A DNA stretch of 42,980 bases from an uncultured Caulobacterales bacterium (GTDB lineage Bacteria; Pseudomonadota; Alphaproteobacteria; Caulobacterales; Caulobacteraceae): the NCBI GenBank assembly GCA_903851655.1, contig CAINOV010000266.1:1-42980 (forward strand). Reading direction: 5' to 3'. Positions 1 to 42,980 of this stretch are shown here, one piece after another (position 1 is the stretch's first letter; the number at the start of each line of letters is the position of its first letter). The position numbers and the translations under genes are program-made. The notes under the pieces are model-generated. The model was not told where the DNA came from and searched no databases. It worked only from the letters and a program-made list of their open reading frames with translations.

Positions 1-1
1 C

Positions 2-871
2 TGCGCGCCCCCGCCGCCGGCCAGCGGCGTCGGCGTGCTGGAGATCCTGAACATCCTCAGCCACACCGACATCGCCGCCCGCGGGCCCAGGGACCCGCAG
101 GCGTGGTTCCTGTTCGCCCAGGCGAGCCGTCTGGCCTATGCCGACCGGGACTTCTACGAAGGGGATCCGGACTTCGTGACCACGCCGGTGGTCGGACTGC
201 TCGACGGCGCCTACGGGGCGGGGCGGGCGGCGCTGATCCCCACCACCGGCGCCGCAGCCCCGCCCCCGGGCCGGCCGCCCGGCGCGCCTGCGCCGGGTCC
301 CGACGGCACCCGCGAGCCCGGCGGCACCACCCATTTCGTGATCATCGACCGCTGGGGGGACATCGTCTCCATGACCACCACGGTGGAATCGGTCTTCGGC
401 TCCGGCCGGATGGCGGCGGGCATGTTCCTGAACAACCAGCTGACCGACTTCTCGTCCCCCACCGGCGTGGACGGACGCCCGGCGGCCAATGCGCCGGGGC
501 CGGGCAAGCGGCCGCGCTCGTCCATGTCCCCGGTGATCGTGTTCGACGACAAGGGTCGCCCGGTGGCCGCCATCGGCTCCCCCGGCGGCAATTCCATCGT
601 CGCCTATGTGGCCAAGGCCCTGGTGGGCTGGATCGACTGGAAGCTGTCCCTGCAGGAGGCCGTCAACCTGCCCAATGTGGTGGCCCGGGGGGACGTGGTC
701 TCGGTGGAGAAGGGCATGGATCCCGCCGTGGCGGCGGCGCTGAAGGCCCACGGGCTGACCGTGCATCCGGATGCGGGTGAGAGCTCCGGCCTCAACGGCT
801 TCGCCCTGCGCCGCGGGGGGCTGGAGACCGCCCAGGACCCCCGGCGGGAGGCCGTGGCCCGCAAGGACTGA
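2..871 (+). CDS. ggt: Gamma-glutamyltransferase, C-terminal part (5' end outside window)
   Basis: The reading frame is already open at base 2 and ends at the TGA at 869-871, so about 289 residues of the C-terminal part are present. The family is a periplasmic Ntn hydrolase that removes the gamma-glutamyl group from glutathione and related compounds. The start of the fragment (PPPPASGVGVLEILNIL) matches the end of the large subunit. The self-cleavage site and nucleophilic Thr are in GGTTHF, with the Thr codon at 326-328. Further small-subunit hallmarks follow: FLNNQLTDFS, the PRSSMSPVIV segment and the GSPGG oxyanion-hole loop. A Pro/Gly-rich stretch just before the cleavage site is longer than I would expect. 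The gene ends 10 bp from the stop of the convergent histidine kinase. Family call is secure; the exact substrate is not shown. Confidence 0.93.
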   Translation, partial: CAPPPPASGVGVLEILNILSHTDIAARGPRDPQAWFLFAQASRLAYADRDFYEGDPDFVTTPVVGLLDGAYGAGRAALIPTTGAAAPPPGRPPGAPAPGPDGTREPGGTTHFVIIDRWGDIVSMTTTVESVFGSGRMAAGMFLNNQLTDFSSPTGVDGRPAANAPGPGKRPRSSMSPVIVFDDKGRPVAAIGSPGGNSIVAYVAKALVGWIDWKLSLQEAVNLPNVVARGDVVSVEKGMDPAVAAALKAHGLTVHPDAGESSGLNGFALRRGGLETAQDPRREAVARKD

Positions 872-881
872 CCGTCGCGGC

Positions 882-2354
882 TCAGCCGTCGGCGGCGGCG
901 GCCAGGGGCAGGGCCAGCTCGAAGGTCGCGCCCGCGTCGGTGGACTCGACCAGGGCCAGGCCGCCGCCATGCCCCGCCGCCAGCTCCCGGGCGATGGCGA
1001 GACCGAGGCCCGCGCCGTCCGGCCGCTGGGACCCGGAAAAGGCCTGGAACAGCCGCGCCCGCGCCCGTTCGGGCAGGCCCGGCCCGTTGTCGGCGATCCG
1101 GATCAGCAGCCGCCCGTCCGCTTCCGCCGCCGTCACCCGGACATGGCCCGCCGGCTCGGCCGCGGGGCGGGTCTCGATGGCCTGACGGGCGTTGCGGAAC
1201 AGGTTGACGAAGATCCGGTGCAGCTGGTCCGGGTCCGCCCGCACCTGCCGGCGGGCGCTGGCGTCGATCTCCAGGGTGACGGCGCCCTCGTCTCCGGGGG
1301 CGGCGGGATCGGCGCCGGAGAGCCCCGCATCCTCCCCCGCATCCTGCAGGACGCTGGCGAGATCCAGGGCCTGGGGCGCGGGCGCCGCCTCCTCGGACTT
1401 GCCATAGGCCAGCACCCCCTCGGCCAGACGCACGGCGCGGTCCAGGGCGCGCTCCAGCCGGGGCAGGGCCTGGGTGACATTGGGGTCGCCGGACGCCGCC
1501 AGCCGCTCCGACGCGAACTGGGCGCTGGTCAGCATGTTCCGCAGGTCGTGATTGATCTTGGCCACCGCCTCCCCCAGGGCGGCCAGGCGGGCGCGGCTGT
1601 GCAGGGCGGCCAGCAGGTCCTCCTGCATCTGGTTCAGCTCCACCTCGGCGCGGCCGATCTCGTCGTCGCGCCCGCTGGGCTTCAGCCGGGCCTGGGGGTC
1701 GTCGGGCCGGGCGCGGAACCGCTCCATCGCCCCGGTGATGCGGCGCATGGGCCGCACCAGCACCGCGTTCAGGGACACATAGACCAGCACCCCCGCCACC
1801 AGGGAGATGAAGGCGGAGCTGGCCAGGATGCTGCCCAGATAGGCGGTCAGGTCCGCCCGGAGCGGCGCCTCAGGGGCCACGATCTCGATGAAGTCGCCGT
1901 CGCGGAACTGGGGCTTGGCCACCACCCGCAGCATCCGCGGCGGTCCCGGCGCCAGGGTCTCGAAGGGGGCGGCCAGGCGGTCGAAGCTGTTGCGGCGCCG
2001 CAGGTCGATCAGGGTGGGCGCAGTCTCCATCCGCGGCCCGGCCAGCAGCAGCCGGCGCAGCCCGTGGGACGACACGGCCACGGTGACCACGCCGGCGCCC
2101 TCCAGCAGTTGGGCGGTCTTGCGCTGAGGGATCGCGCCGGGGGGCGCCAGCTCCACCGCCACCGAGGCCTCCTCGGCCAGCCGGGTGCGGACGATCAGCC
2201 AGTTCTCGTGAAATCCCGCCAGGGAGGGGCCGAGGATCATCAGTTCCGCCAGCATGACGAACAGGGCCGTCAGCCCGAGGAGGCGCGCGGACAACCCGCC
2301 CGGCCAGCCCCTGAAGGGCCAGCGCTGGCGACGCTCTTTCGCGCCAACGGTCAT
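882..2354 (-). CDS. Sensor histidine kinase (HAMP, orphan)
   Basis: A 490-residue membrane histidine kinase. A first transmembrane segment lies at about residues 22-46, a periplasmic sensor region of about 130 residues follows, and a second segment lies at about 175-200. A HAMP-like region (VRPMRRITGAMERF) leads into the dimerisation helix, where the phospho-acceptor is His269 in KINHDLRN. The ATPase domain has the N box (HRIFVNLFRNARQAI), the G1 box DNGPGLPE and the G2 box GAGLGLAIARELAAGHGG. No response regulator lies beside it, so its partner must be encoded elsewhere. It is 129 bp downstream of the TVP38-like gene on the same strand and could be cotranscribed with it. The stimulus is unknown. 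Confidence 0.9.
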   Translation of the reverse strand: MTVGAKERRQRWPFRGWPGGLSARLLGLTALFVMLAELMILGPSLAGFHENWLIVRTRLAEEASVAVELAPPGAIPQRKTAQLLEGAGVVTVAVSSHGLRRLLLAGPRMETAPTLIDLRRRNSFDRLAAPFETLAPGPPRMLRVVAKPQFRDGDFIEIVAPEAPLRADLTAYLGSILASSAFISLVAGVLVYVSLNAVLVRPMRRITGAMERFRARPDDPQARLKPSGRDDEIGRAEVELNQMQEDLLAALHSRARLAALGEAVAKINHDLRNMLTSAQFASERLAASGDPNVTQALPRLERALDRAVRLAEGVLAYGKSEEAAPAPQALDLASVLQDAGEDAGLSGADPAAPGDEGAVTLEIDASARRQVRADPDQLHRIFVNLFRNARQAIETRPAAEPAGHVRVTAAEADGRLLIRIADNGPGLPERARARLFQAFSGSQRPDGAGLGLAIARELAAGHGGGLALVESTDAGATFELALPLAAAADG

Positions 2355-2483
2355 GGATCCTCGATTCCTGTCCGCATGGGCCGGATCCGCAACGTCCGGC
2401 CGGCCCGCCCTTCGACCTACTTCACCCCCGGGGCGCAGGCAATCGCCGCGATCCGACGGCCGGTGGAATTCATCCGCTCCCGG

Positions 2484-3296
2484 TCACCCCTGCGGCGATC
2501 CGGGACGCCGGGTCTGGCGCCAGACCCGCCAGGCGGCGGGGATCAGGGCCAGCGCCGCCAGTCCCGCCAGGGTCGCCAGCCACTGGGGCTGCAGCAGCAG
2601 GGCCGGATCCGGCCGCTGGCCCCGCTCGAACATCCGCCCGAAGTCCGAGCCGATGGCGGCGTAGACCAGGGTGGAGGGGGCGATCCCCACCACCGTCGCC
2701 GTCAGATAGGCGGCCATCCGCATTCGCAGCAGGCCGGCGGTGACGTTCACCAGCCAGATGGGCACCCCCGGGATCAGTCGCAGCATCAGGATCGAGGTGA
2801 AGGCGTTGCGGCTGGCCCCCGCCTCGATCCGGGCCACCAGGCCGCCGGCGCGGACGGCCCGGGCGCGCAGGGCCTCGCCCCAGGCGGAGCGGGCGGCGAG
2901 AAACATGGCCGCGCAGCCGGCGGTGGCCCCGCAGACGGCGGCGGCGGCGCCCTCCCACAGGCCGAACAGGAAGCCCCCCGCCAGGGTCATCACCAGGGCG
3001 CCGGGCAGGGAGAAGCCCGTCACCAGGAAATAGAGGCCCATATAGATGAGCAGGCTGACCGCCGGATGCTCCCGCACCGCGTCCTGCAGCTGGTGGCGGC
3101 GGGCCTGCAGCTGGCTCAGGCTGAGCACATGACCGGCGTCCAGGGCCATGCCCCCCATGACCAGCAGGGGCGACAGGGCGATCAGGCTGATCAGGGCGAT
3201 CCGCCGCCGGTCCGACAGGCCCCGGGGCGTCGCCAGCGGGCCGCCGGTCGTCTCGCCGAACGGGTTCGAAGACGGGCCGGACATATCCCTCAGCAT
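2484..3296 (-). CDS. TVP38/TMEM64 family (VTT domain) inner-membrane protein
   Basis: From the ATG at 3296 the protein has 270 residues. It has an N-terminal membrane segment (RIALISLIALSPLLVMGGM), a central VTT/SNARE-associated domain with FSLPGALVMTLAGGFLFG and the conserved LRLIPGVPIWLVN segment, and a C-terminal hydrophobic helix before a basic tail. Family members belong to the DedA-like superfamily and are linked to lipid scrambling or membrane homeostasis; the substrate here is unknown. The frame stays open to 3356, but that longer start would lie across the -35 and -10 region of the divergent rpmH promoter (3339-3367), so I prefer 3296. The ATG at 3284 is another possible start. The gene is divergent from rpmH. 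Confidence 0.85.
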   Translation of the reverse strand: MLRDMSGPSSNPFGETTGGPLATPRGLSDRRRIALISLIALSPLLVMGGMALDAGHVLSLSQLQARRHQLQDAVREHPAVSLLIYMGLYFLVTGFSLPGALVMTLAGGFLFGLWEGAAAAVCGATAGCAAMFLAARSAWGEALRARAVRAGGLVARIEAGASRNAFTSILMLRLIPGVPIWLVNVTAGLLRMRMAAYLTATVVGIAPSTLVYAAIGSDFGRMFERGQRPDPALLLQPQWLATLAGLAALALIPAAWRVWRQTRRPGSPQG

Positions 3297-3338
3297 GGTC
3301 TGACGCCAACTTCCCTGCGGCTCGTGGTGTGTCGACAG

Positions 3339-3367
3339 TTGACACAAGTTCTGCATTGCCGCATAGA
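3339..3367 (+). promoter_or_regulatory. Promoter of rpmH-rnpA-engB
   Basis: A near-consensus housekeeping promoter: -35 TTGACA at 3339-3344, a 17-bp spacer, and -10 CATAGA at 3362-3367. Transcription would begin near 3374, about 38 nt before the GTG of rpmH, with a weak ribosome site (CGAGG) just upstream of it. A strong promoter is expected for the ribosomal protein L34 operon. Confidence 0.7.
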
Positions 3368-3411
3368 CGCGCGCTCAATTTAAACCGTCGTTTGATACAA
3401 CGAGGCCCGCC

Positions 3412-3546
3412 GTGAAGCGCACCTACCAGCCCAGCCGCCTTGTGCGCAAGCGCCGTCATGGCTTCCGCAGCCGTATGGCGACCAAGAATGGCCAGAAGGT
3501 CATCGCGCGCCGCCGCGCCCGCGGCCGCAAGCGTCTGACGGCCTGA
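3412..3546 (+). CDS. rpmH: 50S ribosomal protein L34
   Basis: A 44-residue, highly basic protein beginning with [23 protein letters not shown] in the N-terminal half and [13 protein letters not shown] at the end, the full-length L34 signature. L34 is a late-assembling component of the large ribosomal subunit. The GTG start is fixed by alignment to the family, which begins MKRTYQPS. It is the first gene of the rpmH-rnpA unit, 61 bp ahead of rnpA, the universal bacterial order. Confidence 0.97.
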
Positions 3547-3607
3547 TCGGCCCCGGACCGAACGCTTAAAGGACGCGCGCCTGCGCGACCTGAAGGGGTC
3601 GCCCGCC

Positions 3608-4036
3608 GTGACAGCGCCCGCTGACGCCATCGCCCGCCTGACCCGCCGCGCCGAGTTTCTCGCCGCGGCGAAAGGTCGTTACTGCGCCCGGGGCGCAGTG
3701 CTGGTGCAGATGCGTCCCCGGGAGGACGGCCAGCCCCAGGTCCGGGTCGGCTTCACCGCCACCCGCAAGATCGGCGGCGCCGTGGTGCGCAACAAGGCCA
3801 AGCGCCGCCTGCGGGAAGTCGCCCGGGCGCTGCTGCCGAAGCTGGCCCTGCCCGGCTGCGACTATGTGTTCGTCGCCCGCTCCGGCGCCCCGGACCGCCC
3901 CTTTCCGCTGCTGCTCGAGGATGCGGGCAAGGCCCTGGCGCAGCTAGCCCGGGAGCGGACCTCCTCTTCGCCGTCAAGCTCTTCGCCGCCAAACTCTTCG
4001 CCGCCCACCTCTTCGCCGGAAGGCGCCGCCCCATGA
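3608..4036 (+). CDS. rnpA: Ribonuclease P protein component with unusual Ser/Pro tail
   Basis: RnpA is the protein subunit of RNase P and helps the catalytic RNA bind and trim the 5' leader of pre-tRNAs. This 142-residue protein starts with GTG. It carries the conserved N-terminal [19 protein letters not shown] segment, the [24 protein letters not shown] region that includes the RNR motif, and the [11 protein letters not shown] strand. The fold should end near residue 118. The remaining 24 residues are a low-complexity Ser/Pro tail encoded by a 15-bp tandem repeat (3964-4023). The stop overlaps the engB start (ATGA). The normal downstream genes yidD and yidC are missing at this point. Confidence 0.95.
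3964..4023 (+). repeat. 15-bp tandem repeat, four copies, in the 3' end of rnpA
   Basis: Four head-to-tail units share CTCTTCGCCG followed by five variable bases (TCAAG, CCAAA, CCCAC, GAAGG), starting at 3964, 3979, 3994 and 4009. Because the unit is a multiple of three it keeps the rnpA frame and encodes the SSP-type tail. The block sits exactly at the rnpA-engB junction. Confidence 0.9.
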
Positions 4037-4698
4037 CCGACACCCCGCTGTTCACGCCCGAGGCCTTGGAGAGCGCGCGGATCCGCTTCGCCCATCCGGT
4101 GGAGTTCGTCATGGGCTGCGCCCAGATCGACCAGCTGCCGCCCCCCGACGCGCCGGAGGTGGCCTTCGCCGGGCGCTCGAACGTGGGCAAGTCCAGCCTG
4201 ATCAACGCCGTCACCGGCCGCCACGGCCTGGCCCGCGCCTCGTCCGAGCCCGGCCGCACCCGGGAGGTGAACATCTTCCGCATGGACTGCGGCGTGCGGC
4301 TGGTGGACCTGCCCGGCTACGGCTTCGCCAAGGCGGCCAAGACCGACACGCGGAAGTTCCAGAACCTGGGCCGGTCCTATCTCCGCGGCCGGCCGAACCT
4401 GAAGCGGGTCTATCTGCTGATCGACGCCCGGCACGGCCTGAAGGCCGCCGACACCGAGGCGCTGGACGCCCTCGACCTGGCGGCGGTGTCCTACCAGATC
4501 GTGCTGACCAAGGCCGACAAGATCCGCCCGGCGGAAGCCGCCGCCGTGGCCCAGCGGTGCCTCGCATCCATCGCCCGGCGCCCGGCGGCGTTCCCGCGGG
4601 TGGCGGTCACCTCGTCCGAGACGGCGGGCGGGATCGCCGAGCTGCGCGCCGAGATCGCCCTGGCCGCCGGCCTGCTGGACGAGACCGCCCTCGCCTAG
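4033..4698 (+). CDS. engB: Ribosome biogenesis GTPase EngB/YihA
   Basis: A 221-residue TRAFAC-class GTPase needed for 50S subunit assembly. Motifs in order: G1 [10 protein letters not shown], a switch I region with RTREVN, G3 DLPGYGFAK, and G4 TKADK, followed by the family-specific end [19 protein letters not shown]. Length and motif spacing are typical. The ATG overlaps the rnpA stop by 4 bp, which suggests translational coupling. In related bacteria yidD and yidC usually stand between these two genes, so direct fusion of the operon here is unusual. Confidence 0.95.
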
Positions 4699-4719
4699 TC
4701 CCGTCCGGGTCGGGTCAGC

Positions 4720-5832
4720 TCAGGTCAGCCGGACCGTCAGCCCGTCCTCGAAATCCCGCAGCAGGTCGGCGTATTCGTCGAAGGGGATTGGCGTGTCCCC
4801 CAGGGTGTGGGTGCGATAGCGCCAGAACTGGACGATGTGCTGCAGCTGGCCGATGGAGTCCCCCAGCTGCACGAACAGGCTGGGCGCGCTGAGCAGGAAG
4901 CGCTTGAAGGCCAGGGGGTTCTGCGCCGAGGTCATCTCGGCGTAGGCGCGGTCGTAGTTGGAGATGATGTCGGCCAGCCGGTTGTAGGTGGTGACCATGG
5001 CCCGGCCCAGTCGCCGGCGAGACGCCTCCAGCGCGATCTGCGCGTCGGAATCGACCCCGCGGATCGGCTGGCGGTCGCGCATCTCCCGGACCACGGGGGC
5101 GATCTGCTCCTCCACCGCCTTGGCGCACCATTTGTAGTAGAGAAAACCCTTCCAGCAGAACATGCCCTCGCGGAACTCGGTGTCGTTCAGCTTCAGCACG
5201 TCCCGCAGGGGCTCCATCTCCTTGTCGTACTGGCTCGACAGCAGCTTCTTCACCAGGCGGTTGATGCTCTCCGTATGCGACCGCCCCATCAGGGACATGG
5301 CCACCAGCTGGGAGATCTCCTTGAAGACGAAGCTCTCCATCCGCGCCACCTCGCCCAGGCCGAGCTCGAAATAGCGGGGATCGGGATAGACCCCGTGCCG
5401 CGCCAGCCACTCCCGCAGCAGGAACGGATCGAAGGAGGGCAGCCGCTCCAGCGCCTCCATCACCCGGATGTCCGTGGGCCGGGCCGAGACATCGACGCCG
5501 GTGGCCTCGGTCAGGGTCTCGATATAATTGCGCTGCCCCACGAACAGATAGCGGCCGCCTGCGTCCAGGTTGGAGAAGTCGATGGGGATCAGGATCTTGG
5601 TCGCCGTGGTGCGGCCGTCCTCGAAGATCTCCGTCTCGTTGCGGCGCAACCGGTGCTTGATGACGAAGCACTTGTTCAGGATGTGGTGGGAGAAGAACGG
5701 CTTCTCGATGGGCTCGTTGTCCAGCTGGGCGTTCTCCATCACCCGCAACAGGTCGAGCACGCGCGCCGTCGAGCCGGCCTTGTGCAGGCGGCTCAGGCTT
5801 CGGACACTGGTTTCGACCTGCGGACTGGCCAT
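4720..5832 (-). CDS. Conserved-looking hypothetical protein, 370 residues
   Basis: I do not recognise this family. The protein is soluble, with no signal peptide or clear membrane helix, and is rich in charged helical segments (for example EREGMFCWKGFLYYKW-like aromatic stretches in the middle, and LRDVLKLNDTEFREGMF before it). The N-terminal third contains HHILNKCFVIKHRLRRNE and a beta-rich segment GRTTATKILIPIDFSNLDAG. The base composition by codon position is typical of neighbouring genes, and the frame is intact, so it is a real gene. It converges on engB with a 21-bp gap and is divergent from argB. An ATG at 5832 is the only sensible start. Confidence 0.8.
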   Translation of the reverse strand: MASPQVETSVRSLSRLHKAGSTARVLDLLRVMENAQLDNEPIEKPFFSHHILNKCFVIKHRLRRNETEIFEDGRTTATKILIPIDFSNLDAGGRYLFVGQRNYIETLTEATGVDVSARPTDIRVMEALERLPSFDPFLLREWLARHGVYPDPRYFELGLGEVARMESFVFKEISQLVAMSLMGRSHTESINRLVKKLLSSQYDKEMEPLRDVLKLNDTEFREGMFCWKGFLYYKWCAKAVEEQIAPVVREMRDRQPIRGVDSDAQIALEASRRRLGRAMVTTYNRLADIISNYDRAYAEMTSAQNPLAFKRFLLSAPSLFVQLGDSIGQLQHIVQFWRYRTHTLGDTPIPFDEYADLLRDFEDGLTVRLT

Positions 5833-5898
5833 CGATCGCCGGGCTGGGCGCGGCCGGGGGGCCGCGGAGGGAAGACGGGGCGAACAGGGTTAGCGAAC

Positions 5899-5911
5899 AT
5901 CCTTTAAGGAT
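5899..5911. promoter_or_regulatory. Perfect 13-bp palindrome between the 370-residue gene and argB
   Basis: ATCCTT-T-AAGGAT is a perfect dyad in the 184-bp divergent intergenic region. It is the most AT-rich piece of that gap and lies 66 bp upstream of the 4720-5832 gene start and 105 bp upstream of argB. It could be an operator or part of a promoter; nothing in the sequence names the binding protein. Confidence 0.35.
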
Positions 5912-5989
5912 TGCCCAACGGCGGGGCGGAAGGCCGGGCGGAAGGCTGGGGCCCGCGGACAGGGTCCGGTGAAATCTTCACTCCCCTTG

Positions 5990-6004
5990 GCCGAAGCTTT
6001 CGGC
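5990..6004 (+). promoter_or_regulatory. Small hairpin in the argB leader
   Basis: GCCGAA-GCT-TTCGGC forms a 6-bp stem with a 3-nt loop ending 12 nt before the argB ATG. It could influence ribosome access or be chance in GC-rich DNA. Confidence 0.25.
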
Positions 6005-6016
6005 TATCTCGCCCCC

Positions 6017-6958
6017 ATGACCGACGCACCCGCCACCGACGCCCCGCAGGCCAGCATCGAGGAACAGGGCTGGGCCACCGCCAGGACCCTGGCCGAAGCC
6101 CTGCCCTATATCCAGATCTATGACCGGGAGACGGTCGTGATCAAGTACGGCGGCCACGCCATGGGCGAGGAGAGCGTGGCGCAGAAGTTCGCCGCCGACG
6201 CGGTGCTGCTGAAGCTGCTGGGGGTGCACCCGGTTGTGGTGCACGGGGGCGGACCGCAGATCAGCCGGATGCTGGATCGGGCCGGCGTCACCTCCACCTT
6301 CGTGGACGGCCTGCGGGTGACGGACAAGGCCACCATGGAGGTGGCCGAGATGGTCCTCTCCGGCGCCATCAACAAGGAGATCGTCCACTGGATCAACCGC
6401 GCCGGGGCCGAGGCCGACGTGCGCGGGGTGGGCCTGTCCGGCAAGGACGCCCGGCTGATCACTGTGGACAAGGCCACCCGCACCCGCAAGGACCCGGAGT
6501 CCAAGCTGGAGCAGGTGGTGGACCTGGGCTTTGTCGGCGAACCGACCCGGGTGGACCCCAAGATCATCGAGGCCCTGATCTTCGCCGACCAGGATTATGT
6601 GCCGGTGATCGCCCCGATCGGCGTGTCCGACGCGGGGGAGACCTACAACATCAACGCCGACACCGTGGCCGGCGCCCTGGCCGGCGCGCTGCGGGCCAAG
6701 CGCATGCTGTTGCTGACCGACGTGGCAGGCGTGCTGGGGGCCGACGGGCAGCTGGTCCGGCAGATGACCGTGGCCGAGGCCCGCGCCGCCATCACGGACG
6801 GCGTCGCTCGAGGGGGCATGATCCCGAAGCTCGAGACCGCCATCGCCGCGGTGGAGGCGGGGGTGGAGTCCGTGGTCATCCTCGACGGCCGTCGGCCCCA
6901 CGCCATGCTGGTGGAGCTGTTCACCGAGCACGGCGCCGGCACGCTGATCAAGCCATGA
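6017..6958 (+). CDS. argB: Acetylglutamate kinase
   Basis: ArgB phosphorylates N-acetyl-L-glutamate with ATP, the second step of arginine synthesis in the cytoplasm. The 313-residue protein has the amino acid kinase fold motifs [10 protein letters not shown] (phosphate-binding Lys and Gly loop), VVHGGGPQI, the substrate-binding [11 protein letters not shown] region and [10 protein letters not shown]. The N-terminal helix before VVIKYGG fits arginine-inhibited hexameric enzymes. I place the start at the ATG at 6017; an in-frame GTG at 5969 would add 16 residues across the leader hairpin and is less likely. The stop overlaps the next gene by ATGA, and dapD follows, so arginine and lysine genes are cotranscribed. 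Confidence 0.95.
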
Positions 6959-7629
6959 GCCGTCCGGAGTCCATTGGCCCCGATCTGACTGGAATCGACA
7001 CCTGGATCTTCGACCTGGACGACACCCTCTACCCCCGGGAGACGGAATTCATGGCCCTGATCGACGGCCGGATCACCGACTTCGTGATGCGCGAGACAGG
7101 GCTGGCCCGGGACGAGGCCCGGGTGCTGCAGCGGCGGTTCCTGGACGATCACGGGACCACGCTGGCGGGGATGATGGGCCAGTACGGCATCGACCCCTAC
7201 CGCTTCCTGGACGAGGTTCACGACGTCTCCCACGACCGGCTGACCCCGGACCCGGCGGTGCGGGCGGGGATCGCCCGGCTGCCCGGGCGGCGCCTCGTCT
7301 TCACCAACGGCTCGGCCAGGCACGCCGAGCGGGTGCTGGAGAGCCTGAACCTGTCGGACCTGTTCGCCGACGTCTTCCATCTGGAGGCGGCCAACCTGAC
7401 GCCCAAGCCCCGGCCGGAGAGCTACGCCTCCCTGATCCGCACCCACGGGGTGGTTCCGGCGGCGTCCTGCTTCTTCGAGGACAACGCCCGCAACCTCGCT
7501 CCCGCGGCGGCGCTGGGCATGACCACGGTGCTGGTCGGCCCGCACGCCCTGGACGAGGCCGGGGATTTCATTCACCACCGCACCCTGACCCTGGCCCCGT
7601 TCCTGGCGGCCGCCCGCCTCAGCGCCTGA
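6955..7629 (+). CDS. HAD-superfamily pyrimidine 5'-nucleotidase-type phosphatase
   Basis: A 224-residue HAD hydrolase. Motif I is [11 protein letters not shown] with the nucleophile Asp20 and acid/base Asp22; motif II is VFTNGSA; the motif III Lys lies in [10 protein letters not shown]; motif IV is FFEDNARNL. The DLDDTLYP form and the helical cap are typical of the SDT1/pyrimidine 5'-nucleotidase group, which dephosphorylates nucleotides such as UMP. Substrate cannot be proven from sequence. It overlaps argB by 4 bp and precedes dapD by 13 bp, a gene order I know from other alphaproteobacteria, though no clear pathway link to arginine or lysine is evident. Confidence 0.85.
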
Positions 7630-7642
7630 GAAACCCCACGCC

Positions 7643-8461
7643 ATGTCCAATCTCGAGCCCCGTATCGAAGCCCTGTGGGACCGCCGCACGGAGCTGTCCG
7701 CCCGCGACGCCGACGCCCGCGACCTGGTCAGCGAGGTGCTCGACCGCCTCGACTGCGGCGCGGCCCGGGTGGCGGAGAAGGTCGACGGCGCCTGGATCAC
7801 GCACCAGTGGCTGAAGAAGGCGGTGCTGCTCTCCTTCCGCCTGTGGGACAATGGGATCATGGGCGACGAGGGCAGTCCCGGTCCCTGGTGGGACAAGGTC
7901 CCCACCAAGTTCTCCGGCTGGGGCGAGGCCGCCTTCGCCGAGGCCGGCCTTCGGGCCGTGCCCGGCGCCGTGGTCCGCCGGGGCGCCCATGTGGCGAAGG
8001 GCGCGGTGCTGATGCCCAGCTTCGTCAATATCGGCGCCTGGGTGGGGGAGGCGACCATGGTGGACACCTGGAGCACCGTCGGCTCCTGCGCCCAGATCGG
8101 CGCCAATGTGCACCTGTCCGGCGGCGTCGGCATCGGCGGGGTGCTCGAGCCCCTGCAGGCCAATCCCACCATCATCGAGGACGACTGCTTCATCGGCGCC
8201 CGGTCCGAGGTGGCGGAAGGAGTGATCGTGGAGCAGGGCTCGGTCCTGTCCATGGGGGTGTTCCTGTCCGGCTCCACCAAGATCATAGACCGGGCCACCG
8301 GCGAGGTGTTCCGCGGCCGGGTGCCCGCCTATTCAGTGGTGGTGCCCGGCAGCCTGCCGGACCCGAAGGGCGGGCCGAGCCTCTACTGCGCGGTGATCGT
8401 CAAGCGGGTGGACGCCCAGACCCGGTCCAAGACCTCGATCAACGAGCTTTTGCGGGATTGA
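7643..8461 (+). CDS. dapD: 2,3,4,5-tetrahydropyridine-2,6-dicarboxylate N-succinyltransferase
   Basis: DapD transfers succinyl from succinyl-CoA to tetrahydrodipicolinate in the succinylase branch to meso-diaminopimelate and lysine, feeding peptidoglycan synthesis. The 272-residue protein has the N-terminal helical domain and the left-handed beta-helix of hexapeptide repeats (residues about 105-220: [20 protein letters not shown], then [14 protein letters not shown] and [13 protein letters not shown]). The end ([20 protein letters not shown]) is family-typical. ATG at 7643 lies 13 bp after the previous stop. Its 3' flank is occupied at once by the palindromic repeat cluster. Confidence 0.96.
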
Positions 8462-8470
8462 CCGGCTGGA

Positions 8471-8663
8471 GGTTCCCGGCTCAAGGCCGGGAATGACGAC
8501 AGTAAAAATATCAAATGGCTGTCCTTCCCGGGCGAAGACCCGGGAACCTTGGTCAGAACAAACCGCCACATCCGGATCGAGGTTCCCGCCTCAAGGGCGG
8601 GAATGACAGCTAAATAATTGTTTTATATAAATATCGTCATTCCCGGGCTTGACCCGGGAACCT
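8471..8663. repeat. Palindromic repeat cluster A (four elements)
   Basis: Four copies of one asymmetric palindromic element alternate in orientation: 8471-8497 (+), about 8521-8549 (-), 8581-8607 (+) and 8636-8663 (-). In plus orientation each starts GGTTCCCG and ends CGGGAATGAC, with a stem-loop between. Each (+)/(-) pair encloses a 20-30 bp AT-rich spacer, while the (-)/(+) junction has about 30 bp of conserved spacer including TCCGGAT. The cluster starts 10 bp after the dapD stop and ends 11 bp before the stop of the convergent FAD dehydrogenase gene. Confidence 0.95.
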
Positions 8664-8673
8664 CGCGCGGACC

Positions 8674-10071
8674 CTAGAACAACACACGCGGGTTCATGAT
8701 CCGCCCCGGGTCCAGCGCCGCCCGCACCGCGCGCATGGCCGCCACCGCCACCGGGTCCTTGTAGCGCAGGGCCTCCGCCGTCTTCATGGTCCCGAGGCCG
8801 TGCTCGGCGGAGATGGAGCCGCCCATCCCTGCCGCAATGTCGTGCACGATCCGCGCGCCGGCGTCCCGCAGGGCCGCATGCGCCGCCCCGTCCCCGCCGG
8901 CGGGCTGCAGCACGTCGAAATGGATGTTGCCGTCCCCCACATGGCCGAAGGCGCAGACCCGCACCCCGGGGGACAGGGCCTCCACCGCCGCCGTGGCCGT
9001 CTGCATGAACTCCGGCACAAGGGCCACAGGCACGGAGACGTCGTGCTTCCAGGCCGTCCCCTCCGGCTTCTGGGCGGCGGACTGGCTTTCCCGCAGGCGC
9101 CAGAAATCGTGGCGCTGGGTCTCGGACTGGGCGAGGACCGCGTCGGCGATCAGCCCGGTCTCCAGGGCCTGCTCGAGGATCCGCGCCAGCGCCGCCTCGG
9201 CGTGGCCCGCTTCGGCCGAGGCCGCCTCGATCAGCACATACCAGCGGTGCGCCGTCGCCAGCGGATTGCGGCAGCCGGGAATGTGCCGCTCGGCGAAGCC
9301 CAGGCCCGCGGCGCTGATCAGTTCGAAGGCCTCCACCCCGCCGCCGCTGTCGGCCTTGGCCCGGGCCAAAAGCTCCAGCGCCGCGGCGGGGCTGTCGAGG
9401 CCCGCCAGGGCCGTGGCCCGCGACCGCAGGACCGGGAACAGCTTCAGCGCCGCCGCCGTCACCACCCCCAGCGTCCCCTCCGCCCCGATCAGCAGCTGCT
9501 TCAGGTCATAGCCGGTATTGTCCTTGCGCAGGCGCTTCAGCCCCCGGAACACCGACCCGTCCGGCAGCACCGCCTCGATCCCCAGCACCAGGTCGCGCAT
9601 GGTCCCATAGCGCAGCACCGCCGTCCCTCCGGCATTGGTGGAGATCAGACCGCCCACCGTGGCCGTCCCCTCGGACGCCAGGCTGAGGGGGAAGAACCGC
9701 CCCGCCGCCGCCGCCGTCTTCTGGGCCGTGACCAGGGTCGCGCCGGCCTCCACGATCATCACGTCGTCCAGGGGGGAGACCTCCCGCACCGCGGTCATCT
9801 TCTCCAGGGACAACAGCACCTCCCCGTCCGGGATCTGGCCACCCACCAGGCCGGTATTGCCGCCCTGCGGCGTGATCGCAACGCCGTTCGCCGCGCACCA
9901 GCCCACCATCGCCGCCACCGCCTCGGTGGAGCGGGGCAGCACCAGGAGGGGCGTGGTTCCCCGCCAGCGGTCCCGCCACTCCACCAGCTTGGGGGCCAGG
10001 CGCTCGGGATCGTCGCTCCAGCCGTCGGGACCGGCCAGCGCCTTCAGGGGCGAAAGATCGACAGGGCTCAT
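8674..10071 (-). CDS. GlcD-type FAD-linked 2-hydroxyacid dehydrogenase
   Basis: A 465-residue flavoprotein of the VAO/PCMH family. The N-terminal FAD-binding domain has the pyrophosphate loop PQGGNTGLVGGQ and the FAD-contacting segment SEGTATVGGLISTNAGG followed by RYGTMRDLVLGIEAVLPDG. The C-terminal substrate cap contains GHVGDGNIHFDV and EHGLGTMK, whose His and Glu usually bind a metal. This layout fits D-2-hydroxyglutarate dehydrogenase, D-lactate dehydrogenase or the GlcD subunit; I cannot choose among them. The frame stays open upstream to 10287, but the ATG at 10071 overlaps the mnmC stop (ATGA), the obvious coupled start. Confidence 0.9.
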   Translation of the reverse strand: MSPVDLSPLKALAGPDGWSDDPERLAPKLVEWRDRWRGTTPLLVLPRSTEAVAAMVGWCAANGVAITPQGGNTGLVGGQIPDGEVLLSLEKMTAVREVSPLDDVMIVEAGATLVTAQKTAAAAGRFFPLSLASEGTATVGGLISTNAGGTAVLRYGTMRDLVLGIEAVLPDGSVFRGLKRLRKDNTGYDLKQLLIGAEGTLGVVTAAALKLFPVLRSRATALAGLDSPAAALELLARAKADSGGGVEAFELISAAGLGFAERHIPGCRNPLATAHRWYVLIEAASAEAGHAEAALARILEQALETGLIADAVLAQSETQRHDFWRLRESQSAAQKPEGTAWKHDVSVPVALVPEFMQTATAAVEALSPGVRVCAFGHVGDGNIHFDVLQPAGGDGAAHAALRDAGARIVHDIAAGMGGSISAEHGLGTMKTAEALRYKDPVAVAAMRAVRAALDPGRIMNPRVLF

Positions 10072-11870
10072 GATGGGGATCCTTCCGATCCTGACCGGCC
10101 TTCGGCGTAGCGGCGGGGGTCGAGGCGGCGGGCGAGGCGGCGGGGCAGGGGCCGCGGCGCGCCGGTGACCGCGGCGGCCACCTCCTCCGCCAGCAGGGGG
10201 GCCAGGGTGAAGCCCCGCCCGCCGAAGCCGGTCAGCAGGAACAGGCCCGGGGCGGCTTCCCCGGCCAGGGGCATGTGGTCGGGGCAACTGGCGCGGACCG
10301 CCGCCCGGTGGCCCAGCGGCGCCAGCCCCACCCGCCGGGCCAGCGCCGGGCGCACGGCGGCGAGGGACGCAAGATTGTCGGCGTCGTCGGCGGAGCGGGC
10401 GCGGCGGTCCTGATCGCCCCGCTGGTGGGTGGCGCCGAACAACAGACCCCGCCGGGTGGGGATCACATAGCCGCCCCAGGCCGTGGCCTCCCCCTCCAGC
10501 TTCTGGGCGGAGGTGGTGACCTGGCCCCGCACCGGGCGCAGGGCCGTGTCCGCCACCAGCGCCGCGGTGTCAAAGCCCGCCGCGACACAGACGGCGTCGA
10601 AGACCCCCAGCTCGTCCCCGTCGGCGTCGGTCAGGGCCCAGCCGGCGGCCGCGGGGGCGAGCCCGGCCACCCGCCGCCGCTCCGGCGTCACGTCGCCCAG
10701 GAAGGCGGCCAGCACCGCCGCCGGCTCCAGCACCAGGGCGTCGCGATAGCGCAGGGCGCCGCCCGCCGCAGGCTCCCCCACCCGGCGGCTGGTCTCCTCC
10801 GGCGGCGTGCGCTGCAGCGCGCCCGGTGCAAAGCCGTTCCAGGCGCTGAGCGCGTCGAACCGGGCCGGGTCGCGGGGGCCCCTTTCCAGCTGCAGGGCGC
10901 CCCGGGCGATCAGGGCTTCCAGGGCCTCGGTGCGATAGACCTGGACGGCGTAGGCGTAGGCCTCCGCGTGCAAAGCCGCCACGTCCCCCAGTCCGGCGTC
11001 CAGGCGCGGAGTGACCAGGGCCGCGGGATTGCCGGACGCCCCGGCCCCGGGCCCGTCCGCTTCGAACAGCGTGACGGAAAGACCCGCCCGGCGGACGGCG
11101 CGGACCAGGCAGGCGCCGCCGATTCCGGCCCCGATCACGGCCAGGCGGGGACGGGGCTCGGTCGCCGGCTCGCCGGGCGTCACCGCCTCCAGCCGCTCCC
11201 GCTTGCGGCCGAAGCCCGGGCGCTTGGCGACCTGGAAGCCCGCAGCGGCCAGACGGCGACGAACCTCCCCCGCCACGGTGAAGCTCGAGGCCACGCAGCC
11301 GGGGGCGGACAGGGCCGCCACCCGGGTCAGCACCGCCTCGGTCCACATCTCCGGATTGCGGGCGGGGGCGAAGCCGTCGAGGAACCAGGCGTCCATCCGG
11401 GCCTCGAGGTCGTCGAGCACCGCCGCCACCTCCCCCAGGCACAGGATCAGGGTGGCGCCGAAGTCGGGAAAGTCGATCACATGCCGTCCCCGGCGCCCGT
11501 CCGGCCACTGGGCCAAGAGCTCTGCCGCCGCCTCCGCCAGCTCCGGAAAGGCCCCCAGGGCCCGGGCGGCGTCGGCGGCGGAGATCAGATACCCCTCGAC
11601 GGAGATGACGGTCAGCCGGGCGTCCGGCGAAGGGCGATGGCGCCGCCACAGGTGGATCAGGGCGAGGATGTTCAGCCCGGTTCCGAAGCCCAGCTCCCCC
11701 ACATGGAAGGCCCGGCGACCGACGAACCGCCCCGGCAGGCCGCAGCCGTCCAGGAACACGGCGCGGCTTTCCGCAAGGCCGTCGGACAGCTGGAAATAGA
11801 CGTCGTCGAAGCGCGTCGACCGCGGCCCGTCTCCCGTCCAGTCCAGTTCCGGCCCGTCCACATCCGACAT
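10068..11870 (-). CDS. mnmC: Bifunctional tRNA mnm5s2U34 enzyme MnmC
   Basis: MnmC completes the 5-methylaminomethyl-2-thiouridine modification at the wobble position of certain tRNAs. Its C-terminal FAD oxidase converts cmnm5 to nm5, and the N-terminal SAM-dependent methyltransferase makes mnm5. Both domains are present in the 600 residues. The methyltransferase has FHVGELGFGTGLNILAL and the DAWFLDGFAPARNPEMW signature. The oxidase begins at about residue 240 with the Rossmann motif LAVIGAGIGGACLVRAVR and ends with FLLTGFGGRGFTLAPLL. The ATG at 11870 is preferred over one 10 codons upstream because the family start (ELDWTGDGPRSTRFDDVYF) follows closely. It overlaps the dehydrogenase gene by ATGA. 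Confidence 0.93.
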   Translation of the reverse strand: MSDVDGPELDWTGDGPRSTRFDDVYFQLSDGLAESRAVFLDGCGLPGRFVGRRAFHVGELGFGTGLNILALIHLWRRHRPSPDARLTVISVEGYLISAADAARALGAFPELAEAAAELLAQWPDGRRGRHVIDFPDFGATLILCLGEVAAVLDDLEARMDAWFLDGFAPARNPEMWTEAVLTRVAALSAPGCVASSFTVAGEVRRRLAAAGFQVAKRPGFGRKRERLEAVTPGEPATEPRPRLAVIGAGIGGACLVRAVRRAGLSVTLFEADGPGAGASGNPAALVTPRLDAGLGDVAALHAEAYAYAVQVYRTEALEALIARGALQLERGPRDPARFDALSAWNGFAPGALQRTPPEETSRRVGEPAAGGALRYRDALVLEPAAVLAAFLGDVTPERRRVAGLAPAAAGWALTDADGDELGVFDAVCVAAGFDTAALVADTALRPVRGQVTTSAQKLEGEATAWGGYVIPTRRGLLFGATHQRGDQDRRARSADDADNLASLAAVRPALARRVGLAPLGHRAAVRASCPDHMPLAGEAAPGLFLLTGFGGRGFTLAPLLAEEVAAAVTGAPRPLPRRLARRLDPRRYAEGRSGSEGSPS

Positions 11871-11970
11871 CCGTTGCGATCCCTTGCTGGCGCGCCTCAT
11901 ACCCCGCCCGCGCGGCCGGGGGAATCGCCCAGTGACGACAGCCGCCGGTTTCCTGCGCTATAGGATCGGC

Positions 11971-12537
11971 ATGACCCTGAAGGACCTGCCGAATCTGGTG
12001 ACGTCTGCGCGGATCGCGCTGGCGGTCGTGGTGTTCGCCCTGCTGGCCGCGGCGGCGGGGCTGGGGCCCGTGGCCGCGCCCGCCGCCGCGCGGGTCGCGG
12101 TGATCTCCGGGGCGCTGGGCCTGTTCGTGATCGCCGCCCTGACGGACTTCGTGGACGGCTGGCTGGCGCGGAGGCTCGACGCCCGCTCGGCCCTGGGGGT
12201 GATGCTGGACCCGATCGCCGACAAGATCGCCATGGTCGGGGCCGTGGTCGGGCTGTGCGCCCTGGACGCCCCCCTGGTCGCCTGGCCGGGCGCCCTGATG
12301 CTGATGCGGGAGCTGTTCGTGGCCGGCCTGCGGGAGACAGGCGTGAAGCTGCCCGTCTCCCAGCTGGCCAAGTGGAAGACCACCGTCCAGCTGGTCGCCC
12401 TGTCGGCGGCCATGGCCGTCCAGCTGGCGCCGGGGCTGCGGCCGGCCGCCGTGGGCCTGTTGTGGCTGGCGGCGGGGCTGACCCTGTGGACCGGCCTAGA
12501 CTATCTGCGCCGGACGCTGGCCGCCCTCAGGCCCTGA
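11971..12537 (+). CDS. pgsA: CDP-diacylglycerol-glycerol-3-phosphate 3-phosphatidyltransferase
   Basis: PgsA makes phosphatidylglycerol phosphate from CDP-diacylglycerol and glycerol-3-phosphate, the committed step to phosphatidylglycerol and cardiolipin. The 188-residue membrane protein starts with LKDLPNLVTSARIALA, typical of the family, and carries the CDP-alcohol phosphotransferase motif DxxDGxxARxxxxxxxxGxxxDxxxD at about residues 61-87 (DFVDGWLARRLDARSALG, then LDPIAD). Several hydrophobic helices follow. The ATG at 11971 fits the family; upstream in-frame codons run through the mnmC divergent spacer. It converges with ilvE, 21 bp apart. Confidence 0.93.
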   Translation: MTLKDLPNLVTSARIALAVVVFALLAAAAGLGPVAAPAAARVAVISGALGLFVIAALTDFVDGWLARRLDARSALGVMLDPIADKIAMVGAVVGLCALDAPLVAWPGALMLMRELFVAGLRETGVKLPVSQLAKWKTTVQLVALSAAMAVQLAPGLRPAAVGLLWLAAGLTLWTGLDYLRRTLAALRP

Positions 12538-12558
12538 GCCCCGTCACGCCCCGCCCCG

Positions 12559-13455
12559 TCACGCCAGGGCGTCGAGCTTCAGCTTGCCCCGCACCAGCAG
12601 GCCATAGTCCTCCATCAGCGACAGGGACAGGTTGCCCGGCGTGAAGCGGTACTCGCCGATCTCGGACACCGGCGTCACCTCGGCGGCGGAGCCGGTGATG
12701 AAGCATTCCGAGAACCGGGTCATCTCCTCCGGCTGGATGTGCCGCTCGATCACCTCGAAGCCCTTGGCGCGGGCCAGCTCGATCACCGTCTGGCGGGTGA
12801 TGCCGTTCAGGAAGCAGTCGGCGATGGGGGTGATGATCGCCCCGTCCTGCACGAAGAAGATGTTGGCGCCCGTCGCCTCGGCCACATAGCCGCGATAATC
12901 CAGCATCAGGGCGTCGGCGTAGCCCGCCCGCTCCGCCGCGTTCTTGGACAGGGTGCAGATCATGTAGAGGCCGGCGGCCTTGGCCTCGGTGGGGGCCGCA
13001 TTGGGGGCCGGGCGGGCGTAGGGCGCGTGCATCATGCGGATGCCCCGGCGCTTCACCTCCGGATCGAAATAGCTGGGCCATTCCCAGGCGGCGACGGCCA
13101 CGTGGGTGCGGGTCCCCGCGGCGGCCACGCCCATCGCCTCGGGCCCGCGGAAGGCCACGGGGCGCAGATAGGCGTTCTCGAAGCCCATGCGGGCGACGGT
13201 TTCCTTGCAGGCCGCGTCGATCTCCTCCACGGTGAAGGGGATTTCCATCTCGAGAATCTCGGCGGAGCGGAACAGGCGCTTGGTATGCGGCGTGAGCTTG
13301 AAGATCTCCCCCTCGTAGAGGCGCTCGCCCTCGAACACGCAGGACCCGTAGTGCAGACCATGGGTCAGCACGTGGGTCTTGGCCTCGCGCCACGGCACAA
13401 ATTCTCCGTTCATCCAGATCCAGCCGTCACGATCGTCGAAGGGAATGATGGTCAT
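12559..13455 (-). CDS. ilvE: Branched-chain amino acid aminotransferase (class IV)
   Basis: A 298-residue PLP-dependent class IV aminotransferase, making valine, leucine and isoleucine from their 2-oxo acids with glutamate. It starts with the WIWMNGEFVPWREAKTHVLT segment and has HYGSCVFEGERLY, the AYLRPVAFRG strand, the PLP lysine region TEAKAAGLYM, the EATGANIFFV segment and the end motif TGSAAEVTPV that closes over the cofactor phosphate. These support IlvE over D-amino acid transaminase. It has a good sigma70-type promoter (13494-13522) and is divergent from a MarR-type gene; an inverted repeat spans the promoter and may be an operator. Confidence 0.92.
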   Translation of the reverse strand: MTIIPFDDRDGWIWMNGEFVPWREAKTHVLTHGLHYGSCVFEGERLYEGEIFKLTPHTKRLFRSAEILEMEIPFTVEEIDAACKETVARMGFENAYLRPVAFRGPEAMGVAAAGTRTHVAVAAWEWPSYFDPEVKRRGIRMMHAPYARPAPNAAPTEAKAAGLYMICTLSKNAAERAGYADALMLDYRGYVAEATGANIFFVQDGAIITPIADCFLNGITRQTVIELARAKGFEVIERHIQPEEMTRFSECFITGSAAEVTPVSEIGEYRFTPGNLSLSLMEDYGLLVRGKLKLDALA

Positions 13456-13471
13456 TGGAATATTTCCGCAA

Positions 13472-13506
13472 GGAACGGGGTTTTGAGCAGCACGTTTTAC
13501 CGTTCC
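13472..13506. promoter_or_regulatory. Inverted repeat across the ilvE promoter (candidate operator)
   Basis: Perfect 7-bp arms GGAACGG (13472-13478) and CCGTTCC (13500-13506) are separated by 21 bp. One arm lies in the spacer of the ilvE promoter and the other just past the predicted start of transcription, so a bound dimer would bracket the -10. The neighbouring MarR-family protein is a natural candidate ligand-responsive binder, by inference only. Confidence 0.45.
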
Positions 13507-13522
13507 GTTCGACCGTCCGCAA
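13494..13522 (-). promoter_or_regulatory. Promoter of ilvE
   Basis: Read on the minus strand: -35 TTGCGG (13517-13522), 17-bp spacer, -10 TAAAAC (13494-13499). Transcription would start near 13487, giving a leader of about 30 nt with GGAAA-type ribosome site ahead of the ATG at 13455. Confidence 0.55.
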
Positions 13523-13550
13523 TGTCCGGGACGGGGTCGGGGGCTGAAAC

Positions 13551-14051
13551 ATGTCCCTGAGCCCTACCATACCCTCGCCCGTCGATGCACGCCTGATCCT
13601 GTCGGATGACGCGCTGGACCGGACGCTGGAGCTGTTCCTGCTGGCCGAGGCCGCCCTTTGGATGACCGCCGACGGCGGCCTGGACGGGGAGCCGCACCGC
13701 CTGGGCCGGGGCCATTACCGCGCCGCCTTCCTGCTGAAGCGCCGGCCGGGGCTGGGGGTGCAGGACCTGGCGCATCTGACGGGGCTGTCCAAGCAGGGCG
13801 CCAGCCGGGTGCTGGGCGACCTGTGCGAGGCCGGCTACGCCCTTCGCGACCCCAGCGAGGCGGACGCCCGACGTCGTCCCGTGCGCCTGACCGAGGCCGG
13901 GGAGGGGTTCGAGGCCCGGGTCAGCCACCGTCTGCGCCAGGCCTTCGCCAGGGCCTACCGGGCCGGCGGGCTGGACAAGGCGCCCCACGCCGCCTCGGTG
14001 CTGTCGGCCCTGGCGGCCACGGTGCTGCGCGACGCGGACCTTCCGGCGTGA
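13551..14051 (+). CDS. MarR-family transcriptional regulator
   Basis: A 166-residue winged-helix protein. The dimerisation helices flank a DNA-binding core at about residues 55-115: HYRAAFLLKRRPGLGVQDLAHLTGLSKQGASRVLGDLCEAGYALR followed, in separate stretches, by the wing DPSEADARRRPVRLTEAG. Alphaproteobacteria often have a MarR protein (PetP type) just ahead of an OmpR-type regulator (PetR type), as here, and the order ilvE-marR-regulator-kinase looks conserved from memory. It is divergent from ilvE and 13 bp ahead of the response regulator gene. The target and ligand are unknown. It could bind the inverted repeat at 13472-13506. Confidence 0.85.
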   Translation: MSLSPTIPSPVDARLILSDDALDRTLELFLLAEAALWMTADGGLDGEPHRLGRGHYRAAFLLKRRPGLGVQDLAHLTGLSKQGASRVLGDLCEAGYALRDPSEADARRRPVRLTEAGEGFEARVSHRLRQAFARAYRAGGLDKAPHAASVLSALAATVLRDADLPA

Positions 14052-14064
14052 GGCGGCGGGCGAC

Positions 14065-14781
14065 ATGATCACCGGATCCCCGACCTCCGGATCTCCCTAT
14101 TTGAGCGACGGTCAGACCCGGCACCTGCTGGTGGTGGACGATGACGACCGTATCCGCAACCTGCTGAAGGAATTCCTGACCCGCTCCGGCTTTCGCGTCA
14201 CCGCCGCCGGGGACGCCGCAGCCGCGCGCCGGCTGATCGCCAGCCTGGACTTCGACCTGATGGTGCTGGACGTGATGATGCCGGGGGAGGACGGCTTCTC
14301 CCTGGCCCGCTGGGTGCGGGGGCGCCAGTCCACCCCGGTGCTGATGCTGACGGCGCGGGACGCCAGCGCCGACCGGATCGAGGGCCTCAGCCTCGGCGCC
14401 GACGACTATCTGGCCAAGCCCTTCGAGCCACGGGAGCTGGTGCTGCGCATCGAGGCGATCCTGCGCCGGGTGCAGGCCGCACCCCGGGCCTCGGTGCTGC
14501 CCCTGGGGGACTGCGCCTTCGACGCCGGCCGGGGGGAGCTGCTGCGGGAGGGTCAGCCCGTCCGCCTGACCGAGGCCGAGGCCAAGCTGCTGCGCCGTCT
14601 GGCCGCCAATCCCCACGCGCCCATCGACCGGCTGGAGCTGGCCCGGGACACCGCCGACCCCACCGGCCGGGCGGTGGACGTGCAGGTCACCCGGCTGCGG
14701 CGGAAAATCGAGGCGGACCCGCGCAATCCGCGCTATCTGCAGACGGTCCGCGGTGTCGGCTACATGCTGGCCCCGGACTGA
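14065..14781 (+). CDS. OmpR-family response regulator (PetR-like)
   Basis: A 238-residue two-component regulator. The receiver domain begins LLVVDDDDRIRNLL, has the phospho-acceptor Asp69 in LMVLDVMMPGEDGF, the switch Thr in LMLTARDA and the conserved Lys in DDYLAKPFEP. The C-terminal winged helix starts near residue 145 and ends with VDVQVTRLRRKIEADPRNPR and the LQTVRGVGYML strand. It is cotranscribed with the MarR gene upstream and with the histidine kinase starting 9 bp downstream, its likely partner. An N-terminal extension of about 18 residues precedes the receiver; a later start is possible. Confidence 0.93.
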   Translation: MITGSPTSGSPYLSDGQTRHLLVVDDDDRIRNLLKEFLTRSGFRVTAAGDAAAARRLIASLDFDLMVLDVMMPGEDGFSLARWVRGRQSTPVLMLTARDASADRIEGLSLGADDYLAKPFEPRELVLRIEAILRRVQAAPRASVLPLGDCAFDAGRGELLREGQPVRLTEAEAKLLRRLAANPHAPIDRLELARDTADPTGRAVDVQVTRLRRKIEADPRNPRYLQTVRGVGYMLAPD

Positions 14782-14789
14782 GCCCGCCC

Positions 14790-16187
14790 ATGGACCCCCT
14801 CCAGATGGACCCTGCCGTCGAGCGCCCCCCGCCCCAGAGGGTCCGACGCCGCCGCCTGCGCCTGTGGCCCCGGCTGTTCAAGCGCTGGGCGCCCACCTCC
14901 CTGTTCGCCCGGTCGCTGCTGATCATCATCCTGCCGGTGGCGGTGATGCAGGTGGCGGTGACCTGGGTGTTCTTCGAGGCCTACTGGCAGACCATGACCA
15001 CCCAGCTGTCCGAGGCCCTGGCCAGCGACGTGGCCTGGGACGTGGCGTCCTTCGAGGCCGATCCCACGCCGGTGACGTTCAGCCACCTGGCGGACCGGGC
15101 CGAGCGCACCCAGTTCCTCCGCCTGGCCCTGCAGCCCGGCCGCACCCTGCCCACCAACCATCCCCGGGGCCGGGTGCTGCCCAGCTTCGACCAGGCCCTG
15201 CGCAACGCCCTCGACGACCGGCTGACCGAGGATTTCTGGCTGGACACCACCCGCTATCCCGCCTTCATCGAGATCCGGGTCAAGGTCACCGGCGGGGTGC
15301 TGCGCGTCTACGCGCCGCGGGACCGGGCCTTCGCCGCCCGGGGGCATGTGTTCATCATGTGGCTGGCCGGGGCGACCTTCATGCTGACGGCCCTGTCCAT
15401 CGCCTTCATCCGCAACCAGGTGCGGGCGATCGAGCGGCTGGCCGCCGCGGCGGACGCCTTCGGCAGGGGCGTCGACGTGCCCAACTTCAAGCCCCACGGC
15501 GCCCGCGAGGTGCGCCAGGCCGCCGCCGCCTTCATCGACATGAAGACCCGCATCCAGCGGCACATCGAGCAGCGCACCACCCTCCTGGCCTCGGTCAGCC
15601 ACGACCTGCGCACGCCGCTGACCCGCCTGCGGCTGGAGGCGGAGCTGTCGCCCCCCAGCCCGCGGATCGAGGCCATCAAGGGCGACCTGGCCGAGATGGA
15701 GCACATGATCGAGGAGTTCCTCGCCTTCGCCCGGGGCGAGGGCGGCGAGCCGGTGGAGGCGGTGGATGTGGGCGAGCTGGCCCGCGCCGTGGCCGAGGGC
15801 GCCGCCCGGGCCGGCGCCGCCGTGGCCGTGGACGCGCCGGAGGGCCTGATCGCCCGGCTCCGTCCCAACGCCGTCAAGCGCTCCCTGGACAATCTGGTGA
15901 TGAACGCCGCCGCCCATGCGCGCACCGTGCGCCTGTCCGTGCGCGGCGATCCGGCGGGGGGCGTGGAGATCACGGTGGACGATGATGGGCCGGGCATTCC
16001 GGAGGCCCAGTACGAGGAGGCGTTCAAGCCCTTTTCGCGGCTGGACGAGTCCCGCAACCAGAACGTCAGGGGCGTCGGTCTGGGCCTGGCCATCGCCCGG
16101 GACGTGGCCCGCAGCCACGGGGGCGACATCAGCCTCGCCCGCAGCCCCCTGGGCGGCCTGCGCGCAGTGATGCGGCTGGCGGGGTAG
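14790..16187 (+). CDS. EnvZ-like sensor histidine kinase
   Basis: A 465-residue membrane kinase. Transmembrane segments lie at about residues 41-65 (LFARSLLIIILPVAVMQVAV) and 180-205 (HVFIMWLAGATFMLTALSIA); between them is a periplasmic sensor of about 115 residues. A HAMP linker follows, then the HisKA helix with His271 in SVSHDLRTPLTRLRLEAEL and a HATPase domain with NLVMNAAAHA, DDDGPGIPEAQ and GVGLGLAIARDVARSHGG. The SHDLRTPLTR box is the EnvZ-type form. It starts 9 bp after the response regulator stop, so the two form a system. Its last codon is 14 bp before a palindromic repeat cluster. Confidence 0.92.
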   Translation: MDPLQMDPAVERPPPQRVRRRRLRLWPRLFKRWAPTSLFARSLLIIILPVAVMQVAVTWVFFEAYWQTMTTQLSEALASDVAWDVASFEADPTPVTFSHLADRAERTQFLRLALQPGRTLPTNHPRGRVLPSFDQALRNALDDRLTEDFWLDTTRYPAFIEIRVKVTGGVLRVYAPRDRAFAARGHVFIMWLAGATFMLTALSIAFIRNQVRAIERLAAAADAFGRGVDVPNFKPHGAREVRQAAAAFIDMKTRIQRHIEQRTTLLASVSHDLRTPLTRLRLEAELSPPSPRIEAIKGDLAEMEHMIEEFLAFARGEGGEPVEAVDVGELARAVAEGAARAGAAVAVDAPEGLIARLRPNAVKRSLDNLVMNAAAHARTVRLSVRGDPAGGVEITVDDDGPGIPEAQYEEAFKPFSRLDESRNQNVRGVGLGLAIARDVARSHGGDISLARSPLGGLRAVMRLAG

Positions 16188-16200
16188 TCCTCAAACCCCT

Positions 16201-16340
16201 GTCATTCCCGGACGAAGACCCGGGAACCTTGATCCGGATGTAGCGCTTAGTCCGGATGGAGGTTCCCGCCTCAAGGGCGGGAATGACGCCTGTTTTTGAT
16301 ATCTAAATCCTCGTCATTCCCGGGCGAAGACCCGGGAACC
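16201..16340. repeat. Palindromic repeat cluster B (three elements)
   Basis: Elements at 16201-16228 (-), 16261-16287 (+) and 16313-16340 (-). The first stem has one mismatch (CCCGGA against CCCGGG). The spacer between the first two holds the inverted words GATCCGGA and TCCGGAT; the spacer between the last two is AT-rich. The cluster begins 14 bp after the kinase stop and ends 12 bp before the stop of the convergent DUF4170 gene. Confidence 0.95.
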
Positions 16341-16351
16341 CCTCTCAGGGC

Positions 16352-16591
16352 CTAATGCCCGTGGTCGTCGTCCTCGTGCGGCTCGAGCAGCTTGTGGGCG
16401 TGGACGATCACGTAGCGCATCAGGGCGTTGTCCACGGTGGACTGGGCCTTGGCCTTCCAGGCCCGGTGCGCCTCCGCATAGTTGGGAAAGGCGCCCACGA
16501 ACTCGACCTTGGACAGGTCGCGGAATTCGAGGGCCGTCACGTCCTTCAGCTCGCCGCCGAACACGAGATGGAGAAGCTGCTTGTCGGGCAT
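16352..16591 (-). CDS. DUF4170 family small protein
   Basis: A 79-residue protein, LHLVFGGELKDVTALEFRD at the start, then VGAFPNYAEAHRAWKAKAQ and MRYVIVHAHKLLEP, the pattern of the DUF4170 family of alphaproteobacteria. Function is unknown. The end is acidic and His-rich (HEDDDHGH). It lies 13 bp downstream of the IMPase-like gene and would be cotranscribed with it and pmbA, an association I recall from other alphaproteobacteria. Confidence 0.85.
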   Translation of the reverse strand: MPDKQLLHLVFGGELKDVTALEFRDLSKVEFVGAFPNYAEAHRAWKAKAQSTVDNALMRYVIVHAHKLLEPHEDDDHGH

Positions 16592-16604
16592 GGGGGCTCC
16601 GGGC

Positions 16605-17390
16605 TCAGGTGGGACGCTTGAGAAACGCCGTGCGCGACAGGATGTCCGCGTGCAGGCCCGGCGCGGCGCAGATCAGGCTGGGCAGCCTAGCGCCGGGAGA
16701 GTTAAAGCTGAGTTCACCGCCCTGATGGTCGGTCACCACCGCGCCGGCCTCCTGGCAGATCAGGGCTGCGGCGGCGAGGTCCCAGTCCCGCTTGGAGCTG
16801 AGCGCCAGGGCCGCGTCGAAGGCGCCCGACGCCACCAGGGCCATGCGATAGGCGATGGCGTTGCGGTCGGCGATCCGCATGGGCGGCCAGGGGGTCGGCC
16901 AGCGGGGATCGGCGAACATGGGCGCGTCCCCCAGCATCCCCGCCCCCTCCAGCCGGTCGGCGCCGCTGGCCCGGATCGGCCGGCCGTTCAGGGTGGCGCC
17001 GCCGCCGCGGGTGGCCTGGTAGAGCTCGTCCAGCGCCGGGGCGAACAGCACCCCGGCCACCGCCTGCCCGGCCTCCACGACGGCGATGGACACCACATAC
17101 CAGGGGTCGCCCTGCAGATAGGCCTTGGTCCCGTCGATAGGGTCGACGATGAACTGCCGGGCGGTGCGCAGGCGGGCGGGATCGTCCGCCGTCTCCTCCG
17201 ACAGCCAGCCATAGTCCGGCCGGGCGGCGGTCAGGGTGTCGAACAGCAGGCGGTCGACCGCCTCGTCCGCCTCGGTCACCGGGGTGCCGTCGGACTTGGT
17301 GCGCACCTGGACCCCCGCCGCCCTGTGGGCGAGCGCCAGCGCGCCCCCCGCCCGGGCCGCTTCGGAAATGAGGACGAGATCGTCGGTCAT
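16605..17390 (-). CDS. Inositol monophosphatase family phosphatase (CysQ-like)
   Basis: A 261-residue Mg-dependent, Li-sensitive phosphatase family member. Motifs: LSEET (metal-binding Glu), the DPIDGTKAY loop with the paired Asp and the Thr, and the C-terminal WDLAAAALICQEAGAVV signature. The TKSDGTPVTEAD start is typical. Both inositol monophosphatase and 3'(2'),5'-bisphosphate nucleotidase (CysQ) share these, so the substrate is uncertain; DGTKAY rather than DGTTNF favours the CysQ or histidinol-phosphatase-like side. The frame is open to 17624, but the ATG at 17390 overlaps the pmbA stop (ATGA) and begins the family homology. Second gene of the pmbA operon. Confidence 0.88.
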   Translation of the reverse strand: MTDDLVLISEAARAGGALALAHRAAGVQVRTKSDGTPVTEADEAVDRLLFDTLTAARPDYGWLSEETADDPARLRTARQFIVDPIDGTKAYLQGDPWYVVSIAVVEAGQAVAGVLFAPALDELYQATRGGGATLNGRPIRASGADRLEGAGMLGDAPMFADPRWPTPWPPMRIADRNAIAYRMALVASGAFDAALALSSKRDWDLAAAALICQEAGAVVTDHQGGELSFNSPGARLPSLICAAPGLHADILSRTAFLKRPT

Positions 17391-18718
17391 GCCCCGGCGA
17401 TCGCCAGTCCGTCCACCAGCAGGCTGGGGGCGTTGCTCGACCCGCGGATCTCGAGATCGCTGGCCGGAACGATCCGCTGATAGATGTCGATCAGATTGCC
17501 GGCCACGGTGATCTCGTTCACCGGATAGGCCAGCTCCCCCTTCTCGAACCAGAACCCCGACACCCCGACGGACCAGTCGCCGGTGTTGGAATTGAGGGAC
17601 GGACCGAACATGGAGGTGACCCAAAGGCCGTCTCCCACCGCCCTGCGCAGGGCGTCCGGCGTCTCGGCGCCCGGCTGGAAGGTCAGGTTGTGGGTGGTCA
17701 CCCCCGGCGCCCCGGCCAGGCCCCGGCTGGCGTGGCCGGTGGTCTGCATGCCCAGCTGACGGGCGCTGGCCACGTTCAGCAGCCAGGTGGTCAGCACCCC
17801 GTCCTCGATCAGCGCCCGGTCGGTGGTGGCCACCCCCTCGTCGTCGAAGGGGATCGAGCCCAGCCCCTTGATCCGGTGCGGCTCCTCGGTGATGCGGATG
17901 CCGGGGGCGAACACCTTCTGGCCCAGCCGGTCCTTGAGGAACGACACGCCCCGGGCCACGGCGCCGCCGGAAATGGCGCCCACCAGCGGCCCCAGCAGCG
18001 CGGTGGCGATGCGGTTCTCGAAGATCACAGGGGCGGTGCGGCTTTCGATCCGGCGGGGATTCAGCCTGGCCACGGTCCGCTCCGCCGCCACGGCGCCGAT
18101 CTCGGCGGCGGACGGCAGATCGGCCAGCCAGCGGGTGGCCCGGCCCTCGCCGCCCCGCTCCATGCCCGCGCCCTCGCCGGCGATCATGGTCGCCGACAGG
18201 GAGAAGGCCGAGGCCCGGTGCGATCCCCGGAACCCCTCGCTGGTGACCATCGACCAGCCGCCGGAGGACCAGGCCGCGGCGCCGCCGTCGCTCTTGCTGA
18301 CGCCGGGATTCTCCAGCGCCGCCTGCTCCACCGCATGGGCGGCGGCCTCCAGGTCGGCGGCGGTGCGCTCCGTCGGATCATACTGGGCGAGATCCGGCGT
18401 CGGGCCGCGGAACAGGCGATCCTGCGGCGCGAGGCCGGCATAGATGTCCTCCGGCGCCAGGCGGGCCATGGCCACCGCCCGCTCCACCAGCCGGGCCCGG
18501 GCCTCCGCCGACAGGTCCGAGCCGGACACCACCGCCTGGGAGCGGCCCACGAACACCCGAAGGCCCAGGTCGCGGCTCTCCTCGTTCTCCACATCCTCCA
18601 GCCGGCCTTCGCGGACCGACACGGACAGGGAGGCGCGTTCCGCCCCCACGGCCTCGGCGGCGTCGGCGCCGGCGCGCAGAGCTGCGGCCACCACGTCTTC
18701 AAGGAGCTCGATGTTCAT
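17387..18718 (-). CDS. pmbA: Metallopeptidase-like PmbA/TldE
   Basis: TldE (PmbA) forms a heterodimer with the metalloprotease TldD; together they process modified peptides such as microcin B17 and degrade unstructured peptides. TldE itself lacks the zinc site. The 443-residue protein has the N-terminal VREGRLEDVENEESRDLGLRVFVG-type strand region (split here by context), the central FENRIATALLGPLVGAISGGAV segment, and the C-terminal FGPSLNSNTGDWSVGVSGFWFEKGELAYPVNEITVAGNL region, quoted only in outline. No HEXXH is visible, which fits TldE rather than TldD. First gene of the pmbA-IMPase-DUF4170 operon, with its own promoter at 18757-18785. Confidence 0.92.
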   Translation of the reverse strand: MNIELLEDVVAAALRAGADAAEAVGAERASLSVSVREGRLEDVENEESRDLGLRVFVGRSQAVVSGSDLSAEARARLVERAVAMARLAPEDIYAGLAPQDRLFRGPTPDLAQYDPTERTAADLEAAAHAVEQAALENPGVSKSDGGAAAWSSGGWSMVTSEGFRGSHRASAFSLSATMIAGEGAGMERGGEGRATRWLADLPSAAEIGAVAAERTVARLNPRRIESRTAPVIFENRIATALLGPLVGAISGGAVARGVSFLKDRLGQKVFAPGIRITEEPHRIKGLGSIPFDDEGVATTDRALIEDGVLTTWLLNVASARQLGMQTTGHASRGLAGAPGVTTHNLTFQPGAETPDALRRAVGDGLWVTSMFGPSLNSNTGDWSVGVSGFWFEKGELAYPVNEITVAGNLIDIYQRIVPASDLEIRGSSNAPSLLVDGLAIAGA

Positions 18719-18756
18719 CAGGCGGGGTCCGGGACAGAGGAGATCAGTGTCTTGGG

Positions 18757-18785
18757 TGTATGGCGACCGGGAGCCCCATGTGCAA
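18757..18785 (-). promoter_or_regulatory. Promoter of pmbA operon
   Basis: On the minus strand: -35 TTGCAC (18780-18785), 17-bp spacer, -10 CATACA (18757-18762). Transcription would start about 32 nt before the pmbA ATG at 18718; a purine-rich ribosome site is not obvious. Confidence 0.45.
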
Positions 18786-18840
18786 GGCGCCGGGCCCGGA
18801 CGGCTTGCGGGACGCCGCCGGCCGCCCTATGCCGGGACCG

Positions 18841-19698
18841 ATGACTGCGACGCCTCCCCTGTTGACCCTGGGCGCCACCAGCCTGATCGGCGGAGCCCTG
18901 TGCGCGATGCCGGACCGGCCGCAGCTGATCTGCGTCAGCCGCCGGCCGCCCCCGGCGGAGACCGACCCCCGGGACCGCTGGATCCCCGCCGATCTGGCGG
19001 CGGCGGACAGCCTGCCCGTCCGAGAGGTGGAGACGGCCCTTGGCCTCGCCCCCATCTGGGTGGTCGCGCCCGCCGTCGAGGCCCTGGCCCGGACCGGCGT
19101 GACCCGGATCGTGGCGTTCTCGTCCACCAGCCGCTGGACCAAGGCCCGCTCCGCCGACGCCGCCGAGCGGGAGATCGCCGACCGGCTGGCCCGCTCCGAG
19201 GACGCGTTCATCGACGCCTGCGACCGGCTGCGGATCGGCTGGACCCTGCTGCGGCCGACCCTGATCTATCGGGAGGGGCGGGACGGCAATGTCAGCCGCC
19301 TGGCCGGCCTCGCCCGGCGGTTCGGCGTGATCCCCCTGGCCGGATCCGGGGCGGGGCTGCGCCAGCCGGTGCACGCGGAGGACCTGGCCCGGGCGGCGCT
19401 GCAGGTCCTGGACGCTCCGGCGACCCGGGGCCAGGCCTATGACCTGCCCGGCGGGGAGACCCTGAGCTATCGGGCCATGGTCGAGCGGGTGTTCGAGGGG
19501 CTGGGCCGCCGCCCGCGGGTGCTGAGCGTCCCGCCGGCCCTGTGGCGCGCGGGCTTTCGCCTCGCCGGCCGGTTCCTGCCCGGCGCCAACGCCCAGATGG
19601 GGGCGCGGATGGAGGCGGACCTGACCTTTGACCCGGGCCCGGCCCAGCGGGACTTCAGCTGGCGCCCACGGGACTTCCGGCCGCGCTTTCCCGCCTGA
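18841..19698 (+). CDS. NAD(P)-binding SDR/epimerase-like protein
   Basis: A 285-residue Rossmann-fold protein of the extended SDR (epimerase/dehydratase, NmrA-like) type. The dinucleotide loop is a shortened LLTLGATSLIGGAL. A Ser-rich strand VAFSSTSRW stands where the catalytic Ser of SDRs would be, but no YxxxK pair is evident, so it may bind cofactor without classical activity. Later segments WTLLRPTLIYREGRDGN, QPVHAEDLARA and YDLPGGETLSYRAMVERVF are typical of this group (sugar epimerases, ubiquinone-complex NDUFA9-like proteins). Frame is open from 18760, but the fold starts right after the ATG at 18841. The 3' end overlaps the convergent rarD by 44 bp. Confidence 0.75.
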   Translation: MTATPPLLTLGATSLIGGALCAMPDRPQLICVSRRPPPAETDPRDRWIPADLAAADSLPVREVETALGLAPIWVVAPAVEALARTGVTRIVAFSSTSRWTKARSADAAEREIADRLARSEDAFIDACDRLRIGWTLLRPTLIYREGRDGNVSRLAGLARRFGVIPLAGSGAGLRQPVHAEDLARAALQVLDAPATRGQAYDLPGGETLSYRAMVERVFEGLGRRPRVLSVPPALWRAGFRLAGRFLPGANAQMGARMEADLTFDPGPAQRDFSWRPRDFRPRFPA

Positions 19699-20593
19699 GC
19701 CGCCAGACCAGGTTGCCGGCGAACACCAGCGCCCCGGCCCAGATGAAGGCGAAGGCGACCAGGCTCGGCCAGGTCAGCCGCTCGCCCTGCAGCAGACCGC
19801 AGGCGAACTGCAGGGTCGGCGTGATGAACTGGATGAAGCCCACCACGTTGAAGGGCAGCCGGCGCGCCGCAAAGGCGAACAGGGCCAGCGGCGCGACGGT
19901 GACCGGACCGCAGGTGAGCAGCAGGAGGGTGATGTCGACCCCCTGGCCGAACCTCAGGGTCCCGTGCTGCGACAGCCAGGCCAGCAGGCCGATGGCGAAG
20001 GGCGACAGGATCAGGCACTCGATCAGCAGCCCCCCCTGGGCGTCCGCCTGAGCCTGCTTGCGCACCACGCCATAGCCGGCAAAGCTGCCCGCCAGCACCA
20101 GCGCCACCCAGGGCGGGGCCCCCAGGGCGGCGGCCTGGGCCAGCACGCCGACGGTGGCGAGCCCCAGGGCCAGCACGCCCCAGCGATTGATCTTCTCCCG
20201 GAAGAACAGGGCGCCCACGGCGGCGTTGACCAGGGGGTTGATGTAATAGCCGAGGCTGGCGGACAGGGTCTGGCCCACGCTCACCGCCCAGACATAGACG
20301 GTCCAGTTGGTGGCGATCAGGGTCGCCGACAGGGCGAGGATCGCCAGCTGCCGGGGCTGGACCACCACCGGGCCCAGGGTCCGCAGCCCCCCCGTGGCCA
20401 GCACCAGGGCCAGGGACACGGGCACGGCGAAGACGGTGCGCCAGCCCACGATCTCCCAGGCGCTGGCCCCGCGCACGCCCATCTGATGGAACAGGAGCGG
20501 AAAGGCGCCCCAGATCACATAGCAGACCACCGCGGCGATCAGGCCGGTGCGGTCCAGGGCGTCCGTCGGTCGTGCGGGGGCGGAGACGCTCAT
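19655..20593 (-). CDS. rarD: EamA-family transporter RarD
   Basis: A 312-residue integral membrane protein with about ten hydrophobic helices in two EamA repeats. Recognisable RarD segments are YVIWGAFPLLFHQM near the start, VGWRTVFAVPV, TNWTVYVWAV, SLGYYINPLVN and LPFNVVGFIQFITPTLQF. The family belongs to the drug/metabolite transporter superfamily; the transported compound is unknown. The ATG at 20593 overlaps the zapE stop by 4 bp (ATGA), so the two are coupled. The frame is open far upstream inside zapE, which is only a GC-rich artefact. Its 3' end runs 44 bp into the end of the convergent SDR gene. Confidence 0.9.
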   Translation of the reverse strand: MSVSAPARPTDALDRTGLIAAVVCYVIWGAFPLLFHQMGVRGASAWEIVGWRTVFAVPVSLALVLATGGLRTLGPVVVQPRQLAILALSATLIATNWTVYVWAVSVGQTLSASLGYYINPLVNAAVGALFFREKINRWGVLALGLATVGVLAQAAALGAPPWVALVLAGSFAGYGVVRKQAQADAQGGLLIECLILSPFAIGLLAWLSQHGTLRFGQGVDITLLLLTCGPVTVAPLALFAFAARRLPFNVVGFIQFITPTLQFACGLLQGERLTWPSLVAFAFIWAGALVFAGNLVWRLRRESAAGSPVGAS

Positions 20594-21717
20594 CCCGCCG
20601 CCGGGCGTTCGGAGATGTAGTCGGCGGAGCGCATTTCCTGCAGCCGGCTGGCGGTGCGCTCGAACTCGAAGGCGCCGTCGCCGGCGGGATAGAGGTCCTC
20701 CGGCTCGGCCTCGGCCAGGACCACCAGCTTGGCCCGGGCCTCGTACAGGGCGTCCACCAGGGTGACGAAGCGGGCGGCCTCGTTGCGGCGGCTGGCGTCC
20801 AGCTTCGGCACGTCCCACAGGAAAACCGTGTGGAACCGCTCGGCGACGGCCAGATAGTCCTGCGGCCCGAGCGCCAGGCCGCAGACGCTGTTGAAATGGG
20901 TCTTCAGCCGCCCGCCTACGGCGTGGGGAAAGGTCAGCTGGCGGCCCAGCACGTTCAGGGTGGCGCCGGTCTCGGCGTCCCCCGCCAGCATCTCGTCCCA
21001 AAGCGCGTCGAAGGCCGCGGACTGGGCCGCGGTGACCGGGCTGAAATAGACCGGCCGTCCCTTCAGCCGGTCGAGGCGGAAGTCCTTGGGCCCCGCCACC
21101 TCCACCACCTCCATCCGCTGGGCGATCAGGTCGATGAAGGGCAGGAACAGCTGGCGGTTGATGCCCCCGGCATAGAGGGCGTCCGGCGCCCGGTTGGAGG
21201 TGGCGACGATCACCACTCCCCGCTCGAACAGGGCCTCGAACAGCCGACCGAGGATCATGGCGTCGGCGATGTCGGTGACGTGGAATTCGTCGAAGCACAG
21301 AAGCCGCGCCTCGCCGGCGATGCGCTGGGCGGTGGGGACGATGGGATCGTCGCCCTTCGACGCGCCGAAGCGGGCCTTGCGGGCGGCGGCGTCCCCCTCC
21401 CGCCAGGCCTTGATGTCCGCATGCACCCCGGCCATGAAGGCGTGGAAGTGGGCCCGGCGCTTCCTCGAGACCGGGGCGGAGTCGAAGAACAGGTCCATAA
21501 GCATGGACTTGCCCCGCCCCACTGGTCCGCACAGATAGACGCCCCGGGGCGGCTCCCGCCGGCGGAAGGGGTTGAGGCTGAAGCCCGGCTCCCCCCAGCC
21601 GTTCAGCTCTCCTTCCAGGCGGGCGAGGCTCTCCACCGCCTGGGCCTGGGCGGCGTCGGCGGCGATCTCGCCCCGCTTGAGGCGCGTCGCATAGGCGGTG
21701 CGGATGGATTGCGGCAT
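20590..21717 (-). CDS. zapE: Cell division ATPase ZapE (AFG1-like)
   Basis: A 375-residue AFG1/LACE1 family ATPase. In E. coli ZapE affects Z-ring constriction; the mitochondrial homologue helps handle misfolded inner-membrane proteins. Walker A is GPVGRGKS at residues 64-71, Walker B LLCFDEFHVTD, and sensor-type segments VVIVATSNRAPDALYAGG and FCLALGPQDYLAVAERF-like text follow near the end, with the family end FVTLVDALYEARAKLVV. The N-terminal helix carries a short amphipathic stretch. It is divergent from dnaN and has a candidate promoter at 21736-21763. Confidence 0.92.
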   Translation of the reverse strand: MPQSIRTAYATRLKRGEIAADAAQAQAVESLARLEGELNGWGEPGFSLNPFRRREPPRGVYLCGPVGRGKSMLMDLFFDSAPVSRKRRAHFHAFMAGVHADIKAWREGDAAARKARFGASKGDDPIVPTAQRIAGEARLLCFDEFHVTDIADAMILGRLFEALFERGVVIVATSNRAPDALYAGGINRQLFLPFIDLIAQRMEVVEVAGPKDFRLDRLKGRPVYFSPVTAAQSAAFDALWDEMLAGDAETGATLNVLGRQLTFPHAVGGRLKTHFNSVCGLALGPQDYLAVAERFHTVFLWDVPKLDASRRNEAARFVTLVDALYEARAKLVVLAEAEPEDLYPAGDGAFEFERTASRLQEMRSADYISERPAAG

Positions 21718-21735
21718 GGCGGGTCCCTGGGCCCC

Positions 21736-21763
21736 GTCCTAGCGGATTGACGCGGCCTCGCAA
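21736..21763 (-). promoter_or_regulatory. Candidate promoter of zapE
   Basis: On the minus strand: TTGCGA (21758-21763), 14 bp, GCTAGGAC (21736-21743). This matches the described Caulobacter housekeeping form TTGaca-N10-14-GCTANAWC. It ends only 19 bp before the ATG, so the leader would be very short. Confidence 0.4.
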
Positions 21764-21841
21764 CCCCGGACGCCCGCATTGCGCGCTTGCGGTGCGACAA
21801 ATCCCGCCGCAGGGGAAGCTATCGGCGCCGTCCCCCCTTTT

Positions 21842-21865
21842 TTCACAGGCAAAATCCGCTAGTCT
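21842..21865 (+). promoter_or_regulatory. Candidate promoter of dnaN
   Basis: TTCACA (21842-21847), 10 bp, GCTAGTCT (21858-21865), again resembling the Caulobacter housekeeping promoter form. A run of C and T precedes it. It lies about 78 bp upstream of the dnaN ATG. No DnaA boxes of consensus form were seen in the 225-bp zapE-dnaN gap. Confidence 0.4.
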
Positions 21866-21942
21866 CGCCGGCCCACTTCAGGACGGCGGGCGCGGATCGG
21901 CCTTCGATTCGCGCTCCTCGGCCGCAACATCCGGACGACCCC

Positions 21943-23061
21943 ATGAAGCTCAATATCGAGCGCGCGGCGCTGATGAAGGCGCTCGGACACGTGCAGAGCG
22001 TCGTTGAGCGGCGCAACACCATCCCCATCCTGTCCAATGTGCTGCTGTCGGCGGAGCGGGGGGGGCTGTCCTTTTCCGCCACCGATCTCGACATGGAGAT
22101 CGTCGACGAGACCGCCGCCGAGGTCAGCGCCACGGGCCAGATCACCGCCCCCGCCCACATCCTCTACGAGATCGTGCGCAAGCTGCCCGACGGCGCCCAG
22201 GTGGAGCTGAAGTTCAACGGCGAGGATCCCCGCCTGTCGATCCAGGCGGGCCGGTCCAAGTTCAACCTGCCGGTGCTGCCCGCCGGGGACTTCCCGGTCA
22301 TGTCGTCGGACGGCCTGTCCTCGCGGATCAGCGTGGACGCCGACGCCCTGACCCGGCTGATCGACAAGACCCGCTTCGCCATCTCCACGGAAGAGACCCG
22401 CTACTATCTGAACGGACTCTATGTGCACACGGTGATGGACGACGGCGCGCCCAAGCTGCGCTGCGTGGCCACCGACGGCCACCGCCTGGCCCTGGCCGAA
22501 ATGCCCGCCCCGGAAGGCTCCGTCGGCGCGCCCGGCGTGATCATCCCGCGCAAGACCATCCAGGAGGCCCGGCGCCTGCTGGAGGACGCGGGCGAGATGG
22601 TGGAGCTGCAGGTGTCCCCGGCCAAGGTGCGCTTCGAGTTCGGCAAGGCGTCCCTGACCTCCAAGGTCATCGACGGCGCCTTCCCCGACTACATGCGGGT
22701 GATCCCCAAGGACAACACCAAGATCGTGCGGCTGGACAACAAGCTGTTCGAGCAGGCCGTGGACCGGGTGGCCACCATTTCGGCGGAGAAGTCCCGGTCG
22801 GTGAAGCTGGCCATCGAGGCCGGTCGCCTGACCCTGACCGTCCGCAACATGGAGGCGGGCCAGGGGGTCGAGGAGCTGGAGATCGACTACGACGGCGAGG
22901 CCTTCGAGATCGGCTTCAACGCCCGCTACCTGCTGGATGTCTGCGGCCAGATCGAGGGGGAGACCATGGAGATGCGCTTCGCCGATCCGGCCTCGCCCAC
23001 GCTCGTGCTCGACCCCACCGACGCGGGCGTGCAGTACGTGCTGATGCCGCTGCGGGTCTGA
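21943..23061 (+). CDS. dnaN: DNA polymerase III beta sliding clamp
   Basis: DnaN is the ring that tethers DNA polymerase III to the template and recruits many repair proteins. The 372-residue protein starts MKLNIERAALMKALGHVQSV, has three repeated clamp domains, with the landmarks ERRNTIPILSNVLL, RFAISTEETRYYLNGLYV, CVATDGHRLALAE and the C-terminal YVLMPLRV that lines the protein-binding pocket. The ATG at 21943 is fixed by family alignment although the frame is open from 21787. dnaA, often just upstream of dnaN in other bacteria, is absent; zapE stands there instead. Confidence 0.97.
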   Translation: MKLNIERAALMKALGHVQSVVERRNTIPILSNVLLSAERGGLSFSATDLDMEIVDETAAEVSATGQITAPAHILYEIVRKLPDGAQVELKFNGEDPRLSIQAGRSKFNLPVLPAGDFPVMSSDGLSSRISVDADALTRLIDKTRFAISTEETRYYLNGLYVHTVMDDGAPKLRCVATDGHRLALAEMPAPEGSVGAPGVIIPRKTIQEARRLLEDAGEMVELQVSPAKVRFEFGKASLTSKVIDGAFPDYMRVIPKDNTKIVRLDNKLFEQAVDRVATISAEKSRSVKLAIEAGRLTLTVRNMEAGQGVEELEIDYDGEAFEIGFNARYLLDVCGQIEGETMEMRFADPASPTLVLDPTDAGVQYVLMPLRV

Positions 23062-23181
23062 TCCCGAGCGATCAAAGGTCTCGAATTTTCAGGTATTTGA
23101 ACCGGCCGTGACCGGTCGCCCCCGCAATTCGGCGAGAGCGACAGGTCCTCAGGCCAGTGATCGTCACGGCAGTGTCCGTTA

Positions 23182-23289
23182 TCAGAACGACTGCGCGACG
23201 AAGCCGATGGCTGCGACCGGCAGAGCGGCCAGCAGAACCACCAAAACCGAGTTGCCGAAATTGTCGGCCCAGTTGGCAAAGTTCGTCAT
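23182..23289 (-). CDS. Putative 35-residue single-pass membrane peptide
   Basis: A short frame opposite to dnaN and recF: MTNFANWADNFGNSV, then a hydrophobic segment VLVVLLAALPVAAIGFVA, ending QSF and TGA at 23182. The layout (polar, aromatic N-terminus followed by one membrane helix) is that of small membrane proteins. Support: a GGGGATAGAAG-type ribosome site directly before the ATG at 23289, a good promoter at 23397-23425 on the same strand, and an intergenic region otherwise lacking a gene and clearly poorer in GC than the surroundings. I do not recognise the family. The frame is too short for routine gene callers. Confidence 0.6.
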   Translation of the reverse strand: MTNFANWADNFGNSVLVVLLAALPVAAIGFVAQSF

Positions 23290-23396
23290 CTTCTATCCCC
23301 ATTTTTGTCGCCGCCGATGCGAGACAGCCGAAGATCAGCAATAACCCCAAAAACACACATTTGAGGGTGTAAAATGCCTCATCAGCGACGGATGGG

Positions 23397-23425
23397 TATA
23401 TAGTCCTCCCCCATTTCGATTTCAA
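23397..23425 (-). promoter_or_regulatory. Strong promoter for the 35-residue peptide
   Basis: On the minus strand: -35 TTGAAA (23420-23425), exactly 17 bp, -10 TATATA (23397-23402), the best sigma70-type match in the window after rpmH. Transcription would begin near 23390, leaving a leader of about 100 nt before the ATG at 23289. Within the leader a 15-codon frame (23335-23382, MRHFTPSNVCFWGYC) starts almost at the 5' end. Confidence 0.6.
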
Positions 23426-23448
23426 ATTAAAATGCTGCAATGCGGCAG

Positions 23449-23485
23449 GAGACCCTGGGGGCCCCCCCGGGGCCGCCGGGGTCTC
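23449..23485 (+). other. GC-rich hairpin just before recF
   Basis: Arms GAGACCC (23449-23455) and GGGTCTC (23479-23485) enclose a C/G-rich core that can pair further. No T-run follows on either strand, so it is not a convincing terminator. It separates recF from the AT-rich 23062-23440 region and lies between the two opposite transcription units. Confidence 0.4.
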
Positions 23486-23520
23486 GCCTGTGAAACCGGA
23501 CCATGTTTAAGGTCGCGCCC

Positions 23521-24666
23521 ATGCCCGCCGCGCCGATCCAGAGCCTGACCCTGACCGACTTCCGCTGCTATGCGGCGGCCCGGCTGGACACGCCGCCGGG
23601 GGGCGTCTTCCTGTTCGGACCCAATGGGGCGGGCAAGACCAACGTGCTGGAGGCGGTGTCCTGGCTCGCCCCCGGCCGGGGACTGCGGGGGGCGCCGGCG
23701 GCGGAGGCGGGACGCCGCCTGCCGGGGGAGGCGCAGGGCCGGACCTGGGCCGTGGCGGCCGCCGTCCACGCCCCCGACGGCGAGGACGCCGAACCTCGCC
23801 GGATCGGCACCGGTCTGGACGGCCCCGGCGGCCGGCGGATCGTGCGCATCGACGGGGCGCCCGCCCAGCCCGGACGGCTGACGGAGTTCCTGCGGCTGGT
23901 CTGGCTGACCCCCGCCCATGACCGGCTGTTCATCGAGGGGGCGTCGGAGCGCCGGCGGTTCCTGGACCGGCTGGTGTTCGCCGACGATCCCCTCCACGCC
24001 CGGGCGGTGAACGCCTATGAGCGGGCGCTGCGGGAGCGGATGCGCCTGCTGAGCGGCGAGGGCGCCGCCGATCCCGCCTGGCTGGACGCCCTGGAGGCCC
24101 AGGCGGCGGAGGCGGGGGCGCAGATGGCCTTCGCCCGGGCCCGGACTGTGACGGCCCTCACCGACGAGATCGGCCGCCGCAGCGACCGGCCCTTTCCCCT
24201 GGCCCGCCTCGCCCTCACCGGCGCCTTCGAGCAGGCGGCGCAGGCGGGGGAGCCGGCGACCCAGGTGGGCGAGGCCCTGCGCGCGGGGCTGGCCCGCAGC
24301 CGGCCCCGGGACGCCGCCGCCGGCCGGGCCCTGACCGGGCCGCACCGGACGGACCTGGCGGTCACCCATGTGGCCAAGGACCGCCCCGCGGCGGAATGCT
24401 CCACCGGCGAGCAGAAGGCCATGCTGCTGAACATCGTGCTGGCCCAGGCCGCGCGCCTGGCGCGGGACCCGTCCGCGCCGCCGCCGGTGCTGCTGCTGGA
24501 CGAGGTGGCCGCGCACCTGGACGCCGCCCGCCGGGCGGGGCTCTACGCCGAGCTGGAGGAGCTCGGCCTGCAGGCCTTTCTGACCGGGGTGGAGCCCCAG
24601 CTGTTCGCCGGGCTGACGGCGGCGCAGGGGGTGCGTGTCGAAGATGGCGCACTGTTTCCCGCCTGA
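23521..24666 (+). CDS. recF: DNA replication and repair protein RecF
   Basis: RecF is an SMC-like ATPase that, with RecO and RecR, loads RecA at gaps in replicating DNA. The protein (381 residues from 23521) has [16 protein letters not shown] at the start, Walker A GPNGAGKT, the family [15 protein letters not shown] segment, LTGPHRTDL, the signature STGEQKAML and Walker [15 protein letters not shown]. An ATG at 23503 would add six residues; I prefer 23521 because AAGG lies about 9 nt upstream. It sits between dnaN and gyrB as in many bacteria. The body is Ala/Arg/Gly-rich but no motif is damaged. Confidence 0.94.
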
Positions 24667-24702
24667 GCCGCACGGCGCCGCCGACGTCATCGGAAGACGT
24701 GA

Positions 24703-27246
<2,544 letters not shown>

Positions 27247-27281
27247 GGACGCGGCGCGCCGCGTCCCGCCCCCTCAGGGGG
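27247..27281. terminator. Palindromes at the gyrB 3' end (possible bidirectional terminator)
   Basis: Directly after the gyrB TAG stands a perfect 20-bp palindrome (GGACGCGGCG and its complement, 27247-27266) with no loop, followed by CCCCC-TCA-GGGGG (27269-27281). The TCA in the second is the stop of the convergent 27274-27951 gene. There is no T-run, so intrinsic termination is unproven; a protein site or cruciform is equally possible. Confidence 0.4.
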
Positions 27282-27951
27282 GATCCAGGCGGGGATAGGT
27301 CAGCCGCAGCCGCAGCAGGTGGCCGTCAAAGCCCAGGGTCGTATCCCGCAGCACCTGGTAGCTCACCTTGTCGCCCCGCGCCCGCGCCGGCGGCGGGGGC
27401 TGCTGGATCAGGCCCGGATGGGTGGAAAACTCGCCCCAGGCGAGGGGCGAGACCGGGCGCCCCGCCGCGGGGGCCGGCTGCTCCGCCGGGCCGGTCGGGG
27501 TCACGGTCACGCCCGCGCTGCGGGTCCAGCGGTCGGACGCCGTCTCTCCGGCGTCCGCTCCCGTCCGGCGGAAGGGCGAGGTCGCGACATCCGTCACAGC
27601 CTGACCGCAGCGGGACGGGGCCGGTCCCGCCCCATCCGCCGGCAGGTCGCTCGAAGGGGCGTCCGGCGCGGCGCCCGGCAGCAGGATGCTCGCCCCCAAC
27701 CGGGGATCGGCGCTCAGCTCGCACAGGGCGGTCTCGAAGGCCTGCACCGGCCGGCGGGCGGGACCATCGCCGAGGCCCCGGGGGCGCAGCTCCTCCGGAT
27801 CGTTCCAGTCGAGGATGGAGAGGGCGCCTGGCGTGTCGATCCGCAGGCCCAGATCCCGGGCCGCCGGCGCCACCACCGCACCCACGGACTCCGGGCTCCC
27901 CGGCGCGGCGGCGAGGAAAAGGGCCAGCAGAAGGGGGGCGGACAGGGCCAT
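27274..27951 (-). CDS. Secreted hypothetical protein under a CtrA-like box
   Basis: A 225-residue protein I do not recognise. The start MALSAPLLLALFLAAAPGSPES is a clear signal peptide, so it is exported. The mature part is Pro/Ala/Gly-rich with a low-complexity middle and two short ordered regions: LGLRIDTPGALSILDWNDPE near the start and SYQVLRDTTLGFDGHLLRLR near the end. There are three Cys at most. It lies between gyrB (convergent) and rpmB (same strand, but with a terminator between), so it is its own unit. The ATG at 27951 has no clear ribosome site, and a CtrA-type box is centred 33 bp upstream; the message may be leaderless. Confidence 0.7.
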   Translation of the reverse strand: MALSAPLLLALFLAAAPGSPESVGAVVAPAARDLGLRIDTPGALSILDWNDPEELRPRGLGDGPARRPVQAFETALCELSADPRLGASILLPGAAPDAPSSDLPADGAGPAPSRCGQAVTDVATSPFRRTGADAGETASDRWTRSAGVTVTPTGPAEQPAPAAGRPVSPLAWGEFSTHPGLIQQPPPPARARGDKVSYQVLRDTTLGFDGHLLRLRLTYPRLDPP

Positions 27952-27976
27952 GACCGGGGACGTCCCGTCAACAGGG

Positions 27977-27991
27977 TTAATCTGTCCTTAA
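27977..27991 (-). promoter_or_regulatory. CtrA-type box upstream of the secreted protein
   Basis: TTAA (27977-27980), seven bases, TTAA (27988-27991), extended to GTTAA...TTAAC on the outside. This is the full CtrA recognition pattern TTAA-N7-TTAA(C) of alphaproteobacteria. It is the only exact match I noticed in an intergenic region of the window, and AATT-rich words are rare in this DNA. On the minus strand a TTGACG follows it. Confidence 0.6.
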
Positions 27992-28130
27992 CCATATGAC
28001 GACGGCTGGTTCCGGCAAGCGAATTTTTCACCCCAGCCGGGACGGGGCGCCCGTCCTGCGCGACTTCACGGGCGCTGACCGAACCGGGCTCGCCACGGCC
28101 AGCTGGCCTTCAGCGCACGGCGGACAAACG

Positions 28131-28159
28131 AAAACCCCGCCGTCGCGGGGACGGCGGGG
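28131..28159 (-). terminator. Intrinsic terminator of rpmB
   Basis: On the minus strand a perfect 10-bp GC stem (28135-28144 with 28150-28159, arms CCCCGCCGTC and its complement) with a 5-nt loop is followed by TTTT and then CGTTTG. It lies 28 bp downstream of the rpmB stop. Confidence 0.8.
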
Positions 28160-28187
28160 CCTCTGTCTCGTTCGCCGGAGCGGCGGA

Positions 28188-28487
28188 TCAGGCGGCGGCG
28201 GTTTCGCCGGCCAGCTTGGCCTTGACCTGGCGCTTGATCTTCAGGGCGCGGGGCGAGAGCACCTCGTCGCGGCTGTTGAGCAGCACCTGGTCCAGACCGC
28301 CGCGGAAGTCGATGGTCCGCAGGGCGGCATTGGTGATCTTCAGGGTGAAGGACTGGCCCAGGCTGTCCGAGGCCAGCGAGATGTCCTTCAGCGACGGCAG
28401 GAACCGGCGCTTGGTCTTGATGTTCGAGTGGCTCACATTGTGACCCACCATCGGACCTACGCCCGTAATTTCGCAACGACGCGACAT
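28188..28487 (-). CDS. rpmB: 50S ribosomal protein L28
   Basis: A 99-residue L28: MSRRCEITGVGPMVGHNVSH at the start, then NIKTKRRFLPSLKDISL, and the basic C-terminal LSPRALKIKRQVKAKLAGE. L28 is part of the large ribosomal subunit; this is the longer alphaproteobacterial form. The ATG at 28487 matches the family, and the frame beyond it to 28577 is upstream leader. It is a single-gene unit with its own promoter and terminator; rpmG is not adjacent. Confidence 0.96.
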   Translation of the reverse strand: MSRRCEITGVGPMVGHNVSHSNIKTKRRFLPSLKDISLASDSLGQSFTLKITNAALRTIDFRGGLDQVLLNSRDEVLSPRALKIKRQVKAKLAGETAAA

Positions 28488-28564
28488 GGTGCTGACCTTC
28501 AGCGCAGTGAAAGACAAAAGACGATGTGTCACGGCCCTGACCGGGTCCGCGCACGGGAGGCGGT

Positions 28565-28593
28565 GTGTTAGGGCCAAGGGGGGTGGGAGTCAA
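28565..28593 (-). promoter_or_regulatory. Promoter of rpmB
   Basis: On the minus strand: -35 TTGACT (28588-28593), 17-bp spacer, -10 TAACAC (28565-28570). The start of transcription would be near 28558, giving a leader of about 70 nt. The repeat cluster C begins 25 bp upstream of the -35. Confidence 0.65.
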
Positions 28594-28617
28594 GGGTGCG
28601 TGGTTCGTCCTGAGGGA

Positions 28618-28754
28618 GGTTCCCGGGTCTTCGCCCGGGAATGACAGCCTCGTTAACATATAAACCTCGTCATTCTCGGCCTTGAGCCGAGAACCTTGAT
28701 CCGGACGGCGCGCTTCATTCTGACGGAGGTTCCCGGGTCAAGCCCGGGAATGAC
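28618..28754. repeat. Palindromic repeat cluster C (three elements)
   Basis: Elements at 28618-28645 (+), 28669-28696 (-) and 28728-28754 (+). The second has a variant stem, CTCGGC paired with GCCGAG, so both sides changed together. The (-)/(+) spacer again begins TTGATCCGGA. This cluster differs from the other three in lying between divergent genes (rpmB and the aldehyde dehydrogenase), 25 bp upstream of the rpmB -35. The rest of the 423-bp rpmB-ALDH gap holds the rpmB promoter and an ALDH leader in which I see no clear promoter. Confidence 0.95.
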
Positions 28755-28910
28755 GGGCGACAGGGGGAACGCGCCCGCACCTCCCGCTCTGTTGATCGGC
28801 AAAACGCGCCAAGGCCCCTTCCGTCCTGAACGATGATCACTAAGATGCGCCCCAACGGTCCGGCCGCACCGCGCGGCCTCGCTCAAGGACCTGCCCCCCG
28901 GGAGGATGAC

Positions 28911-30335
28911 ATGCGTGACTATCTGAAATTCTACATCGACGGCGCGTGGGTGGATCCCGTCACGCCCAAGACCCTCGACGTGATCAACCCCGCCACCGAG
29001 GGCGTGGCCGGGCGCATCAGCCTGGGCGCCGCCGCCGACGTGGACAAGGCCGTCAAGGCCGCCCGCAAGGCCTTCGAGAGCTTCTCCCGCACCACCCGCG
29101 AAGAGCGGATCGAGCTGATGGAGCGCATCATCGAGGAGTACAAGAAGCGCTATGCCGACATGGCCGAGGCCATCACTGAGGAAATGGGCGCGCCGGGCTG
29201 GCTGAGCCAGCGGGCCCAGGCGGCCATGGGCGTCGGCCACATGCAGACCGCCATCGAGGTGCTGAAGAGCTACCCCTTCGAGGAACTGCGCGGCACGACC
29301 CTGATCGCTAAGGAGCCCATCGGCGTCTGCGGCTTCATCACCCCCTGGAACTGGCCGGTGAACCAGATCGCCACCAAGGTCGCCCCGGCGCTGGCCACCG
29401 GCTGCACCATGGTGCTGAAGCCGTCGGAAGTGGCGCCCTTCTCCGGCTATATCTGGACCGAGATCATGCATGCCGCCGGCGTGCCCGCCGGCGTGTTCAA
29501 CATGGTCAACGGCGACGGCCCGTCCGTCGGCGCTGCCATTTCCAGCCATCCGGGCGTGGACATGGTGTCCTTCACCGGCTCGACCCGCGCGGGAATCGAC
29601 GTGGCCACCAAGGCCGCCGCCACCGTCAAGCGCGTGCACCAGGAGCTCGGCGGCAAGTCGCCGAACATCATCCTCGAGAACGTGGACCTGGCCGCCGCCG
29701 TGAAGCGCGGGGTGCAGTCGGTGATGACCAATTCCGGCCAGTCCTGCAACGCGCCGACCCGCATGCTGGCCCCGGCCAAGAAGATGGACGAGGTCATCGC
29801 CTACGCCAAGGAGGCCGCGGAGGCCACCACGGTGGGCGATCCCAACGGCAACTCCCAGATGGGGCCGGTGGTCTCGGAAGTGCAGTGGAACAAGATCCAG
29901 ACCCTGATCCAGAAGGGCATCGACGAAGGCGCCACCCTGGTCGCCGGCGGCCCCGGCCGTCCGGAAGGCCTGGACAAGGGCTATTATGTGAAGCCCACCA
30001 TCTTCGCCAATGTGACCCCGGACATGAGCATCTCCCGGGAGGAGATCTTCGGCCCGGTGCTGTCGATCCTGCCCTATGAGACGGTGGACCAGGCCATCGC
30101 CATCGGCAACGACACCGAATACGGCCTCGCCGCCTATGTGCAGGGCGCCGACATCAAGGAAGTCCGCGAAGTGGCCTCGAAGATGCGGGCCGGTCAGGTG
30201 ATCCTGAACGGCGCGGGTCCGGACATGATGGCCCCCTTCGGCGGCTACAAGCAGTCCGGCAACGGGCGGGAGTGGGGCGACCACGCCTTCGCCGAATTCC
30301 TCGAGACCAAGGCGGTGATCGGCTACGGCGCCTGA
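28911..30335 (+). CDS. NAD(P)-dependent aldehyde dehydrogenase
   Basis: A 474-residue aldehyde dehydrogenase family enzyme oxidising an aldehyde to the acid with NAD(P). The catalytic Cys279 is in NSGQSCNAPTRML, the general base Glu245 in QELGGKSPN, the oxyanion Asn in FITPWNWP, and the cofactor loop in VSFTGSTRAG. The end PFGGYKQSGNGREWG is typical. The ATG at 28911 is preceded by a clear GGAGG site; the longer frame from 28833 is not needed. Substrate is unknown. It is followed by a good terminator, so it is a separate unit from phaA. Confidence 0.93.
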   Translation: MRDYLKFYIDGAWVDPVTPKTLDVINPATEGVAGRISLGAAADVDKAVKAARKAFESFSRTTREERIELMERIIEEYKKRYADMAEAITEEMGAPGWLSQRAQAAMGVGHMQTAIEVLKSYPFEELRGTTLIAKEPIGVCGFITPWNWPVNQIATKVAPALATGCTMVLKPSEVAPFSGYIWTEIMHAAGVPAGVFNMVNGDGPSVGAAISSHPGVDMVSFTGSTRAGIDVATKAAATVKRVHQELGGKSPNIILENVDLAAAVKRGVQSVMTNSGQSCNAPTRMLAPAKKMDEVIAYAKEAAEATTVGDPNGNSQMGPVVSEVQWNKIQTLIQKGIDEGATLVAGGPGRPEGLDKGYYVKPTIFANVTPDMSISREEIFGPVLSILPYETVDQAIAIGNDTEYGLAAYVQGADIKEVREVASKMRAGQVILNGAGPDMMAPFGGYKQSGNGREWGDHAFAEFLETKAVIGYGA

Positions 30336-30378
30336 TCCGGCGCCCGATCCGACGCACGGATTTCTGACGGACGACCTT

Positions 30379-30417
30379 GCGCCCTTCTTCGGAAACGGAG
30401 GAGGGCGCTTGCATTTT
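30379..30417 (+). terminator. Intrinsic terminator of the aldehyde dehydrogenase gene
   Basis: A 12-bp stem with two G-U pairs (30379-30390 with 30397-30408) and a GGAAAC loop is followed by the T-rich TTGCATTTT. It ends 44 bp after the ALDH stop. Confidence 0.75.
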
Positions 30418-30455
30418 GCCTCAGGGTGTTTTCACACTGCATCCGGGTGATGGCC

Positions 30456-30503
30456 GCACGGACCCGTGCCGCGTCAATGCACGCCTGACGCATCTGCGTC
30501 AGG
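30456..30503. promoter_or_regulatory. Two adjacent dyads upstream of phaA (candidate operators)
   Basis: Dyad 1: GCACGG-AC-CCGTGC (30456-30469). Dyad 2: CCTGACGCA-TC-TGCGTCAGG (30484-30503), a perfect 9-bp inverted repeat with a 2-bp centre. Centres are 31 bp apart, about three helical turns. The second ends 36 bp before the phaA ATG. The 2-bp centres fit DNA-binding dimers better than RNA hairpins. Confidence 0.5.
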
Positions 30504-30539
30504 GTAACGAAACGCCCGCAGCGGGAGCCGCGACCGAAC

Positions 30540-31718
30540 ATGAGCCAACACGACATCGTCATCGTCTCCGCCGCCCGGACTCCGGTCGGCTCGTTCAACG
30601 GCGCCCTGTCCGGCGTCGCGGCCAGCGAGCTCGGCTCCACGGCGATCCAGGCGGCCCTGGCCCGCGCGGGGATTTCCGCCGCGGACGTGGACGAGGTGAT
30701 CCTGGGCCAGGTGCTGCAGGCCGGCGCCGGCCAGGGCCCCGCCCGCCAGGCCGCGGTCAAGGCCGGCATTCCGGTGGAGAGCCCGGCCTGGAGCCTGAAC
30801 CAGCTGTGCGGCTCCGGCCTGCGCTCCGTCGCCCTCGCCTATCAGCAGATCGCGCAAGGGGACGCCAGGATCGTCGTCGCCGGGGGCCAGGAGAGCATGA
30901 GCGCCGCCCCCCACGCCGCGCACCTGCGCAACGGGACCAAGATGGGCGATCTCGGCCTGGTCGACACCATGATCAAGGACGGCCTGTGGGACGCCTTCCA
31001 CGGCTATCACATGGGCCAGACCGCGGAGAACATCGCCGCCCGCTGGCAGATCACCCGGGAGGACCAGGACCGCTTCGCCGTGGCCTCGCAGAACAAGGCC
31101 GAAGCGGCGCAGAAGGCCGGCCGCTTCAAGGACGAGATCGCGCCTGTCACCATCAAGGGCCGCAAGGGCGACGTGGTGGTGGACCAGGACGAGTACATCC
31201 GCCACGGGGCCACCTATGACAGCGTGTCCGGCCTGCGCCCGGCCTTCACCAAGGACGGCAGCGTCACCGCGGCGAACGCGTCGGGCCTGAACGACGGCGC
31301 CGCCGCCCTGGTGGTGATGAGCGCGGCGGAGGCCAAGGCCCGGGGCCTGACCCCCCTGGTGCGCATCGCCTCCTGGGCGAACGCGGGCGTGCCGCCCGAG
31401 ATCATGGGCACCGGCCCGATCCCGGCCATGCGCAAGGCCCTGGAAAAGGCCGGCTGGTCCGTGGCCGACCTGGATCTGGTGGAGTCCAATGAGGCCTTCG
31501 CCGCCCAGTCCCTCTGCGTGGTGCGCGAACTGGGCCTCGACCCGGCCAAGGTGAACGTGAACGGCGGCGCCATCGCCATCGGCCATCCCATCGGGGCCTC
31601 CGGCGCGCGGATCCTGACCACCCTGATCCACGAGATGATCAAGTCCGACGCGAAGAAGGGCGCCGCCACCCTGTGCGTCGGCGGCGGCATGGGCGTGGCC
31701 CTCTGCGTCGAGCGCTAG
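30540..31718 (+). CDS. phaA: Acetyl-CoA acetyltransferase (beta-ketothiolase)
   Basis: A 392-residue thiolase that condenses two acetyl-CoA to acetoacetyl-CoA, or runs in reverse in degradation. The nucleophile is Cys90 in [10 protein letters not shown], with His349 in [11 protein letters not shown] and Cys379 in [10 protein letters not shown]. These are each one residue off the Zoogloea enzyme numbering, the classical biosynthetic type. With phaB 66 bp downstream it forms the first two steps of polyhydroxybutyrate synthesis. The polymerase gene phaC is not in the window. GGGAG about 13 nt ahead of the ATG supports the start. Confidence 0.94.
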
Positions 31719-31784
31719 ACCGCCCACCCAACTGACAAGAACCGTCAAGCGCCTGCGGGCCAGAAAAATCATAGGGAGACTGAG

Positions 31785-32513
31785 ATGACCGGACGTGTCG
31801 CACTGGTGACGGGCGGAACCCGTGGAATCGGCAAGGCCATCTCGGCGCGGCTCACCGCCGACGGCTACCGGGTCTGCGCCGGCTATGCGGGCAACGACGC
31901 CGCCGCCGCGGCCTGCGCCAAGGAGCTGGGGGTGGAGATCGTCAAGGGCAATGTCGGCGACTTCGACGACTGCGTCCGCGCCGTGAAGGAGGTGGAGGCC
32001 AAGCTCGGCCCCGTGGAGATCCTGGTGAACAACGCCGGCATCACCCGGGACGCCATGCTGCACAAGATGTCCAAGGAGCAGTGGAACGAGGTGATCTTCG
32101 TCAATCTGGCCTCGATCTTCAATCTCAGCCGACAGGTCATCGACGGCATGCGGGAGCGGGGCTTCGGCCGGATCATCAACATCAGCTCCATCAACGGCCA
32201 GAAGGGCCAGATGGGCCAGACCAACTACTCGGCGGCCAAGGCCGGCGTGATCGGCTTCACCAAGGCGCTCGCCCAGGAAACCGCCGCCAAGGGCATCACG
32301 GTCAACGCCGTGGCGCCCGGCTATATCGACACCGAGATGGTGGCCGCCGTGCCGGAAGCGGCGCTGGCCAAGATCATCGCCGGCATTCCGGTGGGACGCC
32401 TCGGCCATGCGGACGAGATCGCCGCCTGCGTCGCCTTCCTGGCCCGGGACGATTCCAGCTTCATCACCGGCGCCACCATCACCGCCAATGGCGGCCAGTA
32501 CTTCACCAGCTAG
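31785..32513 (+). CDS. phaB: Acetoacetyl-CoA reductase
   Basis: A 242-residue classical SDR, NADPH-dependent, reducing acetoacetyl-CoA to (R)-3-hydroxybutyryl-CoA for polyhydroxybutyrate. Motifs: cofactor loop VTGGTRGIGKAIS, VNNAGITRDAMLHKMS, the catalytic Ser in INISSINGQKGQMGQTNYS, Tyr148 and Lys152 in YSAAK, and VNAVAPGYIDTEMV. The ATDAML-type and GQMGQTNYSAAKAG strings are characteristic of PhaB. A strong AGGGAGA site precedes the ATG. The pair with phaA is cotranscribed. Confidence 0.93.
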   Translation: MTGRVALVTGGTRGIGKAISARLTADGYRVCAGYAGNDAAAAACAKELGVEIVKGNVGDFDDCVRAVKEVEAKLGPVEILVNNAGITRDAMLHKMSKEQWNEVIFVNLASIFNLSRQVIDGMRERGFGRIINISSINGQKGQMGQTNYSAAKAGVIGFTKALAQETAAKGITVNAVAPGYIDTEMVAAVPEAALAKIIAGIPVGRLGHADEIAACVAFLARDDSSFITGATITANGGQYFTS

Positions 32514-32605
32514 ATCGCCACAGCCCTCCGGGATTCGGTCGTGTCCTCAATCAATTGGCGCGTCCTCGCCCAAAATGCGCCCTGATCGCAGGTCAACTGC
32601 TGTTC

Positions 32606-33412
32606 ATGGGTAGTTGGGACGTCAGCCCGCGTCGCTCGCGGGTCACCGGTTGGCTGAGCCTGGCCGCTCCGGTCGCGCTTGTCGTGGCCGGTTGCGTCGG
32701 GGCGTCAGGCGTCGCGGCCCAGACTCCCAGCCTGAAGGACTTCCTGTTTCCCCACCGGCAGGAGTTCGCCGGCCTGAACCCCGGCCGCTATGTTCCCTCC
32801 GAGGGGGAGACCTTCTTCGTCGATCGGGGGGGCGTCGGCGCCCTTCTGCTGCGCTTTGGCGACAGTCCGGAGGTCTGGGTGCTGAAGCCTGTGGCCGGCC
32901 CCCGCGGGGACATCATCTACAAGGACGACGCTGGCGAGGAGGTGCTGCGCGCCACGCGGCTGGGGGGACTGACCCTGTTCACCTCCGAGCGTCCCGGCGG
33001 CGCGCCGGCGGCCTATGCCGGAGACGGCCCGACGCTGCGCCCGCAACCCGTCGCGGGCGCCAATGGCGTGTTCCAGACCTTTGTCCAGTCCAGCATCCGG
33101 GCCAGCCGGGCCGCCCAGCACCTGATCGTGTTCGAGGCGCCGGACCTGTCGCCCAAGGACACCACGGCCGCCTCCAGCGCCGTCCTGGCCGACGCCGCCA
33201 CCGTGACGGCGGAGGCCTTCACCCGTCTCGCCGGCCGCGGCCCGGTGGGGCGCACCGTGGTCAGCCACGTGGCGCGGGTGCAGTTCCAGACGGGTCGAGA
33301 GGCCCAGGCCAGGAATTCCGGGACCGTGGTGACCATCACCGTCAGCCCGGACAAGGGCTTCGCCGGCCGGCCCTCCTCGGCGCGGATCATCACCACCCTG
33401 ATGAAGAAGTAG
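32606..33412 (+). CDS. Exported DUF4908-like protein
   Basis: A 268-residue protein with a long signal sequence (GWLSLAAPVALVVAGC, then GASGVAAQ). VAGC could be a lipobox, with Cys lipidation, or cleavage could occur after GVAA. The mature part begins TPSLKDFLFPHRQEFAGLNP and has GRYVPSEGETFFVDR; this start resembles DUF4908, a family mostly reported in Caulobacter and relatives, named from memory. It has no known function. The frame is open far upstream but inside phaB; the ATG at 32606 begins the signal peptide. No convincing ribosome site. The 3' end is 18 bp from repeat cluster D. Confidence 0.75.
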   Translation: MGSWDVSPRRSRVTGWLSLAAPVALVVAGCVGASGVAAQTPSLKDFLFPHRQEFAGLNPGRYVPSEGETFFVDRGGVGALLLRFGDSPEVWVLKPVAGPRGDIIYKDDAGEEVLRATRLGGLTLFTSERPGGAPAAYAGDGPTLRPQPVAGANGVFQTFVQSSIRASRAAQHLIVFEAPDLSPKDTTAASSAVLADAATVTAEAFTRLAGRGPVGRTVVSHVARVQFQTGREAQARNSGTVVTITVSPDKGFAGRPSSARIITTLMKK

Positions 33413-33429
33413 CGCCTTCGCCGGTGGGA

Positions 33430-33514
33430 GGTTCCCGGCTCAAGGCCGGGAATGACGACTTGAAACATGTCTTCAATAAAACAGTCGTCATTCCCGGGCG
33501 AAGACCCGGGAACC
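33430..33514. repeat. Palindromic repeat cluster D (two elements)
   Basis: Elements at 33430-33456 (+) and 33487-33514 (-) with a 30-bp AT-rich spacer, the simplest (+)/(-) pair in the window. It starts 18 bp after the DUF4908-like stop and ends 23 bp before the stop of the convergent ferredoxin gene. Confidence 0.95.
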
Positions 33515-33536
33515 CCCGTCCGGACCGGCGAGTCCC

Positions 33537-33881
<345 letters not shown>

Positions 33882-35147
33882 TTAGGCCGCGACCTCCTTC
33901 ATTGATACCGACATATCTCTTAGTTTTTCCGGTGCAACCGGTTTTCTGTTCCCGACCAGCTGGCGACCGGCCATGAATTCCGGCGGCGCATTGACGGCCT
34001 CCACCGCCTGGACGCGATTGTCGGCGTCCAGATGGAACACGGCGAACTTCGCCTGGGCGGGATCGCCGCGGATCACCCGGGTGACGGCGTGATAGGGCAG
34101 GCCGGCGATCTGCAGCTTCAGATCATACTGGTCCGACCAGAACCACGGGGTCTCCGGCGCCGGCGCGGGGCGGCCGCAGAGATGGGCCGCCGCCTGTTTG
34201 GCCTGCTCCAGCGCATTGGGCACGCTCTCCAGCCGGCCGCTGAGGCCGTAGAGGGGCAGCGGCCGCTGGGTGCAGTCGCCGATGGCGTAGATTCCCGGGA
34301 CCGAGGTGCGGGCGGCCTCGTCCACCACGATGCCATGGTTGCAGGCGCAGCCCGCCAGCCGGGCGAGGCTCTCGTGCGGCAGGGCGCCGATGCCCACCAG
34401 GGCCGCGTCGCAGGGCAGGGTCCGCCCGTCCCCCAGCAGCACGCCGGTGACCCGGCCGTGGTCGCCGGCAAAGCCCAGCACCTGGGCGTTCACCTCGAAG
34501 CCCACGCCCTGGGCCGCGTGATACGCCTGGAAGAAGCCCGACAGCTCCGGACAGGCCACCCGGGCCAGCACCCGGGGCTCCCGCTCGATCACCACCGCCT
34601 CGGCGCCCAGGGCGCGGGCCGAGGCCGCGGCCTCGAGACCCACATAGCCGCCGCCGATCACCGCCAGCCGCTTGCCGGGGCCCAGCGCCCGCTTCAGCTG
34701 TTCCGCGTCCGCCGCCGTGCGGAGTTCCAGCACGCCGTCCAGTTCGGCTCCAGGCGCGGACAGCTTCCGCGCCGCGGCGCCCACGGCGAGGATCAGGTGA
34801 TCCCAGGCCACGGCCTCGCCGCTGTCCAGGGTGACCATCCGCGCGGCGACATTGATCCCCGCCACGCCCGTGGACAGCCGCAGCGTGATGGACTGCTCGG
34901 TGTAGAAACTGGGGGGACGCAGCGCCAGGCTGTCCCCGTCGGCCTCGCCCTTCAGCCAGGCCTTGGACAGGGGCGGCCGCTGGTAGGGGGGGAGCGGCTC
35001 CTCGCCGATCAGGGTGATGCGGCCGGTCCAGCCATACTGCCGCAGCAGCGCCGCAACGGTCCCGCCCGCATGGCCAGCGCCGACAATGACCACCCGGCCC
35101 GTCAGGTCCGGCGCGTCCGTCGACATCACTTCTGGATCGCCCGTCAC
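33882..35147 (-). CDS. FAD-dependent NAD(P)H-ferredoxin reductase
   Basis: A flavoprotein disulfide-reductase fold enzyme (421 residues from 35147) of the putidaredoxin/rubredoxin reductase type. FAD loop VVIVGAGHAGGTVAALLRQ, substrate-facing LPPYQRPPLSKAWLKGE, NAD loop LAVIGGGYVGLEAAASARAL, the second FAD motif VPGIYAIGDC, then the reductase C-terminal domain with WFWSDQYDLKLQIAGL, all as in the family. It passes electrons from NAD(P)H to the ferredoxin gene 24 bp downstream. Start: GTG at 35147 has AGGAGG 7 nt upstream; a second GTG at 35153 and an ATG at 35126 are also in frame but less well placed. Confidence 0.9.
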   Translation of the reverse strand: MTGDPEVMSTDAPDLTGRVVIVGAGHAGGTVAALLRQYGWTGRITLIGEEPLPPYQRPPLSKAWLKGEADGDSLALRPPSFYTEQSITLRLSTGVAGINVAARMVTLDSGEAVAWDHLILAVGAAARKLSAPGAELDGVLELRTAADAEQLKRALGPGKRLAVIGGGYVGLEAAASARALGAEAVVIEREPRVLARVACPELSGFFQAYHAAQGVGFEVNAQVLGFAGDHGRVTGVLLGDGRTLPCDAALVGIGALPHESLARLAGCACNHGIVVDEAARTSVPGIYAIGDCTQRPLPLYGLSGRLESVPNALEQAKQAAAHLCGRPAPAPETPWFWSDQYDLKLQIAGLPYHAVTRVIRGDPAQAKFAVFHLDADNRVQAVEAVNAPPEFMAGRQLVGNRKPVAPEKLRDMSVSMKEVAA

Positions 35148-35314
35148 GGACACCCCTCCTCCATCCCCGCCTCCGGTGGACCCGGAGAATTTATGACGCC
35201 AGCGTCACTTTCAATCAAGCGACATTGGCGCGCCAGTCTGAACGGGACCGGCGGACGCGATCCTTGATCTCGCGCACTTGCCTGCCGCGATAACCCATGG
35301 AAAAGCCTTCGTCC

Positions 35315-35815
35315 ATGAGCACCGGTCCGCAAACCCTGCATTGGCGCCTTCCAGACGCGGCCGCAACGGCGGCCCTGGCGCGGCGCCTGGGCGCGCGGCT
35401 GCGGCGGGGAGACGCAGTCCTGCTCAGCGGCCCCCTGGGCGCGGGCAAGTCGACCCTGGCCCGGGCCCTGATCCGCGCTCTGACCTCGCCGGACGAGGAG
35501 GTTCCCAGCCCGACCTTCACCCTGGTGCAGGCCTACGAGACGGCCAGCGGGCTGGAGCTGGCGCATTTCGACCTCTATCGCCTCGGTGATCCCGACGAGG
35601 TGGAGGAGCTCGGCCTGGACGAGGCCCTGGACGTGGGCGCGGTGCTGGTGGAATGGCCGGAACGGCTGGGGAACCGGCTGCCGCCGGACCGGCTGCGCTT
35701 GACGCTGGCGCCGGATGCGGAGCAGGTCGATGCAGAGGATGCGCCCCGCCGCGTCACCCTCGAAGGCCACGGAAGCTGGGCCGCGCGCATGGAAGGATTG
35801 GACCATGACGACTGA
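35315..35815 (+). CDS. tsaE: tRNA threonylcarbamoyladenosine biosynthesis ATPase TsaE
   Basis: TsaE is the ATPase of the TsaBDE complex that makes t6A at position 37 of ANN-decoding tRNAs. From the ATG at 35315 it has 166 residues: Walker A GPLGAGKSTLARALI, then VPSPTFTLVQAYE, LAHFDLYRLGDPDEVEELGLDE and the VLVEWPERLG strand. An ATG at 35297 adds six residues and has no better ribosome site. It overlaps the next gene by 11 bp. It is the first gene of a five-gene overlapping run ending in addA. Confidence 0.93.
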   Translation: MSTGPQTLHWRLPDAAATAALARRLGARLRRGDAVLLSGPLGAGKSTLARALIRALTSPDEEVPSPTFTLVQAYETASGLELAHFDLYRLGDPDEVEELGLDEALDVGAVLVEWPERLGNRLPPDRLRLTLAPDAEQVDAEDAPRRVTLEGHGSWAARMEGLDHDD

Positions 35816-36938
35816 CGTCCCGGAACAGGAGCGGCGGGAGGCGTTGCGCCGGGATTTCCTGGCCGGCGCGGGCCTCGGCGACGCCGTGCGCGCCAGGATG
35901 TCCGGCGACGCCTCCACCCGCAGCTATGAGCGCCTGACCCTGCCCTCCGGCGCCACCCGCATCCTGATGGACGCGCCCCCCGCCGCGGAGAGCGAGCCGG
36001 CCGGCCCCGACACCTCCGAGGACCAGCGCCGGGCCATGGGCTACAACGCCCTGGCCCGCCTGGCCGCCGGGCGGGTGGACGCCTTCGCCGCCGCCGCCGC
36101 CTTTCTCCGCGCCCGGGGCCTGTCCGCGCCGCAGGTGGAGGCGCTGGACGTGGGTCGCGGCTTCGCCGTGATCGAGGACCTGGGGGACGACCTGTTCGCC
36201 CGCAGGATCGCGGACGGGGAGCCCGCCGCCCCCCTCTATGCCGACGCCGTGGACGTGCTGGTCCGCCTGCAGTCCGAGGCGCCCCCCGTGTGGCTGGACT
36301 GGACCTGCGGACAGGACCGCGGCCGGTGGCCCCTGCTGCCCTATGACGACCTTGCCCTGCAGACCGGCTGCGACCTGTTCCTGGAGTGGTGGCCGAAATA
36401 TGCGGGCCTGCCGGCCTTTTCCGCCGACGCCCAGGCGGAGTGGACCGCGCTCTGGGCCCCCGTCCGCGCCGCCGGCCACCGGGCGGCCATGGGGCCGGAG
36501 GGGGTCTTCGCCCACCGGGACTACCATGCGGAGAACCTGCTCTGGCTGCCGCAGCGCGAGGGCCTGGCCCGGGTCGGCCTGCTGGACTTCCAGGACGCGG
36601 TGAAGGCCCACGCCGCCTGGGACCTGCTGCACCTGCTGCAGGACGCCCGCCGGGACGTGGCCCCGGACCTGGCGGCGGTCATGCTGGAGCGCTATCTCGA
36701 CCAGCGGCCGGCGCTGGACCGGGAGACCTTCCGGCGGGACTATCACGGCCTGGCGGCGCTGAACGCGGCGCGGATCCTGTTCATCTTCGCCCGGCAGGTG
36801 GCGGGCTTCGGCAAGCCCCGCTATCGCGACTTCATGCCCAGGACCTGGGCGGCGCTGCAGTTCAACCTGGCCCAGCCGGGGCTGGAGGCCCTGCGCGCCT
36901 GGTTCGCCCGGAACGTCCCGCCGGAGGCCCGGGGATGA
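35805..36938 (+). CDS. amgK: Anomeric MurNAc/GlcNAc kinase AmgK
   Basis: A 377-residue aminoglycoside phosphotransferase-fold kinase. It has SGDASTRSYERL as the nucleotide loop, the Brenner motif VFAHRDYHAENLLW and the metal-binding GLLDFQDAVKAHAAWDLLHLL. With murU directly behind (ATGA overlap) it matches AmgK, which phosphorylates MurNAc or GlcNAc at C1 in the peptidoglycan recycling route that bypasses GlcN-6-P synthesis and the fosfomycin target MurA. The ATG at 35805 lies 11 bp before the tsaE stop; the longer frame from 35715 is inside tsaE. Confidence 0.9.
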   Translation: MTTDVPEQERREALRRDFLAGAGLGDAVRARMSGDASTRSYERLTLPSGATRILMDAPPAAESEPAGPDTSEDQRRAMGYNALARLAAGRVDAFAAAAAFLRARGLSAPQVEALDVGRGFAVIEDLGDDLFARRIADGEPAAPLYADAVDVLVRLQSEAPPVWLDWTCGQDRGRWPLLPYDDLALQTGCDLFLEWWPKYAGLPAFSADAQAEWTALWAPVRAAGHRAAMGPEGVFAHRDYHAENLLWLPQREGLARVGLLDFQDAVKAHAAWDLLHLLQDARRDVAPDLAAVMLERYLDQRPALDRETFRRDYHGLAALNAARILFIFARQVAGFGKPRYRDFMPRTWAALQFNLAQPGLEALRAWFARNVPPEARG

Positions 36939-37660
36939 GCGCGCCCCTCTCCACGGCGATGGTGCTGGCGGCCGGACTGGGCACGCGCATGCGCCCCCTC
37001 ACCGACGACCGGCCCAAGGCCCTGGTGGAGGTGGGGGGCAAGGCCCTGGTCGACCACATGCTGGACCGGCTGGCGGCCGGGGGCGTCACCCGGGCGGTGG
37101 TGAACCTGCACGCCTTCGCCGACCGGCTGGAAGCCCACCTGCGCGCCCGCACCGACGGCCCGGCCCTGGATTTTTCCGACGAGCGCACGGCGGCGCTGGA
37201 GACCGGCGGGGGCATCCGCCACGCCCATTCCCTGCTGGGGGACGCGCCGATCCTGGTGGCCAATATCGACAGCGTCTGGATCGAGACCGGCCGCCCGGCG
37301 GTGGCGGACCTGCGGGCGAGCTTCGACCCCGCGCGGATGGACGCCCTGCTGCTGCTCACCCCCACGGGCAGCGCCATGGGCTTTGACGGCCCCGGCGACT
37401 TCTTCATGGACGCCGACGGCCGGCTGAGCCCGCGGCACGGCTCCGGCGCGGCCACGGCGCCCTGGGCCTATATCGGAGTCCACGCCACCCGTCCCGATCC
37501 GATCTACGCCCACCCGGAGGACCGGTTCAGCCTGATGCCGCACATCTGGGGCGAGATGGCCCGGGCGGGCCGGCTGTACGGCCGGGTGCTGGAGGGCCAG
37601 TGGATGCATGTGGGCGACCCCGCCGCGAGGGACGCCGCCGAGGCGCGGCTGCGCCAGTGA
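36935..37660 (+). CDS. murU: N-acetylmuramate-1-phosphate uridylyltransferase MurU
   Basis: A 241-residue nucleotidyltransferase that makes UDP-MurNAc from MurNAc-1-P and UTP. The signature LAAGLGTRMRPLTDDRPKALVEVGGKALVDH is seen in parts: AAGLGTRMRPLT then RPKALVEVGGK. The metal Asp is in VANIDSVW, and the end WMHVGDPAARDAAEAR fits. It overlaps amgK (ATGA) and addB (GTGA). Together AmgK and MurU complete the recycling branch; the phosphatase MupP is not visible here. Confidence 0.9.
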   Translation: MSAPLSTAMVLAAGLGTRMRPLTDDRPKALVEVGGKALVDHMLDRLAAGGVTRAVVNLHAFADRLEAHLRARTDGPALDFSDERTAALETGGGIRHAHSLLGDAPILVANIDSVWIETGRPAVADLRASFDPARMDALLLLTPTGSAMGFDGPGDFFMDADGRLSPRHGSGAATAPWAYIGVHATRPDPIYAHPEDRFSLMPHIWGEMARAGRLYGRVLEGQWMHVGDPAARDAAEARLRQ

Positions 37661-40600
37661 CCCGCGGGACGGACACCGCCTCCGGGGACCTGCCCTTCGC
37701 CGAGCCGGCCTTCGCCCGGGTGTTCGGCCGTCCCCGTCCCCGCTGGTTCAACATCCCCGCCCACCGGCCGTTCGTCGACGACCTGGCCCGGGGATTGGTG
37801 GAGATCCTGTCCCCCATCGGGCCGGAAGCCCTGTCCGACGCCATCGTGCTGACCCCCACCCGCCGGGGCATGCGGTCGCTGACGGAGGCCTTCGTCCGCG
37901 CCGCCGAGGGCCGCGCGACCCTGTTGCCGCAGATCCGCGCGCTGGGCGATCTGGACGAGGGCGAGCCGCCCTTCGAGCCCGGCGACCTGGCCGTGGACCT
38001 GCCGCCTGCGGTCAGCGCGCTGCGCCGCCGGTTCGAGCTGGCCCGGCTGATCTGCGACCACGCCCACCTGCTGGAGCGGGACGGGGTGGACGCCCGGGAC
38101 GCCCTCGACCTGGCCGACAGCCTCGGCGCCTTCCTCGACTCCGTGCAGATCGAGGAGGTAGGCGACCTGTCCGCCCTGCCCGGACTGGTGGAAGGGGACC
38201 TGGCCCAGCACTGGATCCGCTCCGTCCGGTTCCTGTCCATCGCCACGGAGCTGTGGCCCAAGAGGCTGGAGGCGCTCGGCCTGGTGGACGTGAATGTCCG
38301 CCGCACGCGGCTGCTGCGGGTGCTGGCGGAGCAGTGGACGCACAATCCGCCCCCCCGGGCCCTGATCGCCGCCGGCTCCACCGGCACGGCGCCGGCCACG
38401 GCGGAGCTGCTGAAGGTGATCGCCAATGCGCCGCAGGGGGCCGTGGTGCTGCCGGGCCTGGACCAGGAGCTGGAGGACAAGGCCTGGGAGGAGGTCCGCG
38501 ACGCCCACCCCCAGGGCGCCCTGAAGCGCCTGCTGGCCCGGGCCGGGATCACCCGGGGGGACGTCCAGGCCTGGCCGAATCCGGAGACGCCGGCGCAGGC
38601 CGTCACCGGCCGCTCCCGCCGCCGGGTGATCAACGAGGCCCTGCGCCCGGCGGAGGTGACCAATGACTGGCTGGTCCAGATCGACCGGATGCTGGAGGAG
38701 GGCCGCCCCACCGGGGTCAACCCCGTGGCGGAGGGGCTGCACGGCCTTAGCCTGATCAACGCCCGGGACGAGCTGGAGGCCGCCGACCTCGCCGCCCTGG
38801 CCCTGCGGGAGACCCTGGAGACCCCCGGCGCCACCGCCGCCCTGGTGACGCCGGACGCGGTGCTGGCCCGGCGGGTGTCCGCCGCCCTGACCCGCTGGGG
38901 GATCGAGGCGGACAGCTCCGCCGGACAGGGACTGGGGGGGCTGCCGGTGGGCGTGCTGCTGGGGCTGATGGCCCGGGCGGCGGCCCGGCCCATGGACCCG
39001 GTCCTGCTGCTGGCCTTGCTGAAGCACCGCTTCACCCGGCTGGGCTATGCGCCGCTCGCGCTCGCCGGCCGGGCGCGGACCATCGAGCGGCTGGGCCTGC
39101 GCGGCGTGGCCCCCCGGGACCGGGACATGCTGCTGGCCCGGCTGAAGGACCATCCCGACGCGCAGGAGGCCGCGGGCCGGCTGCTGGACTGCGTCGCCCT
39201 GGCCGCCGGGGCCTTCGCCGGCGGCCCCGCTCGGGCGCCCGACGCCATGCGCGCCGTGGCCCAGGCCATGGAAAAGCTCGCCATCGACGACCGGGGCTCC
39301 CCCGGCGACCTGTGGGCCGGACCGGGGGGCGAGAGCGCCGCCAGCCTGATCGCCGGCGTGCTGCGCGAGGCCGAGCCCCTGCCGCCTTGCGACGCTGCCG
39401 CCTTCGCCGGTCTGGTGGAGCGGCTGGTGGGGGACGAGACCGTCCGCACCGGCGGGGCCAGCCATCCGCGGCTGCGGATCCTGGGGGCCATGGAGGCCCG
39501 GCTGGTCCGCGCCGACCGGCTGATCCTGGCGGGTCTCGAGGAGGGCGTCTGGCCCCAGTCCCCGCGCCTCGACCCGTTCCTGTCCCGGTCCATGCGCACG
39601 GCCCTGGGCCTGCCGCCGCCGGAGCGGCGCATCGGCCTCGCCGCCCACGACTTCGCCCAGGCCGCCTGCGCGCCGGACGTGCTGCTGATCGCCAGCGCCC
39701 GGAGAGACGGCCAGCCCGCCGTCCGCTCCCGCTGGCTGTGGCGGCTGGAGACCCTGGCCCGGGGCGCCGGAGTCGAGATCGACGGGGGCGAGGCCCTGCG
39801 CGGCTGGCGCCGGCGGCTGGACGAGCGGATCTGGCCCGCGCCCCCCGCCCTCGCCCAGGCCGCCCGACCCGCCCCGACCCCGCCCCTGGCCGCCCGGCCG
39901 CGGCAACTGCCGGTGACGGCGGTGGAGACCTGGGTCCGCGACCCCTACGCCGTCTACGCCCGGCGGATCCTGAACCTGAGGCCCATGGACCGGCCGGCCA
40001 AGCCCTTCGACAACCGCACCCGGGGCAGCGCCATCCACGCGGCGGCGGAACGCTTCGCCCGGGCCTGGCCGACGCCGGGGGAGGACCCCGCCGCCGTCTT
40101 CGCCCGGGCCTATCTGGCGGAGGTGTCGCAGGCCGGGGCCACCGACACCGACCTGGTGCGCGAGGCGGCGCTCGCCGCCCGGACCGGCGCCTGGATGGCC
40201 GAGTTCGAGCGCGGCCGCCGCGCCGGTCCGGTGACCCTGGTGATGGAGGAGACCGGCGAGATGGTCCGCCCGGGCCCCGCCGGTCCCTTCCGCGTCACCG
40301 CCAAGGCCGACCGGCTGGAGGTCGTGGGCGACCGGGTGAACGTGCTGGACTTCAAGACCGGCGCGCCCCCCAGCGAGAAGGAGGTGGAGGCCGGCTTCTC
40401 CCCCCAGCTGACCCTGACCGCCGCCATTGTCCGCGCCGGGGGCTATGAGCCGATCGGCCCGGCGAAGATCGGCGCCCTGACCTATGTGCGCCTCACCGGC
40501 CGGGGGGACGGGGGCGAGACCCGCAGCATCGGCGCAGGGCGCGAGGACGAGATGGCGGACGCCGCCGTGGAGGGCCTCGACCGCTGGATCGCCCGGTTCG

Positions 40601-40725
40601 ACGATCCGAAACAGCCCTATGTGTCCCGCCTCGCCGTGAAATTCCTGTCCAGCCCCAGCGATTACGACCACCTGGCGCGGCGGCAGGAATGGGCCTCGGG
40701 CGCCGTGGACGGAGGGGACGAATGA
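37657..40725 (+). CDS. addB: Double-strand break repair nuclease subunit AddB
   Basis: The 1022-residue second subunit of the AddAB helicase-nuclease, the RecBCD equivalent in alphaproteobacteria. N-terminal WFNIPAHRPFVDDLARGL and VLTPTRRGMRSLTEAF, a middle with FAGLVERLVGDE and LRILGAMEARLVRADRLILAGLEEGVWPQ in parts, and a C-terminal PD-(D/E)XK nuclease region (RGSAIHAAAERFARAW, then ADRLEVV and NVLDFKTG). No Fe-S cysteine set is seen, as in the alphaproteobacterial type. The start is GTG at 37657 overlapping the murU stop; the frame open from 37600 is inside murU. The stop overlaps addA (ATGA). Confidence 0.93.
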   Translation: MTRGTDTASGDLPFAEPAFARVFGRPRPRWFNIPAHRPFVDDLARGLVEILSPIGPEALSDAIVLTPTRRGMRSLTEAFVRAAEGRATLLPQIRALGDLDEGEPPFEPGDLAVDLPPAVSALRRRFELARLICDHAHLLERDGVDARDALDLADSLGAFLDSVQIEEVGDLSALPGLVEGDLAQHWIRSVRFLSIATELWPKRLEALGLVDVNVRRTRLLRVLAEQWTHNPPPRALIAAGSTGTAPATAELLKVIANAPQGAVVLPGLDQELEDKAWEEVRDAHPQGALKRLLARAGITRGDVQAWPNPETPAQAVTGRSRRRVINEALRPAEVTNDWLVQIDRMLEEGRPTGVNPVAEGLHGLSLINARDELEAADLAALALRETLETPGATAALVTPDAVLARRVSAALTRWGIEADSSAGQGLGGLPVGVLLGLMARAAARPMDPVLLLALLKHRFTRLGYAPLALAGRARTIERLGLRGVAPRDRDMLLARLKDHPDAQEAAGRLLDCVALAAGAFAGGPARAPDAMRAVAQAMEKLAIDDRGSPGDLWAGPGGESAASLIAGVLREAEPLPPCDAAAFAGLVERLVGDETVRTGGASHPRLRILGAMEARLVRADRLILAGLEEGVWPQSPRLDPFLSRSMRTALGLPPPERRIGLAAHDFAQAACAPDVLLIASARRDGQPAVRSRWLWRLETLARGAGVEIDGGEALRGWRRRLDERIWPAPPALAQAARPAPTPPLAARPRQLPVTAVETWVRDPYAVYARRILNLRPMDRPAKPFDNRTRGSAIHAAAERFARAWPTPGEDPAAVFARAYLAEVSQAGATDTDLVREAALAARTGAWMAEFERGRRAGPVTLVMEETGEMVRPGPAGPFRVTAKADRLEVVGDRVNVLDFKTGAPPSEKEVEAGFSPQLTLTAAIVRAGGYEPIGPAKIGALTYVRLTGRGDGGETRSIGAGREDEMADAAVEGLDRWIARFDDPKQPYVSRLAVKFLSSPSDYDHLARRQEWASGAVDGGDE

Positions 40726-42980
40726 GCCTCCTGATCGATCCGCAGAAGACCGCCGCCGACCCGGCCCGCTCCGCCGCCGTCAGCGCCAATGCCGGCTCCG
40801 GCAAGACCAAGACCCTGGTGGACCGGGTGGCGCGCCTGCTGCTGCAGGGGGCGAAGCCCGAGACCATCCTGTGCGTCACCTTCACCAAGGCCGCCGCGTC
40901 GGAGATGCAGCGCCGCCTGTTCCAGACCTTGGGCGCCTTCGCCATCGCCCGGGACGACGTGCTGACGGCCGCCCTGGTCGAGCTGGAGGGCCGCCCCGCC
41001 GCCGAGTATGACGAGTCCCGCCTGTCCGCCGCCCGGCGGCTGTTCGCGCTTGCGCTGGAGACCCCCGGCGGACTGAAGATCCAGACCCTGCACGGCTTCT
41101 GCGAGAAGCTGCTGCGCCAGTTCCCCCTGGAGGCGGGGGTGACGCCGGGCTTCGCCGTGCTGGACGACGCGGCCCAGGCGGAGGTGACCCGCCGCGCCCG
41201 GGACCGGCTGGCGCAGGAGGCCGATCCCGCCACGGCCCTCGGCGAGGCCTATGCCCGGCTGTCGGTGAAGCTGGACTATTCCGCCTTCGAGGCCCTGTTC
41301 GCCCAGCTGGCCCAGAACCGCGAGGCCATCGCCCGCTACTTCGCCGAGGCGGAGGGGGACCTGGCCAGCCGCATCGCCGAAAGCCTCGGCCTTCCCGCCT
41401 GGACGACGCCGGAGGCGGTGCTGGCGGCGGGCCTGTCCGAACCGGCCCTGGACGTGGCCGCCTATGGCCGGGCGGCGGCGGCGATGGCGCTGGGCTCGGA
41501 CAAGACCGACCGGCCCAACGGCCTGAAGCTGCAGGCCATCCTGGAGGCGGCGCGGGCCGGACAGGCCGACGCGGACGCGGTCTTCGGCCTGTTCTTCACC
41601 CAGGAGGGCGAGCCCCGCCGGGCGAACTTTCCCACCAAGGCCGTCGCGCCCTGGGTGCGGGACTGGATCGAGCAGGAACAGGCCCGCCTGACCGAGGTGC
41701 GGGAGCGCCTGCGCGCCGCGCGGCTGGCGGCGGAGACCCTGGACGTGCTGCTGCTGGGGGGCTTCTACGCCCTCGCCTATGACGCGGCCAAGACGGGCGC
41801 CGGGGCGCTGGATTTCGGCGACCTGATCGTCAAGGCCAGCGCGCTCCTGTCCGACCGCCCCTCCGCGGCCTGGGTGCTGTTCAAGCTGGACGGCGGGGTG
41901 GAGCACATCCTGATCGACGAGGCCCAGGACACCAGCCCCGAGCAGTGGTCGATCATGACCGCCCTGGTGGCGGAATTCTTCGCCGGCGAGGACGGCCGCG
42001 ACCGCCGGCTGCAGCGCACCGTGTTCATCGTCGGCGACGAGAAGCAGTCGATCTTCTCGTTCCAGGGCGCCGCGCCGCACCTGCTGCTGGCCCAGAGCCA
42101 GCGGGTCCAGACCCTGGCGGAGGGGGCGGGGCGGAGCTTCGAGAGCATCCAGCTGACCACCTCCTGGCGGTCCACGCCGCAGGTGCTGGCGTTCGTCGAC
42201 ACGGTGTTCCGCGGCTCGGACCGGGCCGGCCAGCTGGCCCCGCACCTGGGCGCCGGCTCGGACGGGGAGGCGGTGCGCCACGTGGCTCAGCGGGCGAACG
42301 ACCCCGGCTGCGTCGACTACTGGCCGCCGGTGGTGGAGACCGCGCCGGAGCCGCAGGACGCCTGGGACCCGGTGGACGCCGCCCACACCACCGGCGCCTG
42401 GCGCACCCTGGCGGAGCGGATCGCCGTGGAGTGCGAGGCCATGGTCCGCCGCGGGGACCGGGTGAAGGACCGTACCGGCGAGCGGCCGGTGGACTATGGC
42501 GACATCCTGATCCTGGTGCGCAAGCGCGGCCCCCTGTTCGAGGAGACCCTGCGGGAGCTGAAGCGCCGGGGCGTGCCCGTGGCCGGCGCCGACCGGTTGA
42601 AGCTGTCGGAGCACCTGGTGTTCCAGGACCTGACCTCGCTCGCCCGCTACGCCCTCTATCCCTGGGACGACCTGACCGTGGCCGAGGTGCTGCGCAGCCC
42701 CCTGTGCGACCTGTCGGAGGACGACCTGTTCGACCTGGCGGCGGGACGGCGGGAAAGCCTGTCCGCCGCCCTGATGGCCCGCGGCGGGGAGCGGCCGGCC
42801 TGGACCCGGGCGGCGGCGCTGCTGGCCCTGGCCCGGGACCTGGGCCAGTCGGTCCCGCCCTTCGAGTTCTTCGCCCGGCTCCTGTGCCTGGCCGATCACA
42901 AGGGCCGGTCGCTGCGCCAGCGCTTCGTCACCCGGCTGGGTCCGGAGGCGGGGGAGGCCCTCGACGCCTTCCTCGGCCAG
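40722..42980 (+). CDS. addA: Double-strand break repair helicase AddA, N-terminal part
   Basis: The frame starts ATGAGCCTCC at 40722, overlapping the addB stop, and is open to the last base: 753 residues with the C-terminal end outside the window. It is a UvrD-like SF1 helicase: Walker A ANAGSGKT at residues 22-29, motif Ia VTFTKAAASEM, HGFCEKLLRQFP, Walker B ILIDEAQDTSPEQW at about residues 396-409, motif III VGDEKQSIFSFQGA, and TTSWRSTPQVL. The remaining part should contain motifs IV to VI and a nuclease domain. AddA with AddB processes broken DNA ends for RecA. Confidence 0.94.
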   Translation, partial: MSLLIDPQKTAADPARSAAVSANAGSGKTKTLVDRVARLLLQGAKPETILCVTFTKAAASEMQRRLFQTLGAFAIARDDVLTAALVELEGRPAAEYDESRLSAARRLFALALETPGGLKIQTLHGFCEKLLRQFPLEAGVTPGFAVLDDAAQAEVTRRARDRLAQEADPATALGEAYARLSVKLDYSAFEALFAQLAQNREAIARYFAEAEGDLASRIAESLGLPAWTTPEAVLAAGLSEPALDVAAYGRAAAAMALGSDKTDRPNGLKLQAILEAARAGQADADAVFGLFFTQEGEPRRANFPTKAVAPWVRDWIEQEQARLTEVRERLRAARLAAETLDVLLLGGFYALAYDAAKTGAGALDFGDLIVKASALLSDRPSAAWVLFKLDGGVEHILIDEAQDTSPEQWSIMTALVAEFFAGEDGRDRRLQRTVFIVGDEKQSIFSFQGAAPHLLLAQSQRVQTLAEGAGRSFESIQLTTSWRSTPQVLAFVDTVFRGSDRAGQLAPHLGAGSDGEAVRHVAQRANDPGCVDYWPPVVETAPEPQDAWDPVDAAHTTGAWRTLAERIAVECEAMVRRGDRVKDRTGERPVDYGDILILVRKRGPLFEETLRELKRRGVPVAGADRLKLSEHLVFQDLTSLARYALYPWDDLTVAEVLRSPLCDLSEDDLFDLAAGRRESLSAALMARGGERPAWTRAAALLALARDLGQSVPPFEFFARLLCLADHKGRSLRQRFVTRLGPEAGEALDAFLGQ

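Follow-up and report, generated by a model that had tools for sequence, protein, structure and literature searches.

Relocation of yidC from the rpmH-rnpA-engB cluster in one genus of Caulobacteraceae, and a candidate yidC promoter within rnpA of its relatives

In six genomes that form one genus of the Caulobacteraceae, rnpA is joined directly to engB, and yidC, which stands between these two genes in the rest of the family sample, is found at a distant site. Comparison of the genomes shows, as far as sequences can, a single relocation of the native yidC to a new site common to all six members. The starting point was a window of 42,980 nucleotides, the whole of contig C266 from a 3.85-Mb genome in 419 contigs (G000). 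Our overall reading, in which we have considerable confidence, is that yidC moved on the stem of the genus, that an RpoD-type promoter inside rnpA serves yidC in the rest of the family, and that rnpA was released by the move from a constraint still visible in its relatives.

According to this reading, a single relocation on the genus stem lifted the native yidC out of an rpmH-rnpA-yidC-engB cluster. The gene came to lie near etfBA, after a methyltransferase-like gene, and rnpA and engB were left overlapping in the sequence ATGA. Elsewhere in the family, yidC would be served by its own RpoD-type promoter within the C-terminal coding end of rnpA, of the form CTTGACG, 16 nt, [GT]AYAAG. The moved yidC would have a promoter of the same type, TTGACG-N17-GATAAG, upstream of it. 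The features of the window on which this account draws are collected in Table 1.

Table 1. Features of the 42,980-nt window discussed in the text
Feature	Position	Strand	Remarks
rpmH, ribosomal protein L34	3412..3546	+	NCBIfam TIGR01030, 77.7 bits, above cut-off
rnpA, RNase P protein component, 142 aa, S/P-rich tail	3608..4036	+	GTG start
rnpA codons aligned with the element of the relatives	3911..3943	+	alignment columns 123-133; element absent here
15-bp tandem repeat, 3.7 copies, in frame in the RnpA tail	3964..4018	+	Tandem Repeats Finder (TRF) score 82
ATGA, overlap of rnpA stop and engB start, 4 bases	4033..4036	+	identical in 6/6 genus members
engB (yihA/ysxC), ribosome-biogenesis GTPase	4033..4698	+	TIGR03598, 205.6 bits, above cut-off
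370-aa protein, dispersed multi-copy family without known domain	4720..5832	-	tblastn copies, null domain searches
argB open reading frame	5969..6958	+	listed with GTG start; ATG at 6017 is the likelier start

Gene order in the window, the family and the class

In the window, rpmH, rnpA and engB follow one another on one strand, as in the alphaproteobacterial cluster, and neither yidC nor yidD lies between rnpA and engB. The four-base overlap of the two genes without an intervening yidC, described in the first-pass annotation, was confirmed. RnpA matches PF00825 with 71 bits over residues 9-113 and TIGR00188 above its cut-off, and an Rfam scan of the window returned none of 4227 families at the gathering score. 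The open reading frame further downstream is, judging by its sequence, a putative argB; used as a query, it matched beside engB in many of the relatives' loci.

Between engB and the presumed argB lies the gene for a 370-aa protein, which has no match in Pfam, NCBIfam or PADLOC and no significant match among the PHROGs. Members of this family gave seven tblastn matches in the genome of the window and 12 in G001, and 36 of 60 genomes of the Caulobacteraceae had one or more. A copy stands beside engB in G000, G002, G003 and G004 and not in G001, and the contig of G005 ends within engB. Copies were also seen beside uvrB in G006, G027, G039 and G050, and G001 and G004 have copies some 9-10 kb away from yidC. 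As a separate observation, three loci of the same genus (L166, L164 and L161) contain long tandem arrays with TRF scores of 663, 425 and 417.

It had been proposed that yidC must lie elsewhere in the genome, and a genome search found it on contig C226 as a single match (G000:C226:4788-5411, minus strand), the protein scoring 687 bits against the NCBIfam equivalog with its cut-off of 365. The yidC open reading frame as listed (L019, 4701-6560, minus strand) opens with a TTG inside the conserved upstream -35 box described below. Comparison with G003-G005 indicates that the start is likely the ATG of MDNENSRN, 23 codons further in, which would give a protein of 596 aa.

The family sample comprised 149 genomes from 22 genera, of which three gave no match for engB and two none for yidC; both genes were found in 146. 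In 140 of the 146, yidC precedes engB, the matched domains being 119-848 nt apart; the exceptions are exactly the six members of this genus (G000-G005), all with rnpA joined to engB by ATGA and no yidC between. The suggestion that yidC had been relocated was thereby upheld. Fragmentation of metagenome-assembled genomes was considered as a cause of the separation and is ruled out by G004, an assembly of about 20 contigs, because engB there lies on a contig of 436 kb and yidC on another of 253 kb.

Among 80 named loci, yidC stands beside engB in 77, and 69 of these span the whole cluster from rpmH to engB. The other three, L081, L082 and L110, come from genus members (contigs of G003, G002 and G005) and entered the counts once. 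A tblastn search with the YidD of the window's genome found no YidD in any of these 80 loci around engB. The usual order had been given as including yidC and, optionally, yidD. The position of yidC just before engB held in a wider sample of the class, where yidC lies at most 3 kb upstream of engB in 76 of 83 genomes with both genes; the optional yidD was not seen in the relatives' loci. A loss of yidD as part of the same event is ruled out by its absence from all 80 loci; in the window's genome yidD gave a single match, on another contig (G000:C6:10298-10477, plus strand). The seven exceptions in the class sample are the window's genome and G171, G180, G186, G197, G211 and G225; in the last six, the separation may be a move or a contig break. 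Separation of yidC from engB thus occurs elsewhere in the class, and among the sampled members of the family no other genus shows it.

A conserved element at the 3' end of rnpA and its counterpart at the moved yidC

The 77 named loci with the old order yielded 70 from outside the genus in which RnpA could be used (seven had no usable RnpA). In 64 of these, the pattern CTTGAC-N17-[GT][AT][CT]AAG occurs in register at the 3' end of rnpA, and neither form of the element was found in the other six. The strict form, CTTGAC-N17-GAYAAG, is present in 28, the -10 part not being uniform, and CTTGAC is found in 69. The commonest codons are CGT TTG CTT GAC GAT GTG AAA AGC GCG CTG AYA AGG, so that the region encodes RLLDDVKSAL[IT][RS] in rare codons. 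For example, the leucine of column 124 is CTT in all 70 loci, and 2.8% of the leucines encoded by their yidC and engB genes use CTT. Column 128 is AAA in 67, column 133 begins with AG in 67, and column 132 ends in A in 68, among them ACA in 30, ATA in 29 and TTA in 7, codons that account for 1.4%, 0.7% and 0.1% of their codon families.

When all 884 columns of rnpA, yidC and engB were ranked for conserved rare codons, columns 132, 128, 124 and 133 took the first four places in that order. With the set thinned to 19 RnpA sequences below 70% identity, columns 124, 128, 132 and 133 kept the codon in 19, 17, 18 and 17 of the 19. Rare codons are also kept near the 5' end of rnpA, at columns 23, 11, 21 and 16 (fifth, seventh, eighth and ninth of 884), and rnpA is therefore not codon-neutral overall.

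We also took the best match to TTGACG/GATAAG in the 200 nt upstream of yidC, for which seven of the 77 non-genus loci were unusable. A match of at least 10/12 was obtained in 67 of the remaining 70 as against 15 of 1000 control windows, the controls having been pooled from genus loci rather than from the rnpA genes of the relatives and including yidC upstream regions. Hexamers of the -35 and -10 types at a spacing of about 17 nt, and a constraint on the DNA beyond the protein code, were both found for this candidate promoter. We infer that the element is a promoter, at which transcription would be started by RNA polymerase with the housekeeping sigma factor. Its form fits the -35 box published for Caulobacter crescentus, TTGaCgS, and so supports an RpoD-type reading (PMC8144410).

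Outside the family the element is rare. Of 70 class loci, 42 had an rnpA open reading frame, and under a laxer score than that used for the family the element was found at the same codons in one (L291, 11/12); two others scored 10 elsewhere in the tail and the remaining 39 scored at most 9. We read the element as an innovation of the family or of a slightly older ancestor.

In the genus itself, the element is present in none of the six rnpA genes, against 64 (relaxed) or 28 (strict) of the 70 others, and the aligned codons of the window read CTG CTC GAG GAT GCG GGC AAG GCC CTG GCG CAG. The encoded residues have changed as well. Trp120, invariant in the 70 family sequences, is replaced by F or L in the genus; the 42 class RnpA have F, Y or W there (22, 15 and 5). 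Asp125, likewise found in 70 of 70, becomes E, K or D, and Lys128, found in 67 of 70, becomes G or R; both positions vary in the class set. At the new site, TTGACG-N17-GATAAG stands upstream of yidC in all six genomes with 12 of 12 matches, at about 64-124 nt from start codons estimated from tblastn matches. Both hexamers and the 17-nt spacing are kept among the genus copies, and the spacer sequence differs. On comparison, rnpA shows a synonymous constraint, the genus shows its release, and the moved yidC shows a new upstream motif.

Did the promoter travel with the gene? The sequence TTGCTTGACG, which reaches beyond the -35 box, is found in four of the six genus copies and in 44 of the 70 copies embedded in the relatives' rnpA, and this favours a promoter that travelled with yidC rather than arising anew. 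The spacer, 17 nt in all six genus copies and 16 nt in the few embedded copies compared, does not decide the point. It is quite possible, though we lean a little the other way, that yidC left its promoter behind and, at its new site, captured or evolved a housekeeping promoter of similar form. The difference in spacer length would fit this, no other similarity was seen around the motif, and TTGACG is the ordinary -35 sequence of this group of bacteria (PMC8144410); against such a capture stand the shared TTGCTTGACG and the 12/12 match in every genus copy.

We think it unlikely that the element acts instead at the level of the mRNA (in translation, processing or a leader structure of yidC) or reflects a constraint on the protein. 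Such a reading would account for the residues being as conserved as the codons, and for the AAA of column 128, conserved in 67 of 70, which falls in the spacer, where a plain promoter makes no demand. However, CTT in 70 of 70 loci at a synonymous position rules out an explanation purely at the level of the protein, and beyond the family these residues are variable. Between the element and the rnpA stop codon there are anywhere from 14 to 50 codons, so the element is not a ribosome-binding signal. In addition, the new site repeats two hexamers at a fixed spacing with a changing spacer, which is the geometry of a promoter and speaks against a signal in the mRNA.

If the element is the yidC promoter, then the departure of yidC would have relieved rnpA of promoter duty and the element would have been lost, so that the codons became ordinary and the residues drifted. 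It is reasonably probable that the C-terminal residues of RnpA across the Caulobacteraceae have been dictated by the DNA of the yidC promoter, and that the tail drifted towards the pattern of the class after the move. With yidC gone, engB in the genus probably relies on transcription reading through from rpmH-rnpA, and on the ATGA overlap for coupling of its translation. Co-transcription of yidC, as reported for Mycobacterium tuberculosis (PMC6244158), may also take place in this family.

Origin of the moved yidC and of the tandem repeat

In all six genus members yidC follows the same gene of about 260 aa on the same strand, and this shared neighbour points to one event. The gene is called methyltransferase-like only from NCBIfam matches far below their cut-offs, and it has no Pfam match. 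Further upstream lies etfBA in the four genomes with a contig that reaches so far (G001, G003, G004 and G005). The downstream neighbour of yidC is not the same throughout the genus: G001, G002 and G005 have uvrB there, and in G000, G003 and G004 the place is taken by a gene with Sel1 repeats.

Nine etfBA loci of other genera were compared, and downstream of them we found neither yidC nor the methyltransferase-like gene; a 3-hydroxyacyl-CoA dehydrogenase gene (by Pfam) directly follows etfA in four of the nine, and in one more it is present at a greater distance. At the etfBA locus of the sister lineage L251 we saw no neighbour that is conserved. With the exception of a weak methyltransferase-like match of 31% in L212, no neighbour from the genus site was found at the 16 uvrB loci compared from other genera. 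The exact insertion point of yidC was not found among these etfBA and uvrB loci.

The YidC tree was built from 72 of the 141 extracted rows, the 69 omitted being 12 of 30 class rows and 57 of 75 named rows. In it the six genus sequences form one clade with an SH-aLRT of 100 inside the Caulobacteraceae, and their sister, with a support of 98, is L090, a lineage with the old gene order. Within the genus, identities to G003 and G004 are 91-92% for YidC, in parallel with 94-95% for EngB. In the EngB tree, from which G005 was left out, the genus is not one clade (two changes), and this tree is poorly resolved, with four of its 26 inner branches well supported. The new neighbours of yidC might suggest a replacement, in which a yidC of foreign origin arrived at the new site and the native copy was deleted. 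We consider this very improbable, and we reject horizontal replacement on the evidence of the YidC tree, which nests the six copies within the family beside an old-order lineage; the parallel identities of YidC and EngB speak against it too.

The tail of RnpA in the window contains a 15-bp tandem repeat with 90% matches, the highest-scoring of 67 repeat rows in the window. It begins about six residues past the end of the PF00825 match, codes SSSP/SSSP/NSSP/TSSP in the rnpA frame and stops 14 nt short of engB. As a repeat it stands out only slightly, since a best score of at least 82 arose in two of 60 order-2 Markov copies of the window, and the same genome has higher-scoring repeats (104 in L019 and 89 in L020). 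Tandem Repeats Finder reported a repeat in rnpA of the window's genome alone, and no repeat row in rnpA of the other five genus members (G001-G005). In the closest relatives, G003 and G004, at 94-95% EngB identity, the RnpA tail is short and unrepeated, ending in LARERAAPPTQGTPP and LARERAAPPPEGSPP.

The first-pass annotation had regarded the repeat as a scar of the deletion or relocation of yidC, later enlarged by slippage, but although it is real, the strongest in its window and close to engB, this origin has next to no credibility and is ruled out, because the relocation is common to six genomes and the repeat is confined to one, where it lies in frame within RnpA shortly after the conserved domain and is outscored by repeats elsewhere. 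The compact, repeat-free junctions of G003 and G004, of the kind named in advance as grounds for giving up the proposal, dispose of the scar and leave the relocation standing. The repeat would then have arisen later and independently of the move, as an in-frame expansion of the RnpA tail in a single species.

Comparison with known systems

The locus shares with the alphaproteobacterial rpmH-rnpA-yidC-engB cluster the order and strand of rpmH, rnpA and engB and an ATGA at the junction. It differs in that yidC is at a distant site in all six members of this genus, four of which have a gene of the multi-copy 370-aa family after engB. In Mycobacterium tuberculosis, which belongs to another phylum, rpmH, rnpA and yidC likewise lie in one cluster, and yidC is reported to be co-transcribed with the other two from a promoter upstream of rpmH; this common promoter is the difference from our case, none inside rnpA being described in the portions of that report available to us (PMC6244158).

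A precedent for regulatory information of the next gene in the 3' end of a coding sequence is the trmD/rplS overlap of C. crescentus, where the translation signal of rplS lies within the coding end of trmD, as shown by recoding (PMC8144410). That signal acts on translation and has been proven experimentally, whereas the rnpA element looks transcriptional and is known by comparison.

If our reading is right, Trp120, Asp125 and Lys128 of RnpA have been kept for the transcription of a neighbouring gene, and the move of yidC amounts to a natural knock-out of an overlapping regulatory code. An oddity of gene order would thus serve as a natural experiment, in which the move of yidC reveals the gene that is served by an internal promoter and a coding sequence can be seen released from regulatory duty. 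For a model family, it would also supply an exact candidate promoter of an essential insertase, and it calls for caution in genome recoding and in taking the conservation of rnpA codons or residues as a constraint on the protein. The candidate rnpA promoter would be of the RpoD (sigma-73) type, a designation that goes beyond the wording of PMC4287350.

Transcription starts inside operons are well known in C. crescentus (PMC4287350, PMC4117421, PMC7595951), with 209 operons containing internal transcription start sites in one data set (PMC4287350) and 460 containing internal primary ones in another (PMC7595951). The words yidC and rnpA do not occur in the main texts of these three papers, and the start may already be mapped in their datasets. 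A literature search, judged by titles and the openings of abstracts, found no paper on a yidC promoter inside rnpA. The candidate resembles these internal promoters as an RpoD-type start within an upstream gene that would serve the gene downstream; it differs in having been proposed from family-wide conservation in the rare codons of rnpA and from a counterpart at the moved gene. We would place the candidate yidC promoter embedded in rnpA in this known class of operon-internal starts, and we regard the relocation of yidC as an unusually clean natural control.
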